Shown here piece by piece: positions 1 through 64,000 of a stretch of 64,000 bases of DNA. Each line of letters begins with the position of its first letter. The first letter of the stretch is position 1. Both the position numbers and the translations under genes were made by a program. This stretch comes from Mixta hanseatica (GTDB lineage: Bacteria; Pseudomonadota; Gammaproteobacteria; Enterobacterales; Enterobacteriaceae), in contig NZ_CP082904.1 of assembly GCF_023517775.1 (NCBI RefSeq), positions 1,922,001 through 1,986,000 on the forward strand, written 5' to 3'. Below the pieces are notes generated by a model that did no database searches, had not been told where the DNA came from, and saw only the letters and a program-made list of their open reading frames with translations.

Positions 1-1
1 G

Positions 2-430
2 GTGTTTGCGCCGCAGGATAAAGCGACGCATACCGAAGCGATGATCGCCGCTATGGCCAGCGGCAACGTGCATATTATCAGCCATCCCGGCAACCCGAAA
101 TTTCCGGTAGATATCCCGGCCGTTGCCGAGGCGGCGGCAAAATATCAGGTGGCGCTGGAGCTGAATAACTCCTCTTTTACCCACTCGCGGCCCGGCAGCG
201 AGCCGAATTGTCGCGCCATTGCTGCAGCGGTGAAAGCGGCGGGAGGCATGCTGTCATTTGGTTCTGATTCCCATACCGCGTTTACGCTGGGAAATTTTGA
301 ACATTGCCTGCGTATTGCGCGCGAGGTGGATTTTCCTGAGGAACGCGTGTTAAATGTCACGCCGCGCCGCCTGCTCGATTTCCTGGAAATGCGGGGCGGG
401 AAGCCTGTCGACGCGTTTGCTGACTTTTAA
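2..430 (+). CDS. ycdX: YcdX-type PHP-domain phosphatase, C-terminal part (gene starts before the window)
   Basis: The frame is open from the first bases, so only the last ~142 residues are seen; the family is about 245 residues long. The PHP fold uses histidine and aspartate ligands to hold a metal cluster (zinc in the E. coli protein). Visible signatures are [10 protein letters not shown] near the start and FGSDSHT further on, which supply late ligands of that site. E. coli YcdX is a phosphatase linked to swarming. The gene is followed 35 bp later by its chaperone partner ycdY on the same strand, as in E. coli, which supports the call. Nothing looks broken; the 5' end simply lies outside the window. 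Confidence 0.9.
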
Positions 431-465
431 CGGCGGCGTCTTAACCTCTGAACGGACTGAAAGTA

Positions 466-1047
466 ATGAATGAGTTTTCCATCATCTGCCGCGTGCTCGG
501 CTCGCTGTTTAATCGTCAGCCGCAGGACCCGCTGCTGGTGCCGCTGTTTACCCTGATCCGCGACGGCAAGCTACAGCAGAACTGGCCGCTGGAGCAGGAT
601 GAGCTGCTCCAGCGTCTGCAACAACACGCCGATCCGCAGGCGCTGGCCGCCGATTACAATGCACTGTTTGTCGGCAGCGACTGCAGCGTGCCACCTTATG
701 GCTCGCAGTGGAAAGAGGGTCCGGCAGAGGCAGAGGTACGCCGTTTTCTTCAACAGCGCGGTATGCCGCTGAGCGAGGCGCCGGCCGATCATTTCGGCGC
801 GCTGCTGCTGGCGGCTTCCTGGCTGGAAGATCAGGCGCAGGAAGATGAAATTCAGGCGCAGATCGCTTTGTTCGATGAGTACCTGCTGCCGTGGTGCGGC
901 GCGTTTCTGGGTAAAGTAGAAGCGCATGCCACCAGCGGCTTTTACCGTACGCTGGCGGCGTTAAGCCGTGAAGCGCTGCAGGCGATGCGCGAAGAGCTGG
1001 CGGAAGCGGAAGAAGAAGCGGAAGAAGAGGGCGAAGACGAGGCGTAA
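466..1047 (+). CDS. ycdY: YcdY, TorD-family chaperone for YcdX
   Basis: A 193-residue all-helical protein of the TorD/DmsD family of redox-enzyme chaperones. The family-typical YNALFVGS and PPYGSQW segments are seen around residues 63-85. In E. coli, YcdY enhances metal loading and activity of the YcdX phosphatase and affects swarming. It follows ycdX at short distance, so the two are probably cotranscribed. The C-terminus is a run of glutamate and alanine (last ~20 residues) that makes the protein slightly longer than the 184-residue E. coli protein; this acidic tail is probably unstructured. Start chosen at the ATG after a GAAAG-like ribosome site. Confidence 0.88.
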   Translation: MNEFSIICRVLGSLFNRQPQDPLLVPLFTLIRDGKLQQNWPLEQDELLQRLQQHADPQALAADYNALFVGSDCSVPPYGSQWKEGPAEAEVRRFLQQRGMPLSEAPADHFGALLLAASWLEDQAQEDEIQAQIALFDEYLLPWCGAFLGKVEAHATSGFYRTLAALSREALQAMREELAEAEEEAEEEGEDEA

Positions 1048-1128
1048 GCACGCATCACGCCGATGTTCTCTGGTCAGGCGCGTTGCCTTGTAGCAAAGCG
1101 GCCTGGCCCCAGCGCCATCATTTGCCGC

Positions 1129-1755
1129 TTAAAAGGTTTTCGCCACCATGCCGACCGCCGCCAGCAGCATAATCAATCCGGCCGAGCGAAATAAAATGCG
1201 CTGCGCTGCGGCGCTGCTAAGAAAATGCCGGATTTTCAGCGCCGCCAGAATAAACACCGCGCCGACCACGAATAATATCAGCACCGTTAGCGGTACCAAT
1301 ACCATCCCCCAGATCGGCAACGAGACATTATCCAGCGACATCACCAGCGGCAGAATCGCCAGGTAAAAGGCGATAGTTTTTGGATTGCCAAGGGTAATAG
1401 TTAATCCGGAAAGCCAGGCGGAAGCCAAATCCTTTTTCGTCGCCTTCTGCGCGATATCGACCGCCTGCGGGTTAGTGCGCCAGAACTGCCACGCCAGCCA
1501 GGCTAAATAGAGCGCGGCCGCCCAGTTAATCAACGTAAACAGCGACGACCAGCTGTGGGCTATCAGCGCCAGGCCGAATACCGAAACGGAAAGGTAAAAC
1601 AGATCGCCCAGAATCAGGCCCGCCAGCATGGCGAAGCCGGCCACCGCGCCGGTGCTTACGCTACGCGCGACTAATGCGGTCATACCCGGCCCCGGGATCG
1701 CCGCCGCCAGGCCAAGCGCCGCAATATAAGAGATGATTTGAGCCGATCCCGGCAT
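1129..1755 (-). CDS. LysE/RhtB-family amino-acid exporter
   Basis: A 208-residue inner-membrane protein with about six hydrophobic segments and the N-terminal LysE signature around PGPGMTALVARS. Members export amino acids or related metabolites. An upstream in-frame extension to 1944 exists, but the start at 1755 has an AGGAG ribosome site seven bases away and gives the usual family length, so it was chosen. The gene is divergent from an Lrp/AsnC-type regulator at 1981, the common exporter-regulator arrangement, which suggests that the regulator senses the exported amino acid. Substrate cannot be read from the sequence. Confidence 0.88.
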   Translation of the reverse strand: MPGSAQIISYIAALGLAAAIPGPGMTALVARSVSTGAVAGFAMLAGLILGDLFYLSVSVFGLALIAHSWSSLFTLINWAAALYLAWLAWQFWRTNPQAVDIAQKATKKDLASAWLSGLTITLGNPKTIAFYLAILPLVMSLDNVSLPIWGMVLVPLTVLILFVVGAVFILAALKIRHFLSSAAAQRILFRSAGLIMLLAAVGMVAKTF

Positions 1756-1980
1756 AGCAACTCCTGTAGCAAATGATAGCGAAAATCGCTGAAGTGATGG
1801 TGTTATGCGGTTAACGTGCCGGTGAAGCGGTCTATCCTGCATGATTATTCCGCACGCCTGATGTTGACTTACATTATGCCGTAAGCCTGCAGAAAAAGGC
1901 TGCCTGAATGACTTGCTTAACGGTGGAGCAGCGGTAAAAATCAACGTTTACTATCGAAAAAACGAAAGGAATTTTCCCTT

Positions 1981-2460
1981 ATGACGCTCAGCCTGACAGA
2001 AATGAAAATTTTACGGCTTTTACAGGACGATGCCCGCGTCACTAATCAGGAGCTGGCCGAGAAAACCAGCATGTCCGCGTCGCCATGCTGGCGTAAAGTG
2101 CGCAAGCTGGAAGAAGATGGAGTTATCCAGGGCTATCGGGCGGTGCTGAATCGCAAAAAGCTGGGCCTTGGGGTAATGGTGTTTATCCGCATCGTGATTG
2201 ACTGCCATAGCGAAGCGGAAGCCAGGAAATTTGAGGAGGAGGTCACGGCGCTGGAGGATGTGGTGGCCTGTTACAGCATCGGCGGTGACGCCGATTTTTT
2301 ATTGCAGGTAGTCTCATCCAACCTGGATTCCTATGCCGAGTTCGCGATGTCGGTGGTGCGCAGGCTACCGCGCATCAAAGAAATGCAAAGCATGTTTGTG
2401 CTGAAGGAAATTAAACCGCTGGGCAACTTTCCCATCAAGAAATCCGCTGAAGAAAGCTAG
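1981..2460 (+). CDS. Lrp/AsnC-family transcriptional regulator
   Basis: A 159-residue protein with an N-terminal winged helix-turn-helix (residues ~4-50, with NQELAEKTSMSASPCWRKV as the recognition region) and a C-terminal RAM ligand-binding domain (residues ~65-145, including ACYSIGGDADFLL). These proteins form dimers or octamers that respond to an amino acid. Divergent transcription from the LysE-type exporter, with 225 bp between the starts, suggests it controls that exporter and itself. It is not Lrp itself; it resembles the many paralogous regulators of this family. The effector is unknown. Confidence 0.9.
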   Translation: MTLSLTEMKILRLLQDDARVTNQELAEKTSMSASPCWRKVRKLEEDGVIQGYRAVLNRKKLGLGVMVFIRIVIDCHSEAEARKFEEEVTALEDVVACYSIGGDADFLLQVVSSNLDSYAEFAMSVVRRLPRIKEMQSMFVLKEIKPLGNFPIKKSAEES

Positions 2461-2484
2461 CCCGGACGCCGGTCAAATCTGATG

Positions 2485-3864
2485 TCAGGCGGGCAGCCAG
2501 CTGGCGGAGGATGAACCCAGCGGGCCGCCGCTGCGTGACCAGAGCAGCGGCGTACCGGGCAGCCATAGCGGCGGCCGCAGCCGATAACCGATGCCCAGCG
2601 GCGTTAGCTCCAGCGTATCGCTTTCATCATGCGGCTGCGCCAGGCCTGACTCATTCAGGGCGGTAGCCGCCGAATAGGGATGTGAAATGAGCAGGTGCGC
2701 GGTACGCGCCAGGGAAAGACGTGCTGTGCTGCCGGTGCGGTGCTTAACCCGGCGACGCAGGCCTTCCAGTACCGCCGCTGCCATCAGATAGCCGGTGGCG
2801 TGATCCAGCGCCTGGACGGGCAGCGGACGGGGCGCAGCGGCGGCCTGCCAGCGCTGACCCGCATCGGCAATGCCGCAGGCCATCTGCACCAGGCTATCAA
2901 AGCCGCGCCGGTTGCGCCAGGGGCCGCTCCAGCCCCAGGCGTTCAGGCTGACATCTACCAGGCCGGGCGTCAGCTGTTGCAGACGCGCGCTGTCGTAACC
3001 CAGCTTCTCCAGCGCATCCGCGCGATAGCCGTGTACCAGCACATCCGCCTGCGCCAGCAGTTGCTCAAACTGTTCACGTCCCTGCGCGCTTTTCAGGTCG
3101 AGACGAGCGCAGCGTTTACCCTGCATCATCTCTTCTTCCAGCGAAGGTTCTTCCCAGCCAGGCGGATCGAGGCGCAGCACCTCGGCGCCCAGCCCGGCCA
3201 GAAAACGGGTTGCTACCGGCCCGGCAATAATGCGCGTCAGATCCAGCACCTTGATGCCTCGTAACGGGCGCGCCACTGGGCGCTGCCATGCGGGCGGCGC
3301 GCCTTCCGCCTGCGTCTCCCAGGCAATTAACGGCTCCTGGGCCACGCTTTTTCCTTGCGGATGCTGCTGCCACTCGGTTAGGCTGCGCATTTCTGCGGCA
3401 CAGCCGCCAGCATCGATAATTGCCTGCTCCAGCGTTTGTTTTTGCCAGCCGGCAACCATTTTTGCCAGCGCCGCGCGATCCGAGTGCTTACCCAACACGC
3501 TTTCCATCGCCTGGCGGTGATGCGGCGCATTGGTGTGCAAACGGATCCAGCCGTCAGCGGTGGCGTAATCACCGGCAAAGGCGTCCCAGGCGGCAAGCGG
3601 CAGGCGATTAATCGGGCGGAAGGTTTGCTGAAACCAGCGGGAGGCCAGCCGAATATCTACGGTGACTTTTGCCGGATTGTCGACCAGCCCGGCGGCAGAT
3701 TGCGCCGCCAACGCCATACTGGCAGCGGCAAGCTCGCTGACGGGATAGGCCGAGGAAAAGGCCTGATATCCCTGTAGGCTAAGCGGCGGCGGCGGGGTAT
3801 CTTTCTGTAATGCCTGCCACAGCCGTTGCCAAAAAAGTGCCGCCAGATTGGTATCCATCGCCAT
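2485..3864 (-). CDS. Class III (CaiB/BaiF family) CoA-transferase
   Basis: A 459-residue protein. The canonical family-III core begins late, at about residue 205 (RGIKVLDLTRIIAGPVATRF), rather than at the N-terminus, and is preceded by about 200 residues. A possible catalytic aspartate lies in VQALDHATGY. The start follows a GAGGGAGATG ribosome site. Such enzymes move CoA between carboxylic acids; the acids used here cannot be told. It is followed on the same strand, upstream in transcription order, by the EamA exporter at 3919, 54 bp away, so the two may share a transcript. The long N-terminal part is the odd feature. Confidence 0.78.
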   Translation of the reverse strand: MAMDTNLAALFWQRLWQALQKDTPPPPLSLQGYQAFSSAYPVSELAAASMALAAQSAAGLVDNPAKVTVDIRLASRWFQQTFRPINRLPLAAWDAFAGDYATADGWIRLHTNAPHHRQAMESVLGKHSDRAALAKMVAGWQKQTLEQAIIDAGGCAAEMRSLTEWQQHPQGKSVAQEPLIAWETQAEGAPPAWQRPVARPLRGIKVLDLTRIIAGPVATRFLAGLGAEVLRLDPPGWEEPSLEEEMMQGKRCARLDLKSAQGREQFEQLLAQADVLVHGYRADALEKLGYDSARLQQLTPGLVDVSLNAWGWSGPWRNRRGFDSLVQMACGIADAGQRWQAAAAPRPLPVQALDHATGYLMAAAVLEGLRRRVKHRTGSTARLSLARTAHLLISHPYSAATALNESGLAQPHDESDTLELTPLGIGYRLRPPLWLPGTPLLWSRSGGPLGSSSASWLPA

Positions 3865-3918
3865 CTCCCTCTGTTCGGTTGCTCTTTCACCTTAGCAATG
3901 GATGGACTTTTTTTCCTG

Positions 3919-4818
3919 TTAAGGCTGGCGCTTACGCCGTAGCGACAAACGGGGAAAACGGGCGTGCATGCGTAAGCTGCGGAGATTGATCACCGCGATG
4001 GCGGTGCCGAAAATAACCAGCAGCGAGCCGATGATTTTAAACATATTCATGCTGTCGCCCAGCACCAGTACGCCCATCACTACCGCCAGCACCGGCGTCA
4101 GCAGCGAATAGGGCATAATCAGGTTGACGTTATATTTTTTCAGTAGCGCATACCACAGCGAATAAGCCACCACGGAAGAGGCGATAGCGCTATACAGAAT
4201 GCCAAACCAGCCGCGCCAGGAAGCGTGCAGCAACGCATCGATCTGATGCGCTTCGGTCAGCCAGGAGGTCACGCCCACAATCGGAATCGCCATAAACGAC
4301 AGCCAGCCGGTCATGGTTAACGGTTTAATCGGCGGGGCTTTTTTCACGATCAAGTTGCTAATGGCCCAGCCGCAGGCGCTGGTCAACAGTAGCGCCAGCA
4401 CCCACCAGCTGGGAATGGTCGGGCTGCCGGTTAACACCACCACGCCGCTCAGAGAAATCGCGATGCCGAACAGCTGAATAAGCGTGAGCTTCTCTTTTAA
4501 TATTACCCCTGCCAGCAGCATGGCGATCGGCGTGCCCAGCTGCACCAGCACCGCGCCGGTACCGGCATCGGTATAGCTGATACCAACGAAAAGCAGCGAG
4601 AAATGCATAAAGCCGAAGGTAAACGCCAGCGCTGCCAGCCAGGGCAGCTGAGCGCGGGTGATGCGGGTAAAGGGGATCAGGACCAGCGCAACCACAACGA
4701 AACGCATAAAGGTCATAAATAACGGCGGCAGATCGAGCAGGCCCCATTTAATCGCCACGTTATTAAACGCCCAGATGGTCACCACCATCAGCACCAGCAA
4801 AAAATGACGCAGAGCCAC
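3919..4818 (-). CDS. EamA-domain (drug/metabolite transporter) exporter
   Basis: An inner-membrane protein with about ten hydrophobic segments arranged as two EamA repeats, resembling the O-acetylserine/cysteine exporter EamA and its relatives. Two starts are possible: ATG at 4860 without a good ribosome site (313 residues), and GTG at 4818 preceded by AAGGATG at 4823-4829 (299 residues). The second gives the usual family length and places the first membrane segment directly after a short basic stretch, so it is preferred. The C-terminal tail is strongly basic. The substrate is unknown. Confidence 0.82.
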   Translation of the reverse strand: MALRHFLLVLMVVTIWAFNNVAIKWGLLDLPPLFMTFMRFVVVALVLIPFTRITRAQLPWLAALAFTFGFMHFSLLFVGISYTDAGTGAVLVQLGTPIAMLLAGVILKEKLTLIQLFGIAISLSGVVVLTGSPTIPSWWVLALLLTSACGWAISNLIVKKAPPIKPLTMTGWLSFMAIPIVGVTSWLTEAHQIDALLHASWRGWFGILYSAIASSVVAYSLWYALLKKYNVNLIMPYSLLTPVLAVVMGVLVLGDSMNMFKIIGSLLVIFGTAIAVINLRSLRMHARFPRLSLRRKRQP

Positions 4819-5019
4819 AACACCATCCTTAATTGTCTGCACTAAATCATTAACTATCATGACAGGTATCGTCAGTCAGACAAGCATTAGCGCAGCGGTT
4901 TTCTTTGCTGGCTTATCATCAGCCTGCGTATAGACCTCAGAAAAAGTTATGAGACAGCCGATAACGGAGCTGCAATACTGTGCAACCGAAACGCTCCCGT
5001 AACAGGAAAAGGATTCGGT

Positions 5020-5733
5020 ATGTCATCCACGCAGCATCCTCTCGCAATTATCCAACTTGAATGTCCCCCCACGCCGGTGCGTGAACGTGTTGGCGAACAG
5101 GCGCGCTGGTTTATCGAGGCGCTGGAACTTGCTCCGCAGGATTATATTGTTTGTCGTCCCGATCGGGGCGAAACGTTGCCCGACTTTAACGCCATCAGCG
5201 GCGCGATTCTGAGCGGCTCCTGGGCAATGGTGACCGATCACGCTGAATGGAGCGAGCGCACCGCCGCCTGGCTGCGCGCGACGATGGAACAGGCGCTGCC
5301 GCTGTTCGGCGTCTGCTATGGCCATCAGCTGATGGCCTATGCGCTGGGCGGCGAAGTGGGCGATAATCCCCGCGGCTGGGAGCGGGGCGCGCTGCCGGTC
5401 GCGCTACAGCCAGGCGCGCCATTCGATCCGCTACTGCAGGCGTTGCCTTCCTCTTTTCCGGTCTGGCTCTCTCATCGACAAACGGTGCTGACGCCGCCGG
5501 CCGGCGCGCAGGTGCTGGCTCGCTCCGCCGGGGATGATTGTCAGATTATCCGCTACGGGCCGCAGGCGCTGTCGGTGCAGTTTCATCCGGAATTTGATGC
5601 GCGAATTATGCAGGCCTGTCAGCCTGCGGGAGCGGAGTTTGATCCAGCCGCCCAGCCGGATACCGCTTATGCGCGTCTGATTTTACAGCGTTTCTGGCAC
5701 AGCCTGCGTCAGCCAGCGCAGCTTAGCGCCTGA
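5020..5733 (+). CDS. Class I glutamine amidotransferase-like protein
   Basis: A 237-residue stand-alone GATase1 domain. The nucleophile Cys99 sits in FGVCYGHQL, and the other triad members are His189 and Glu191 in VQFHPEFD. An oxyanion-type glycine stretch (LSGS) is near residue 65. Proteins like this are annotated as GMP synthase-like amidotransferases; some act in gamma-glutamyl transfer in polyamine or amino-acid breakdown. No synthetase partner is adjacent. It lies upstream of an aldehyde dehydrogenase with a 120 bp gap; a functional link is possible but unproven. Start follows AGGAAAAGG. Confidence 0.82.
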   Translation: MSSTQHPLAIIQLECPPTPVRERVGEQARWFIEALELAPQDYIVCRPDRGETLPDFNAISGAILSGSWAMVTDHAEWSERTAAWLRATMEQALPLFGVCYGHQLMAYALGGEVGDNPRGWERGALPVALQPGAPFDPLLQALPSSFPVWLSHRQTVLTPPAGAQVLARSAGDDCQIIRYGPQALSVQFHPEFDARIMQACQPAGAEFDPAAQPDTAYARLILQRFWHSLRQPAQLSA

Positions 5734-5853
5734 GACACTGAATCTTTCCGCCGCGCTCACACTTTTCTCCTGTGGCGACTGACAAAGCGTTCGCGCTCGG
5801 TCATGTTAATAAATAGTTGTTCATTTGTTAGCTGATGCCACAGGAGAATCGGT

Positions 5854-7374
5854 ATGCGTTACGCCTGGCCCGGATATAAAGATTCGCTGATAACGCTGCA
5901 GCAGCGTTATGGCAACTACATCAACGGTGAATTCGTCGCGCCGGTTAGCGGCGACTATTTCACCAACACATCGCCGATTGACGGCTCGGTTATCGGCGAA
6001 TTTCCGCGTTCCGGCCAGCAGGATATTGAAAATGCGTTGGACGCCGCGCATGACGCCGCGGAACGCTGGGGCAAAACCTCGGTGCAGGTACGCTCTCAGC
6101 TGCTGCTGAAAATCGCGGATCGTCTGGAGCAGAACCTGGAGCGTATCGCGGTACATGAAACCTGGGATAACGGCAAACCGGTGCGCGAGACCCTGGCGGC
6201 GGATCTGCCGCTGGCAGTGGATCATTTCCGCTATTTTGCCGGCTGTATCCGTGCGCAGGAAGGCACGGCGGCAGAGATCGACGAGCATACCGCCGCTTAC
6301 CATATTCACGAGCCGCTGGGGGTGGTCGGGCAGATTATCCCGTGGAACTTCCCGCTGCTGATGGCGGCGTGGAAGCTGGCGCCGGCGCTGGCGGCCGGTA
6401 ACTGCGTGGTGCTGAAGCCCGCCGAGCAGACGCCGCTCTCGATTACCCTGTTCGCCGAGCTGGTGGGCGATCTGTTGCCGCCGGGCGTGCTGAACGTGGT
6501 GCATGGCTTTGGCCGTGAAGCGGGCGAAGCGCTGGCGGGCAATCCGCGTATCGCCAAAATCGCCTTTACCGGCTCCACCGCCACCGGCACCCATATCCTG
6601 GAGCTGGCGGCGAAAAACCTGATTCCGTCCACCGTCGAGCTGGGCGGCAAATCCCCTAATATCTTCTTTGAGGATATTATGCAGGCCGAACCTGCGTTTA
6701 TTGAGAAAGCGGCGGAAGGCGTGGTGCTGGGCTTCCTGAATCAGGGAGAGGTCTGTACCTGTCCCTCGCGTGCGCTGATTCAGGAGTCGATTTACGAGCC
6801 GTTTATCGCGGCAGTGATGGCGCGAATTAAAACCATTCGACGCGGCGATCCGCTTGATACCGAGACGATGATTGGCGCGCAGGCTTCGCAGCAGCAGTTC
6901 GATAAGATCCTTTCTTATCTGGATATCGCGCAGAAAGAGGGCGCGGAGATCCTGACCGGCGGCGGCATTGAGCCAACCCAGGGCCAATTGCAAAGCGGCT
7001 ACTATATTCAGCCTACGCTGCTGAAGGGCAGTAATAGCATGCGCGTCTTCCAGGAGGAGATTTTTGGTCCGGTGGTCGGCATTACTACTTTTAAGGATGA
7101 GGCGGAAGCGATCGCCATCGCTAACGATTCGATTTACGGCCTTGGCGCGGGCGTCTGGACGCGTGATATTAACCGCGCCTGGCGCGTGGGACGCGCCATC
7201 AAGGCGGGACGCGTCTGGACTAACTGCTATCACCTCTACCCGGCGCATGCCGCGTTCGGCGGCTATAAAAAATCAGGCATTGGTCGCGAGACCCATAAAA
7301 TGATGCTCGATCATTATCAGCAGACTAAAAACCTGTTAGTGAGCTATAGCATCGAGCCGCTCGGCTTTTTCTGA
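5854..7374 (+). CDS. NAD(P)-dependent aldehyde dehydrogenase, AldB/ExaC-like
   Basis: A 506-residue ALDH-superfamily enzyme that oxidises aldehydes to acids. Active-site residues are intact: Asn165 (IIPWNF), Glu262 (VELGGKSPN) and the nucleophile Cys301 in [11 protein letters not shown]. The [11 protein letters not shown] context and length match the AldB/ExaC acetaldehyde-dehydrogenase group rather than betaine-aldehyde dehydrogenases. The start follows a CAGGAGAA-type ribosome site. A strong terminator follows at 7390-7412, so it is probably monocistronic. The true substrate in this organism is unknown. Confidence 0.88.
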
Positions 7375-7389
7375 CGCTTTTCCCACTCA

Positions 7390-7412
7390 GGGGCGTTTAT
7401 CGCCCCTTTTTT
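7390..7412 (+). terminator. Rho-independent terminator after the aldehyde dehydrogenase gene
   Basis: GGGGCG and CGCCCC form a 6-bp GC stem around a TTTAT loop, followed by six T residues. Confidence 0.85.
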
Positions 7413-7497
7413 CCTCTCTTTATGCTGATTTGTCGCCAGCGTGACGGATCCCCTGCGCCTGACGTTCTATGCTTAGCTTTTATCGAAACGTAACGGG

Positions 7498-8064
7498 ATG
7501 CTTATGACCGTGGGAATCCTGCTGCTGGCGGCAGGGGAGAGTACGCGCTATCGCGCCGCCTGCGGCCGTCACAAGCTGCTGGAGCCCATCGCGGGCGAGC
7601 CGATGCTGGCGCGCAGTTATCGTATCGCCAGGGAGAGCGATCTGCCGGTTGCGGTGGTGCTCAGGCCGGAGCCGCTGGCGCTGCGGGACTGTATCAACGG
7701 CGCACGGCAGATCCTTCTGCCCAGCGCGGGCATCGCCAGCTCCATCGCTGCCGGGGTGCAGGCAACCGCCGACTGGCAGGGTTGGCTGATTATGCTGGCG
7801 GATATGCCGTGGCTTAGCCCGACGACGCTACAGCAGACGGCGCGCGCGCTGGAAGCGCATCCGCTGGTGCGCGCCTGTTGGCGGGATCGGCCCGGACATC
7901 CGGTCGGCTTCAGCCGCGGCTATTATACGCAACTGGCGGCGTTAAGCGGCGAAACGGCGGCGCGGGCGCTATTAGCGCAGCGCGAGGTGTATCTGCTGGC
8001 GACGCAGGATGCGGGTGTGGTGCGCGATGTCGATCTGCCGTCAATGTTATCAGGAGAGAAATAA
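7498..8064 (+). CDS. MocA/MobA-like nucleotidyltransferase (molybdenum cofactor modification)
   Basis: A 188-residue NTP-transferase with the N-terminal nucleotide-binding motif LLLAAGESTRYR and a catalytic-type LADMPW motif near residue 100. MocA-family enzymes add CMP to molybdopterin cofactor for the xanthine-oxidase family. The stop codon overlaps the start of an XdhC-family gene by one base, so the pair is translationally linked. Both act in maturation of molybdenum hydroxylases, but no such enzyme is encoded in this window, so the client must lie elsewhere. An alternative ATG lies six bases downstream. Confidence 0.82.
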   Translation: MLMTVGILLLAAGESTRYRAACGRHKLLEPIAGEPMLARSYRIARESDLPVAVVLRPEPLALRDCINGARQILLPSAGIASSIAAGVQATADWQGWLIMLADMPWLSPTTLQQTARALEAHPLVRACWRDRPGHPVGFSRGYYTQLAALSGETAARALLAQREVYLLATQDAGVVRDVDLPSMLSGEK

Positions 8065-9032
8065 TGCAGTCACTGGATCAACAGGTTATCGAGCGCGCGC
8101 TGCAATGGCATCAGCAGGGCGCGTGCGTCTGGCTTTGTACCGTATTGCACAGCTGGGGTTCGGCGCCGCGTGCGCCTGGCGCGTTGCTGGTCGCGAATCA
8201 GCAAGGACAATTTTGTGGTTCGCTCTCGGGCGGCTGCATCGAAGAGGATTTTCTGGCGCGCTTACAGCAGGGGAGCTTTGGCGCTGCCAGCCAGCTGGTG
8301 CGCTACGGCGAGGGCGGGCTGGCGACCTCCACCCGGCTGCCGTGCGGTGGCGTGCTGGATGTGCTGATTGAACGACTGCCGCCGGACAGGGCCAGCCTGA
8401 ATCACCTTCAGCGCTTGCAGCAGGCGCTGGCAGGGGGCGATCGCCTGCGTAAACAGATAGTGATCGGTCAAAGCGCACTGCTGGAAACCGAGAGCGAACG
8501 CATACCGCGCACGCTGTGTTATGACCGAGACAGCGTTTCATTATCGGTGGGCAGCGTGCCGACGCTGCTGCTGGCGGGTTATTCTGCGGTAGCGGGTGAA
8601 TGCCTGCGCCTGGCGTTGATGCTGGGGATGCAGGTTATCGTGTGTGAACATCGTGACGCTTTCTGGCAACAGCTACAGGATAACCATACGGCACAGCAGC
8701 ATTTGCGCTGTATTAACCAGCATCCGGCGCGCTATCTGGAGCTGCACGGCGCAACGGATCAAACGGCGGTAATTTGCGTCACGCACGATCCGCGCGTGGA
8801 TGATCTGGCGTTGCTGGAGGCGGTTAACACGTCCGCCTTTTACCTGGGCGCTATGGGATCGGCTAACAACAGCCAGCAGCGGCTGAGGCGTTTACGCCGC
8901 ATCGGAGAGCTGGATGAGGACGCATTACAGCGTATTCATGCGCCGATTGGCTTGCCCATCGGCAGCAAAACCCCAATGGAAATCGCCCTGGCGATTATGG
9001 CGGATATTGTGCGCGTTAAAAACGGACATTAA
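8064..9032 (+). CDS. XdhC-family molybdenum cofactor insertion/sulfuration protein
   Basis: A 322-residue XdhC/CoxI-family protein. The N-terminal XdhC domain contains GSAPRAPGALLV and SLSGGCIEEDF, and the C-terminal Rossmann-like domain begins with LLLAGYSAVAGECLRL. XdhC binds sulfurated, matured molybdenum cofactor and hands it to xanthine-oxidase-type enzymes. The ATG at 8064 overlaps the upstream stop (TAATG) and is preceded by AGGAGAG, so it is preferred over longer in-frame starts inside the neighbour. It works with the preceding MocA-like enzyme. Confidence 0.85.
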   Translation: MQSLDQQVIERALQWHQQGACVWLCTVLHSWGSAPRAPGALLVANQQGQFCGSLSGGCIEEDFLARLQQGSFGAASQLVRYGEGGLATSTRLPCGGVLDVLIERLPPDRASLNHLQRLQQALAGGDRLRKQIVIGQSALLETESERIPRTLCYDRDSVSLSVGSVPTLLLAGYSAVAGECLRLALMLGMQVIVCEHRDAFWQQLQDNHTAQQHLRCINQHPARYLELHGATDQTAVICVTHDPRVDDLALLEAVNTSAFYLGAMGSANNSQQRLRRLRRIGELDEDALQRIHAPIGLPIGSKTPMEIALAIMADIVRVKNGH

Positions 9033-9201
9033 TCAACGCTGGCCGTAGGCGTTTTACGCTTATTAAATCTGCCTGCAGGCAATTCTGCCGGAGGAAACAA
9101 TAGGGGAAATATCGGAAAAAAGCGCCGCTTACTCGGGCGATCTGGCGCAGCGGCCCGATATTACTATGATTAGAAGGATGCACTTTCACCGGAGAGAAGG
9201 A

Positions 9202-9402
9202 ATGTCACTAAGCCGTAGCCTGTTTGACGAGCGTGATGAAACGCTGGATGCGCTTGAGGAAAGCCTGATTGCAGTGAACTTGCCGGGACGACAAACGCTC
9301 CATCTGAGCGATAAAGAGCGTTTTCCTGTGCTAATAAGCGAACATTCTGGCGCGTTACGCGATCCGCTATATGATAGCGACGAGCGCGTATACTGGCGCT
9401 AA
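9202..9402 (+). CDS. Small protein of unknown function
   Basis: A 66-residue acidic, soluble-looking ORF with no signal peptide or membrane segment and no motif I recognise. The N-terminal half is likely helical (LFDERDETLDALEESL) and the C-terminus is rich in Asp, Arg and Tyr. The ATG at 9202 has an excellent GGAGAGAAGG ribosome site; an earlier in-frame ATG at 9166 has a weaker one. It ends before a bidirectional terminator. Its independence from xdhC (170 bp gap) suggests its own promoter. No function is proposed. Confidence 0.6.
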   Translation: MSLSRSLFDERDETLDALEESLIAVNLPGRQTLHLSDKERFPVLISEHSGALRDPLYDSDERVYWR

Positions 9403-9442
9403 ATACTGCTGTCTCCAGGCGCTATTGCAACGCATTTGATCC

Positions 9443-9468
9443 AGGAAAGGCGCAAGCGCCTTTCCTTT
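9443..9468. terminator. Bidirectional Rho-independent terminator
   Basis: AGGAAAGGCGC at 9443-9453 pairs with GCGCCTTTCCT at 9456-9466. A T-rich tail follows on the plus strand. It lies between the convergent small gene and the chemoreceptor gene and could serve both. Confidence 0.75.
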
Positions 9469-9474
9469 GTTCCT

Positions 9475-11031
9475 TTACACCGTTGCGGTTTTAAAAATCG
9501 CCACGCTGCGGCTAAGGTGCGACGCCTGTTCTTCCAGCGATGCGGCCGCCGCTGCAGCCTGTTCAACCAGCGCAGCGTTCTGCTGCGTGACTTCATCCAT
9601 CTGCGTCACCGCCAGTCCCACATGCTCAATGCCGTTTGCCTGCTCATGCGAAGCCTGAGAGATTTCATTCATGATCTCTGAAACACGCTGGATAGAAGTG
9701 ACGATATCTTTCATCGTCATACCGGCAGCGGCCACTAACGAGGTACCTTCGGTAACGCGTTCGGAAGAGTGATGAATCAGCTGTTTAATCTCTTTTGCCG
9801 CCGTTGCGCTGCGCTGCGCCAGCGCACGCACTTCACTGGCCACCACCGCAAAGCCGCGACCTTGTTCGCCGGCACGGGCGGCTTCTACCGCGGCGTTCAG
9901 CGCCAGGATATTGGTCTGGAAAGCGATGCCTTCAATGGTGCTGATAATATCCACAATATGCTGCGAGCTTTCCGCAATCGCCGACATGGTCGTAACGACC
10001 TGATCCACCACCTCGCCGCCGCGCAGCGCCACTTCCGACGCATCGCCGGCCAACGAGCTGGCGTGCTGAGCGTTAGACGTGTTCTGGCGCACCGTGGCGG
10101 TCAGCTGTTCCATACTGGCGGAGGTTTCTTCCAGCGAGGCTGCCTGTTGTTCGGTACGGCTGGAGAGATCGATATTGCCTGTCGCCACTTCTTTCGCTGC
10201 GTTGTCGATAGAAGCCGAGGCGTTCTGAATATCGGAAACGACGCGGGTCAGCTGTGCCTGCATGCTCGCCAGCGAGGTAATCAGCGTGCCGGTTTCATCA
10301 CGAGATTCCGCTACCAGCCGCGTGGTCAAATCGCCGGTCGCAATCGCCTGTGCGGCACTCACTGCACGCTGTAACGGCAGGGTGATCGCACGCGTCAGCA
10401 GATAACCCAGCGCCACCGCGATAGCTAAACCGAACAGCGAACCCAGGATCAGCGTCAACAACGTTTGTGATGAGGTGGAATCAACGGTGGTCTGACGTTT
10501 TACCAACAGCGCCTGTTCTGCGCCAGCGATCTCAGCAATGATACCGCGCATCGCATCCATCTGCGCCTTACCGGTATGGGCTTCAAACGCGTCGATAAAT
10601 GCCTGTTCCGTTAAGGTGCCGGCGTTGGCGGCGCGGCGGTTCTCCATTAGCCGGGCGGCGAATTCGCTGTTCCAGGCTTTCTCAAGCTGCAACAGACGAT
10701 CCAGACGCTCTTGCTAAACGGGATTATCTGAAGTCAGTTTTCTGGCCAGTTCCAGATGCTGTGAAAATGTTTTTTGCCCGGCGATATAGGGCTGCAACAT
10801 CTCTTCTTTGCCGTTAAGCGCATAGCCGCGCAGACCGGTTTCCATATTGACCAGGTTCTCAACCAGGCCACGGCTTTCATCAATGACCTGATAAGTGTGC
10901 ACGTTCCAGCTGTTGGCCGTAACGATGCGTGAAAAATTTACATAGAAAGCCGCGCAGATAATCAACATCACTGCGACAACCGCCCCGAAAGCCAGAATGA
11001 ACTTCCGCTTGATTGATAAATTTTTAAACAT
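9475..11031 (-). pseudogene. Methyl-accepting chemotaxis protein gene with an in-frame amber stop
   Basis: Reading from 11031, 105 residues are encoded (membrane segment ~11-31, then a periplasmic four-helix ligand domain) before a TAG at 10716-10714. The same frame continues without a shift to 9475 and completes a normal chemoreceptor of about 518 codons: rest of the periplasmic domain, second membrane segment, HAMP, methylation helices and the conserved tip ([20 protein letters not shown]). The codon after the stop is CAA, and one C-to-T change would turn an original CAG (Gln) into TAG. No good ribosome site precedes the downstream part. The product is probably lost unless the stop is suppressed; a sequencing error is also possible. 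There is no NWETF-type tail. Confidence 0.85.
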
Positions 11032-11197
11032 GTGCCCTTACCCGCTTATTGTAGACAATCCCGTTAAGTCCCCTGGGGGTCCCTCAACATCGGCGGTAAC
11101 AGGCAAACCTTTAGCGGTGGTGCATAAACAAAACGTGCGCTTTACGCTGAAGCGGAAAAGGGGGACGACGCCATGCTGATAATGGCAGACGCACGGG

Positions 11198-12094
11198 TCA
11201 TATCTGCACGTCAGGAAAGGTGGCTACCAGGTGATCGATAAAAGCCCTGACGGCAGGAGGCAGGCCACGGCGGGTAGTAAAGACCAAATGAATTATGCCT
11301 GGTTTGCTGCTCCATCCAGGAAACAGGCGAACCAGTTCGCCGCTTTTTAGTTGAGCAGCGCAGCTGTGATCCGGCAGCAGCGCAACGCCCAGCCCTTTAA
11401 CGGCGGCGGCGCGCACCGCTGAAAAATCGCCGCAGCTCATGCGCGGCTCATGGATAAAATCGAACCGTTCGCCCGCCTGATTAACCAGCGGCCAGCTTAT
11501 TTGCCCCGGCTCATCGGCGGTTCCCAGCGTTGGCAACGGGTTCAGCGTATGGATATCGCTGCCAGCGCGGTGAGCAAGCTGAGGGCTGGCGACTAAAATA
11601 CGCCGGGATTGGCCAAGCGTGCGCAGAATGAGATCCGCATCGCTGGTTAGCTCAGTACGCACGCGCAGAGCGATATCAATGCGCTCATTAATTAAATCGA
11701 CAGGGCGATCGATGGCAATAACCTGCAGTTTTACACGCGGATAACGATGTAAAAAAAGCGGCAGAGCGGGCTGGATAACTTCAACCAGCCCTGTAGGACA
11801 GCTAAAACGCACCCGGCCGTGCGGCTCGGCTTTGGCTTCCGCCACGATCGCTTCAGCCTGTTCCGCATCCAGCAATAGCGTACGGCAGCGCTCATAAAAT
11901 GCGCATCCTACCTCCGTAACCTTAAAACGGCGGCTGGAGCGCTCAATCAACCGTACGCCAAGGCGCTCTTCCAGCGCTGCGATCCGGCGGCTTAGCCGTG
12001 ATTTAGGCAGACCCAGCGCCCGGCTTGCGGCGGCAAAGCCGCTATGTGCCACTACCTGTGAAAACCAATAATAGTCATTAAAATCGGGGCGCAT
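11198..12094 (-). CDS. LysR-family transcriptional regulator
   Basis: A 298-residue regulator with an N-terminal winged helix-turn-helix (residues ~1-60, FAAASRALGLPKSRLSRRIA) and a periplasmic-binding-like effector domain (residues ~85-290). Start set at the ATG at 12094, preceded by CAGGAGAAC, instead of an in-frame codon 27 bases upstream. It is divergent from a short-chain dehydrogenase gene with 110 bp between starts, so it probably regulates that gene. It resembles the CrgA/DmlR-like group often found next to reductases. The inducer is unknown. Confidence 0.88.
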   Translation of the reverse strand: MRPDFNDYYWFSQVVAHSGFAAASRALGLPKSRLSRRIAALEERLGVRLIERSSRRFKVTEVGCAFYERCRTLLLDAEQAEAIVAEAKAEPHGRVRFSCPTGLVEVIQPALPLFLHRYPRVKLQVIAIDRPVDLINERIDIALRVRTELTSDADLILRTLGQSRRILVASPQLAHRAGSDIHTLNPLPTLGTADEPGQISWPLVNQAGERFDFIHEPRMSCGDFSAVRAAAVKGLGVALLPDHSCAAQLKSGELVRLFPGWSSKPGIIHLVFTTRRGLPPAVRAFIDHLVATFPDVQI

Positions 12095-12204
12095 GGTTGT
12101 TCTCCTGATGGAACGCTGCATTCCATTTTACCTGTCTTTTCCGTTTATCGTTGCAAATATATGCTTTGTTCCAGACGAAGGGTCGTCTGTGACAGGAGAA
12201 CAAT

Positions 12205-12957
12205 ATGAATAGCGCATTTACTAATAAAGTGGTTATCGTGACCGGCGGAACCAGCGGCATTGGCCTGGCTACCGCAAAAGCTTTTGCTCAACAGGGGGCG
12301 CAGGTGTTTATTACCGGGCGTCGTCAGCAGTCGCTGGACGCTGCGGTGCGTGAAATTGGCGGCCAGGTGACCGGCGTTCAGGCCGATATGAGCAGGCTGG
12401 AAGATATTGATCGCCTGTACGATGTGGTACAGCAGCAGGCAAGCCATATCGACGTGGTGTTTGCTAATGCCGGCGGCGGTGAATTCGCACCGTTGGGCGC
12501 TATCACCGAAGCGCATTTCGACAGCACTTTTGATACCAATGTGAAAGGGGTGCTGTTTACCGTGCAAAAGGCGCTGCCGCTGATGCGCGATGGCGGCTCG
12601 GTCGTGCTAACGTCATCCACTACCAGCATTTCCGGGACGCCAGCGTTTAGCGTCTACTCTGCAACCAAAGCGGCAGTACGCAGCTTTGCCCGCAACTGGA
12701 TGCTCGATTTAAAAGATCGTCACATTCGGGTCAATGCCGTCAGCCCTGGCGTAACGGAAACCGCCGGGCTTAATGAGCTATTCGGAAACGGTAATGACGC
12801 GGAAAATAGTAAGTCCTGGCTGGCCAGCCAGATTCCCGCCGGGCGAGTAGGGCAGCCGGAAGAGATCGCTAAAGCGGTACTGTTTCTGGCTTCAGAAGAG
12901 GCAAGCTTTATTAACGGCATAGAGCTGTTTGTCGATGGTGGGCAGGCGCAAATTTAA
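12205..12957 (+). CDS. Short-chain dehydrogenase/reductase (SDR)
   Basis: A 250-residue classical SDR oxidoreductase. The cofactor loop is VTGGTSGIG near residue 12, the structural NAG motif follows (FANAGGG), and the catalytic Ser and Tyr-xxx-Lys are in SSTTSISG and YSATK. The C-terminal NGIELFVDGG segment is family-typical. The Arg of GRR following the second strand suggests NADP(H) preference, which is an inference. It is divergent from the LysR regulator, and a hairpin that can act as a terminator lies at 12979-13004. Substrate unknown. Confidence 0.88.
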   Translation: MNSAFTNKVVIVTGGTSGIGLATAKAFAQQGAQVFITGRRQQSLDAAVREIGGQVTGVQADMSRLEDIDRLYDVVQQQASHIDVVFANAGGGEFAPLGAITEAHFDSTFDTNVKGVLFTVQKALPLMRDGGSVVLTSSTTSISGTPAFSVYSATKAAVRSFARNWMLDLKDRHIRVNAVSPGVTETAGLNELFGNGNDAENSKSWLASQIPAGRVGQPEEIAKAVLFLASEEASFINGIELFVDGGQAQI

Positions 12958-12978
12958 CCATGGAGCAAAAGAATCAGC

Positions 12979-13005
12979 AAAATCCACGCGATTGCGTGGA
13001 TTTTA
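12979..13005 (+). repeat. Left copy of island-flanking repeat; also a terminator-like hairpin
   Basis: A 27-bp sequence: AAAATCCACGC, GATT, GCGTGGATTTT and a final A. It is palindromic (11-bp arms) and sits 22 bp after the SDR stop. The same sequence with one change in the centre (AATT) recurs at 16950-16976. As direct repeats bounding an integrase remnant they look like attL/attR, an inference. The arms also form a plausible terminator for the SDR gene. Confidence 0.65.
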
Positions 13006-13223
13006 ATTAAATGCTTTTATATTTTTGGTGGGAATTTAATTAACTAATTAATTAAATGAAAAGGGTAAAGAGATTATATTACTTACTTTGGCACTGATGT
13101 TAGGGTAATAAAAAACCAGTCAAAAAAATCACCAGGCACCATTTACCTTTTTGCCGTTCCAGCGTAGTTTATTATCTGGCGCAATGGATTAATATAATCA
13201 TCTATAAAAGAACAGGAGGTTCT

Positions 13224-14093
13224 ATGGTGGAGTTAACGGATCCATCCACGCAGTCCGTCAGTTTTCCCTGCATGCTATTTGAAACCCAAAAAAAGATGGA
13301 TGATTATGCTGCGGAGGATATGCGGTACGGGGATTTGAGTGAGTCGCTGCTCAAATCTTATTTCCATTTAAATGACGTCTCTACCCGCGTTGATCCCTGG
13401 ACGCTAACCAGAGTCACGCCTTTTAACCAGCCTCACTCCAGATTCCATGGTTCACGTCAACCGGGTGCCAGCGTCTCGCGCGAGGCGTGCATCGCTTTCC
13501 TGTTTGACGAGTTTCGTGCACTTTCTCGCTTTCCCTTTGCCGTTTATAGCTCTTACAGAATGGTTATTGAACAGATGATTTCGCATATGCAGCATGGCGG
13601 CGGCAGTCCTTTTGAAAATACGCTGCTGGATGCGGCGCTGAAGGAGTTAATTGATCAAGATAAAAGGGAGCGGAATTCGTTAGCTGTATTAAGGCAGTCT
13701 TTAATAAGAAATATAACATGGGAAAAAGGGATGCTACTTGAACGTGCTAAGCAATCTATCGCTACCGATATAAAACGTAGCTACCTGCCTAAGTTCAACA
13801 GGTTAAAAGACAGCTTTAACGGTATGGGGATAACGGTACATGATATTTTCGCCGCGCAACTCATACTGGAAAAACTGGTCATAAAAGAGAATAAATTTAA
13901 TGCGGTTATACGCTATAACATACAGGATCATTTTGGACTCGATAACGATGATATATTGAAGGCTCACTTCCATCAGTTCAGATTCTTTCGCATCTGGTTT
14001 GTGCTGCAACGATATGAGCGCTTCGCCTGTAGGCCCTTTATGACCAATATGTGCGCTCGCGTAGAAATTTCGGTAATGACTCCAACTTATTGA
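13224..14093 (+). CDS. DUF3289-family protein, C-terminus replaced by IS1 sequence
   Basis: A 289-residue protein of the DUF3289 (YPO3983-like) family, recognised by its N-terminal [15 protein letters not shown] and YGDLSE segments, the [15 protein letters not shown] block, and the late [12 protein letters not shown] and [11 protein letters not shown] blocks. Function is not established; relatives occur near type VI secretion and other accessory loci. It starts after AACAGGAGG. IS1 begins at 14072, so the last seven codons (VMTPTY and stop) come from the insertion sequence and a few native residues are lost. Whether the protein is still functional is unknown. Codons are AT-richer than those of the neighbours, which fits transfer. 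Confidence 0.8.
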
Positions 14094-14590
14094 TAGTGTT
14101 TTATGTTCAGATAATGCCCGATGACTTTGTCATGCAGCTCCACCGATTTTGAGAACGACAGCGACTTCCGTCCCAGCCGTGCCAGGTGCTGCCTCAGATT
14201 CAGGTTATGCCGCTCAATTCGCTGCGTATATCGCTTGCTGATTACGTGCAGCTTTCCCTTCAGGCGGGATTCATACAGCGGCCAGCCATCCGTCATCCAT
14301 ATCACCACGTCAAAGGGTGACAGCAGGCTCATAAGACGCCCCAGCGTCGCCATAGTGCGTTCACCGAATACGTGCGCAACAACCGTCTTCCGGAGCCTGT
14401 CATACGCGTAAAACAGCCAGCGCTGGCGCGATTTAGCCCCGACATAGCCCCACTGTTCGTCCATTTCCGCGCAGACGATGACGTCACTGCCCGGCTGTAT
14501 GCGCGAGGTTACCGACTGCGGCCTGAGTTTTTTAAGTGACGTAAAATCGTGTTGAGGCCAACGCCCATAATGCGGGCAGTTGCCCGGCAT
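14087..14590 (-). CDS. insB: IS1 InsB (transposase catalytic part, made as InsAB' fusion)
   Basis: The 167-residue InsB frame. The active transposase is made by a -1 ribosomal frameshift from insA at the A6C slippery heptamer, read on the minus strand at 14533-14527. The DDE-type catalytic region is in the InsB part ([22 protein letters not shown]). The sequence is complete and shows no stop or shift, so the element should be competent to transpose. Confidence 0.95.
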
Positions 14591-14784
14591 CCAACGCCAT
14601 TCATGGCCATATCAATGATTTTCTGGTGCGTACCGGGTTGAGAAGCGGTGTAAGTGAACTGCAGTTGCCATGTTTTACGGCAGTGAGAGCAGAGATAGCG
14701 CTGATGTCCGGCGGTGCTTTTGCCGTTACGCACCACCCCGTCAGTAGCTGAACAGGAGGGACAGCTGATAGAAACAGAAGCCAC
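14509..14784 (-). CDS. insA: IS1 InsA (DNA-binding repressor)
   Basis: The 91-residue InsA protein has an N-terminal zinc-finger (CPSCSAT and CSHCRKTW) and a C-terminal helix-turn-helix ([17 protein letters not shown]). It binds the IS1 ends, represses the element's promoter and supplies the N-terminal part of the InsAB' transposase by frameshifting. Length and sequence match the standard IS1 protein. Confidence 0.95.
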
Positions 14785-14889
14785 TGGAGCACCTCAAAAA
14801 CACCATCATACACTAAATCAGTAAGTTGGCAGCATCACCGGTGGTCACATATGCTCTTTAACAAGGCATTAAGTGAGTCTCTGAGGGAT

Positions 14890-14922
14890 TTGAGTTAATT
14901 CGCCTGGAAAATTTGGTATAAT
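14890..14922 (+). promoter_or_regulatory. Sigma-70-type promoter for the small ORF at 14969
   Basis: TATAAT at 14917-14922 is preceded by TGG, an extended -10 element. A weak -35 (TTAATT at 14895-14900, 16-bp spacer) lies upstream. It is placed 46 bp before the small ORF. Confidence 0.6.
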
Positions 14923-14968
14923 GTATGAACAATGATTTTTCGCCCAAATTCTGCTTTCAGGAGTAACT

Positions 14969-15139
14969 ATGAGCAATAACAAAAAAACTCAGGCAAGCTA
15001 CTCTAAGCCGTCTCGTGCTGACATCGTTCGCTCAGTAGCAACATCTACGGCTGTTGAAACAGGGCAGTCATCCGAGAGGATCGAAGCTTCCCTTGAAGCG
15101 ACGCGCAAAAAATTTGCTCATTTACGTCTTGCGGTTTAA
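14969..15139 (+). CDS. Small protein next to Fic, candidate antitoxin
   Basis: A 56-residue ORF with a strong ribosome site (CAGGAG, six bases before ATG) and a clear promoter. It reads MSNNKKTQASYSKPSRADIV and continues with a helical stretch containing STAVET. Antitoxins of class I Fic proteins carry an inhibitory (S/T)xxxE(G/N) helix; STAVET matches the S-xxx-E part but has T in place of G/N. It converges with the fic gene and the two coding ends overlap by four bases. Known Fic antitoxins are usually encoded upstream in the same direction, so the pairing is an inference from position, size and motif. Confidence 0.6.
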   Translation: MSNNKKTQASYSKPSRADIVRSVATSTAVETGQSSERIEASLEATRKKFAHLRLAV

Positions 15140-15753
15140 TCCCTTCTTAATGCTTCACTGACCCAGTGTTTCATCGGCTCGTAGTCCATTGATACGCCTG
15201 CATGGATAGCCGAGATATATTGGGTTTTGTTTTGCTCCCAGCTTTGATAATCCAGCGGTTTGTATCCTCCCTGAACAGCCATAACGTCGGCTAATAGTCG
15301 CGACAAGCGTCCGTTTCCCTCTCTGAATGGATGGATGAGTATTAGCTCTACATGGGTTATGGCGATAGCGGTGATGAGTTGTTCTTCGTCCATGCCGCTA
15401 CATGGCGTGTAATGAGACAGATACCTGGTGTCGAATTCGTTCAGCAGTTTTGGCAACTGCGCTGAGGGCGCAAACATAAAACCGCCCTTACTGATATTGA
15501 CCGTTCTTTCGTGTCCAGCCCACTCGTAGATGTTACCTAACCAGCGGCGGTGCCAGTTTTTTAGCAGGGCTACGCTGAGTTGCTCTTCCGGGAACTGTTC
15601 TTCAAAAACAGACTGGTAGAGTTGTTCTAACAGGACAAGTTCAGCCTCATCCATTTCTTCAGATGCCGCGATCCCAAGCTTGTTAGCCAGAACTTGTTCG
15701 CCAGAGTCTTTCTCATACTGGCCTTCGCTGCTGGATACATGGTATCGGCTCAT
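15136..15753 (-). CDS. fic: Fic-domain protein (putative AMP-transferase)
   Basis: A 205-residue Fic protein. The catalytic loop HPFREGNGRLSR (His141 to Arg152) matches the full HPFx(D/E)GNGRxxR consensus, so activity is expected. A flap-like segment (NISKGGFMFAP, residues ~86-96) would position the target. These enzymes transfer AMP to hydroxyl side chains of target proteins, often DNA gyrase and topoisomerase IV for class I toxins. There is no inhibitory (S/T)xxxE(G/N) helix at its own N-terminus that I can identify, so inhibition in trans is expected. The ribosome site is weak. It lies inside the island at 12979-16976. Confidence 0.85.
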   Translation of the reverse strand: MSRYHVSSSEGQYEKDSGEQVLANKLGIAASEEMDEAELVLLEQLYQSVFEEQFPEEQLSVALLKNWHRRWLGNIYEWAGHERTVNISKGGFMFAPSAQLPKLLNEFDTRYLSHYTPCSGMDEEQLITAIAITHVELILIHPFREGNGRLSRLLADVMAVQGGYKPLDYQSWEQNKTQYISAIHAGVSMDYEPMKHWVSEALRRD

Positions 15754-15929
15754 GGAGGTGCTCTGTGTTAATGGAGGGATGGAAACCAGAGAGTATAACG
15801 CCAGAAGAAAATGGGAAACAATGTTCGTAAAATCAGATAGTTAAATTAGTGTAGGCTAAATTGTAGTTTCAATCATATTTATGAAAATAATCCTTATTTA
15901 TCAGTGCTATCACACCAATGCATCATCGT

Positions 15930-16819
15930 TTACGAAACATCAACACTGCTGTCGGTGCTGTTTACCCATCCATCAAGCCTATCCGCCCATTCCTGCATCA
16001 TCACTTTACGCTCATCAAGATAAGTTGGATGGTTGTACGTGCGACGAACATTGTTGGTATCAGCGTGCGCAAGTTGGGCTTCGATAGCATCAGGTCGATA
16101 ACCCATCTCGTTTAAACGTGTACTGCCTGTAGTTCTGGTAACATGTGGGCTATAAGTCCCACTCCACCCGAGGCTTTTAAGTAGCTGGCGCAGCGAGTGC
16201 GATGTCATTGGACCTTGCTGATTATCCCTGCCCGGAAAATGATGCTGTTGTTGCCCGGTTAATCCTTGTAGCGTTTTGAGCATGTTGACTGCTGGGGAGG
16301 GAAGGGGAATAACATGTTCCCTGCGAGCTTTCATTCGCGCTGCCGGAATAGTCCACAGGCCGTTATCAAGATCGAATTCTGCCCATTCTGCCTCGGTGAC
16401 TTCGGCTGGTCGCGCCAGCGTCCACCACATTAGCCACATGCAATAATTAACGTGATATGAGCCGCGACTGTTATCAAAACAGCTTAATAGCTTCCCGATT
16501 TGCCGTGGATTCAATGCCTGTTTGTGCTGTGTCTTATTCGCCGGAAGAGCCTTGCGCGCAGACCAGACAGGATCGCTATCAGCTCTAAGCGTTGCCATTG
16601 CGGATCTTATCTAACTGACAAGCCTGGGCCGGGTTGACTCCTTCCGCGACTTGCTTTCGCGCTTGCTCGCATTTCTCGCGCGCTTCGGCAAGTTTTACCG
16701 CTGGATACTCCCCAACGCAAACATGCTGGATTTACCGTTGAGTTTAATCCGATAGCGCCATGCCTTTTTGCTATTGGGTTTCACTTCCTGGCAGCGCGGC
16801 AGTGCGTATCAGTGAGCAT
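15930..16819 (-). pseudogene. P4-type tyrosine integrase, decayed
   Basis: The N-terminus starts at 16819 (MLTDTHCRAAR) and then jumps to a block equivalent to EVKPNSKKAWRYRIKLNGKS. A one-base loss after SSMFALG shifts the frame; the next block (EYPAVKLAEAREKCEQ to QLDKIRN) is readable in another frame. It is joined, after loss of the middle core-binding region, to a third frame that stays open for 222 codons (16598-15930). That last part keeps catalytic residues: Arg in LARPAEV, HVTR, and a Tyr in RRTYNHPTY. The gene therefore carries at least two deletions and frame changes and should be inactive. It would have driven integration of the surrounding island. Confidence 0.88.
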
Positions 16820-16949
16820 AGCGAGTGCTTGTCTATTTCTTATACCGCTATTCTATTTACCTAAAATGAAGGTGGAAACTGATTGTACTCATGCCAGTAC
16901 TCATTTTTAGCTACGCTGTAGCGAGATTACATGAGACGTCATGAAAATA

Positions 16950-16976
16950 AAAATCCACGCAATTGCGTGGATTTTA
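16950..16976 (-). repeat. Right copy of island-flanking repeat; terminator of ychF
   Basis: Palindromic 27-bp copy of the sequence at 12979-13005, with a single difference in the centre. Read on the minus strand, it is a hairpin with 11-bp arms around AATT followed by TTTTTATTTT, 57 bp after the ychF stop, so it is a good intrinsic terminator for ychF. In the island model it is also attR, an inference. Confidence 0.72.
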
Positions 16977-17032
16977 TGCGTTTTTCTATTCCCTTGAGAT
17001 TGGCTGACACCTCATGAGACAACAAAAATTAT

Positions 17033-18124
17033 TTAGACGTTGAACAGGAAGTTCATCACATCGCCATCTTTAACGATGTACTCTTTACCTTCAGAACGCA
17101 TCTTGCCGGCTTCTTTCGCGCCCTGTTCGCCTTTGTAGGTAATGAAATCTTCAAACGCGATGGTCTGCGCGCGGATAAAGCCTTTTTCAAAGTCGGTGTG
17201 GATCTTACCGGCCGCCTGCGGCGCGGTGGCCCCAACAGGGATAGTCCAGGCGCGCACTTCTTTCACGCCCGCGGTGAAATAGGTCTGCAGGTTCAGCAGG
17301 GCATAGCCGGCACGGATAACGCGGTTGAGGCCCGGCTCTTCCAGACCCAGCTCCGCCATAAACTCGGCGCGCTCGTCATCTTCCAGCTCGGCGATATCAG
17401 ATTCAACCGCGGCGCAAACCGGCACCACTACAGAGCCTTCTTGCTCAGCGATAGCGCGTACCTGATCCAGATAAGGGTTGTTCTCAAAGCCATCTTCATT
17501 GACGTTAGCGATGTACATGGTCGGCTTCAGCGTCAGGAAGCTCAGATAGCGGATAGCCGCTTTTTCTTCTTCATCCAGCGACAGCGCGCGCAGCATACCG
17601 GCGTTTTCCAGGTGCGGCAGACATTTCTCCAGCACCGCCTGCTCCAGCTTAGCGTCTTTATCGCCGCCTTTGGCTTTCTTCTGTACGCGCTGCAGCGCAC
17701 GTTCACAGGTATCCAGGTCGGAAAGCGCCAGCTCGGTATTGATTACGTCAATATCTTCCGCCGGGTTTACTTTGCCGGAAACATGAATGATATTATCGTT
17801 TTCAAAGCAGCGGACTACGTGGCCAATCGCTTCGGTTTCACGAATATTCGTCAGGAACTGGTTACCCAGGCCTTCGCCTTTGGATGCCCCTTTAACCAGA
17901 CCGGCAATATCAACGAATTCCATTGTGGTCGGGATAATACGCTGCGGTTTAACAATTTCCGCCAGCTGGTCGAGACGTGAATCAGGCATTGGCACCACGC
18001 CGGTATTAGGCTCAATGGTACAGAACGGGAAGTTTGCTGCTTCGATGCCCGCTTTGGTTAACGCATTGAACAGAGTGGATTTACCCACGTTAGGCAGGCC
18101 CACGATACCGCATTTGAATCCCAT
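17033..18124 (-). CDS. ychF: YchF, OLA1-type ATPase
   Basis: A 363-residue P-loop protein of the TRAFAC class. The Walker A motif is GLPNVGKST (residues ~8-16), followed by switch regions ([10 protein letters not shown]), a coiled-coil insertion and a C-terminal TGS domain. YchF binds ribosomes, hydrolyses ATP in preference to GTP and modulates stress responses. Length equals the E. coli protein. In E. coli pth lies directly upstream in the same operon; here an EAL-like gene on the other strand intervenes, so ychF has its own promoter. Confidence 0.97.
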
Positions 18125-18340
18125 GTTTGAATCACCTTAATTGCTGAGATAACCGGACAATAACCGTTGCCGGTAATGACATGAAAAATTTGCCGCTATT
18201 ATACACGTAATTATGGCCCGGATGCGGCTGATTTCATCCTGAGCCTGCGGGAAAACGCGTTTTAAATCTGCAATTGCGCTGATTGTTGCCGATAATAAGA
18301 ACGAGGCGTAACGAGAAGCGGGAGGCGCAACCAGTTTTAT

Positions 18341-19033
18341 ATGATCAAGCTGCAACAGCCGCTGGAAATAATGTGCGACGTGCTGCATACGCCAGGCGGG
18401 CGTATCGTTGCGCTTGATCTGCACTATGATGAGCCCCAGTCGGGCGCATATCGCAGCGTGGTCGGTCGACTGAAACTGGAATCGCTTTCTACGGCGCAGC
18501 GGGAAGAGATGCTGATCCATCAGTTGCTCAGCCTGGAGAGCATGTCCGCCTTGCTGCGTCAACGCCAGTGGCTTTGCTCTATTTCGCTCGACTTTGCGCT
18601 GGCGCAGCGGGTCACCGAGTCGGCGTTTATTCGCCATGCCCTGCAACATCTGCCTTTCTTGCGGCTGTCGTTATCGGAAGCTTTTCCCAATCTGCATGAT
18701 GGCAGCGATAACCCGTTAATACGCACGCTTACCGAACAGCTGAATATCTTATGGCTGAACGATCTCGGCGCGGGCTACGCCAATCTGAACGCGGTGCAAA
18801 GCCATATCTTTGAAGCGGTCAGGCTGGACCGGCGATTCTTCGCCGAAAACGTGCATAAAACCCTGTTCGCCGTGCTGCTGCGACAAATTATGCAGATGAC
18901 GAACCGGCTGATCGTGGATGGCGTAGAGGATGAGGCGCAGCGGGCGATGCTGGAGCAGCAGGGCGTGTGGGCATTGCAAAACTACCTGTACGCGCCGCTG
19001 CCGCTCAGTAAAATCGGCGACCTGCCGGACTAA
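18341..19033 (+). CDS. Degenerate EAL-domain protein, YdiV/RflP-like
   Basis: A 230-residue single-domain protein that resembles the non-catalytic EAL protein YdiV (RflP) in size and in blocks such as FPFLELAI-like LPFLRLSLSEAFPNLHDG and the LNDLGAGYANLNAV segment. The EAL signature itself is replaced (ALDLHYDE), and other metal-binding residues of active phosphodiesterases are missing, so it probably does not hydrolyse c-di-GMP. YdiV binds FlhD and represses flagellar genes; a similar role here is an inference. It stands alone on the plus strand between ychF and pth, which are adjacent in E. coli. Confidence 0.68.
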   Translation: MIKLQQPLEIMCDVLHTPGGRIVALDLHYDEPQSGAYRSVVGRLKLESLSTAQREEMLIHQLLSLESMSALLRQRQWLCSISLDFALAQRVTESAFIRHALQHLPFLRLSLSEAFPNLHDGSDNPLIRTLTEQLNILWLNDLGAGYANLNAVQSHIFEAVRLDRRFFAENVHKTLFAVLLRQIMQMTNRLIVDGVEDEAQRAMLEQQGVWALQNYLYAPLPLSKIGDLPD

Positions 19034-19049
19034 CGCGGCAGGCGCGACA

Positions 19050-19637
19050 TTAACCCGCCTTGTAGCTGTGCAGCCGGTTCATCGCCTTCAGCAGATCGTC
19101 CTTTAACCAGACCTCAGTACAGCGAGCCGCCTCATCCACCGCATTATCGATCAGCGTTTGTTCTGAAGCGGGGGGCTTGCCCAGCACAAAACCCACCACC
19201 TTATTGCGATCGCCCGGATGACCGATACCGATGCGCAGGCGATGAAAGTTGGGGTTGTTGCCCAGCTTGCTGATGATATCTTTCAGGCCGTTATGTCCGC
19301 CGTGTCCGCCGCCCAGCTTGAATTTCGCCACGCCCGGCGGTAAGTCCAGCTCATCATGCGCCACCAGAATCTCTTCCGGAGCAATACGATAAAAGGTCGC
19401 CATCGCCGCCACCGCTTTACCGCTCAGGTTCATAAAGGTGGTTGGCACCAGCAGGCGCACATCTTTCCCCGCCACGTTAAGCCGCGCGGTGTAGCCAAAA
19501 AATTTACTCTCTTCTTTCAGGGACTGATTATGGCGCTCTGCGAGCAAATCCACATACCAGGCGCCAGCGTTATGGCGCGTTGCGGCGTATTCGGCGCCAG
19601 GGTTGGCGAGGCCAACAATCAGCTTAATCTCACTCAC
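19050..19637 (-). CDS. pth: Peptidyl-tRNA hydrolase
   Basis: A 195-residue enzyme that frees tRNA from prematurely released peptidyl-tRNA in the cytosol. Conserved active-site segments are ATRHNAGAW (catalytic His), TFMNLSGKA and HDELDLPPG. The start is GTG at 19637, giving [17 protein letters not shown], which aligns with E. coli Pth (194 residues); the in-frame extension to 19712 is unlikely. A ribosome site AGGAAA lies upstream. The stop lies close to that of the convergent EAL-like gene. Confidence 0.96.
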
Positions 19638-19885
19638 GGGGTGTTTCCTGCTTAAAACCGAAGGGCGATAGTGTAGCGGCCTGAGGGAAAGAATACAAAG
19701 CGGCAGGCGCATTTAGTTACGCAAGGTAATAATATCTTTTCTATATAAATACAGCAGGTTATCGATAAATTTTATCAAACAGTAGTTAAAATGTGTGATC
19801 GGGCGCGCAACGGGCAGTTGGGTCATCTCCTAAGCTTATGATGGTTTAACAGTATGTGCTGTGCAGCCAAAAAAGGAGGCAGGGG

Positions 19886-20173
19886 ATGAAACGTAAAAGC
19901 GCAATGATTGCAGGTAATGGCCTGATGGGGCTGGGGTTACTGACCATGATTGTTGGCATAAGCTATGCGGTGCTGAACCAGCTGCCGCAGCTACAGTTGC
20001 CTTCAGTGTTAACGCCAGTCGCGATCCTCAGTATTTTTATTGGCGCGCTGCTATGGCTGGTTGGCGCACGGATTAGCGGGCGCGAAAAGGTCGCCGATCG
20101 CTACTACTGGCTGCGTCACTGTGGCGATCAGCGCTGTCGCCGCGCCTCGCATCAACGTCCGCATACTCACTAA
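19886..20173 (+). CDS. ychH: YchH (DUF2583) inner-membrane stress protein
   Basis: A 95-residue protein with two membrane segments (residues ~10-30 and ~42-61), beginning MKRKSAMIAGNGLMGLGLL like E. coli YchH. E. coli YchH is a small membrane protein involved in oxidative-stress tolerance and biofilm formation. The start has an AAGGAGG ribosome site; an in-frame codon 30 bases upstream is not needed. The C-terminus is basic and ends in His residues. The coding end overlaps that of the convergent diguanylate cyclase gene by four bases. Confidence 0.9.
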   Translation: MKRKSAMIAGNGLMGLGLLTMIVGISYAVLNQLPQLQLPSVLTPVAILSIFIGALLWLVGARISGREKVADRYYWLRHCGDQRCRRASHQRPHTH

Positions 20174-21321
20174 AGGTTAACGCTTGTCAGCGTCGCGTTG
20201 TGCGGCGCTGACCTCATCATCTCGACGCGGTTGCGCCCGCCAGCTTTAGCCTCGTACAGCGCTTTATCCGCCATCATCATTAATGATGAAAAGCTGTGGT
20301 TTCTTCCGGCTGCCATGCCGATACTTACCGTATATTCAATATTATCCGGGCGAGAAATCATTGCCAGTAGCCGAATCTCTTCGCATAAACTCTGCGCTTT
20401 CTGCATGTCGCCGATAAAAAAAGCGGCAAACTCTTCTCCGCCAAGCCGGGAGAACGTGCATTCCGCAGGCAAGACTTTCTTTGCAATGCGGCAAAAATCC
20501 AGCAGCACCCGATCGCCCTGGTTATGGCCATAGCGGTCGTTAATGTTTTTAAAATGATCCAGGTCGAATACCAGGGCCACAAGCGGCTGTTCTCTCTGTT
20601 CACTTTTTTTCTCAGCGGTTTTTGCCTGGGCAAACAGCGCACGTCGGTTCCAGACGCTGGTCAACGGATCGCGCAGCGAAGCCTGCTTATAGCGTATCTG
20701 CGTACGTTCATTGACCATTGCCAGAATGGTGAAGGTCAGGCCAATCACAAAGAGCGTTGATTCCAGAATAACGTAGCTGGAAAAAGGGTTATGACCCATT
20801 GCGCCATGATCGGATCCGCCGCTGTCGAAACACATACGCGAGAGATGGAAAACCAGATGAAAACAGAGCAGCAACTGCGCTGGCCAGAAGGTGATCTGCA
20901 AACAGGCGCGCGAGCGGATAAGCATAATAATCAACGCGACGGTATAGCTAATACAGAGCAGGCAGCTCACCATGATGCGTTTCGGCACCGAGTGATAAAA
21001 TGAAGGGAAACAGCAGAGCAGCGCCCATAGCAGCGCGCCGAACAGCCAGCTAAACCCCGGGCGAAGCCCGGCAAAAACGCGGAAGGCGTTCAGCCACATG
21101 CCGTAGGCCAACATTACCAACGTATTGCCGACCGCCACCGGCAAAAACAGATGGCCGTGGCTGCGCAGGCTGCCGAGCCATACCGAGGCGATAATCGCCA
21201 CGGTGGTAAACCCCAGTACCCGATCGTACTGCGCGCCGCTCCAGGCAAAAATCATGATTATGCTCAGAAAGCCCAGCACATAGAGTTCACAGATAAACAG
21301 TGTGTAGACATCAAGTGCCAT
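20170..21321 (-). CDS. Membrane-bound diguanylate cyclase (GGDEF)
   Basis: A 383-residue protein with about seven to eight N-terminal membrane segments (to residue ~205) and a C-terminal GGDEF domain whose active-site loop is GGEEF. It should make c-di-GMP from two GTP. The RxxD product-inhibition site is absent at the expected place before the loop. Start set at ATG 21321, with GGGGAAG upstream; in-frame codons further upstream have poorer ribosome sites. In E. coli this position, between ychH and prs, holds dauA; here that transporter is absent and the cyclase takes its place. Confidence 0.85.
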   Translation of the reverse strand: MALDVYTLFICELYVLGFLSIIMIFAWSGAQYDRVLGFTTVAIIASVWLGSLRSHGHLFLPVAVGNTLVMLAYGMWLNAFRVFAGLRPGFSWLFGALLWALLCCFPSFYHSVPKRIMVSCLLCISYTVALIIMLIRSRACLQITFWPAQLLLCFHLVFHLSRMCFDSGGSDHGAMGHNPFSSYVILESTLFVIGLTFTILAMVNERTQIRYKQASLRDPLTSVWNRRALFAQAKTAEKKSEQREQPLVALVFDLDHFKNINDRYGHNQGDRVLLDFCRIAKKVLPAECTFSRLGGEEFAAFFIGDMQKAQSLCEEIRLLAMISRPDNIEYTVSIGMAAGRNHSFSSLMMMADKALYEAKAGGRNRVEMMRSAPHNATLTSVNL

Positions 21322-21495
21322 AAAGCGCTTCCCCATAAAAAACCGCAGCAAAATAGCATGACTTGTCGGTTGTAAAAAGCGCTTAACGCAGCGGTAAAAG
21401 AGAATGTCAGTACATTACGCGTTTTGTACGCGTTCGATTGCAGGATTAGCTATACGCGCCGCAGGCTAATCTGCGGATGGCGCAAAAGGTCAGAT

Positions 21496-21525
21496 AAAAA
21501 AAAACCGGGCCAGAAGCCCGGTTTT
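21496..21525 (-). terminator. Rho-independent terminator of prs
   Basis: On the minus strand AAAACCGGGC and GCCCGGTTTT form a 10-bp stem with a five-base loop, followed by nine T residues, 15 bp after the prs stop. Confidence 0.9.
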
Positions 21526-21539
21526 CAACATATCAGCGA

Positions 21540-22598
<1,059 letters not shown>

Positions 22599-22623
22599 TC
22601 AGGAACAGAGTGACACTGTCACA

Positions 22624-23487
22624 TTACGCCAGGTGCCCTGAAAGAATGCGGTGAAGAGGCGAAAGGTTTACGCCTTGCGCCACGAATCCCTGCATCCAGT
22701 TCGGGGCCAGCTCAAGCACCTGACGAGCAGCGGACTCGGTGTCGAATTCTGCAAACACACAAGCGCCGGTTCCTGTCAGGCGCGACGGCGCGTATTCTAG
22801 CAGCCAGGAAACAAGCGCATCAACCTCGCGAAAACGTTTTCTTACGACTGTCTCACAATCATTGCTGAAAGGAGCCTGTAACAGCGCATCAAATGAGCGT
22901 ACCGGCGAATTACGCGTCAGTTCAGGATCGTTAAACACTTGCGGGGTAGGCACCGAGACGCCAGGATGCGCCACCAGATACCATTTTTCTGCTGGCGCAG
23001 CGGGGGCAAGCTCATCGCCTACGCCTTCGGCAAAGGCCGCATGGCCGCGCACAAACACCGGGACATCCGCCCCCAGCTGCAGGCCCAGCGCGCAGAGCGC
23101 CTCGTTTTTCAGCCCGGTTTGCCACAGATGATTAAGCGCGACCAGCACCGTAGCGGCGTTGGAAGAACCGCCGCCCAGCCCGCCGCCCATCGGCAAACGC
23201 TTATCGATGGCGATATCCGCGCCGGCCTGCGCCGGCAGGGAGCCGCGTTCGGCGGCGGCGCGCATCAGCAGCCGTGCGGCGCGCACGATAAGGTTATCCT
23301 CATTCGCCACGCCGGGCACCGGGGTTAATAACCGGATCTCGCCGTGCGACTGCGGAGTAATGTGCAGGCTGTCGCCATAATCAAGAAACTGAAACAGCGT
23401 TTGCAGATTATGATAGCCGTCAGGACGACGGCCGGTGATATAGAGAAACAGGTTTAGCTTCGCCGGTGCGGGCCAGGTGGTGATCAT
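22624..23487 (-). CDS. ispE: 4-diphosphocytidyl-2-C-methyl-D-erythritol kinase
   Basis: A 287-residue GHMP-family kinase of the methylerythritol phosphate isoprenoid pathway. The ATP loop [14 protein letters not shown] is intact (residues ~97-110), as is the N-terminal [13 protein letters not shown]. It phosphorylates the 2-hydroxyl of CDP-methylerythritol. Its ATG overlaps the lolB stop by four bases, indicating translational coupling, as in E. coli. The length is close to the 283 residues of the E. coli enzyme. Confidence 0.97.
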
Positions 23488-24110
23488 TGTACGGTCCAGC
23501 TATCCATGCGCAGTTTGATACGTTTATCGCCCTGTTTAAGCTCAATGCTGGCAGGCAATGCCGGGTTAACTTTATGGTCATAGCCTTGAATGGTGACATC
23601 CCATTGCTGACCGTTGCGGCTGTAGCTTAGCGTGCGCAGCTGGTATTGATCGTCCAGGGTGAAATCGGTGGCGTCGCCCGGCAGGCCAAGCATCCACTGA
23701 CGCAGGTTGGCCAGCGGTATATCCATGCCGGTCAGCTGCGAGATCATCTTTTCAGCATCATTGCTGACATAGCGTTTGCCTTTGTTATCCACCAGCTGCA
23801 CCGTGGAACCCTGCGCATCCAGCTGTAGTTCTGTGCTGCCGAGCGGGTTGGTCAGCAACAGACGATAGCGGTCAGCGGCGGTTTGCTGCCAGTTAAAGCG
23901 CGCATAAACCTTTTGTTGATCGGAAAGCCAGGCGAAAGCGCCGCGGGTTTGATACTGGGTAATTTTTTGTATCGCCTGCTGATGTTGCTGCCATTGTAAA
24001 GAGGTGGGACTTTGACCGGGGCCTTGTGGTTTATTGATGGTACAGGCCGCCAGCAGCACGCTGGCCAGGGGAAGCAGCCGCAAAGGGCGGCGGATAAATG
24101 AATCAAACAC
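23484..24110 (-). CDS. lolB: Outer-membrane lipoprotein receptor LolB
   Basis: A 208-residue lipoprotein precursor. The signal peptide ends in a lipobox LLAAC (Cys ~22). The mature part has LolB blocks such as [20 protein letters not shown] and [14 protein letters not shown]. LolB takes lipoproteins from LolA and inserts them into the outer membrane. It is the first gene of lolB-ispE and is divergent from hemA with 213 bp between, where both promoters must lie. Confidence 0.97.
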
Positions 24111-24323
24111 CGGGTCATCTCCTCAAACACACTTTTTAGAGCCAAACGAGTAACGCTAATCATTCACCTGTTACCCGTCAACGTCGAATTATCGAAATTC
24201 AGTCTTATCAGCTATATCTTATTACAGTCATAGTCTTTGTATGGCTTTTCATGATCTCACGCATCTTGTAGAATGCGCTCCATAAAACCCCAACAACATT
24301 GGGATAACCCGATCTGATTCACC

Positions 24324-25580
24324 ATGACGCTGCTGGCCCTCGGAATAAATCATAAAACGGCACCTGTTGCCTTACGCGAACGAGTTACCTTCTCGCCGGA
24401 TACGCTGGACGAGGCTTTAAACAGCCTGCTGGCGCAGCCGATGGTGCAGGGGGGCGTTGTGCTGTCCACCTGTAACCGCACAGAACTTTATCTTAGCGTA
24501 GAGCAGCAGGAAAACCTGCATGAACGTCTGGTGCAATGGCTGTGTGAATATCACAACCTGCGCGAAGACGAAGTGCGTAAAAGCCTCTACTGGCATCATG
24601 ACAATGAGGCGGTCAGCCATCTGATGCGCGTCGCCAGCGGGCTGGATTCGCTGGTGCTCGGCGAGCCGCAAATCCTCGGTCAGGTGAAAAAAGCCTTTGC
24701 CGATTCGCAGCGCGGTCATTCGCTCTCCAGCGAACTGGAGCGCATGTTCCAGAAAACCTTCTCCGTTGCCAAACGCGTGCGCACCGAAACCGATATCGGC
24801 GCCAGCGCCGTCTCTGTCGCTTTTGCCGCCTGCACGCTGGCGCGTCAGATCTTTGAATCGCTCTCTACCGTCAACGTCCTGTTGGTCGGCGCGGGCGAAA
24901 CCATCGAACTGGCGGCGCGCCATCTGCGCGAACACCACGTCAAAAAACTGATGATCGCTAACCGTACCCGCGAGCGCGCCCAACTGCTGGCGGATGAAGT
25001 TGGCGCGGAAGTGATCGGCCTGGCGGATATCGATAGCCGTCTGGCGGAGGCGGACATTATTATCAGCTCCACCGCCAGCCCGCTGCCGATTATCGGACGC
25101 GGCATGGTCGAACGGGCATTGAAGGCGCGCCGCAATCAGCCGATGCTACTGGTCGATATCGCGGTACCGCGCGATGTCGAGCCGGAAGTCGGCAAGCTTG
25201 CTAACGCCTATCTTTACAGCGTCGATGACCTGCAGGCGATTATCGAAAATAATATGGCTCAGCGTAAGGCGGCGGCCGTGCAGGCCGAAACCATCGTCGC
25301 GCAGGAAAGCGATGAGTTTATGGCCTGGCTGCGCGCGCAAAGCGCGGTCGAGACCATTCGGGATTATCGCGAGCAGGCCACTCAGATACGTGCAGAGCTG
25401 GAAGCGAAAGCGCTGGCCGCGTTACAGCAGGGCGCCGATGCGCAGGAAGTGCTGCATGATCTGGCCCATAAGCTAACCAACCGGCTGATTCACGCCCCAA
25501 CTAAATCCCTGCAGCAGGCTGCACGCGACGGCGACGGTGAGCGCCTGCAGATCCTGCGTGACAGCCTCGGGCTGGACTAG
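24324..25580 (+). CDS. hemA: Glutamyl-tRNA reductase
   Basis: A 418-residue NADPH-dependent enzyme that reduces Glu-tRNA to glutamate-1-semialdehyde, the first committed step of heme and siroheme synthesis. The catalytic Cys is in STCNRTELY (residue ~50), the NADPH loop is LLVGAGETI, and the C-terminal dimerisation helix is complete. The length equals the E. coli protein. It is followed after 36 bp by prfA, the usual operon. It also supplies tetrapyrrole for the nas nitrite reductase encoded later in the window. Confidence 0.98.
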
Positions 25581-25616
25581 AACAATTCCACACCAATACA
25601 GGGTAAATCATACCAG

Positions 25617-26699
25617 ATGAAGACTTCTATTGTTGCCAAACTGGAAGCCTTGCAGGAGCGCCACGAAGAAGTGGAAGCGATGCTCGGCGATGCCAGCGTC
25701 ATCGCCGATCAGGAGCGTTTCCGCGCATTGTCGCGTGAATATGCCCAGCTTACCGACGTCAGCAAATGCTTCCGTCAGTGGCAGCAGGTGCAGGAAGATA
25801 TTGCCACCGCCGAGCAAATGCTCAGCGATGCGGAAATGCGCGACATGGCGATGGACGAACTGAAAACCGCGCGCGCGCAGAGCGAAGAGCTGGAACAGCA
25901 GCTACAGGTCTTGCTGCTGCCGAAAGATCCGGACGACGAGCGCGATTGCTTTGTTGAAATTCGTGCGGGCGCGGGCGGCGACGAGGCAGCTATTTTCGCT
26001 GGCGATCTGTTCCGTATGTATAGCCGCTTTGCCGAATCGCGCCGCTGGCGCGTAGAAGTGATCAGCGCGAACGAAGGCGAACATGGCGGTTATAAAGAGA
26101 TGATCGCGCGTGTGAGCGGCGAAGGCGCTTACGGCAGGCTGAAATTTGAATCGGGCGGTCACCGCGTGCAGCGCGTGCCGGAAACCGAATCTCAGGGACG
26201 TATCCACACCTCCGCCTGTACCGTAGCGGTGATGCCGGAGCTGCCGGAAGCGGAGCTGCCCGATATTAATCCAGCCGATTTGAAAATTGATACGTTCCGC
26301 TCGTCGGGCGCGGGTGGGCAGCACGTTAACACCACCGACTCGGCCATTCGTATTACCCACTTGCCTACCGGCATCGTGGTGGAGTGTCAGGACGAACGTT
26401 CTCAGCATAAAAACAAAGCCAAGGCGTTGTCGGTGCTGGGCGCGCGTATTCACGCCGCTGAAATGGCCCGCCGCCATGAGCAGGAGGCCTCCACGCGGCG
26501 CAATCTGTTAGGCAGCGGCGATCGTTCCGATCGTATCCGCACCTATAACTTCCCGCAGGGGCGCGTGACCGACCACCGGATCAACCTGACGATCTACCGT
26601 CTGGATGAGGTGATGGAAGGCAAGCTGGATAGCCTGATTGAACCGATTGTGCAGGAGCATCAGGCCGATCAGCTGGCTGCGCTTGCCGGGCAGGATTAA
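25617..26699 (+). CDS. prfA: Peptide chain release factor 1
   Basis: A 360-residue class I release factor for UAA and UAG codons. The catalytic GGQ is in [10 protein letters not shown], and the stop-recognition region (here residues ~180-200) contains [10 protein letters not shown] with the PxT-type motif (PET). RF1 is the factor that would terminate at the amber codon noted in the chemoreceptor gene. The stop overlaps the prmC start by one base, and PrmC methylates the GGQ glutamine, so coupling makes sense. Confidence 0.98.
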
Positions 26700-27526
26700 T
26701 GGATATTCGCAGTTGGTTAAAAGCCGCCTGCGCTGCGCTGTGCGGCGGTGAAAGTCCGAAGCGCGATGCCGAAGTGCTGCTCTCGTTTGTGACCGGTAAG
26801 TCGCGCAGCTGGCTAATGGCGTTTGACGAGACGCAGCTGGACGCGGCGCAGCTGGCGCAGCTCAACGCGTTAATCGCCCGGCGCGCCCGCGGCGAGCCGG
26901 TTGCGCATTTGACCGGCGAGCGTGAGTTCTGGTCGCTGCCACTCACCGTGTCGCCGGTTACCCTTATCCCACGCCCCGATACTGAAATTCTGGTAGAGCA
27001 GGCGCTGGCGCGTCTGCCCGATTACGCGGTGGATATCCTCGATCTTGGCACCGGCACCGGCGCAGTGGCGCTGGCTATCGCCAGCGAGCGGCCCGACTGT
27101 CAGGTTATCGGCATCGATCGGGTGGCGGAGGCGGTGCAGCTGGCGCAGCACAACGCGCAAAAGCTCCAGATCGCCAACGCGGCTTTCTTACGTAGCGACT
27201 GGTTCAGTGCGCTGGCAGGCAAAAAGTTTGCGCTGATTGTCAGCAATCCTCCCTATATTGATGCCGCCGATGCGCATTTACAGCAGGGCGATGTGCGCTT
27301 TGAGCCGCTTAGCGCGCTGGTGGCGGACGATCAGGGGCTGGCCGATATTCGCCATATCGCCCAGGCGGCCCGGCATTATCTGCTGCCGCAAGGGGCGCTG
27401 CTGTTGGAGCATGGCTGGCAACAGGGGGAGTCAGTACGTACTATCCTCTCTGCCCAGAACTATCAGGCCGTGGCAACCTGCCAGGACTATGCGGGGCACG
27501 ATCGCGTGACCGCAGGCAACTATTAA
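26699..27526 (+). CDS. prmC: Release factor glutamine methyltransferase PrmC
   Basis: A 275-residue SAM-dependent enzyme that methylates the glutamine of the GGQ motif of RF1 and RF2. It has a SAM-binding motif ILDLGTGTGAVAL near residue 115 and the substrate-binding NPPY (SNPPYIDAAD). The start ATG overlaps the prfA stop (TAATG). The length is near the 277 residues of E. coli PrmC. Confidence 0.97.
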   Translation: MDIRSWLKAACAALCGGESPKRDAEVLLSFVTGKSRSWLMAFDETQLDAAQLAQLNALIARRARGEPVAHLTGEREFWSLPLTVSPVTLIPRPDTEILVEQALARLPDYAVDILDLGTGTGAVALAIASERPDCQVIGIDRVAEAVQLAQHNAQKLQIANAAFLRSDWFSALAGKKFALIVSNPPYIDAADAHLQQGDVRFEPLSALVADDQGLADIRHIAQAARHYLLPQGALLLEHGWQQGESVRTILSAQNYQAVATCQDYAGHDRVTAGNY

Positions 27527-27539
27527 CAGGGAGAGCATC

Positions 27540-27934
27540 ATGGCTGCTTATTATGGCGTGATTAAACATCTTCATCTGCTCACCGTCACCGTGACGGTGC
27601 TGCTATTCATTCTGCGTTTTTTCTGGCTGCAACGCGGTTCCGCCATTATGTCGCAGCGCTGGGTGCGCATCGTGCCGCATATCAACGACACCTTACTGTT
27701 TATTACCGGGATAAGTCTGGTGATGATCACCCACTTTTATCCGTTTACGCCGCAGGGTGCCTGGCTGACGGAAAAGCTGTTTGGCGTTATTATCTATGTC
27801 GCCCTGGGCGTAGTGGCTTTTGGCCGTCGCCCGCGTGAGGCTAAAGTACGCTGGATTGCCTTTATCGTGGCGCTGGCGGTGCTGGGCATCATTATTAAGC
27901 TGGCCGTAACTAAACTGCCGCTTTTGGGGATTGT

Positions 27935-27938
<4 letters not shown>
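27540..27938 (+). CDS. sirB2: SirB2-family inner-membrane protein
   Basis: A 132-residue hydrophobic protein with four membrane segments, equivalent to E. coli YchQ (SirB2). The molecular role is not established, although the name comes from a screen for invasion regulators. It starts 13 bp after prmC with a GGGAGAG ribosome site and overlaps sirB1 by four bases (ATGA), so it belongs to the hemA-prfA-prmC-sirB operon. Confidence 0.93.
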
Positions 27939-29631
<1,693 letters not shown>

Positions 29632-29650
29632 TTGCAATGCGTTCAGGATC

Positions 29651-29681
29651 AAAAAAGCAGCGGCTAAACCGCTGCTTTTTT
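29651..29681. terminator. Bidirectional Rho-independent terminator between kdsA and chaA
   Basis: AAAAAAGCAGCGG and CCGCTGCTTTTTT form a 13-bp stem with a CTAAA loop. The A and T runs allow termination from both sides. Confidence 0.92.
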
Positions 29682-29706
29682 ATTGCCTGCCGGCAAGCGG
29701 GCAGGA

Positions 29707-30810
29707 CTACAGCATAATCGTCATTAAATAGCCGCCAAAGAGCGCCAGGTGCGCGGCACCGTTCAGCACATTGGTACGGCCGGTAGAGAACGAAATATTA
29801 CACAGGATCAGCACGGCGCCCATCACCACCATATGCGGCGGCTCCAGGCCGAAGACCAGCTGCTGGCCGGTCAGCGCGGCGATCAGCGTAACGGCCGGCA
29901 CCGTTAATGAAATCGTCGCCAGCACCGAACCGAAAAACAGATTCATGGCGCGCTGCACCTGATTTGCCAGCACCGCTCTGATGGCGCCCAGGCCCTCCGG
30001 CGATAAAATCAGTAGCGCCACTAAAAAGCCGGTGAATTGCTTCGGCGCATTCAGCTCCGTCAGTAAATGCTCCAGCGGAACGGCGTTCATTTTGGTTACG
30101 CTAATGACCGCGACCAGATGAATCACCAGCCACAAGGCGTGCCACAGACTGCTGTGAGCGGAGGGTTTGCCGTGATGCGGATCGTCATCGTCGCCTTCAT
30201 CCTCATGCTCATAGATAAACAGACTCTGATGGGTTTTGGTCTGGATCAGCAGGAAAACGCCGTACATGGCGGCGGAAATGGCCGAGATAATCAGCGCCTG
30301 AACCGTAGTGAAGTTGCCGCCCGGCAGGGCGTTAGGAAACACCAGCACCAGAATCGCCAGCGGGAAAATGGCGATCAGATACTGTTTTACGCCGGCGAGA
30401 TTAACGTACTGCGTGGCGAATTTACGCCCGCCCAACAGTAGAGCAAAACCGACCAGTCCGGCGGTGACAATCATAATGATTGAGTAGAGCGTATCGCGCA
30501 TCAATGCAGGCGCTGCGCCGCCGGTTGCCATCAGCGCGGAGATCAGGCTGACCTCCAGAATCACTACCGACAGGCTTAAAATCAGCGAGCCATAGGGTTC
30601 GCCCAACCGATGCGCCAGTACATCTGCATGACGTACCACGCTAAAGGCGCTGCACAGAATGCCCACCAGCGCTAACAGATTGATGGAAACCACCAGCGGC
30701 AGGGCATCGACGTTACCGTACAGCCATAAAACGGCCAGCGCCGCCAGAGGGAAAAAGAGTGAGTATTCGGTATGGCGGGTTTTCTTGCTGTCGTGCGTAC
30801 CCATAGGCAA
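29707..30810 (-). CDS. chaA: Na+(Ca2+)(K+)/H+ antiporter ChaA
   Basis: A 367-residue inner-membrane antiporter of the Ca2+/cation antiporter superfamily, with two repeats, each holding an acidic consensus helix, and about eleven membrane segments. The central cytoplasmic loop has the acidic, histidine-rich HEDEGDDDDPHHGK stretch. It expels Na+, K+ and Ca2+ at alkaline pH. The length matches E. coli (366). It is divergent from chaB. Confidence 0.96.
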   Translation of the reverse strand: MPMGTHDSKKTRHTEYSLFFPLAALAVLWLYGNVDALPLVVSINLLALVGILCSAFSVVRHADVLAHRLGEPYGSLILSLSVVILEVSLISALMATGGAAPALMRDTLYSIIMIVTAGLVGFALLLGGRKFATQYVNLAGVKQYLIAIFPLAILVLVFPNALPGGNFTTVQALIISAISAAMYGVFLLIQTKTHQSLFIYEHEDEGDDDDPHHGKPSAHSSLWHALWLVIHLVAVISVTKMNAVPLEHLLTELNAPKQFTGFLVALLILSPEGLGAIRAVLANQVQRAMNLFFGSVLATISLTVPAVTLIAALTGQQLVFGLEPPHMVVMGAVLILCNISFSTGRTNVLNGAAHLALFGGYLMTIML

Positions 30811-31195
30811 TCGTATTCTCCTGTCTTATCGGTACATTCCTTATTACAGAAACCCAATGGTGAGCCTCTAAAGATTAAGCGCTGTTATGATTTTTACCAG
30901 CGCTAATAGTGTAATGACTCCAGGGCAACAGGTATGATTTTTTACTTTATTTTACTTTTGGTGGTAAATGGCGTTGCGCAGTCATATTTCATTATAAATT
31001 AACGATAAATATTTTAAAATCATAGAGTTATTTATAAATAAATACATTGAAATCGGTATTTTTTACTTAAAAAACCTTATTAAAACGTTGATTATAGCGC
31101 TTTAATACAATGAACTAACAACAATCCATTATCTGCAATATTTGCGTAAAAAACGATGCCAGGCCACACTTAAACGGACGACAACAGGAGGAAAT
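30811..31195. other. chaA-chaB intergenic region, AT-rich
   Basis: 385 bp between the divergent chaA and chaB. It is strikingly AT-rich between ~30940 and 31110, unlike the coding neighbours. It must contain both promoters, but no single -35/-10 pair stands out. No convincing ORF or RNA gene was seen. Confidence 0.6.
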
Positions 31196-31426
31196 ATGCC
31201 TTATAAAACCACAGCTTCTCTGCCGGATAACGTCAAAAACGTTCTGCCTGCTCATGCCCAGGAGATCTATCAGGCGGCGTTTAACAGCGCCTGGGAAGAA
31301 TATGAGGATAAAAAAGAGCGCCGGGGCGACGAATCGCGTGAGGAAGTCGCGCATAAGGTGGCGTGGGCCGCGGTAAAAAGCAAATATGAAAAGGGCGATG
31401 ACGATAAGTGGCATCCCAAAAAATAA
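31196..31426 (+). CDS. chaB: ChaB, cation transport regulator
   Basis: A 76-residue acidic and basic helical protein beginning MPYKTTASLPDNVKNVLPAH, the ChaB signature. It is proposed to regulate ChaA, but the evidence for this is limited. The ATG at 31196 has an ACAGGAGG ribosome site; upstream in-frame codons do not. It is close to the length of E. coli ChaB (76). Confidence 0.95.
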   Translation: MPYKTTASLPDNVKNVLPAHAQEIYQAAFNSAWEEYEDKKERRGDESREEVAHKVAWAAVKSKYEKGDDDKWHPKK

Positions 31427-31724
31427 GCCAACCGCCGGGTATCGCAACCCTGCGCGCCCGGCCAAAAAAGCGTAATGTCGCCTCGCTGCGTGAGCCGGAT
31501 CGTCTGCTGCAAAAATTTCCCTTAAAACACTCAAGTCTTGCTTTAAGCCGCCGATGCTTTTTATAACATCAGATTGTTATGTGACCGGCTTCACGCTTGC
31601 AAGCGCTGGCGGAAATGAATAAGGTCTGTTAATCCCAACGAAACGACAGTAAGGCTGAGCCAGTCGGCCAGAGAAATCAAAGCGGTTCGAGAGAGGAAAT
31701 AAAGGTAAGGCTGAGGAGGTAAGG

Positions 31725-32402
31725 TTGTTAACACGCGAATTCTTATTAAAAGCAGACTGTAAAACCGCTTTTGGCGAAATTGAAGAGTCGCTGTTATGGA
31801 CCAGTGAACAGCGCGCGGCCTCGCTGGCAGCAACGCTGGCCTGTCGGCCTGATAACAGTCCGGTATGGATTTTTGGTTATGGCTCCCTGATGTGGAATCC
31901 GGTTTTTGAGGCGGAAGAGGTGGCAGCGGCCACGCTGCGCGGCTGGCATCGCGCGTTTTGCCTGCGTTTAACCGTGGGGCGTGGAACGGCGCAGCAGCCC
32001 GGACGGATGCTGGCGTTAAAAGAGGGCGGTTCTACCCGTGGGCTCGCTTTTCGTCTGCCGGATGACCGCCTGCACGAAGAGCTGGAACTGCTGTGGAAGC
32101 GTGAAATGGTCACCGGCTGCTATTTGCCGAGCTGGCGCGAGCTGGCGCTGAAAGATGGCCGCCAGGTAACGGCACTGGTGTTTATCATGGACCCGCGTCA
32201 TCCGTTATACGAAGCGGATACTTGCTCAAACACCATCGCGCCGCTGATTGCTCATGCCAGCGGTCCGCTGGGCACCAACGCGCAATACCTGTTTTCCCTG
32301 GCGCAGGAGTTGCACCAGCGCGGTATGGAAGATACCGCGCTCTCCGATCTGGCCAGACAGGTACGTGAGTTACAGGTCTCGCATCACGGCTTACAGGGCT
32401 AA
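31725..32402 (+). CDS. chaC: ChaC, glutathione-specific gamma-glutamylcyclotransferase
   Basis: A 225-residue gamma-glutamylcyclotransferase fold enzyme that cleaves glutathione to 5-oxoproline and Cys-Gly. The substrate-binding loop is FGYGSLMWNP, and the catalytic Glu is probably in the WKREM segment. The start is TTG at 31725 with a very strong GAGGAGGT ribosome site nine bases before; E. coli ChaC is about 231 residues. About 300 bp separate it from chaB. It converges with the kinase gene of the T6SS-like cluster ten bases away, the left border of the accessory block. Confidence 0.92.
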   Translation: MLTREFLLKADCKTAFGEIEESLLWTSEQRAASLAATLACRPDNSPVWIFGYGSLMWNPVFEAEEVAAATLRGWHRAFCLRLTVGRGTAQQPGRMLALKEGGSTRGLAFRLPDDRLHEELELLWKREMVTGCYLPSWRELALKDGRQVTALVFIMDPRHPLYEADTCSNTIAPLIAHASGPLGTNAQYLFSLAQELHQRGMEDTALSDLARQVRELQVSHHGLQG

Positions 32403-32412
32403 ACTAAGCGGA

Positions 32413-33852
32413 TTACTTACTGCGTGCCGGATTGATCAGCCAGGTCCCGGCACGATTAATTTCCAGCTGCTGACTGTGTACGCCATCCTGCTGCTGGACT
32501 TCAATCAGGTAATGTCCTGCGGCCAGGTTCAGCGCCGCATAGCCATTATTGCTTGGCTTCACATCCAGCGTTTCCCCGTTCAGACTGACCGTTTCATTAC
32601 TGCGCAGGCGCAAATAGACCGTTGCCATCGTCGGGCCGCTGCCCTGCGGCTGCGGCTGCGCATTGGTCGCCGTGTTGCTCGCGCTGGCGGGGGTGGCGCT
32701 CTGCTTATCGCCGCCGCTGTTCACCAGCGCGGCGATAGCGATTACCGCCAGCAGGGCACCGCCGCTCAGTAAAATCAACGGCAGCGAAAGACGACGCGGC
32801 GCGCGCGGCGTTAACGGTTCGGCGCTGGATGCGCCGTGATTTACCGCCAGCACTACTGGCTCGGGCGTAGCCGCCATTTCCGGCTCTTTCTCTTTTTCCT
32901 TCTCCTGGACCGCATTCACCGCGCTTACCATCTGCTGGACATCGCTGACCGGTAGAGAAATCAGCGTCGCCAGCTCATCAACAGACTGCGGACGATCGGC
33001 AGGTTTCATCATCAGAGCGCGATCGACGGCATGCAGCAGCGACAGGGAATAGCCTGCGGGCTGACGCTGCGCCAGCGGCTGATAGTGATCCTCAATACAG
33101 CGCACCACGCTGGCCGGGGGCGGGCTGCCGGTGATCAGCGTATGCAGCACCGCGCCCAGCGCATAGATATCGGTCCAGGGGCCCTGATCGCTATCGGTCT
33201 CTTCGCTGTACTGTTCAATAGGCGCATAGCCCGGCTTCAGCATAATTTCCGTTTCATCGGAAAGGTTGCCGATCTCCTTGCGCGCCGAGCCGAAATCCAG
33301 CAGTACCGGCAGCTGGTTATCCTGAATCTGAATATTATCCAGCGCGATATCCCGATGCAGATAGCCTGCCTGATGGATGGTGCTGATCGCGCCAAACAGC
33401 GGCGGCAATAGCTGACGTATCCACTCTTCGTTAATGGTCTCGCGGTGCTGTTGTTGCCACGCCTTTAACGACATGCCGCTATACCAGAGCGTGCCCATAT
33501 AGGCGGTGCCGTTCTCTTCCCAGAAGCGCAGCACGTGCAGCAGCCCTGGGTGATTAAAGCGCGCCAGCAGGCGGGCTTCCTGGATAAAGCTCGTCAGCCC
33601 GGCGTTAAACAGCTTGCTAAATCGCTCGCTGCGCAGGCCAAGCGAAAGATCGTCATTACGTATCGCCAGCGACGCCGGCATATACTCTTTAATGGCGATG
33701 GTGCGCTCCAGCAAATGATCCCAGGCGCGGTAGACAATGCCAAAACCGCCGCCGCCAATCACATCCTTGATTTCAAATTCATTGAATCGATGACCCGCCG
33801 GGAGGGCGCCAGCCACCATATTCTGTTCTTCATTTGCCGACATAGTTACCAC
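32413..33852 (-). CDS. ppkA: Ser/Thr protein kinase, PpkA-like
   Basis: A 479-residue Hanks-type kinase. The glycine loop is IGGGGFGIV (residues ~32-40), Lys55 is in AIKEY, the catalytic HRD is at 166-168 (HRDIALDN) and DFG at 186-188, so it should be active. A charged linker leads to one membrane segment (~356-377) and a C-terminal periplasmic PEGA-like region (~410-465). In type VI secretion, PpkA phosphorylates the FHA protein to switch on assembly, and PppA reverses this; both partners are encoded just upstream. It is the last gene of the minus-strand cluster. Confidence 0.85.
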   Translation of the reverse strand: MVTMSANEEQNMVAGALPAGHRFNEFEIKDVIGGGGFGIVYRAWDHLLERTIAIKEYMPASLAIRNDDLSLGLRSERFSKLFNAGLTSFIQEARLLARFNHPGLLHVLRFWEENGTAYMGTLWYSGMSLKAWQQQHRETINEEWIRQLLPPLFGAISTIHQAGYLHRDIALDNIQIQDNQLPVLLDFGSARKEIGNLSDETEIMLKPGYAPIEQYSEETDSDQGPWTDIYALGAVLHTLITGSPPPASVVRCIEDHYQPLAQRQPAGYSLSLLHAVDRALMMKPADRPQSVDELATLISLPVSDVQQMVSAVNAVQEKEKEKEPEMAATPEPVVLAVNHGASSAEPLTPRAPRRLSLPLILLSGGALLAVIAIAALVNSGGDKQSATPASASNTATNAQPQPQGSGPTMATVYLRLRSNETVSLNGETLDVKPSNNGYAALNLAAGHYLIEVQQQDGVHSQQLEINRAGTWLINPARSK

Positions 33853-33897
33853 TCTCTGAGCGTTTACGGCCTGTTTACTGCAGGCACGCGCCTGCGT

Positions 33898-34878
33898 TTA
33901 ATTTAAGGTGCGGTATGCGCCAATCGCCGGATCGGCGAGGTCAGGATGCAGCACATCCACCAGCATAACGGTTATCTTTTGTTTGGCGGGCAGCATGCCT
34001 GCCCAGGCTTTGCGCACGGCGTTAACGCGCGCTCTGACCGCCGTTATATCCTGCGCCGCGCTTTTATCCATTTTCACCAGCAGCGTTCCGCTGAATTGCC
34101 AGACATGCAAATGGTTATCAAAGGGCAGGATCAGCCAGCTATCTTCGGCGTTGTCATTGGTCACTACCATGCGCTGATTATTGATATTCACCACGCTTAA
34201 GGCGACGCTGTCCGGTTTCAAACCAATTAGCGGATAGCCCTGCCAGAAGTTCACCTGCAGCGGTTCGCTTTTGCCGTCGCTCACCAGCGTTAACTCGCTG
34301 GCGCCTTCCAGCCACCCCTCGGTAGAGCAGCTCAGGTTGCGGTTATCCGGGATAAACAGCGACTGGCCGTTATCGTCCCACCAGGTGCGGAAGTGACAGC
34401 CGCCCGGCAGCTCAAAATGCTGCAGCGGTTCGCTATTCGCGGGGCGGGAAAGATCGAGCGGAGCGGCGTTATTGGCGTTAGCCGTCGCCGTCGCATCGGC
34501 GGTCACCACCGGCCGCCAGTTTTGCGCCTTTACCGCGGTTCCGCTGGCCAGCGCTGCGCCCTGGCTATCCATCATCTCCCACGGCAGCTCCTGCAGCTTG
34601 CCGCACTGGTTGGCCAGCAGCGTACCGACGCGCGGCAAAAAGGAGGTTAATACCGTTGAATCTTTACTTTCGCCGGAAACAATACGCAGATGCAGCGTAT
34701 CCTTACACCAGTCCTGCGGCGCATTGCTGGCGACATTATCGATAAAAACCTCCAGCGCCATGCTGGGGGAATAAACCACGCGATAGTTTTCTGCATGAAC
34801 GGCAGAGGCCATCAGCAGCGCGATAGCGCCGGGCAGCCCATATTTTACCGCACGCAGGCACTTGGTCAGCAATCTCAT
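33898..34878 (-). CDS. Exported protein of unknown function in the T6SS-like cluster
   Basis: A 326-residue protein with a cleavable signal peptide (hydrophobic stretch ending in SAVHA, cleavage before ENYRV) and no further membrane segments, hence probably periplasmic. It has four Cys, two near Trp-rich and CHFRTWW segments. I recognise no known domain. It lies between the phosphatase and kinase genes, 14 bp after pppA and 45 bp before ppkA, so it is in the same transcript and may act as the periplasmic partner of the kinase's outer domain. This role is an inference. Confidence 0.6.
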   Translation of the reverse strand: MRLLTKCLRAVKYGLPGAIALLMASAVHAENYRVVYSPSMALEVFIDNVASNAPQDWCKDTLHLRIVSGESKDSTVLTSFLPRVGTLLANQCGKLQELPWEMMDSQGAALASGTAVKAQNWRPVVTADATATANANNAAPLDLSRPANSEPLQHFELPGGCHFRTWWDDNGQSLFIPDNRNLSCSTEGWLEGASELTLVSDGKSEPLQVNFWQGYPLIGLKPDSVALSVVNINNQRMVVTNDNAEDSWLILPFDNHLHVWQFSGTLLVKMDKSAAQDITAVRARVNAVRKAWAGMLPAKQKITVMLVDVLHPDLADPAIGAYRTLN

Positions 34879-34892
34879 AACGCTCCTTGGAA

Positions 34893-35666
34893 TTAATCGC
34901 GAGGCGGCAACAGGCGTGCCGAATCAGCCAGTGACTGTAATAGGGTCGTTTCCTGCGGCGAACCGACCCAAACGGCGACGGCGCTCAGGTTATCGTTTTT
35001 ACGGGTTTTATCGATGGCCTGCTGCATCAGCGTTAACCACTCTTCGCAGCTGTTCACCATACGCAGCGCCTGCTCCATCTCAGCGGTCGCCAGATGGAGC
35101 CAAAAGCCGTCGCTGCATACCAGAAAGGCGTCGCCGTCCTCCAGCGTAATCACCTCGCTGTAACTGACCTCGCGCATCGTTTCAGCACCGAGCGCATTAT
35201 AAAGTAAATTACTGTTAATGCCGGTATTTTCGTAACCCGCATCCTTCATTCTTTGCGCCAGACTGTGGTCATGTGTGACCTGTTTCACATAGCCGCGCCG
35301 GAAATGATAAATGCGGCTATCGCCAGCGTGCGCCCACCATGCCAGCTGTTGCGCGCGGTCGATAAACAGCGCGGCAAGGGTGGTGCTCATGCGCTGTAAT
35401 TTCAGATTTATCTGCTGTGCCTCACGGATGGCGCGATCGCTTTTTTCAATCGCCTGACGGCTTTCCGGCATGCCAAACGGCTGAGACGCCAGCGTATCTA
35501 CCAGCGTATCGCAGGCGATGCGCGCCGCCTGTTCGCCGCCGGGCAGGCCGGCCACGCCATCACATACCACAAAACAGGCGTTGTGTTCGGTCAGCAGATG
35601 TCCTACCCGATCCTGATTGTTAGCGCGCTCGCCCTGTTGCGAGGTCATGGCAAAGGCGATATTCAT
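34893..35666 (-). CDS. pppA: PP2C-family protein phosphatase, PppA-like
   Basis: A 257-residue PPM/PP2C phosphatase. Metal-binding aspartates are in VCDGVAGLPGGEQAA and CSDGFWLH, with the central AGDSRIYHF motif. In type VI systems PppA dephosphorylates the FHA protein phosphorylated by PpkA and disassembles or redirects the apparatus. The start overlaps the tagH stop by four bases. The N-terminus (MNIAFAMTSQQGERANNQDR) is standard for the family. Confidence 0.88.
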   Translation of the reverse strand: MNIAFAMTSQQGERANNQDRVGHLLTEHNACFVVCDGVAGLPGGEQAARIACDTLVDTLASQPFGMPESRQAIEKSDRAIREAQQINLKLQRMSTTLAALFIDRAQQLAWWAHAGDSRIYHFRRGYVKQVTHDHSLAQRMKDAGYENTGINSNLLYNALGAETMREVSYSEVITLEDGDAFLVCSDGFWLHLATAEMEQALRMVNSCEEWLTLMQQAIDKTRKNDNLSAVAVWVGSPQETTLLQSLADSARLLPPRD

Positions 35667-36829
35667 TCGTTCTCCATTCGCGTCTGAGAGTCTTTATACT
35701 GATTCACTTCCATATCATAGGCGTGCAAAAAGGCCTCGCCGAATAGCGAATGAAAGTCATCTTCCAGCTCGCCGGCGGTGCGCTGGTAGCTGCGTATAAA
35801 GTAATCCCACAGCGCCGCTTTGCGATGCGCGGTAAAACGCATTTTCGGCAGTTGCCCATCCTGACGTGCGTTATCTTCCAGCCGCTGCGGATTAAACGAC
35901 TGCAGCATGGCGGCGATAATCGCGCGGATACCGGCGATCATGCCGAGCTGATGCGCCTGTAAATCGACCAGTGCGTCGCGTACCGCCTGTTCTGGCTGCA
36001 TAAAACCGGGCATCTGGCTCTGATACATCTGCATCAGCACCGTTTTGCCTGAGGGCAAAATCTTAAACGGATTGTTGGCTTCATTCAGGATCATGGTCAT
36101 TTCCGCCTTCACCCCGCGCTTGAGGATCGAGCGTGAAGAGAGCAGCGCGACCGTGCCCTGCGAAAACAGGCTCAGCATGCGGCCGGTCATCCGCATCTGC
36201 TCTTCGGTCAGGCCTTCTTTGCCATGATTATCCAGCCCCATGCCGTCCAGCAGCGCCTGGATTAGCCGCCCGTCGCTGCAGGGCGCCGCGCTTTCCGTAC
36301 GCTCGCTGTGATCGCGCGGCAGCGGATCGATATCCAGCCGGGCGCTGCTGTGCGAGTTGCTTCGGCTGGCGGTGCTCTCGGCGGCGGCCGGCTCCAGCGT
36401 GCTGGTCACCAGCGGCGACGTGTCATGCTGCGCCAGTCCCAGCGGATCGTCGGCGAGGGCGTGCTGTTGAAACAGGGAGAGCGGATCAAAGCTGCTGGCC
36501 AGATTCTCGCTGACGGTTTCATGGCGCGGATCGCGCACCTCAATCTGATATTCGCCAATGGTCAGGGTGTCGCCGTGCTGCAGTAACACCTGACTGTCAC
36601 GATCCAGCGGACGCCCGTTTAATACCACGGTGGTTACGCTGCCGCGATTGGTCAATCGACATTCACCCTGCGGGGAAATATGCACCACCGCCTGCAGGCG
36701 GGAAATGGCCCGCGCTTCATCCGGCAGGACTAAATCATTGTCCTGACTGCGGCCAATCGTGCCGCCGGGAGGTAAAAAGTCGACTGTTTGATGGGGCACG
36801 CCTGTCTGTTGCACAATGGTAAATCGCAT
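35663..36829 (-). CDS. tagH: T6SS-associated FHA-domain protein TagH
   Basis: A 388-residue protein with an N-terminal FHA domain (residues ~18-95, GRSQDNDLVLPD and ISRLQAVVH) that binds phosphothreonine. A low-complexity Ser/Pro-rich linker follows, then the C-terminal TagH-specific domain ending in DFHSLFGEAFLHAYDMEVNQ. In known systems it is the substrate of PpkA and PppA. Start set at the ATG at 36829 with AGGA upstream; an in-frame start 30 bases earlier overlaps the TagF gap. It is followed directly by the phosphatase. Confidence 0.87.
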   Translation of the reverse strand: MRFTIVQQTGVPHQTVDFLPPGGTIGRSQDNDLVLPDEARAISRLQAVVHISPQGECRLTNRGSVTTVVLNGRPLDRDSQVLLQHGDTLTIGEYQIEVRDPRHETVSENLASSFDPLSLFQQHALADDPLGLAQHDTSPLVTSTLEPAAAESTASRSNSHSSARLDIDPLPRDHSERTESAAPCSDGRLIQALLDGMGLDNHGKEGLTEEQMRMTGRMLSLFSQGTVALLSSRSILKRGVKAEMTMILNEANNPFKILPSGKTVLMQMYQSQMPGFMQPEQAVRDALVDLQAHQLGMIAGIRAIIAAMLQSFNPQRLEDNARQDGQLPKMRFTAHRKAALWDYFIRSYQRTAGELEDDFHSLFGEAFLHAYDMEVNQYKDSQTRMENE

Positions 36830-36865
36830 GATGATTCCTGCATCAAGAAGTCGGGACAAAAGGCA

Positions 36866-37561
36866 TTACTCAAACATCGGTGGATAAAGGCCGTTACGTC
36901 CCGGCTGCGCACCCGCCGCCGGGTTGAACAGTAGGGAAAAAAGCTGCGCATTTAAAATGCCGCTGTGCTTGTGGGTGGCGTGAGGAAATCCGTCGCAGCG
37001 GTTGCTCCACCAGTAGCTGATAAAATGCTGTGAGTTAAAGCGATCGGCGACTTCGCGCCAGCTTAAGGTGCAGGGCAGATCCTGATAGCCGATAACGTCC
37101 ATAATGGCGGAGCGTTGCTTTTCCGGTACCGGCAGCGGCGGCAACGCCAACAGATTTCCTTCCAGCGTATCAACCGGCTGCGGCTCGCGCACTGCCTGCC
37201 ACAAACAGCTTCCCAACTGACGATACCAGTCGCCGGCGATAATCAACTGCGCGGGATGCCACTGCTCAGGGGTAAACGTTTTTACCGCCACCAGCGGCCA
37301 GATGCGGCCCACGCGGTCGCGAGAGGGTAGCAGGCAGCCCATCTGAATGCGTTGAAAGCCGGGCGTCACCGGTATGATAAAGTTCCACACCGGCGCGCGC
37401 AGAAAAGCGTCCGCCGTGACTTTTTGCTGATGCCACTGGGAGATCCCCTGTTGAAACCAGTTGGACCATCCGGTGACCATGCTATCCGACAGCCGTCGCT
37501 GCAGGAAATCGCCGGTCACCGGTAGCTTGCCATACCAGCCGGGGGCTAATTTCTCCGCCAT
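36866..37561 (-). CDS. tagF: T6SS-associated protein TagF
   Basis: A 231-residue protein of the TagF/DUF2094 family, recognised by the N-terminal GWYGKLPVTGDFLQRRL and the PVWNF and WPLVAV segments. TagF is a post-translational repressor of type VI assembly in Pseudomonas, acting on the FHA protein. Start at ATG 37561 with a GAGGTAACG ribosome site; the long in-frame extension into tssM is not credible. Together with PpkA, PppA and TagH it makes a full phosphorylation-control module. Confidence 0.87.
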   Translation of the reverse strand: MAEKLAPGWYGKLPVTGDFLQRRLSDSMVTGWSNWFQQGISQWHQQKVTADAFLRAPVWNFIIPVTPGFQRIQMGCLLPSRDRVGRIWPLVAVKTFTPEQWHPAQLIIAGDWYRQLGSCLWQAVREPQPVDTLEGNLLALPPLPVPEKQRSAIMDVIGYQDLPCTLSWREVADRFNSQHFISYWWSNRCDGFPHATHKHSGILNAQLFSLLFNPAAGAQPGRNGLYPPMFE

Positions 37562-37571
37562 AACCGTTACC

Positions 37572-39686
37572 TCACTGATGCCGATTGCCCGCTTGCTGCG
37601 TGGATGCTGCGGACGCGGTCGCAAACTGTTTGCCGTCCGCCGTCGAATCCGCCAGGCTGGCCGCCAGCTTGCGCATAAGTAATGCGTTGTCGCGAGCGAA
37701 GGGCGACGACTGAATCTGCCGGTCCAGCAGCTGGCTAAGGTGCCAGTCAAGCTGCTGAAGATCGTGCGTGGTGACGCTCGGCGGCAGGGTACGCTGTAAG
37801 TTTTGCATCAACCAGCCGCGCAGGAACTCGCCGTCGTAATTGCGCGGCTGATAGAGCATTTGATAGGCGCGCAGGGCATTACGGCTAAATTCGCTGTCAT
37901 CGCCTTTGTCGCTGCCGAGGATCCGCGTGATTTCCTGCGCGACGCGCGGCAGCAGCAGCGACTTCAGCGCATTCTGGTACAGCACCCAGGCCGCGTCGCT
38001 AACCTGATCGCCGCGATAGAGCCCGGCGCGCATGCTAAGCGGCGGGCTATCCAGCGAGAAGCTCTCTACCTGCGGCAACTTCACCAGGCTATTCAAATAG
38101 GGTAGCAGATCGAAAATGGTGCCGGCGTTTTGTCGGGCAAGTTCCTCGCCCTGATGTGTCAACGGCGGGACGCGCTGCGCAATTTGCTGAAGATAGTGCT
38201 GGTTTTGCACGTAGCTGGTAAACCACAGGCCGCAGGCCAGCAGTAGCCCGGCGGCCATCGCGCCCCAGGCGGCCCAGTGCAACAGTCGATTACGATCTTC
38301 CCAACGACGATCGCTGCCGGCCAGGCCGCTCTCTTCAAAAATCAAATCGCTCAGCAGATGGCGAATAAAGTAGCTTTGCCCTTTATTGCCAGGGATCGGC
38401 GCGGCGCGGTTAACGCTATCCCAGGCGGCAATCGAATGCTCGCCGGTGCGCGGCAGCTGAAGCTTACGCGTGAGCTGCCCCATAATGCGATCGAACGGCA
38501 ACCCTTCCTGGGTGCCGCTGGTAAAGAACAGGCCGCGCGGCGACCAGGCGACCGCGCCGCCGACGGGAGAAAAAACAATATCCAGATACTCCGCCAGCAG
38601 CGGACGCAGCGAGGCGAACTCCTGCGGAAACAGGAAGCAATCGGCACGCTGTATCAGTTCGTTCTGCTGCGCCATCCGGTGCGCCACGTCATGCTGTAGC
38701 TGCTGTTGCAGCAGGGTGAACTGCTGCTCGAAATGGCGGTTAAGCGACGCGCCACCGTCGCGGTTCGGCTCCCAGGGAAAGGTAAAGCCCCAGATGCGAT
38801 CGCGCTGCTGCTTATCCAGCGTGGCGAAATAGCCCATAAAGCCTTTCAGCAGATCGGTTTTGGTCACCATGATATAGACCGGAAAGGCAATGCCGGTCTG
38901 CTGATGCAGCTCCTGCATGCGTTGACGCAGGGCGGTGGCCTGAGCATAGCGCGCCTCGGGAGCATCGCTCAGCAGGTCGGCCACGCTGATAGTCATGATT
39001 ACGCCGTTAATCGGCTGGCGCGCGCGATAGCGTTTCAGCAGGGCGATAAAGGTTTGCCATTCGCTGGCGTCACGTGCGCGCTGGCTCTCCTGCAGAGTAT
39101 AACGCCCGGCGGTATCCAGCAGCACGGCGCGATCGGTAAACCACCAGTCGCAGTGGCGCGTGCCGCCGATGCCGCGCACGGCGCTCTTGCCCAGGCTATC
39201 GGTTAACGGAAACTCCAGCCCGGAATTCAGCAACGCGGTGGTTTTACCGGCGCCCGGCGCGCCGACAATCATGTACCACGGCAGCTGATAGAGCCACGGC
39301 GCGCTATAACGCTGCCAGCGGCTGCCGTGACGCTTACGGCCAAACTGCGCTTTTTTCAGCAGGGCAATGGCTTCGTTAAAGCGATCGGTAAGCATGCTTT
39401 CCGTCGCCTGCTGCTCCGCCGGATCGAGCATCGCCTGCTGCTGTAGGTTGGTCAGCAGACGATTATTAAACCAGGCGTTATACAGGCGGGGGATCAGCTG
39501 CATCAGGATCCAGAAAAAATAGCCGAGGCCCATGACCAGCTGACGATTAAATACCGGCTCCAGCGGGCGCGTATCGTTAAACACCAGCAGCGGGCCGACA
39601 ATCCAGACCAGGCAGGCAAAGGCGCTGATGCCGATAAAGCCCCAGACCAGGCGACTGGCGAGCAACGGGGGCCAGACTTTCTTCAT
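37572..39686 (-). CDS. tssM: TssM (IcmF)-like protein, short form
   Basis: A 704-residue inner-membrane ATPase-like protein. It has two N-terminal membrane segments (~14-35 and ~48-66), an IcmF cytoplasmic domain with Walker A GAPGAGKTT (142-150), and a third membrane segment around residue 475-495. TssM proteins are normally ~1100-1200 residues; here the large C-terminal periplasmic part that contacts TssJ is mostly missing, with an ending in a Ser/Ala/Gln-rich tail. No frameshift remnant follows, because tagF begins 11 bp later, so the short form looks native. Its start overlaps the tssL stop. Confidence 0.85.
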   Translation of the reverse strand: MKKVWPPLLASRLVWGFIGISAFACLVWIVGPLLVFNDTRPLEPVFNRQLVMGLGYFFWILMQLIPRLYNAWFNNRLLTNLQQQAMLDPAEQQATESMLTDRFNEAIALLKKAQFGRKRHGSRWQRYSAPWLYQLPWYMIVGAPGAGKTTALLNSGLEFPLTDSLGKSAVRGIGGTRHCDWWFTDRAVLLDTAGRYTLQESQRARDASEWQTFIALLKRYRARQPINGVIMTISVADLLSDAPEARYAQATALRQRMQELHQQTGIAFPVYIMVTKTDLLKGFMGYFATLDKQQRDRIWGFTFPWEPNRDGGASLNRHFEQQFTLLQQQLQHDVAHRMAQQNELIQRADCFLFPQEFASLRPLLAEYLDIVFSPVGGAVAWSPRGLFFTSGTQEGLPFDRIMGQLTRKLQLPRTGEHSIAAWDSVNRAAPIPGNKGQSYFIRHLLSDLIFEESGLAGSDRRWEDRNRLLHWAAWGAMAAGLLLACGLWFTSYVQNQHYLQQIAQRVPPLTHQGEELARQNAGTIFDLLPYLNSLVKLPQVESFSLDSPPLSMRAGLYRGDQVSDAAWVLYQNALKSLLLPRVAQEITRILGSDKGDDSEFSRNALRAYQMLYQPRNYDGEFLRGWLMQNLQRTLPPSVTTHDLQQLDWHLSQLLDRQIQSSPFARDNALLMRKLAASLADSTADGKQFATASAASTQQAGNRHQ

Positions 39687-40906
39687 TACGGCTTCTCCTT
39701 GTGCGCTGGGTTCGCCGGAGCCGGCGCGGCGAACAGCGTAATTTCAATACGGCGATTGCGGGCGCGATTCTCTTCGCTGTCGTTCGGCAGCAGCGGCTCG
39801 CTATCGCCGCGTCCCTCGGCCTTCACCTGATGGCCGGCGCTCAGCTGCTGGTTCAGCAGGGCGGTCACCGCTTTGGCACGCGCCAGCGAATATTCATAGC
39901 TGGAGGGGAAACGGTTATTGCGCGGTACACGATTATCGGTATAGGCCGAAACCAGCAGGGTGCCTTTAATATCCTGCGCCGCGGCGGCCACGCGCATCAA
40001 CAAAGCGCGTCCGGAACTGCTTAACGCAGTTGCGCCCGGGGCGAAAAGTTTATCTGCGGGGAGAATAATCTTGCTGCCGAAAGGGCCGTCAGTGACTTCC
40101 AGCTGACCGGCGGCCAGCACATCGCTTAAGCGCTGGCGTAAATTAAGTAAGGACTGCGGCGTCGCCGCTCCGCGTGACAATGTCACTTCTGGCAACGGCG
40201 CCTGATAAATCGCGCGCAGCAACGGTTCGGCCTGGCTGCCCAGCCGCCAGTTCAGGCTGCTGTAAACCAGACCGGCAATTAAAGCGGTAATCAGCAAACA
40301 GCTCCAGAGCGGCACCGGCGGGCGCCAGAACTGGCTGGTCAATGGCCGCGCTTCCACCGTTACGCTGGCAGGCGCATCCTGGCTTTGACGGGTTTCGGCA
40401 ATCAGCTGTCCAAGGCGGGTGCGCAGGGTATCGCGTTGCTGACGGCCATTTTCCATGCCGCGATAGCGGCCTTCATAGCCCAGCAGCAGGCAGTAGTGAA
40501 TTACTTCCAGCAGCGCCAAATGCTGCGCCGGCATTTGCGACAGGCGGGAGAGCAGCTGGAAAAACTTTTCTCCGCCCCAGCTTTCGTTATGAAAGGTCAC
40601 CAGCAGACCGTTGCCCGACCAGACGCCGCGAATGCCCCATGGGGTCTGCGCCGCCGCCTCGTCCAGCGTGCTGCAAAGGCAGTAGCGCGCGCCGATAATG
40701 GTTTCGAACGGCAGGCCCGCCTGTTTGCAGCGGTTTTCAAACTGACGCACCTCTTCCACCAGCTGCAGGCGCAGCCCGGCTGGATCGTCATGGGTGGCAG
40801 CCATACGAATGTGCACAATGGTATTCAACAGCGGGGAGGCCGCTGCCAGTAATATATTATCCGTGCTCGTGTTGTATGCTTCACGGGCAGTATCTACAGG
40901 CGTCAT
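39686..40906 (-). CDS. tssL: TssL (DotU) with C-terminal OmpA-like peptidoglycan-binding domain
   Basis: A 406-residue protein. A cytoplasmic DotU domain (residues ~15-185, with CLCSTLDEAAAQTPWG) is followed by one membrane segment (~203-222) and a periplasmic OmpA-like domain (~285-395, with SLARAKAVTALL and ARNRRIEITL). Extended TssL proteins anchor the TssJLM envelope complex to the cell wall. It overlaps tssM by one base. TssK, TssJ and baseplate genes, usually adjacent, are not present. Confidence 0.9.
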   Translation of the reverse strand: MTPVDTAREAYNTSTDNILLAAASPLLNTIVHIRMAATHDDPAGLRLQLVEEVRQFENRCKQAGLPFETIIGARYCLCSTLDEAAAQTPWGIRGVWSGNGLLVTFHNESWGGEKFFQLLSRLSQMPAQHLALLEVIHYCLLLGYEGRYRGMENGRQQRDTLRTRLGQLIAETRQSQDAPASVTVEARPLTSQFWRPPVPLWSCLLITALIAGLVYSSLNWRLGSQAEPLLRAIYQAPLPEVTLSRGAATPQSLLNLRQRLSDVLAAGQLEVTDGPFGSKIILPADKLFAPGATALSSSGRALLMRVAAAAQDIKGTLLVSAYTDNRVPRNNRFPSSYEYSLARAKAVTALLNQQLSAGHQVKAEGRGDSEPLLPNDSEENRARNRRIEITLFAAPAPANPAHKEKP

Positions 40907-40991
40907 TGAATCACATTATTCCAGACCGAAAATATCCCATTTTCAGCAGTCATCAGGAGTTCCTGCCGGGCCAGGCACCGGCAGGCGTAGC

Positions 40992-41495
40992 TTAATCAAG
41001 GATCCAGGTTGCGGTATTGGCTTTGCGACAGGCTTTACTGGCGCCGCCGACATCGACACACACCTGCTGGCTGGCGCGGCGCGGACGCGGGCGGTCATTG
41101 CGCAGCGTTTGCTCGTAACGATCGCTGGGCACGCCGGCTTTCATCGGCACATAGCCGATAAGCTGCGTGTCATCCGGATCGGCGATCGCCAGCCAGCCAT
41201 TTTCCACCTTACCCAACACCTGGAAAGGCTTGCCGTTTTCCAGATAGCGCACCACTTTGCCGCCGTAGTCGGGCGTGGTCATCACCGATGCGTCATACAA
41301 TGCGCGGTAGCGCTCATCAACCGGCGTAAACTCGCCGGGCGCACTGACCGCATGACGATGAACCAGCGTCACGCCGTTGACGGTACTGCTGACCAGCGTA
41401 TCGTCATTGACGGGCGGCGCAGGGGGTTTACAGCCGGCAACGGTCATAACAGCGAGTAATGTCAGCGCGAAACGAATTTTCACTTTGATCCTCAC
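40992..41495 (-). CDS. SH3-like lipoprotein, first gene of the T6SS-like cluster
   Basis: A 167-residue lipoprotein precursor with a signal peptide and lipobox TVAGC (Cys ~22), proline-rich linker and an SH3-like domain (GKPFQVLGKVENGWLAIADP). The C-terminus is basic and contains three Cys. It is not an obvious TssJ, which has a different beta-sandwich fold. It lies 85 bp upstream of tssL on the same strand and is probably cotranscribed. An outer-membrane or cell-wall role is likely but unproven. Confidence 0.68.
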   Translation of the reverse strand: MRIKVKIRFALTLLAVMTVAGCKPPAPPVNDDTLVSSTVNGVTLVHRHAVSAPGEFTPVDERYRALYDASVMTTPDYGGKVVRYLENGKPFQVLGKVENGWLAIADPDDTQLIGYVPMKAGVPSDRYEQTLRNDRPRPRRASQQVCVDVGGASKACRKANTATWILD

Positions 41496-41869
41496 GATCT
41501 CATCAGATTATCTGGACAAAAGCCAGTGCCTGTAGCGCAGAGACGCGGCGGGCAAGCCTGAAGCTTGCCGTTCTGTGACGCGGCTGGCTGGAAAAATTGC
41601 TCAGATTTACAGAAAGATAAAACCAGGCTCAGTCTACCTGACACTTTTGAGAATTCAAACCATTGCGCGGGTCTGTTTCTCATGTTATTCGCCGCCGCGT
41701 CACCTCTGGGCGCATTAACGCGACGGCGGTCTCAGATAAGTCTCTGGCAAGTATAGACAGCAAAGCAGGCGTGGCGCAGGCTTAATGCAACACACGAAAA
41801 AAGAAATCGGGCGGAGAGAGAAAATTGCCCGACGGCAGAGAACGCCCGCCGGGCAAGCTATTTCAGAAT
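41496..41869. other. Intergenic region between the T6SS-like cluster and the chemoreceptor gene
   Basis: 374 bp. It must hold the promoter of the minus-strand T6SS-like cluster near 41500-41600, though no clear -35/-10 stands out. It also contains the chemoreceptor terminator at 41821-41856. Nothing else was seen. Confidence 0.6.
41821..41856 (-). terminator. Rho-independent terminator of the chemoreceptor gene
   Basis: On the minus strand TTGCCCGGCGG and CCGTCGGGCAA form an 11-bp stem with one mismatch, followed by TTTTC, 14 bp after the chemoreceptor stop. Confidence 0.78.
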
Positions 41870-43657
41870 TTACAGACGGAAATGGCCGGCGGTATCGGCC
41901 AGTTCGTTGGCCTGATATTTCAGCGCGCCGGCAGCGGCGGTGGATTCCACCACCAGTTCGGCGTTTTGTTGCACCATTTCATCCAGCTTACCGATCGCCA
42001 GATGAACCCCCTGAATGCCATGCAGCTGGGTTTCACTGGCCAGCGTAATGCCCTCCATAATGTCGGACACGCTGGCAACGCTGCTGACGATATCGTTCAT
42101 ACTTTCACCCGCCATACGCACATAGCGCGAGCCGGTCGCTACGCTTTGCGTGGTGCTGTCGATCAGCGTTTTGATCTCTTTCGCCGCCTGCGCGCTGCGC
42201 TGCGCCAGATTACGCACCTCACCGGCGACCACGGCAAAACCACGGCCCTGTTCGCCGGCGCGCGCCGCCTCAACCGCCGCGTTGAGCGCCAGGATATTGG
42301 TCTGGAAAGCGATACCGTCGATCACGCTGATAATATCGCCGATTTTGCCGGAGGCCTGTTCAATGGTTTCCATCGTGGCAATAACGCTGGAAACGACCTC
42401 GCCGCCGCGCCGCGCGGCTTCCGATGCGGAAGCCGCCTGCTGATTTGCCTGCATGGCCGACTGGGTGGACTGGGTCACCGACTGACTGATCGCGTCCATC
42501 GCGCTGACCGTTTCGCGCAGGTTATTGGCCGCCTGCTCGGTACGCCCGGAGAGATCGGCGTTGCCGCTGGCGATCTCATTGGCGGCGACCTGCACCGAGG
42601 CGCTGGCGTCGCGCAGCTGCGTCATCACCGTGGCCAGCTTATCGGTAAAGGCGTTAAAGGCGCTGGCGATTTGCGAAACCTCATCGTTGCCGTTCACCGG
42701 CAGGCGCTGAGTCAAATCGTCATCGCCAGAGCTGATAGCGCGCATCGCATCGCGAATCGACAGCAGGCGGCGCATCAGCGCGCCAATCAGCAGGCCAATT
42801 ACCAGCGCGGCGACCAGCACCAGCAGGATCAGCGAAACCGCCGAAGCGGAAAGCAGCGAATGCATACCGGCGTAAGCTTCCGCGCGATCCAGCGCCACCA
42901 CCAGATACCAGTCGGTACCGCTGACCGGCTTCGCCAGCAGCAGTTTATCCACGCCGTTCAGCTGCGCCGCAACCGGCGTCGCGCTGCTTAACAGTGCAGA
43001 GACATCAAGATCCGGCAGCAGGGCTTTCACCGGCTTCAGCGCCATGCCCGCATCGCTGGTGGTGACGATGGTGCCGTTTTTATCGATCAGCAGACCGCTG
43101 CTGGCGGGCGTCGGATGAATCGAGCCGACGTTTGCCACCACGCTATCCATCGCCACGTCGCCGGAGAGCACCGCCTGCAGCGTACCGTTCGCGATCACCG
43201 GCACGGCGAAGGCCACCACCAGTTTACCGCTGGTGACATCGACATAGGGCGGCGTCACTACTGGCTTTGCGGCGGCCTGCGCCTGCAAATACCATGGGCG
43301 GCCCGTAGGATCGAAATCGGGCGGAATACCGACCGCATCGGAAAATTTCGCCACTTTGCTGGCATAGCCGGCGTAGACGTTAGTAAAACCGCCTGCTGCG
43401 GCAATCTGCCGGAACGCCGGAACCGGGTCGGCGTCCAGCGCTACCGGCTGCAGCGAGGCGATCATGGCGGATTTACTGTTAACCCATTCAGCAATGGCGG
43501 CATTATGACTATCGGCCACCGCTTCCAGCGTGCTGGTAATTGAGCGCTGGTTATATTTCTCGGTGATTAGATAGTTCAGCGTGGCGTTAACCATTAACGC
43601 CACCACCACGCAGGCAGTAGTAATAGCAACAATACGGGCACGAATAGAAGAGAGCAT
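41870..43657 (-). CDS. Methyl-accepting chemotaxis protein with dCache sensor domain
   Basis: A 595-residue chemoreceptor. Membrane segment 1 (~8-30) is followed by a periplasmic dCache-type sensor (~35-270, with [11 protein letters not shown] and GVLLIDKNG-like [12 protein letters not shown]), membrane segment 2 (~272-298), HAMP, methylation helices and the conserved signalling tip [27 protein letters not shown]. dCache receptors usually bind amino acids or small organic acids. It ends in TAGHFRL without the NWETF CheR/CheB tether, so it depends on other receptors for methylation. The ligand is unknown; the adjacent nas genes may be coincidental. Confidence 0.92.
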
Positions 43658-43772
43658 GGTGGAGCCTCGTTGAAGCGGAAGTTGTTCTTTGGGGTATCGG
43701 TAGTCTGCGTAAACAACTTGAGGCGGCCGGGTAAAATATAAGTAAAAACTATTACCGCGCCGTGATAATAAG

Positions 43773-43788
43773 CGGCACGCACTTTGCT
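43773..43788 (+). promoter_or_regulatory. Sigma-54 promoter of nasR
   Basis: CGGCACGCACTTTGCT carries GG and GC with exactly ten bases between them, as in the -24/-12 consensus TGGCACG-N4-TTGC (first T replaced by C). It lies 35 bp before the nasR start. No clear NtrC dyad was found next to it. Confidence 0.6.
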
Positions 43789-43822
43789 TGATCGCTAACG
43801 GATACGGTTAACGGGGCGATCG

Positions 43823-45067
43823 ATGATGGAAAACACCACCAGTTATGCCTGGCGTTATTGGTTAGCGTCACGGGAAAGCGAACGGGTCGCGTTGCAGGCG
43901 CTGTTAAATAGCGAAGCGCTGCTGGAAGCGACGAGCGCCTTAATTCACGCTTTGCAGCGCGAACGCGGCATCTCCACGCTTTGGCTGTGCAGCGCTACCG
44001 AGCTCACGCCGCCACATCTGGTCACGCGGCAAGAGGAAGTGGATCAGGCGCTGGAGGCGATGCTGGCGCTGTTGCCGATGCCGGAAAAGCGCGCCGCCAG
44101 TGGTTTTTATGGCCGGGCGGCGCTGGCGCTGCAGGCATTGAGCGGGCTGGCGCCGCTGCGTGAGCAGGTGCGGCGGCGGCAGTTCTCCCATGGTGACGCG
44201 ATGCAGCAGTTCAGCGAACTGATACGGCATCTGCTACATCTGATCTTCGAGGCGGCGGATAACGGCAGTCACAGCATGTCGCGCGCGCTGCTGGCGCTGT
44301 TCAGCTTTATGCAGGGCAAAGAGCTGGCGGGACAGGAGCGAGCCACCGGCGCGGCGGGGTTTGCTGTCGGTCAGTTCAGCCAACAGGAGCGTCAGCAGCT
44401 GGTCACGCTGCTGGAGGGACAGGAGCGCTGTTTCACCGCCTTCTGCCAGTTTGCCGATGAGGAGAGCCTGCAGGCGTGGCGTGAGATGGCTGAAGCAGGA
44501 CGGGAAACGGAAAAGCTGCGGCGCATCGCCTGCAGCGGAATGAATGCGCGCGGCGCCGATGCGCAGCACTGGTTTCGGCTGCTCAGCGAGCGGTTGGACG
44601 GCATGAAGCGGATAGAAGCGCGCCTGCGGCGCCAGGTAATGCAGGTGTGCCGTGACGGCATCTCCCGGCTGGAAACCACCCACGCCACGCTGCCGCAGGC
44701 TACCGACAGGCAGGCGCTGGGCTACAGCCTGTACGTGGCGAACACGCCCTGGCTGGAAGAGGGTGGCATGCTGGACGCCGCTGGCATTGCGCCGCAGCTG
44801 GGGCGCTCGCTATTAACGCTAATAGAGAATCAGGCCCAGCGTTTGCAGGCGCAGAGCGATGAACTGGCGGCGATGCACGCCACGCTGGAAGAGCGTAAAG
44901 CGATCGATCGCGCCAAAGCGCTGCTGATGCAGCATCACCGGTGCGATGAGCCACAGGCCTGGCATACGCTGCGTAAAATGGCGATGGATCAAAATAAGCG
45001 GGTCGGCGAGATTGCCCGGGCGATGGTCGAAGTGGCTGCCGCCTTCTCGCTACCTCAAACCAGGTAG
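43823..45067 (+). CDS. nasR: NasR, nitrate/nitrite-responsive antiterminator
   Basis: A 414-residue protein with an N-terminal all-helical NIT sensor domain for nitrate and nitrite (residues ~35-290, QRERGISTLWL and a second four-helix part) and a C-terminal ANTAR RNA-binding domain (~345-405, LEERKAIDRAKALLMQHH). In Klebsiella, NasR bound to nitrate or nitrite prevents termination in the nasF leader. The leader structures needed for this lie directly downstream at 45199-45283. The two ATGs at 43823 and 43826 are both possible. The nasR 3' end overlaps nothing, but a putative NtrC site begins two bases after it. Confidence 0.94.
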   Translation: MMENTTSYAWRYWLASRESERVALQALLNSEALLEATSALIHALQRERGISTLWLCSATELTPPHLVTRQEEVDQALEAMLALLPMPEKRAASGFYGRAALALQALSGLAPLREQVRRRQFSHGDAMQQFSELIRHLLHLIFEAADNGSHSMSRALLALFSFMQGKELAGQERATGAAGFAVGQFSQQERQQLVTLLEGQERCFTAFCQFADEESLQAWREMAEAGRETEKLRRIACSGMNARGADAQHWFRLLSERLDGMKRIEARLRRQVMQVCRDGISRLETTHATLPQATDRQALGYSLYVANTPWLEEGGMLDAAGIAPQLGRSLLTLIENQAQRLQAQSDELAAMHATLEERKAIDRAKALLMQHHRCDEPQAWHTLRKMAMDQNKRVGEIARAMVEVAAAFSLPQTR

Positions 45068-45068
45068 C

Positions 45069-45085
45069 TGCACAATCAGCGTGCG
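45069..45085 (+). promoter_or_regulatory. Putative NtrC-binding dyad upstream of the nas operon
   Basis: TGCACAATCAGCGTGCG matches the NtrC dyad TGCAC-N7-GTGCA except at the last base. It starts two bases after the nasR stop and about 70 bp before the sigma-54 promoter. A second, shorter dyad (CGCAC CAGA GTGCG) is at 45094-45107. Confidence 0.58.
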
Positions 45086-45156
45086 CGCGCTGCCGCACCA
45101 GAGTGCGCCAAAGGGCGCCTTGACGCGTCACGGCGCGCCGAAAGCGGTATAAAAAC

Positions 45157-45173
45157 TGGCACGCTGCTTGCAA
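45157..45173 (+). promoter_or_regulatory. Sigma-54 promoter of the nas operon
   Basis: TGGCACGCTGCTTGCAA is a perfect match to TGGCACG-N4-TTGCA. Transcription should start near 45183, giving a leader of about 125 nt before nasF. This fits nitrogen (NtrC) control of nas operons in Klebsiella. Confidence 0.88.
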
Positions 45174-45198
45174 TATATTTACTACAACGTACGCATTT

Positions 45199-45283
45199 GT
45201 TTCGCCAACGGCGGTGAAGCGAGTGCTTTGGATAAAGGCGTCCGGTCGCAGGCTTACAGCCCGTGCGACGGACGCCTTTTTTT
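45199..45283 (+). promoter_or_regulatory. ANTAR-type dual-hexaloop leader with intrinsic terminator (NasR attenuator)
   Basis: Hairpin P1 pairs 45199-45206 with 45213-45220 around hexaloop AACGGC. Hairpin P2 pairs GGAT (45230-45233) with GTCC (45240-45243) around hexaloop AAAGGC. Both loops have A at position 1 and G at position 4, as in known ANTAR target RNAs. A terminator follows: 45234-45250 pairs with 45264-45280 with a single bulged G, ending in a T run to 45283. P2 shares bases 45234-45243 with the terminator stem, so the two are mutually exclusive, and NasR binding to P1-P2 would allow readthrough into nasF. Confidence 0.85.
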
Positions 45284-45307
45284 ATCTCTTTTTTCAGGAA
45301 CCACAGA

Positions 45308-46573
45308 ATGAGCAACGCGCGTTTTATGTCGTCACGTCGTCGTTTTCTCGTCGGTAGCGCCCTGGCAGCAGGCTGCGCTCTGGTGCCGGGGTTGGGCAGC
45401 GCGGTCTGGGCTGCCGGTTCTGACGCGCCAGAAAAGCCGCAGGTGCGCGTGGGCTTTATCCCGCTCACCGACTGCGCCCCGGTGGTAATGGCGGCGTTAA
45501 AAGGGTTCGATAAAAAGTACGGCATTAGCCTGCAGCCGTCGAAAGAAGCGAGCTGGGCGGCGGTGCGCGATAAGCTCGCCTCCGGCGAACTGGATGCCGC
45601 GCATGCCTTGTACGGCATGATCTATGGGCTGCATCTTGGCATTGCCGGGAAACAACAGGCGATGGCGAATCTGATGACCCTGAACAACAACGGCCAGGCA
45701 ATTACGCTCTCCAGCCAGCTGCGCGCGCAGGGCGTCCACGATGGCAACAGCCTGCAAAAGCGAGTAGCCGCCAGCGAGCCGGGCACCTTGCGCTTTGCCC
45801 ACACCTTTCCCACCGGCACGCACGCTATGTGGCTCTATTACTGGCTGGCCAGCGTGGGGATCGATCCCTTCCGCGACCTGCGGCTGCTGGTGGTGCCGCC
45901 GCCGCAGATGGTGATGAATATGAAAATCGGCAATATGAGCGGCTTCTGCGTCGGCGAGCCGTGGAATCAGCGCGCCATCCACGAGCAGGTCGGCTACACC
46001 GCCGTCACCAGTCAGCAGGTCTGGCCGGATCATCCGGAAAAAATCCTCGCCACCCGCGCCCAGTGGGTGAATGAGCACCCCAACACCGCCCGCGCCCTGA
46101 CCGCGGCGGTGCTGGACGCCGCTCGCTGGATCGATGCTTCAGACGATAACCGCCGGGAAACCGCGCGGGCGATTGCCGGGCGCGCATACCTTAATACCCA
46201 GCCGGAGGCGATTACCGGACGCATGCTCGGTCAGTATCAGGACGGGCTGGGGCGCAGCTGGCAGGATGAGCACGGCATGCAGTTTTTCCGCGACGGCGAG
46301 GTGAACTTCCCGTGGCTGTCGGATGGCATGTGGTTTTTAACCCAGCTGCAACGCTGGGGGCTGCTGAAGCAGCAGCCCGACTATCAGGCGGTGGCGCGCG
46401 CCATTAACCGCACCGACGTCTACCGCCAGGCCGCCAGCGCGGTCGGTAATATCCCGGTGCCGCAGAGTGAGATGCGGCGCAGCACGCTGATTGACGGCAG
46501 GGTCTGGGATGGCAGCAATCCTGCCGCCTGGGCTACCGATTTCGCCATTAAACGCCGAGGAGTCCCCGTATGA
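45308..46573 (+). CDS. nasF: Nitrate ABC transporter substrate-binding protein (NasF/NrtA)
   Basis: A 421-residue periplasmic binding protein. The N-terminus has a twin-arginine signal ([15 protein letters not shown]), so it is exported folded by Tat. The mature part matches NrtA-like proteins (VGFIPLTDCAPVVMA, GTHAMWLYYWL and GEPWNQRAI). It binds nitrate and probably nitrite and delivers it to NasED. Start at ATG 45308, 25 bp after the leader terminator, with AGGAACC upstream; in-frame codons inside the terminator hairpin are not credible. Confidence 0.93.
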   Translation: MSNARFMSSRRRFLVGSALAAGCALVPGLGSAVWAAGSDAPEKPQVRVGFIPLTDCAPVVMAALKGFDKKYGISLQPSKEASWAAVRDKLASGELDAAHALYGMIYGLHLGIAGKQQAMANLMTLNNNGQAITLSSQLRAQGVHDGNSLQKRVAASEPGTLRFAHTFPTGTHAMWLYYWLASVGIDPFRDLRLLVVPPPQMVMNMKIGNMSGFCVGEPWNQRAIHEQVGYTAVTSQQVWPDHPEKILATRAQWVNEHPNTARALTAAVLDAARWIDASDDNRRETARAIAGRAYLNTQPEAITGRMLGQYQDGLGRSWQDEHGMQFFRDGEVNFPWLSDGMWFLTQLQRWGLLKQQPDYQAVARAINRTDVYRQAASAVGNIPVPQSEMRRSTLIDGRVWDGSNPAAWATDFAIKRRGVPV

Positions 46574-47445
46574 AAAATGAAGCTGAGATCGTGACAAGCA
46601 CGGAAACGGCGCCCGCCGTCGCGCAAGTGATCGTCTTGCCGCCCGCCGCACCGCGCCCTCGCCGGCGTCGCTGGCGATTCAACGCGCTACTGAAGCGGCT
46701 AATCCCGCTCTGCTGCGGTCTGCTGCTGCTGCTCGGCGTCTGGCAGATCGCGGCGCTGAACAGCAGCGGCTTTCCCACCCCATTGAGCACTGCCCAGGCG
46801 GCGCTGACGCTGTTTGCCCATCCTTTTTATAACGGCGGCCCTAACGACCAGGGCATCGGCTGGAATGTTATCGCCTCGCTGACCCGCGTCGCGGTGGGCT
46901 TCGGTCTGGCGGCGCTGGTGGGCATCCCGGCCGGCTTCCTGATTGGGCGTTTTCGCTTTCTGGCGGAGATGTTCAATCCACTGATTGCGCTGCTGCGTCC
47001 GGTCAGCCCGCTCGCCTGGCTGCCGATTGGCCTGCTGCTGTTTCAACGCGCCGAACCCGCCTCCAGCTGGACTATTTTCATCTGCTCGATCTGGCCGATG
47101 ATCATCAATACCGCTGAAGGCGTACAGCGTATCCCGCAGGACTATCTCAACGTGGCGCGGGTACTGAAACTCTCCGAATGGACCATCATGCGCAAAATCC
47201 TCTTCCCGGCGGTGCTGCCGGCGGTGCTGACCGGCGTGCGCCTGTCGATCGGCATCGCCTGGCTGGTGATCGTCGCCGCAGAAATGCTGACCGGCGGGCT
47301 GGGCATCGGCTTCTGGATCTGGAACGAGTGGAACAACCTCAACGTAGAAAACATTCTGATCGCCATTTTCATTATCGGTGTGGTGGGCCTGCTGCTGGAG
47401 CAGGGACTGATGCTGCTGGCACGCCGCTTCAGCTGGGAAAAATAA
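46570..47445 (+). CDS. nasE: Nitrate ABC transporter permease (NasE/NrtB)
   Basis: A 291-residue inner-membrane permease with six predicted segments and the family EAA-type loop (FICSIWPMIINTAEGVQRIPQDYLNVAR). The cytoplasmic N-terminus (~50 residues) is rich in Ala, Arg and Pro. It overlaps nasF by four bases, showing coupling. With NasD it carries nitrate into the cytoplasm for assimilation. Confidence 0.93.
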   Translation: MKNEAEIVTSTETAPAVAQVIVLPPAAPRPRRRRWRFNALLKRLIPLCCGLLLLLGVWQIAALNSSGFPTPLSTAQAALTLFAHPFYNGGPNDQGIGWNVIASLTRVAVGFGLAALVGIPAGFLIGRFRFLAEMFNPLIALLRPVSPLAWLPIGLLLFQRAEPASSWTIFICSIWPMIINTAEGVQRIPQDYLNVARVLKLSEWTIMRKILFPAVLPAVLTGVRLSIGIAWLVIVAAEMLTGGLGIGFWIWNEWNNLNVENILIAIFIIGVVGLLLEQGLMLLARRFSWEK

Positions 47446-47457
47446 GGGGGATACGCC

Positions 47458-48246
47458 ATGCAAAACATTATTCAGGTGCAAAACGTCAGCCAGCGTTTTC
47501 ATAGCGCCGAAGGCGAGTTTCTGGCGCTGGACAACGTCTCTTTTAACGTGCGTGCCGGGGAAACCCTCAGCCTGATCGGGCATTCCGGCTGCGGCAAATC
47601 GACGTTGCTTAACCTGATTGCCGGGCTGACGCTGCCCAGCGATGGCGTGCTGCTGTGCGATAACCGCGAAATTGCCGGACCAGGCCCGGAGCGGGCGATG
47701 GTCTTTCAAAATCACTCGCTGCTGCCGTGGCTGACGGCGCAGGAAAACGTGGCGCTGGCGGTGGATCAGGTGTTTCAGCACAGCATGAGCCGGGCGGAGC
47801 GGCAGGCGTGGATTGAGCATAACCTGGCGCGAGTGCAGATGAGCCATGCGGCCCATAAGCGCCCGGCGGAGCTGTCGGGCGGCATGAAACAGCGTGTCGG
47901 CATCGCCCGCGCGCTGGCGATGAAGCCGCGCGTGCTGCTGATGGATGAGCCGTTCGGCGCGCTGGATGCCCTGACACGCGCTCATTTGCAGGATAGCGTG
48001 ATGCGCATTCAGCAGGAGCTGAACACCACCATTGTACTGATTACCCATGACGTGGACGAGGCGGTGCTGCTTTCCGATCGGGTATTGATGATGACCAACG
48101 GACCGGCTGCGACGCTGGGCGAGATCCTGACTGTCGATCTGCCGCGTCCGCGTTCACGCGTGGCGCTGGCCGATGACGCGCGCTATCACCACCTGCGCCA
48201 ACAGATCCTGCACTTCCTGTATGAAAAACAGCGCCACGCGGCCTGA
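47458..48246 (+). CDS. nasD: Nitrate ABC transporter ATPase (NasD/NrtC-type)
   Basis: A 262-residue ABC ATPase. Walker A is GHSGCGKST, the signature is [17 protein letters not shown] and Walker B is [11 protein letters not shown], so it should be active. No C-terminal NrtA-like fusion is present, in contrast to cyanobacterial NrtC. It lies 12 bp after nasE and 10 bp before the fused reductase gene, inside the nas operon. Confidence 0.94.
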
Positions 48247-48256
48247 GGAGTCAGCA

Positions 48257-51200
48257 ATGGCTGAACATCTGGTGGTTATCGGTAACGGCATGGCGGGGAT
48301 GCGGATGGTGGAAACTCTGTTGCGGCTGGCGCCCGGGCGCTATCGCATCACGGTGATCGGCAGCGAAGCGCAGGGCAACTATAACCGTATCCAACTCTCG
48401 CCGGTGCTCGGCGGTGAAAAATCGTTTCAGGAGACGCTGATCCACACCCCTGAATGGTATCAGCAGCAGGGCATTCAGCTGCTGGCAGGTGAAAAGGCGC
48501 TGGCGGTGAATGTGCCGCAGAAGCGCCTGACTACGGACCGGCGCACGTTGCACTGGGATCGGCTGGTGTTTGCCACCGGCGCCGAGCCGCTAATGCCCGC
48601 CATCCCCGGCATTACGCTGCCGCATGTCGGCGGCTTTCGCACTCTGCGCGACGTAGAGCGCATGCTGGCGCTTGACGGGCCAGCGGTGGTACTGGGCGGC
48701 GGCTTATTAGGCATTGAGGCCGCGGCGGCGCTGCGTCTGCGCGGGCGTGCGGTGACGCTGGTGCATCGCCATGGCGGGCTGCTGGATCGTCAGCTGGATA
48801 ACCTTGCTGGCGGCCTGCTGGCCGAGACGCTGCGACAGCGCGGCATCGGTTGCCGTTTGGCGTCAGGTATTGTGCAAATCGATAGTGACAGTGTCACGTT
48901 AAGCGATGGCGAATGCGTGCCTGCGGCACAGGTAGTTATCGCTATTGGCGTCAGGCCCGCGGTTAGCGTGGCGCAGCAGGCCGGGATCCCCTGTCGGCAG
49001 GGCATTCTGGTCAACAGGCAGCTGCGCAGCGCCACGCCGGGTATTTGGGCACTGGGCGAGTGTTGTGAAATCGAGGGCGAAACGTACGGCCTGCTGGCAC
49101 CGTGTCTGGCGCAGGCGGAAGTGCTGGCCCATCAGCTGGCCGATGCGCCCATTGCTGATTTTTACACTCAGGCGCAGGGAACCCGACTGAAAGTGACCGG
49201 CATTGAGATCTTTAGCGTCGGCGAGACCGGCGCCGCGCCCGGCAGCCGTTCGTTAACCCTCAGCGATCCGCTGAGTCAGCACTATCGACGCCTGGTGCTG
49301 CGCAACGGCAGACTGACCGGCGCCATCCTCTATGGCGATACCTCAACGGCAGCTTCGCTGCTGCAACTTTTGCAACGCGGCGCGCCGGTAACTGAGGACG
49401 CGCTGTTTGGCTTCACCCCTTCCGACAGGCAGCCCGAGGCTGCGGAGAGTAAAGCGATGAACAAACCGGTTATGGTGGTAATAGGTCACGGCATGGTTGG
49501 CCACTATTTTCTCGAACAGCTGGTACATCACCAGCTACATCTGCGCTATCAGCTGGTGGTGTATGGCGAGGAGCCGCACAGCGCCTACGATCGTGTACAT
49601 CTCTCAGAGTACTTTTCCGGACGTGATGCGCAGGCGCTGTCGCTGGTCAGCGAAGATTTCTTTACCCGTTACGATATTGAGTTACGTTGTCACGAAAAGG
49701 TCACTCATATCGATCGCCAGCGTCGCTGCGTACGTGATAGCAGCGGACGCGAACTGGCCTGGGACCAACTGGTGCTGGCGACCGGCTCTTACGCATTTGT
49801 GCCGCCGATCCCCGGTTTTGACGCAGCCAACTGTTTTGTTTATCGCACCTTAAGCGATCTTGATGCGATTAAAGCGCGTGCCGTCAGCGCCAGGCGCGGC
49901 GTGGTCATCGGCGGCGGGCTATTGGGGCTGGAAGCGGCCAATGCGCTAAAAATGCTCGGTCTGGAAACCCATGTGATTGAATTCGCCCCGCGCCTGATGG
50001 CGGTGCAGCTGGATGATGGCGGCGCGCAGATGCTGCGGCGTAAAATCGAAGCGCTTGGCGTGACGGTATTGACCAGCACCGAAACGCGGCGGATAGAAAC
50101 CCAGCAGAATGGCTCGCTGCGGCTGCATTTCGCCGACGGCAGCACGCTGGAGAGCGATCTGATTCTGTTTTCTGCCGGCATCCGCCCGCGCGATGAGCTG
50201 GCGCGCGAGGCGGGCCTGACGCTCGGGCCGCGCGGAGGCATTGTGATTGATGATGGCTGTCTCACCAGCGATCCGGCCATTGCGGCAATCGGCGAATGTG
50301 CGCTGTGGCAGGGGCAGATATTCGGTCTGGTGGCGCCGGGCTATCAGATGGCGCGGGTGCTGGCCAGCCGTCTGGCGGATGAGCCTGCCGCCTTCAGCGG
50401 TGCGGATATGAGCACCAAACTGAAGCTGCTGGGCGTGGAGGTAGCCTCGCTGGGCGATGCTCATGGCCGCAGCGAGGGCAGCCAGAGCTACCTCTGGACC
50501 AACGGCCCGCAGGAAATTTATAAGAAAATCGTGGTCTCCGCCGACGGCAAACGGCTGCTGGGCGCGGTGCTGGTGGGCGACAGCAGCGACTACAGCGAGC
50601 TGCAACAGATGATGCTGAACGATATTCCGCTGCCGCCTCAGCCGGAAAGCCTGATCCTACCGCGCTCTGCCGGTGCGCCCGCCAAAGCGTTTGGCGTGGC
50701 GGCGCTGCCTGAAAGCGCGCAAATTTGTTCCTGTCATAACGTCAGCAAAGGCGATATTTGCCAGGCGGTGAGCAGCGGCTGCGGCGATATGGCGACGCTG
50801 AAAAGCTGCACCAAAGCTGCAACCGGCTGCGGTGGCTGTAGCACGCTGGTAAAACAGCTGCTGGATGAACAGCTGGCGGCGCAGGGCGTGGAGATCAAGC
50901 AAGATGTATGCGAGCATTTCGCCTGGTCGCGTCAGCAGCTCTATCACCTGGTGCGCGTGGGCCGGATCAAAACTTTCGAGCAGCTGCTGGCGCAGCACGG
51001 CCGCGGACACGGCTGTGAAATCTGCAAGCCGCTGGCCGCTTCGATTTTCGCCTCCTGCTGGAACGATTATTTGTTGCAGCCGCCGCACCTGCCGCTGCAG
51101 GAGACCAACGATCGCTACTTCGCCAATATCCAGAAAGATGGCAGTTACTCGGTGGTGCCGCGTATTCCCGGCGGTGAAATCACGCCGCAGGGGCTGATCG

Positions 51201-52345
51201 CTATCGGTCAGGTCGCGGAACGTTTTAATCTTTACAGCAAAATTACCGGCGGCCAGCGCATCGACCTGTTCGGCGCGGCGCTGGATCAGCTGCCCGCGAT
51301 CTGGCAGGCGCTGCTTGACGCCGGGTTTGAAACCGGCCACGCCTATGGTAAATCGCTGCGTACGGTTAAATCGTGCGTTGGCAGCAGCTGGTGCCGCTAT
51401 GGCGTGCAGGACTCCACCGGTTTCGCTATTCAGCTGGAGAATCGTTATAAGGGGCTACGCGCGCCGCACAAAATCAAAATGGCGGTCTCCGGCTGTACCC
51501 GCGAATGCGCCGAGGCGCAGAGTAAAGATATCGGCGTAATCGCCACGGAAAAGGGCTGGAATCTGTACGTTTGCGGCAATGGCGGCATGAAACCGCGCCA
51601 TGCCGATCTGTTCGCCGGCGACCTGGACGATCGGACTTTAATTCGTTATGTCGATCGATTGCTGATGTTCTATATCCGCACCGCCGATCGCCTGCAACGT
51701 ACCAGCGTCTGGATGGATAACCTGGAGGGCGGACTGGAATATCTACGAGAGGTCGTTATCCATGACAGCCTTGGCATTGGAGCGGAGCTGGAGCAGGAGA
51801 TGCAGCAGGTGGTCGATAGCTGGCAGTGCGAATGGCGCACCACGCTGGCATCGCCGGATCGGCTGCGGCTGTTCCGCGCCACGCTGAACAGCGACGCGCC
51901 GGATGAAACCCTGCAATGGCAGCTGGAGCGCGGGCAAATCCGCCCGGCGACCGCACCGCAGATAGCTGAGCTGCCGTTACCGCAGGAACCCTGGAGCGAT
52001 ATTTGCGCGCTGGAGGCGATTCCGCCGCAGGCGGGCATCGGCGCGCGGCTTGGCGGCCAGCGTATTGCGTTGTTCCGTTTTGCCGACGCGGTGTATGCGC
52101 TGGATGATAACGAACCGGGCACCAGCGCTAGCGTAATGTCGCGCGGCATACTGGGCGATGCCGCCGGGGAGCCGATAGTGATCTCGCCGCTCTATAAGCA
52201 GCGTTTTCGCCTGCGCGACGGTATTGCGCTTGATGGGACGGATTTGCAGCTGCGCTGCTGGCCGGTGCGACTCGTGGGCGGACGGGTGCTGGTGGGCAGC
52301 GCGCCGCTGGCGGTGGGCAAGCTGAGCGTGGCGGAGGCGTCATGA
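48257..52345 (+). CDS. nasB: Fused NasC-NirB-NirD: FAD/NADH oxidoreductase joined to NADH nitrite reductase
   Basis: One frame encodes 1362 residues. Residues ~1-400 are an FAD/NAD-binding oxidoreductase (VVIGNGMAG, VLGGGLLGIEAA) equal to Klebsiella NasC, the electron donor to nitrate reductase. From Met401 it continues as NirB/NasB: FAD (VVIGHGMVG) and NAD loops, a BFD-like [2Fe-2S] domain (CSCHNVSKG, ~825), then the sulfite/nitrite reductase part with siroheme/[4Fe-4S] cysteines in KSCVGSSWCRYG and SGCTRECAE (~1037-1085). The last ~115 residues are a NirD-type Rieske-like domain lacking cluster ligands. Met401 (49457) is preceded by GGAGAG, so NasB could also start separately. It overlaps nasA by four bases. 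Confidence 0.88.
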   Translation: MAEHLVVIGNGMAGMRMVETLLRLAPGRYRITVIGSEAQGNYNRIQLSPVLGGEKSFQETLIHTPEWYQQQGIQLLAGEKALAVNVPQKRLTTDRRTLHWDRLVFATGAEPLMPAIPGITLPHVGGFRTLRDVERMLALDGPAVVLGGGLLGIEAAAALRLRGRAVTLVHRHGGLLDRQLDNLAGGLLAETLRQRGIGCRLASGIVQIDSDSVTLSDGECVPAAQVVIAIGVRPAVSVAQQAGIPCRQGILVNRQLRSATPGIWALGECCEIEGETYGLLAPCLAQAEVLAHQLADAPIADFYTQAQGTRLKVTGIEIFSVGETGAAPGSRSLTLSDPLSQHYRRLVLRNGRLTGAILYGDTSTAASLLQLLQRGAPVTEDALFGFTPSDRQPEAAESKAMNKPVMVVIGHGMVGHYFLEQLVHHQLHLRYQLVVYGEEPHSAYDRVHLSEYFSGRDAQALSLVSEDFFTRYDIELRCHEKVTHIDRQRRCVRDSSGRELAWDQLVLATGSYAFVPPIPGFDAANCFVYRTLSDLDAIKARAVSARRGVVIGGGLLGLEAANALKMLGLETHVIEFAPRLMAVQLDDGGAQMLRRKIEALGVTVLTSTETRRIETQQNGSLRLHFADGSTLESDLILFSAGIRPRDELAREAGLTLGPRGGIVIDDGCLTSDPAIAAIGECALWQGQIFGLVAPGYQMARVLASRLADEPAAFSGADMSTKLKLLGVEVASLGDAHGRSEGSQSYLWTNGPQEIYKKIVVSADGKRLLGAVLVGDSSDYSELQQMMLNDIPLPPQPESLILPRSAGAPAKAFGVAALPESAQICSCHNVSKGDICQAVSSGCGDMATLKSCTKAATGCGGCSTLVKQLLDEQLAAQGVEIKQDVCEHFAWSRQQLYHLVRVGRIKTFEQLLAQHGRGHGCEICKPLAASIFASCWNDYLLQPPHLPLQETNDRYFANIQKDGSYSVVPRIPGGEITPQGLIAIGQVAERFNLYSKITGGQRIDLFGAALDQLPAIWQALLDAGFETGHAYGKSLRTVKSCVGSSWCRYGVQDSTGFAIQLENRYKGLRAPHKIKMAVSGCTRECAEAQSKDIGVIATEKGWNLYVCGNGGMKPRHADLFAGDLDDRTLIRYVDRLLMFYIRTADRLQRTSVWMDNLEGGLEYLREVVIHDSLGIGAELEQEMQQVVDSWQCEWRTTLASPDRLRLFRATLNSDAPDETLQWQLERGQIRPATAPQIAELPLPQEPWSDICALEAIPPQAGIGARLGGQRIALFRFADAVYALDDNEPGTSASVMSRGILGDAAGEPIVISPLYKQRFRLRDGIALDGTDLQLRCWPVRLVGGRVLVGSAPLAVGKLSVAEAS

Positions 52346-54984
52346 AAACCACCTGTCCTTACTGCGGCGTCGGCTGCGGGGTAGAAGTCAATGCGCAGGG
52401 GGAAGGCTGGCGCGTCAGCGGCGATGGCGACCATCCGGCCAACACGGGACGCCTGTGCGTGAAGGGCGCCGCGCTGGCGGAGACGCTGATCCCTGCTGGC
52501 CGCCTGCTGTGGCCGCAGATTGCCGGACGGCGCGTTTCGTGGCAGACGGCACTGGATAGCGTGGCTGAACGACTGCAGGCGATTATTCAGCAGCATGGCC
52601 CGAACGCCGTGGCATTTTACGCATCCGGCCAGCTGTTGACTGAGGATTACTACGTAGCCAATAAGCTGATGAAGGGGTTTATCGGCAGCGGCAATATTGA
52701 TACTAATTCGCGTCTTTGTATGGCTTCGGCGGTCACCGCCTACAAGCGCGCGCTGGGCGCGGATGCAGTTCCCTGCTGTTATGAAGATTTCGACCATGCT
52801 GAGGTTATCGTACTGGCCGGCTCCAATGCGGCCTGGACCCATCCAGTGGCCTGGCAGCGGCTGGTGCAGGCGAAGCAGCAAAACCCGGCGCTGCGGGTAG
52901 TGGTCATCGATCCGCGCCGCAGCGCCAGTTGCGATTTGGCCGATCTGCATCTGCCGCTGACGCCGGGCAGTGACGGCGCGCTATTCAACGGGCTGTTGCG
53001 CTGGCTGGCGCAGGGCGGCTATGGTGACAGCGTGATGCAGCCGCAGCTGGATCAGGTAGCGGAAACCCTGGCCGCCGCCGCAGACTGGACGCCCGCCCAC
53101 GTAGCGCAGGCCTGTCAGCTGCCGCAGGAAGAGGTGGAACAGTTTTATCGCCTGTTTGCAGCGCATCAGCGGGTACTGACGCTATGGTGCATGGGTATTA
53201 ACCAGTCCTCCAGCGGCAGCGATAAGTGCAACGCCATCCTTAATGCCCATCTGTTTAGCGGCAAAATCGGACGACCGGGCAGCGGCCCCTTTTCCCTCAC
53301 CGGGCAGCCAAACGCCATGGGCGGACGTGAAGTCGGCGGGCTGGCAAACCAGCTGGCGGCGCAGATGGATTTCACCCCGGAAAATATCGACCGTCTGCAG
53401 CGCTTCTGGCGCAGCGATCGGGTCGCGACGCAGCCGGGCCTGAAGGCGGTCGATCTGTTTCAGGCGATAGGCCGCGGCGAGGTGAAAGCGGTGTGGATTA
53501 TGGGCACCAACCCGGCGGTTTCGCTACCGGATGGCAATGCCGTGGCGCAGGCGCTGCAGCGCTGCGAGCTGGTTATCGTTTCAGAGGTGATGCGCGCCAC
53601 CGATACCAGCGCTTTCGCCGATATTCTGCTGCCGGCGCAGGCCTGGGGCGAGAAAAACGGTACGGTGACCAACTCTGAACGGCGGATTTCGCGTCAGCGC
53701 GCTTTTATGCCCGCTCAGGGCGAAGCGCGACCGGACTGGTGGATGCTGGCGCAGGTGGCGCAGCGGCTCGGCTACGGCGCGGCGTTCAACTGGCAGCATC
53801 CGGCAGAGATATTTCGCGAGCACGCTGCGCTTTCCGGTTTTGAAAATCAGGGGCGGCGCGCATTTGATATCAGCGGCCTGGCGCAGCTGAGCAACTTGCA
53901 ATGGGAGCGGCTGCAGCCGGTGCAGTGGCCGGTAAACGGTGATTTTCCGCAGGGGCGCGCCCGGCTGTTCGGGGAACGCCGCTTTTATCATCCTGACGGC
54001 AGAGCGCGTCTGCTGCCGGTAACGCCTGTTGGGCCGCGCGTCGCCACCAGCCAGCGCTGGCCGCTGATGATGAATACCGGGCGTATTCGCGATCAGTGGC
54101 ACACCATGACGCGCACCGGCCTGGTGCCGCGCCTGCTGCAACATACCTCTGAGCCTTTCGTCGCGATCCATCCCGATGACGCGCTGCGTCAGGGCATCTG
54201 GCCCGATACGCTGGTGCGTATTCAGTCGCGACACGGCTGGATGATCGCTCGCGCCAGCCTGACGGAAGATCAGACGCCGGGCACGCTGTTTGTGCCGATG
54301 CACTGGAATCAACAATACTGTGCCGAAGGCAATGTCGATCGGCTGGTGGCGCCCTGGCGCTGCCCGCATTCCGGCCAGCCAGAGAGTAAACAAACGCCGG
54401 TTCGCATTCAGTCCTGGCACAGCGACTGGCAGGGCATGTTATTTTTACGTGACAACGTCACATTAAACCCTATCCGTTGGTGGTGCCGCGTGCCGATTGC
54501 CGGCGGTATCGCCCGCTTTACGCTGGCGCATGATGGCGATCCGCGCTGCTGGCTGCAGGGGCTGCTTAAGCCGGAATGGACGCTGCAACAGGCGGGCGAC
54601 GAGCGGGATTTTCATCACCTGGTCGCCTGGTATCAGGGCGAAGTACAGCTCGCTTTTTACGCCGCCGCGCGCCGTCCGGTGGTGGATGAGACGCTAATCG
54701 CCACTGCTTTTCAACAGCCGCCTGACTCAGCGGCGTCGCGTTTTGCGCTGCTGGCGGGCCGCGCCATGCAGGGTGAGGCGCGTGGAAAAACCGTTTGCAG
54801 CTGCTTCGGCACCGGCGAACAGCAAATCGCCGCCGCGATTCGCCAGGGCGCGTTGAACTGCGCGACGCTGGGGCAACAGCTGAAATGCGGCACCAACTGC
54901 GGCTCCTGTTTGCCGGAGCTGAAAAAATTAATTGCACAACATGCCCCTCAGCAGGCTGAGGCGGAAAGCGGGAGGTCAGCATGA
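52342..54984 (+). CDS. nasA: Assimilatory nitrate reductase catalytic subunit NasA
   Basis: An 880-residue molybdopterin enzyme that reduces nitrate to nitrite in the cytoplasm. The N-terminus has the [4Fe-4S] motif CPYCGVGCG with a further Cys in LCVKG. Molybdopterin-binding segments follow (MGINQSSSGSDKCNAILNAH, GPFSLTGQPNAMGGREVGGL). The C-terminus has a BFD-like [2Fe-2S] domain (VCSCFGTG and CGTNCGSC, ~815-865) as in Klebsiella NasA, which takes electrons from NasC. There is no Tat signal, as expected for a cytosolic enzyme. It overlaps both neighbours by four bases. Its cofactor is bis-MGD. Confidence 0.95.
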   Translation: MKTTCPYCGVGCGVEVNAQGEGWRVSGDGDHPANTGRLCVKGAALAETLIPAGRLLWPQIAGRRVSWQTALDSVAERLQAIIQQHGPNAVAFYASGQLLTEDYYVANKLMKGFIGSGNIDTNSRLCMASAVTAYKRALGADAVPCCYEDFDHAEVIVLAGSNAAWTHPVAWQRLVQAKQQNPALRVVVIDPRRSASCDLADLHLPLTPGSDGALFNGLLRWLAQGGYGDSVMQPQLDQVAETLAAAADWTPAHVAQACQLPQEEVEQFYRLFAAHQRVLTLWCMGINQSSSGSDKCNAILNAHLFSGKIGRPGSGPFSLTGQPNAMGGREVGGLANQLAAQMDFTPENIDRLQRFWRSDRVATQPGLKAVDLFQAIGRGEVKAVWIMGTNPAVSLPDGNAVAQALQRCELVIVSEVMRATDTSAFADILLPAQAWGEKNGTVTNSERRISRQRAFMPAQGEARPDWWMLAQVAQRLGYGAAFNWQHPAEIFREHAALSGFENQGRRAFDISGLAQLSNLQWERLQPVQWPVNGDFPQGRARLFGERRFYHPDGRARLLPVTPVGPRVATSQRWPLMMNTGRIRDQWHTMTRTGLVPRLLQHTSEPFVAIHPDDALRQGIWPDTLVRIQSRHGWMIARASLTEDQTPGTLFVPMHWNQQYCAEGNVDRLVAPWRCPHSGQPESKQTPVRIQSWHSDWQGMLFLRDNVTLNPIRWWCRVPIAGGIARFTLAHDGDPRCWLQGLLKPEWTLQQAGDERDFHHLVAWYQGEVQLAFYAAARRPVVDETLIATAFQQPPDSAASRFALLAGRAMQGEARGKTVCSCFGTGEQQIAAAIRQGALNCATLGQQLKCGTNCGSCLPELKKLIAQHAPQQAEAESGRSA

Positions 54985-55796
54985 CACAGCGGTTACCTGC
55001 ACTGAACAAACTGTTAAGCGGCGACGAGGGCCGGCCGCAGGGCAGCGTCTGGCTGGTGGGCGCCGGGCCGGGCGATGTCGAGCTGCTTACGCTGAAGGCG
55101 CTGCGCTTGCTCGGCGAGGCGGATGTAGTGGTTTACGATCGGCTGGTCAGCGAAGAGGTGCTGGCGCTGATCCCGGCCAGTACGCTGGCGCTCGACGTCG
55201 GCAAAACGCCGGGCTTTCACGGCATGAAACAGCAACAGATTAGTCAGCTGCTGGTGGATTTAGCCCGTAGCGGACGCCATGTGGTGCGCTTGAAAGGCGG
55301 CGATCCCTTTATTTTTGGCCGCGGCGGGGAGGAGATGCAGGCATTACAGGCTGCGGGTATCGTTTGTGAAGTGGTGCCCGGCATTACCGCCGCCATTGGC
55401 TGCGCCGCCGCCTGCGGTATCCCACTGACGCACCGGGAGATGGCGCAATCGGTACGTTTTATTACCGGCCATGGCAAAGAGGGCAAGCCGCAGCTCGCCT
55501 GGGAGAGCCTGCAGGACGCCAGCCAGACGCTGGTCTTTTACATGGGGCTGACCTGGAGCGCCGAACTTAGCCAGCAGCTATGTCATCATGGACGCGCCGC
55601 CGATACGCCGGTTGCGGTGGTGGAACGCGGGACACGCCATGACCAACGCGTGCTGATCACCACGCTGGCGCAGCTGCCCACCACCGTTACCCGATATCAA
55701 CCGCAGTCGCCCGCGTTGATTATCGTCGGCGAGGTGGTGAAGCTGTATCGCGCGACAGAGACGGAAGAGAACCAGGCGCAGGCGGCGATCGCCTGA
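54981..55796 (+). CDS. cobA: Uroporphyrinogen-III C-methyltransferase (SUMT)
   Basis: A 271-residue SAM-dependent enzyme that methylates uroporphyrinogen III at C2 and C7 to precorrin-2, the precursor of siroheme. Motifs are VGAGPGDVELLTLKA, YDRLVS, the long RLKGGDPFIFGRGGEE and VVPGITAAIG. It is a stand-alone CobA-type protein without the CysG oxidase/chelatase part, so conversion to siroheme needs another protein. It overlaps nasA by four bases and serves the nitrite reductase in the same operon. Confidence 0.93.
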   Translation: MTQRLPALNKLLSGDEGRPQGSVWLVGAGPGDVELLTLKALRLLGEADVVVYDRLVSEEVLALIPASTLALDVGKTPGFHGMKQQQISQLLVDLARSGRHVVRLKGGDPFIFGRGGEEMQALQAAGIVCEVVPGITAAIGCAAACGIPLTHREMAQSVRFITGHGKEGKPQLAWESLQDASQTLVFYMGLTWSAELSQQLCHHGRAADTPVAVVERGTRHDQRVLITTLAQLPTTVTRYQPQSPALIIVGEVVKLYRATETEENQAQAAIA

Positions 55797-55999
55797 GGTT
55801 AAGGGCGTGCGGCTTCAGGTAAACAGATAGCGGCTTCAGGTTAGCAGAGGACGCAATTTGTCATCATAACTGCGCGCTTTTCGGACTGGCGGCAGGGTGG
55901 GAAATTCATGATCCAGTTCACAATTATGCTAAGCTAAGGGCTTATTCACGCTGATTACGGCTACCCATGATGAAAGCTTAATCTAACCCTGACGCCGCT

Positions 56000-57433
56000 A
56001 TGTTATTAATGCATCGATTTACCTTATCTACCGCTATGCTGCTGTTGCTCGGCGCGCTGCCGATCCCCGACGCCAGGGCGTTTCAGCCGGAAGGTCGGGT
56101 GCCCGACGCTCCCTTTGACGATCCGGCGCGTTTCAGCACGCAGCAGCAGGAGCTCCCCAGCCTGGGCGGCGACGCCTCATCAGAAGACGCTTTTTCAACG
56201 CGTCTGGCGCAGATCGCCAAAAGCATCGGCGAAGCCAGCAATAATGCCAGCGACGCATCGTTTGGACAACAGGCGGGCGTCTGGGCATTTAATCATCTGC
56301 GCGATGAGGTCACCGAGCGGCTGGTAGATGAAGGGCAATCGCTGCTTTCGCCCTACGGCACCGCGCAGCTGTCGCTGCAGGTGGATATGGAGGGTAATTT
56401 TATCGGCAGCGGCGGTCAGCTGCTTACCCCCTGGCAGGACAACTATCAGTACTTAACCTTTTCGCAGCTGGGCGTGACGCAGACCGACGATGGGCTGATG
56501 GGCAATGCCGGGCTGGGGCAGCGTTGGGTGGCTGGCAACTGGCTACTGGGCTATAACGCGCTGGTCGACCGCCAGCTCGATTCAGGGCTACAACGCGCCT
56601 CGCTCGGCACCGAAGCCTGGAGCGATTTTCTGCGTCTCTCGGCAAATTACTACGCCCCGCTGGGCAGCTGGCGTAACAGCAGTACCAGCCAGCAAAACCG
56701 TATGGCGCGCGGCTACGACATTACTTCTCAAGGTTATCTGCCGTTCTATCGCCAACTGGGCGTTTCGGTAACCTGGGAGCAATATCTTGGCGATCGGGTT
56801 GATTTGTTTAACAACGGCAGCCTGGAGAAAAATCCGGTGGCGGTGAAAGTCGGGGTTAATTACACCCCGGTGCCGCTGCTGACATTTACCGCCTCGCATA
56901 AAGAGGGCGAAAGCGGTCAGTCGCAGGATCAGCTGGGCATGCGCATTAACTACCGTCCTGGCGTGGCGCTGAGCAAGCAGCTCTCCGCTGACAACGTAGC
57001 CGAGGCGCGATCGCTGCGCGGCAGCCGCTACGATTTAGTCGAGCGCAACACTACGCCGGTGCTGGAGTTCCGCCAGCGCAAGGATTTGTCGGTCTTTCTT
57101 GCCACGCCGCCGTGGCAGCTCCAGTCGGGAGAAACCCTGACGCTGAAGTTACAAATCCGCGCGGTCAACCGCATTACCGCCGTTAGCTGGCAGGGCGATA
57201 CGCAGGCGCTGAGCCTGACACCGCCGGCTAATAATACCAACCCGCATGGCTGGTCGGTAATTATGCCGCAGTGGGACAGCAACCCCGGCGCCAGCAATCA
57301 ATACCGTCTCTCCGTCACCCTGGAGGATGAGAAACAGCAGCGCGTCACCTCAAACTGGATAACGTTGCAGGTTACGCCGCCAATGACGTTGCAGTCGTCC
57401 GCTACGGATCGCTTTGATATGATGCAGCCCTGA
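56000..57433 (+). CDS. ychO: YchO, inverse-autotransporter/invasin-like beta-barrel protein
   Basis: A 477-residue outer-membrane protein with a signal peptide (cleavage after PDARA) and an intimin/invasin-type beta-barrel domain (residues ~75-330, with FNHLRDEVTERLVDEGQSLL). One Ig-like C-terminal domain follows. There is no long passenger repeat region, as in E. coli YchO, which has been linked to adhesion and flagellar gene expression. A second ATG nine bases downstream could also serve as start. In E. coli it lies near chaC; here 23 kb intervene. Confidence 0.9.
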   Translation: MLLMHRFTLSTAMLLLLGALPIPDARAFQPEGRVPDAPFDDPARFSTQQQELPSLGGDASSEDAFSTRLAQIAKSIGEASNNASDASFGQQAGVWAFNHLRDEVTERLVDEGQSLLSPYGTAQLSLQVDMEGNFIGSGGQLLTPWQDNYQYLTFSQLGVTQTDDGLMGNAGLGQRWVAGNWLLGYNALVDRQLDSGLQRASLGTEAWSDFLRLSANYYAPLGSWRNSSTSQQNRMARGYDITSQGYLPFYRQLGVSVTWEQYLGDRVDLFNNGSLEKNPVAVKVGVNYTPVPLLTFTASHKEGESGQSQDQLGMRINYRPGVALSKQLSADNVAEARSLRGSRYDLVERNTTPVLEFRQRKDLSVFLATPPWQLQSGETLTLKLQIRAVNRITAVSWQGDTQALSLTPPANNTNPHGWSVIMPQWDSNPGASNQYRLSVTLEDEKQQRVTSNWITLQVTPPMTLQSSATDRFDMMQP

Positions 57434-57503
57434 TTTTGCGGTTAGATTAGCGCCTTGCCAGGAACAATTTCTGATTGCCAGGCAAGGCGTTATTCTTGCC
57501 AAA

Positions 57504-57526
57504 CAAAAAGCCGCCCAGAGGCGGCT
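57504..57526 (-). terminator. Rho-independent terminator of the cio operon
   Basis: On the minus strand GAAGCCGCC, TCTG and GGCGGCTTTTTG form a GC-rich hairpin with a T run, 30 bp after the DUF2474 gene. A second dyad, CGCCTTGCC with GGCAAGGCG (57451-57489), lies between it and ychO and may end ychO transcripts. Confidence 0.82.
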
Positions 57527-57555
57527 TCAGTTTATCAATTTATAGCGAAACAGGG

Positions 57556-57714
57556 TTAATGGGTTCTCAACCCGGCGGCGGACATTAACACCCGGAACAG
57601 ACTAGCCACCACAAACAGCGCCAGCACGCTGCCGCCCCAGATAATCACCATCCACAGTAGTCGTCGCCACAGCGGCTTCTTCGCGGTCTTCTCCGTCATG
57701 CGTTGTATCGCCAT
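57556..57714 (-). CDS. DUF2474-family small membrane subunit of the CIO-type oxidase
   Basis: A 52-residue ORF reading MAIQRMTEKTAKKPLWRRLL, then a single membrane segment (WMVIIWGGSVLALFVVASLF), then a short tail. The length, the position 12 bp after cioB and the strong AGGAGG ribosome site match the DUF2474 proteins found downstream of CioAB-type bd oxidases. They are thought to play the stabilising role of CydX in E. coli bd-I; this is by analogy. Confidence 0.85.
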   Translation of the reverse strand: MAIQRMTEKTAKKPLWRRLLWMVIIWGGSVLALFVVASLFRVLMSAAGLRTH

Positions 57715-57726
57715 CACGGCCTCCTG

Positions 57727-58737
57727 TCAGTGATAACCCTGTTCCGGATCGATCTTGCCGCGGAACACATAATAGCTCCAGAAGGTGTAAACCAGAATCA
57801 GCGGGATAATAAACAGCGCGCCCACCAGCATAAAGCCCTGACTCTCCGGTGGCGAAGAGGCGGCGCGGAACGTAATATCCGGCGGAATCAGATTTGGCCA
57901 GATACTGATCCCCAGCCCGCTAAAGCCCAGGAACACCAGCGCCAGCGTCAGAATAAAGGGCGCATAGTGTGCATCCGGCAGCCAGGCGTTACGCCACAGC
58001 GCCCACGACACCAGCAGCACCAGAATCGGCACCGGCAGGAAGAAATAGAGATTCGGCGTGGTAAACCAACGGTCGGCAATCGACTGATGCGTCAACGGCG
58101 TCCAGACGCTGACAATCGCCATCACCACCAGCAGCGCCAGCAGCAGCGGACGCGCCAGCTTACGCATGGTTTGCAGCAAGTGGCCTTCCGTCTTGATAAT
58201 CAGCCAGCTGGCGCCCAACAGCGCATAGGCCACCACCAGCCCCAGCCCGCAGAACAGGCTAAACGGGCTGATCCAGTCAAATACGCTGCCGGTCCATTCG
58301 CGACCCTGTACCGGGAAACCGTTCAGAAACGCGCCCAGCACCACGCCCTGTGCAAAGGTAGCGATAAAAGAGCCAGCGATAAAGGACTTATCCCAAAAGG
58401 CGCGATGCGACACCGTAGCCTTAAAGCGGAACTCAAAGGCGACGCCGCGGAAAATCAGCCCGATCAGCATAATTGTCAGCGGTACCGCCAGCGCATCCAG
58501 AATCACCGAGTAGGCGAGCGGGAACGCGCCAAACAGTCCGGCACCGCCCATTACCAGCCAGGTTTCGTTGCCGTCCCATACCGGCGCCACGGTATTCATC
58601 ATCACGTCGCGGTCTTTACTCTCGCGCACCATCGGGTAAAGCAAACCGATGCCAAGGTCAAAGCCATCCATCACCACATACATCAGGATGCTGAACACAA
58701 TAATGACGAACCAGATCAGCGGAAGATCGATACCCAT
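57727..58737 (-). CDS. cioB: Cytochrome bd-type quinol oxidase subunit II (CioB/CydB)
   Basis: A 336-residue inner-membrane protein with about eight to nine segments and the subunit II signature WDGNETWLVMGGAGLFGAFP. It is shorter than E. coli CydB (379) and matches CioB of Pseudomonas (~335), the cyanide-insensitive branch. It helps hold subunit I and the hemes. It shares one base with the cioA stop (TAATG). The small DUF2474 subunit follows. Confidence 0.92.
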   Translation of the reverse strand: MGIDLPLIWFVIIVFSILMYVVMDGFDLGIGLLYPMVRESKDRDVMMNTVAPVWDGNETWLVMGGAGLFGAFPLAYSVILDALAVPLTIMLIGLIFRGVAFEFRFKATVSHRAFWDKSFIAGSFIATFAQGVVLGAFLNGFPVQGREWTGSVFDWISPFSLFCGLGLVVAYALLGASWLIIKTEGHLLQTMRKLARPLLLALLVVMAIVSVWTPLTHQSIADRWFTTPNLYFFLPVPILVLLVSWALWRNAWLPDAHYAPFILTLALVFLGFSGLGISIWPNLIPPDITFRAASSPPESQGFMLVGALFIIPLILVYTFWSYYVFRGKIDPEQGYH

Positions 58738-60173
58738 TATTTAATTCCTCCCAGTTCATCTTTCTTAGGCTCATCCAGCGACTCATCGGCAGCAGAGAGC
58801 GGTCGGGCTGGCGTACGCGGCGTGCCCGGACCACCGTGCGGCGCGTGATCGACAAACGGCTGCGGCCCGCGACCTACCAGCTTCAGCAGGTAAACCAGAC
58901 CAACGCCGAACACCGAGGCATAAACCAGAATAAAGGCCAGCAGACTGATCGACATATGCAGTGTGCCGTGATTGGAAACCGCATCGCGGGTACGCAACAG
59001 GCCATAGACCACCCACGGCTGACGGCCGATTTCGGTGGTAAACCAGCCAGCCAGAATCGCCAGCAGGCCAGACGGCCCCATAATCAGCACAAAACGATGG
59101 AACAGACGCTGATCGTACAGTCGCTTACGCAGGCGCAGCACCAGACTCCAGACGCCCGCCAGAATCATCAGCAGACCCAGCGCCACCATAATGCGGAACG
59201 ACCAGAACACGATCGTCGAGTTAGGACGATCTTCTGGCGGGAAACTTTTCAGCGCCGGGATCTGCTTGGTCAGGCTGTGGGTCAGGATAATACTGCCCAG
59301 CACCGGCACCTCCAGCGCATACTTTGTCTCTTCCGCCTGCATATCGGGCAGACCGAACAGAATTAGCGGCGTCGGCTCGCCGGGGGTGTTTTCCCAGTGG
59401 CCTTCAATCGCGGCGATTTTCGCCGGCTGATGTTCCAGCGTATTCAGACCGTGCGCATCGCCAATACCCGCCTGAATCGGCGCCACAATCAGCGCCATCC
59501 ACATCGCCATTGAGAACATGCGCTTAATCGCCGGGCTTTTATTGCCGCGCAGCAGATGCCAGGCACCGGACGCGCCGACAAAAAAGGCGGTCGACAGGAA
59601 CGAAGCGGTAGCCATATGCAGCAGGCGATAAGGGAAGGAGGGGTTAAACACGACCTTAAACCACTCCGCCGGGATCAGCTGGCCGTTAACCACCTCATAC
59701 CCCTGCGGCGTATGCATAAAGCTGTTGGAGGCGAGGATCCAGAAGGTAGACATTAGCGTACCCAGCGCCACCATACAGGTAGAGAAAAAGTGCAGGCCCG
59801 GCCCCACGCGGTTCCAGCCAAACATCATCACGCCAAGGAAACCCGCTTCCAGGAAGAAGGCGGTCAGCACTTCATAGGTCAGCAGCGGGCCGGTAATACT
59901 GCCGGCAAAAGCGGAGAATCCGCTCCAGTTGGTCCCAAACTGATAGGCCATCACCAGACCCGAGACCACGCCCATACCAAAGTTCACTGCAAAAATTTTC
60001 AACCAGAAATGATACAGGTCGCGCCAGGTGTCATTACGGGTTTTCAGCCATAACGCTTCCAGCACCATCAGAAAACTGGCGAGGCCAATGGTAATAGCCG
60101 GAAAAATTATGTGAAAAGAGACCGTGAACGCAAATTGTATCCTTGCCAGTTCGAATGCGTCTAAACCGAACAT
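58737..60173 (-). CDS. cioA: Cytochrome bd-type quinol oxidase subunit I (CioA/CydA)
   Basis: A 478-residue subunit that carries the hemes and quinol site. Heme-ligand regions are visible (ARIQFAFTVSFHIIFPA with the conserved His, NFGMGVVSGLVMAYQFG and GWFTTEIGRQPW). The quinol (Q) loop is short, so it is of the CIO type; E. coli CydA has 522 residues. Start at ATG 60173 with GAGGTGGCT upstream; an in-frame codon 60 bases earlier is rejected. The oxidase reduces oxygen with quinol without pumping protons and is likely cyanide-tolerant (inference). Confidence 0.93.
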   Translation of the reverse strand: MFGLDAFELARIQFAFTVSFHIIFPAITIGLASFLMVLEALWLKTRNDTWRDLYHFWLKIFAVNFGMGVVSGLVMAYQFGTNWSGFSAFAGSITGPLLTYEVLTAFFLEAGFLGVMMFGWNRVGPGLHFFSTCMVALGTLMSTFWILASNSFMHTPQGYEVVNGQLIPAEWFKVVFNPSFPYRLLHMATASFLSTAFFVGASGAWHLLRGNKSPAIKRMFSMAMWMALIVAPIQAGIGDAHGLNTLEHQPAKIAAIEGHWENTPGEPTPLILFGLPDMQAEETKYALEVPVLGSIILTHSLTKQIPALKSFPPEDRPNSTIVFWSFRIMVALGLLMILAGVWSLVLRLRKRLYDQRLFHRFVLIMGPSGLLAILAGWFTTEIGRQPWVVYGLLRTRDAVSNHGTLHMSISLLAFILVYASVFGVGLVYLLKLVGRGPQPFVDHAPHGGPGTPRTPARPLSAADESLDEPKKDELGGIK

Positions 60174-60327
60174 AGCCACCTCGATATGTACATTATTAAG
60201 CTTCCAAAAGGGATAAGACCTTGCCGATAACACAACAAGTGTAGAAGAGGGATTAGTGAACCACAGAAATGATAGCTATAACAGAAACAGAAAATAAGGA
60301 TTCATCTATAACAGTTATCGCTTCCGG

Positions 60328-60344
60328 CGCACTATTTTGATGCG
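60328..60344 (+). promoter_or_regulatory. Putative NtrC-binding dyad upstream of astC
   Basis: CGCACTATTTTGATGCG fits the NtrC consensus TGCACY-N5-GRTGCA except at the outermost base on each side. It lies about 230 bp before the -24 element, a distance suited to enhancer action by looping. Confidence 0.6.
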
Positions 60345-60573
60345 CACTGCCTTTTTACCGTGCTTGTTCTGCCCAGTTTTAACAGCAAATGTTATTCAGG
60401 ATCACAAAAGCAATATTTAATTTTATCCCTGCATAATTCCGCTATTTGATCTGCCGTTTATGGTGCCGCATCAGATATTTATTCACTATTTATGCAATTA
60501 ATGTGAATACCGTTAGCCTGTAACTGATTGATTTTTGGTTAGCTAACCTGTTTTATGCATTTTAAACGCTGGC

Positions 60574-60589
60574 TGGCACAAAGCATGCA
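60574..60589 (+). promoter_or_regulatory. Sigma-54 promoter of the ast operon
   Basis: TGGCACAAAGCATGCA has GG and GC ten bases apart, as in TGGCAC-N5-TTGCA with one mismatch in the -12 part. It is 85 bp before the astC start. The E. coli ast operon is also read from a sigma-54 promoter under nitrogen limitation. Confidence 0.75.
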
Positions 60590-60673
60590 CTCTAGAGTAG
60601 AGCTGCAATGAATCAATTCATTAACATAATTTAAACTTTTGATTCACCCGCCGGGTGATGCTATGAGGCCGCT

Positions 60674-61890
60674 ATGCAACAGTCAGTTTCTCGTCAGGAT
60701 TTCGATCGCTGGATGGTTCCCGCTTATTCACCCGCCAGTTTTGTGCCGGAGCGTGCGGAAGGCTCGATGCTGTGGGATCAAAACGGTAAAGATTATATCG
60801 ATTTTGCCGGCGGTATCGCCGTTAATGCGCTGGGCCATGCGCATCCTGAACTTCAGCAGGCGCTCACACAGCAGGCGGCCAAACTCTGGCATACCGGCAA
60901 TGGCTATACCAATGCGCCGATCTTGCGCCTGGCGAAGCAGCTAATTGACGCCACCTTTGCCGAGCGGGTCTTCTTCTGCAACTCCGGAGCCGAAGCCAAC
61001 GAAGCCGCGTTGAAGCTGGCACGTAAATATGCCCACGACAACGTCGGGCCGGAAAAAAGCAACATCATCGCTTTCAAAAACGCCTTCCACGGCCGCACGC
61101 TGTTTACCGTTACGGCTGGCGGCCAGCCCGCCTATTCGAAAGATTTCGCGCCGCTGCCGGGCGGTATTGACCATGCGGTATTTAACGATCTTGAGTCCGT
61201 CGCGCGCTTGATTAATGACCAGACCGCCGCGGTGATCGTCGAGCCGATTCAGGGCGAAGGCGGCGTACTGCCAGCCGAACCCGCTTTCCTGCGCGGGCTG
61301 CGCGAACTGTGCGATCGCCATAACGCACTGCTGATTTTTGATGAAGTGCAGAGCGGCGTCGGCCGTACCGGTTCGCTGTATGCCTATATGCACTACGGCG
61401 TAACGCCGGATATTTTGAGCACCGCTAAGGCGCTGGGTGGCGGTTTCCCGATTGGCGCGATGCTCACCACAGAAAAACTCGGCGCGGCGCTGAATGTCGG
61501 CAGTCACGGCACCACCTACGGCGGCAACCCGCTGGCGGGCGCGGTAGGCGGCAAAGTGATGGAGCTGATCAATCGCCCGGAGGTGCTGGCGGGGGTGCAG
61601 CAGCGTCATCAGTGGTTTGTTGCCGGCCTGAGCGCCATTAATCAGCGCCTGCATCTGTTTAAAGAGATCCGCGGTCTCGGTCTGCTGATTGGCGGCGTAT
61701 TAAACGAAGACTTCAGCGGCAAGGCAAAACAGTTCAGCCTGGCGGCGGCGGAAGAGGGCGTAATGGTGCTGATTGCAGGCGCGAATGTGGTGCGCTTTGC
61801 GCCGTCGCTGATCATTAGCGAGCAGGATGTCAAAGAGGGGCTGGCCCGCTTTGAACGCGCCTGCGAGTCGGTTATTAAAGGAGCGTCGTG

Positions 61891-61891
<1 letters not shown>
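60674..61891 (+). CDS. astC: Succinylornithine transaminase AstC
   Basis: A 405-residue class III PLP aminotransferase. The PLP lysine is in [13 protein letters not shown], and the [17 protein letters not shown] and [12 protein letters not shown] segments are intact. It converts succinylornithine to succinylglutamate semialdehyde in the arginine succinyltransferase pathway. It resembles ArgD and can act as acetylornithine aminotransferase, but the astA and astD neighbours support AstC. The stop overlaps astA by one to four bases depending on the astA start. Confidence 0.95.

Positions 61892-64000
<2,109 letters not shown>

Follow-up and report, generated by a model that had tools for sequence, protein, structure and literature searches.

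What does a set of T6SS control genes do when no injection machine is encoded with it? In the prevailing view such control parts are servants of the machine. The question is raised by an eight-gene module on the minus strand of a Mixta genome, at positions 32413-41495 of the window, that is, the whole 64-kb stretch of DNA analysed here. Loci of this kind have appeared in print. In the cluster description of De Maayer (2011, PMC3235180) the locus is the "T6SS-2" of Pantoea and Erwinia, termed partial and potentially non-functional, while Shyntum (2014, PMC3942780) refers to it in P. ananatis as PA T6SS-3. As described in these two accounts, it has eight genes in synteny, of which just four are T6SS-conserved, is conserved across strains, and is interpreted as a partial duplication of T6SS-1. 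Incomplete T6SS clusters in Pantoea and Erwinia, which a preliminary description of this DNA had mentioned, are thus documented.

Gene content and relation to T6SS-1

The module genes are arranged in the order tagV-tssL-tssM-tagF-tagH-pppA-rtkS-ppkA. All eight frames are open, and neighbours overlap or are closely spaced, as had been read from the sequence earlier. Domain models matched all six proteins that the preliminary description had named (TssL with an OmpA domain, TssM, TagF, TagH, PppA and PpkA), and its two exported proteins can now be given names, TagV and RtkS, the latter a partner of the kinase PpkA. Judging from the letters, the true starts likely lie inside the listed frames at 37564 for tagF, 36829 for tagH, 34848 (GTG) for rtkS and 33843 for ppkA, and tagV may start at 41483. 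No tRNA genes were found in the 64-kb window, and a repeat search returned only weak families of direct repeats.

A genome search, as proposed in the preliminary description, revealed a separate T6SS-1 with its own copies of tssL, tssM, tagF, tagH, pppA, rtkS, ppkA and tagV. The eight module genes are colinear with this cluster, minus the blocks tssJ-K, tssA-D and tssE-H and the C-terminal half of TssM; what is retained, in the same order, are the genes of the phospho-switch and its platform. Queries taken from T6SS-1 (TssJ, K, A, B, C, F, G and ClpV) gave no match in the window at E 1e-3, nor did the C-terminal part of T6SS-1 TssM match there at the same threshold; the eight proteins also gave no matches in 43 module loci. 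The sole TssC and the sole TssK match genome-wide lie in T6SS-1. By these searches, TssL and an N-terminal portion of TssM are all that the module has of the T6SS core set (TssA-M, comprising sheath, tube and baseplate, with ClpV), and the injection core is missing, as first noticed. Since T6SS-1 possesses its own copies of the module genes, its core genes are not a recently split part of the module; such a split had been named in advance as fatal to the initial reading.

Envelope platform and anchoring proteins

The tssM gene (37572-39686, minus strand) encodes a protein of 704 aa, compared with 1207 aa in T6SS-1, and the two are ~54% identical across the shared part. The module protein keeps the N-terminal NTPase part and scored 629.9 bits against TIGR03348 (VI_IcmF; cut-off 388.15), with a match covering only positions 1-630 of 1168. 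It is without the C-terminal half, the part linking to TssJ (as stated for TssM in PMC7614798) and to the outer membrane. The short form is not peculiar to the window: in all 43 rows examined (the window and 42 named loci) module TssM is 674-706 aa long, with an invariant Walker A motif. In the tree these half-length proteins form a single clade (SH-aLRT 100), which groups beside T6SS-1 TssM. A PDB sequence search with either the module or the T6SS-1 TssM as query found nothing.

TssL (39686-40906, minus strand) combines a DotU domain (Pfam, 218.5 bits) with an OmpA-like domain (39.9 bits), and its score against the long-form TssL model, 109.2 bits, is under the cut-off of 139.8. Its N-terminus is variable across module loci. 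In the residue survey of these loci its OmpA-domain residues are invariant or nearly so, which makes anchoring of the module to the cell wall plausible. TagV (40992-41495, minus strand) is a lipoprotein with an SH3b-like domain. It matched NCBIfam TagV NF041850 over the full length with 207 bits, below the cut-off of 300, and so falls outside the family as formally defined; the lipobox Cys (41/41) and the SH3b Trp (42/42) are conserved in all aligned rows. By domain and lipobox we consider it TagV-like, though its score sits under the family cut-off. The product of tagF (36866-37564, minus strand) matched Pfam TagF_N with 118.9 bits.

The phosphorylation circuit

The kinase, phosphatase and phospho-reader are encoded by ppkA (32413-33843), pppA (34893-35666) and tagH (35663-36829), all on the minus strand. 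PpkA is a membrane Ser/Thr kinase (Pfam Pkinase, 82.6 bits) whose catalytic Lys is present in 41/41 module-locus rows, and the HRD and DFG motifs in 40/40. PppA is a PP2C-type phosphatase (Pfam PP2C_2, 66.6 bits) whose motif aspartates are kept in 40-42 of 41-42 rows. TagH (Fha) scored 197.4 bits against TIGR03354 (cut-off 120.25) and contains the Pfam domains FHA and T6SS_FHA_C; the FHA residues Arg (42/42), Ser (43/43) and Asn (43/43) are invariant. By these residues, the kinase, phosphatase and FHA protein known from the T6SS threonine phosphorylation pathway are all present in intact form. The linker of TagH is short (398 aa in total vs. 658 aa for T6SS-1 TagH) and variable among module loci, and no phosphosite could be located in this linker or in the TssL N-terminus of the module loci.

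RtkS (33898-34848, minus strand; listed frame 33898-34878) gave no Pfam and no NCBIfam hit. It is 45% identical to the product of the gene that occupies the RtkS position in T6SS-1 of this genome and matched PDB entry 9k0l in a sequence search (E 7.9e-40), and its AlphaFold model matches RtkS and RtkS-PpkA structure entries. For the periplasmic tail of PpkA, the match was to the PpkA chain of 9k1u (E 5.2e-17). Each chain of the solved RtkS-PpkA complex thus has its counterpart in the module, and the product of 33898-34848 is identified as RtkS by sequence, by fold and by the linked kinase with its RtkS-binding tail.

A conserved element upstream of tagV

A conserved non-coding element lies at 41631-41667 (minus strand), upstream of tagV. 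In 42/43 module loci the best match to its core has at most 9 mismatches of 31 (14 in the remaining locus, L072), and in 29 T6SS-1 stretches the best match has 10-15; no sharing of a promoter between module and T6SS-1 was found, the element being absent from these 29 stretches. When windows were lined up at the best core match, mean pairwise identity was 0.82-0.91 vs. 0.27-0.33 in the outer flanks. At ≤3 mismatches the core has a single match in the genome, and the reversed control pattern has none. The element is probably a promoter or operator. Searches of 41480-41900 returned no consensus sigma-70 promoter and one weak terminator-like site, such sites being no more numerous than in shuffled sequence, and simple patterns for Rcs, CpxR, PhoP and RpoN gave no consistent match upstream of tagV. 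The one Rfam match around the element (E 0.95) is far under the gathering score. That match lies on the opposite strand, within a chemoreceptor gene.

Distribution across genomes

Module TssM was found in 91/98 genomes of two genera (57/61 in the genus Pantoea and 34/37 in the other genus); this count includes two genomes with a damaged TssM frame (G213, G221) and excludes a frameshifted module TssM (G261) and a fragment of uncertain kind (G233). T6SS-1-type TssM is present in 56/98 (32 and 24 by genus), and 36 of the 91 module genomes (25 and 11) are without T6SS-1. One of the two functions guessed at in the preliminary description, control of T6SS-1 alone, is thereby weakened, because these 36 genomes have no T6SS-1 to control; the other, an independent kinase-phosphatase device, is the one we favour.

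Some TssC was present in 51/61 Pantoea-genus genomes and some TssK in 44/48 module genomes; the module TagH is the sole TagH in 20/48 (duplicates G156 and G187, at the same places as G064 and G068, were dropped from the TssK and TagH counts, and locus L094, which is another Erwinia aphidicola contig carrying the same module, was also dropped). Most module genomes that lack T6SS-1 still carry another T6SS type, which we infer to be the T6SS-3 of De Maayer. In both genomes read this type brings its own TssM, and in one of them a TssL as well, so that borrowing of the module TssM can be rejected in these two. Two genomes in which no TssC was found retain all eight module genes intact.

Lesions and selection

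No lesion was found in 48/55 assessable Pantoea-genus modules, and all eight genes are present in 31/35 Erwinia-genus genomes; the frequent frameshifts that would have spoken against an intact module did not appear. The four reduced Erwinia-genus modules are cut down to 3-4 genes; these genomes have T6SS-1, and their module kinase, phosphatase, RtkS and TagV are gone. Modules carry lesions more often in genomes in which TssC was not found (3/5) than in those with TssC (4/50; p 0.012), a contrast that stood at 3/50 with TssC (p 0.007) before the P. wallisii tssL was counted. The latter (L056, L140) passes the 85% test and was scored as a lesion with its frame broken near residue 341. G198 and G243 were omitted from the lesion counts, with a contig end inside the module, and the modules of L050, L070 and L092 are also cut by a contig end. 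Five Erwinia-genus loci were flagged for a stop in PppA, and L182 for one in TssM, but all of these frames were scored intact because the alignments overran the natural end (query 259 of 264 and 677 of 702, respectively).

The module is under purifying selection. Gene medians of dN/dS were 0.09-0.16 for pairs both without T6SS-1 and 0.07-0.21 for pairs with it, i.e., not lower where T6SS-1 is present, and values in close pairs were mostly 0.02-0.16 (only pairs with a dS of 0.05-1.2 were used, and L047, L056 and L074 were removed from the lists). In three species without TssC, dN/dS on the branch leading to each was 0.05-0.09, although these low values may partly predate the loss of the T6SS. 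Simple decay, doubted from the outset, is disfavoured by the intact frames, the dN/dS and the conserved catalytic residues; both decay and control of T6SS-1 only are unlikely.

Function of the module

The explanation that we put first, at somewhat under even chances, is that the module is a domesticated, weaponless T6SS derivative, a Ser/Thr phospho-switch that works by itself on a TssL-TssM platform placed in the inner membrane and anchored to peptidoglycan. A little less confidently, we propose that a T6SS trigger has here become an independent signalling organ, with no secretion machine and with its own control element, that outlasts its parent T6SS. That the module is usually intact even where the matching T6SS is lost suggests that it has its own job. 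Such a module would go back to a single origin in a T6SS-1-like cluster, older than the divergence of the Mixta, Pantoea, Winslowiella and Erwinia lineages sampled, and of its ancestor it would have retained only the envelope platform and the complete circuit for post-translational control. By analogy with other bacteria, periplasmic RtkS would take the signal and stabilise or activate PpkA, which would then phosphorylate TagH and/or the TssL N-terminus; the FHA domain of TagH would read the phospho-threonine, and TagH would gather on TssL-TssM and overcome TagF. The NTPase state of TssM would change, PppA would reset the switch, and TagV and the TssL OmpA domain may provide the tie to the cell wall. 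Evidence against independence comes from the excess of lesions where no TssC was found and from the other T6SS carried by most module genomes without T6SS-1, and the four Erwinia-genus genomes that kept T6SS-1 and lost the module circuit also count against this explanation.

The rival that survives best, with a real but distinctly smaller chance, is an accessory controller, the module kinase, phosphatase, FHA protein and TagF acting in trans, either on T6SS-1 or on a different type of T6SS that lacks these control genes. Every module part is a T6SS control part with a T6SS-1 paralogue, and for T6SS-3 the account in PMC3235180 gives no FHA, PpkA or PppA genes. Given the excess of lesions in genomes in which no sheath gene turned up, service to some T6SS stays a live reading. 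At the same time, more than a third of module genomes have no T6SS-1, two TssC-less genomes hold all eight genes, a separate TssM belongs to the other T6SS type in the two genomes read and, in one of them, a separate TssL, selection is no stronger beside T6SS-1, and the kinase circuit was lost in four genomes that have it. Unlikely is a decoy or brake, in which the half-length TssM and TssL would enter the T6SS-1 membrane complex and TagF would block assembly, dampening firing. The missing TssJ-linking half, the similarity to T6SS-1 TssM and the shutdown of the Serratia T6SS by TagF overproduction, as reported in PMC6082577, fit this reading, which leaves unexplained both the upkeep in T6SS-1-less genomes and the retention of the kinase and RtkS. 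We give very little credence to the view expressed by the "potentially non-functional" of PMC3235180, in which the module would be what is left of a T6SS duplication, without function and in slow decay: most core genes are lost, with 3-4 genes left in four Erwinia-genus genomes and scattered lesions, yet one clade keeps the identical eight-gene set in several genera, with low dN/dS, invariant catalytic residues and a conserved upstream element. The least probable reading is an IcmF/DotU pair that is accessory to a different secretion machine, e.g., Dot/Icm type IVB (a truncated T4SS was raised as a possibility by Shyntum 2014, PMC3942780). Against the NCBIfam type IVB IcmH/DotU model (cut-off 50) module TssL scores 141.8 bits, but T6SS-1 TssL also passes, with 146.3 bits, and module TssM reaches only 56.8 bits against the type IVB IcmF model (cut-off 1000), exceeds the T6SS TssM cut-off and lies beside T6SS-1 in the tree.

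If circuit and platform persist under selection without a machine, as our preferred explanation of a stand-alone switch holds, TssL-TssM and the threonine phosphorylation pathway would have an independent function, and platform assembly would be open to study apart from firing. A locus regarded as potentially non-functional, present in nearly all examined genomes of two genera, would be recast.

Comparison with known systems

Having eight genes in synteny, four T6SS-conserved genes among them, and a separate T6SS-1 in the genome, the module belongs to T6SS-2 as described in PMC3235180, here in Mixta. RtkS, TagV, the half-length TssM and the upkeep without T6SS-1 are additions, as far as the accounts in PMC3235180 and PMC3942780 extend. 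The T6SS of Serratia marcescens, in the pathway set out by Ostrowski (2018, PMC6082577), has PpkA, PppA, Fha (TagH), TagF and RtkS, all found in the module; in S. marcescens these proteins govern how the sheath of one T6SS assembles, whereas the module has no linked sheath or baseplate gene. Kinase, platform and reader of the Agrobacterium tumefaciens PpkA-TssL-TssM-Fha switch, as outlined by Lin (2014, PMC3953482), are likewise kept, but the module is without a linked Hcp or effector and its TssL N-terminus is variable. The S. marcescens TagV presented in PMC7614798 resembles module TagV as a lipoprotein with an SH3b domain and conserved Trp, the module protein scoring under the family cut-off. 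New here are the single TssM clade, the near-invariant residues, the spread of the module in genomes without T6SS-1, the low dN/dS there and the upstream element.

Gene content of the module and comparison with T6SS-1

The module occupies positions 32413-41495 on the minus strand and comprises, in the order of transcription, tagV, tssL (DotU plus OmpA), a short tssM, tagF, tagH, pppA, rtkS and ppkA. As the preliminary description had stated, the frames are intact and tightly packed: all eight are open, and several overlap or almost touch. The full T6SS for which it had allowed elsewhere in the genome was found on the same contig (C1), at about C1:701590-731962, with its own tssL and tssM. This T6SS-1 starts with tagV, tssJ, tssK, tssL, tssM, tagF, tssA, tssB, tssC and further genes including an Hcp-like one, and after the Hcp-like region continues with tagH, pppA, rtkS, one unnamed frame, tssE, tssF, tssG, clpV and ppkA. 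Eleven of its core genes score above the NCBIfam cut-offs (A, B, C, E, F, G, H, J, K, L and M; L via its DotU models), and the Hcp-like protein reaches 53.1 bits vs. a cut-off of 58.9. The gene order of the module is that of T6SS-1 minus three blocks; its TssM has 704 AA vs. 1207 AA in T6SS-1, and its TagH linker is short relative to that of T6SS-1. The module has dropped whatever moves or reaches TssJ, and has retained the platform and the control circuit.

Module TagV scores 207 bits with the TagV model, under the cut-off of 300. For module RtkS no Pfam or NCBIfam model matched at E 0.001; the protein is 45% identical to the one that takes the RtkS position in the genome's own T6SS-1 and matches the solved chain 9k0l in PDB (E 7.9e-40). 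Its AlphaFold model, built from 30 sequences (mean pLDDT 81.3, pTM 0.55), retrieved 11 matches from PDB (E ≤ 0.001), every one an RtkS entry, including the RtkS-PpkA complex 9k1u, and the periplasmic tail of module PpkA matches the PpkA chain of the same complex (E 5.2e-17).

Distribution of the module

A scan of genome contigs, limited to the best 80 of 194 relatives, gave 78 loci. The closest named relative is Mixta theicola (95% for TssM), and the window is accordingly probably of Mixta origin. These include 43 module loci, one being a second contig of an already counted genome; the TssM lengths and chaC counts given next refer to 42 module loci plus the window. TssM is 674-706 AA long in all 43, and chaC adjoins ppkA in 40, whose three exceptions are truncated at a contig end. 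At an E-value of 1e-8 the module loci gave no match to TssJ, K, A, B, C, F, G or ClpV. In a quick tree, which carried long-branch warnings chiefly for outgroups, module TssM formed a single clade beside the T6SS-1 clade (43 rows, SH-aLRT 100, stem 0.83). A sample of 149 genomes from across the GTDB family included 9 with a short TssM at 60% identity or above.

Several records deserve comment. Loci L049 (labelled Enterobacter ludwigii EnVs2) and L070 (labelled Enterobacter cancerogenus M004) are Pantoea-type modules nested within Pantoea in the TssM tree, and are probably mislabelled. For L090, filed as Chryseobacterium sp. 18061, mislabelling or contamination is likely, its enterobacterial T6SS-1 pattern being that of L091 (Citrobacter sp. 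18056). Erwinia aphidicola L051 and L094 are the same module on two contigs of one assembly, which may be a duplication or an assembly artefact.

Presence of the module and of T6SS

In the genus of genome G146, probably Pantoea, short module TssM was found in 57 of 61 genomes, damaged in two (G213, G221), and T6SS-1-type TssM in 32; the module occurred without T6SS-1 in 25 genomes, T6SS-1 without the module in none of the 61. An open module TssM is present in 34 of 37 genomes of the Erwinia genus (that of G164, Erwinia persicina), and one further genome (G261) has a frameshifted one. T6SS-1 is present in 24 of these 37; 11 genomes carry the module without it, and one (G261) carries T6SS-1 without an undamaged module TssM.

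T6SS-1-type TssK (at least 48% identity, a cut set after inspecting the list) was present in 26 of 48 module genomes, once frame-broken, and absent from 22; the module's TagH is the sole TagH in 20 of the 48. Neither TssC, the sheath gene, nor TssK was found in four of them, namely P. latae, P. stewartii, P. eucrina Russ and a metagenome bin that also carries a second TagH fragment. Among the 57 module genomes of the Pantoea genus TssC was not found in six. The remaining module genomes without T6SS-1 mostly have another T6SS type, with its own divergent TssM in both genomes read and its own TssL in one. Some Pantoea genomes (L095, L096, L099-L101) also have a further T6SS-1-like cluster, more distantly related, that includes TagV, TagH, PppA and RtkS of its own (RtkS 31-33%).

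Selection and lesions

Functional residues of the module proteins, identified by the roles that such residues generally have in kinases, phosphatases and FHA, P-loop and OmpA proteins, are invariant or nearly invariant. Gene medians of dN/dS (NG86) were 0.09-0.16 (maximum 0.37) for pairs both without T6SS-1 (19 loci given) and 0.07-0.21 (maximum 0.32) for pairs with it (21 loci given). Own-branch values with genes pooled, which are three-point estimates on branches that may include time before T6SS loss, were 0.094 for P. latae, 0.052 for P. eucrina Russ, 0.061 for P. stewartii (minus tagV), 0.073 for E. rhapontici and 0.042 for Pantoea RIT-PI-b.

Every module of both genera, 57 in Pantoea and 35 in Erwinia (nine of the latter as named loci), was read for lesions. 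In the Pantoea genus 48 of 55 modules were lesion-free, two further ones being cut. Lesions affect tssL and ppkA in G197, pppA in G199 (with ppkA cut by the contig end), several genes in G209 (Candidatus Pantoea haifensis), tssM in G213 and G221, tagV in G242 (P. stewartii) and tssL in G249 (P. wallisii). They occur in 2 of 31 modules with T6SS-1, in 2 of 19 whose genome has just another T6SS type and in 3 of 5 with no TssC (no TssC vs. any, one-sided Fisher p 0.012; 0.007 if G249 is left out). This excess counts against full independence of the module; it comes from few, related species, and general decay or draft errors may also contribute to it.

The complete eight-gene module is present in 31 of 35 Erwinia-genus cases. 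The other four (G250, G258, G261 and G273) retain tssL, tssM (frameshifted in G261) and tagF, with tagH also in G250 and G261, and resemble the reduced loci reported by De Maayer 2011 (PMC3235180) for what are probably E. amylovora, E. pyrifoliae and E. tasmaniensis.

Upstream element and neighbouring genes

A conserved element of about 40 nt, shared across Mixta, Winslowiella, Pantoea and Erwinia, lies 135-165 nt ahead of tagV in most loci. Mean pairwise identity of its core is 0.82-0.91 vs. 0.27-0.33 for the outer flanks, in windows anchored on the best match and so biased toward the core; in locus L072 the core match is at background level (14 mismatches). The element occurs once in this genome, and the T6SS-1 stretches that were scanned gave no match to it. 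Neither a consensus sigma-70 promoter nor a convincing Rfam match was detected around it.

Directly upstream of tagV, at 41870-43657 on the minus strand, lies a methyl-accepting chemotaxis receptor gene (dCache, HAMP and MCP signal domains), which among the named module loci is in the flank only of Mixta loci L037 and L092. Beyond it, at 43823-46573 on the plus strand, are a NIT/ANTAR nitrate-sensing regulator and an NMT1-like binding protein of the nitrate assimilation type; the pair is also close to the module in many Pantoea loci.

Relation to published work and known circuits

The locus and its conservation are already described (PMC3235180, PMC3942780), strong selection is inferred and the role called unknown (PMC3942780), and in E. 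amylovora the locus is omitted from mutant work owing to its incompleteness (PMC5561584). From titles and abstract openings, in a coverage outside which most subscription journals fall, we recognised no study testing its function.

In Agrobacterium TssL is phosphorylated by PpkA, with a TssM state change and Fha recruitment (PMC3953482). In Serratia PpkA is stabilised by RtkS, and TagF, which blocks assembly of the membrane complex, is overcome by Fha once PpkA has phosphorylated it (PMC6082577). Fha is bound by TagF (PMC5995506), and TagV permits some TssJ-independent firing, peptidoglycan binding having been proposed for it (PMC7614798). Since the module contains all the parts just named and lacks every weapon part, we propose that it may act on its own as a phospho-switch, seated on a platform anchored to the cell wall.
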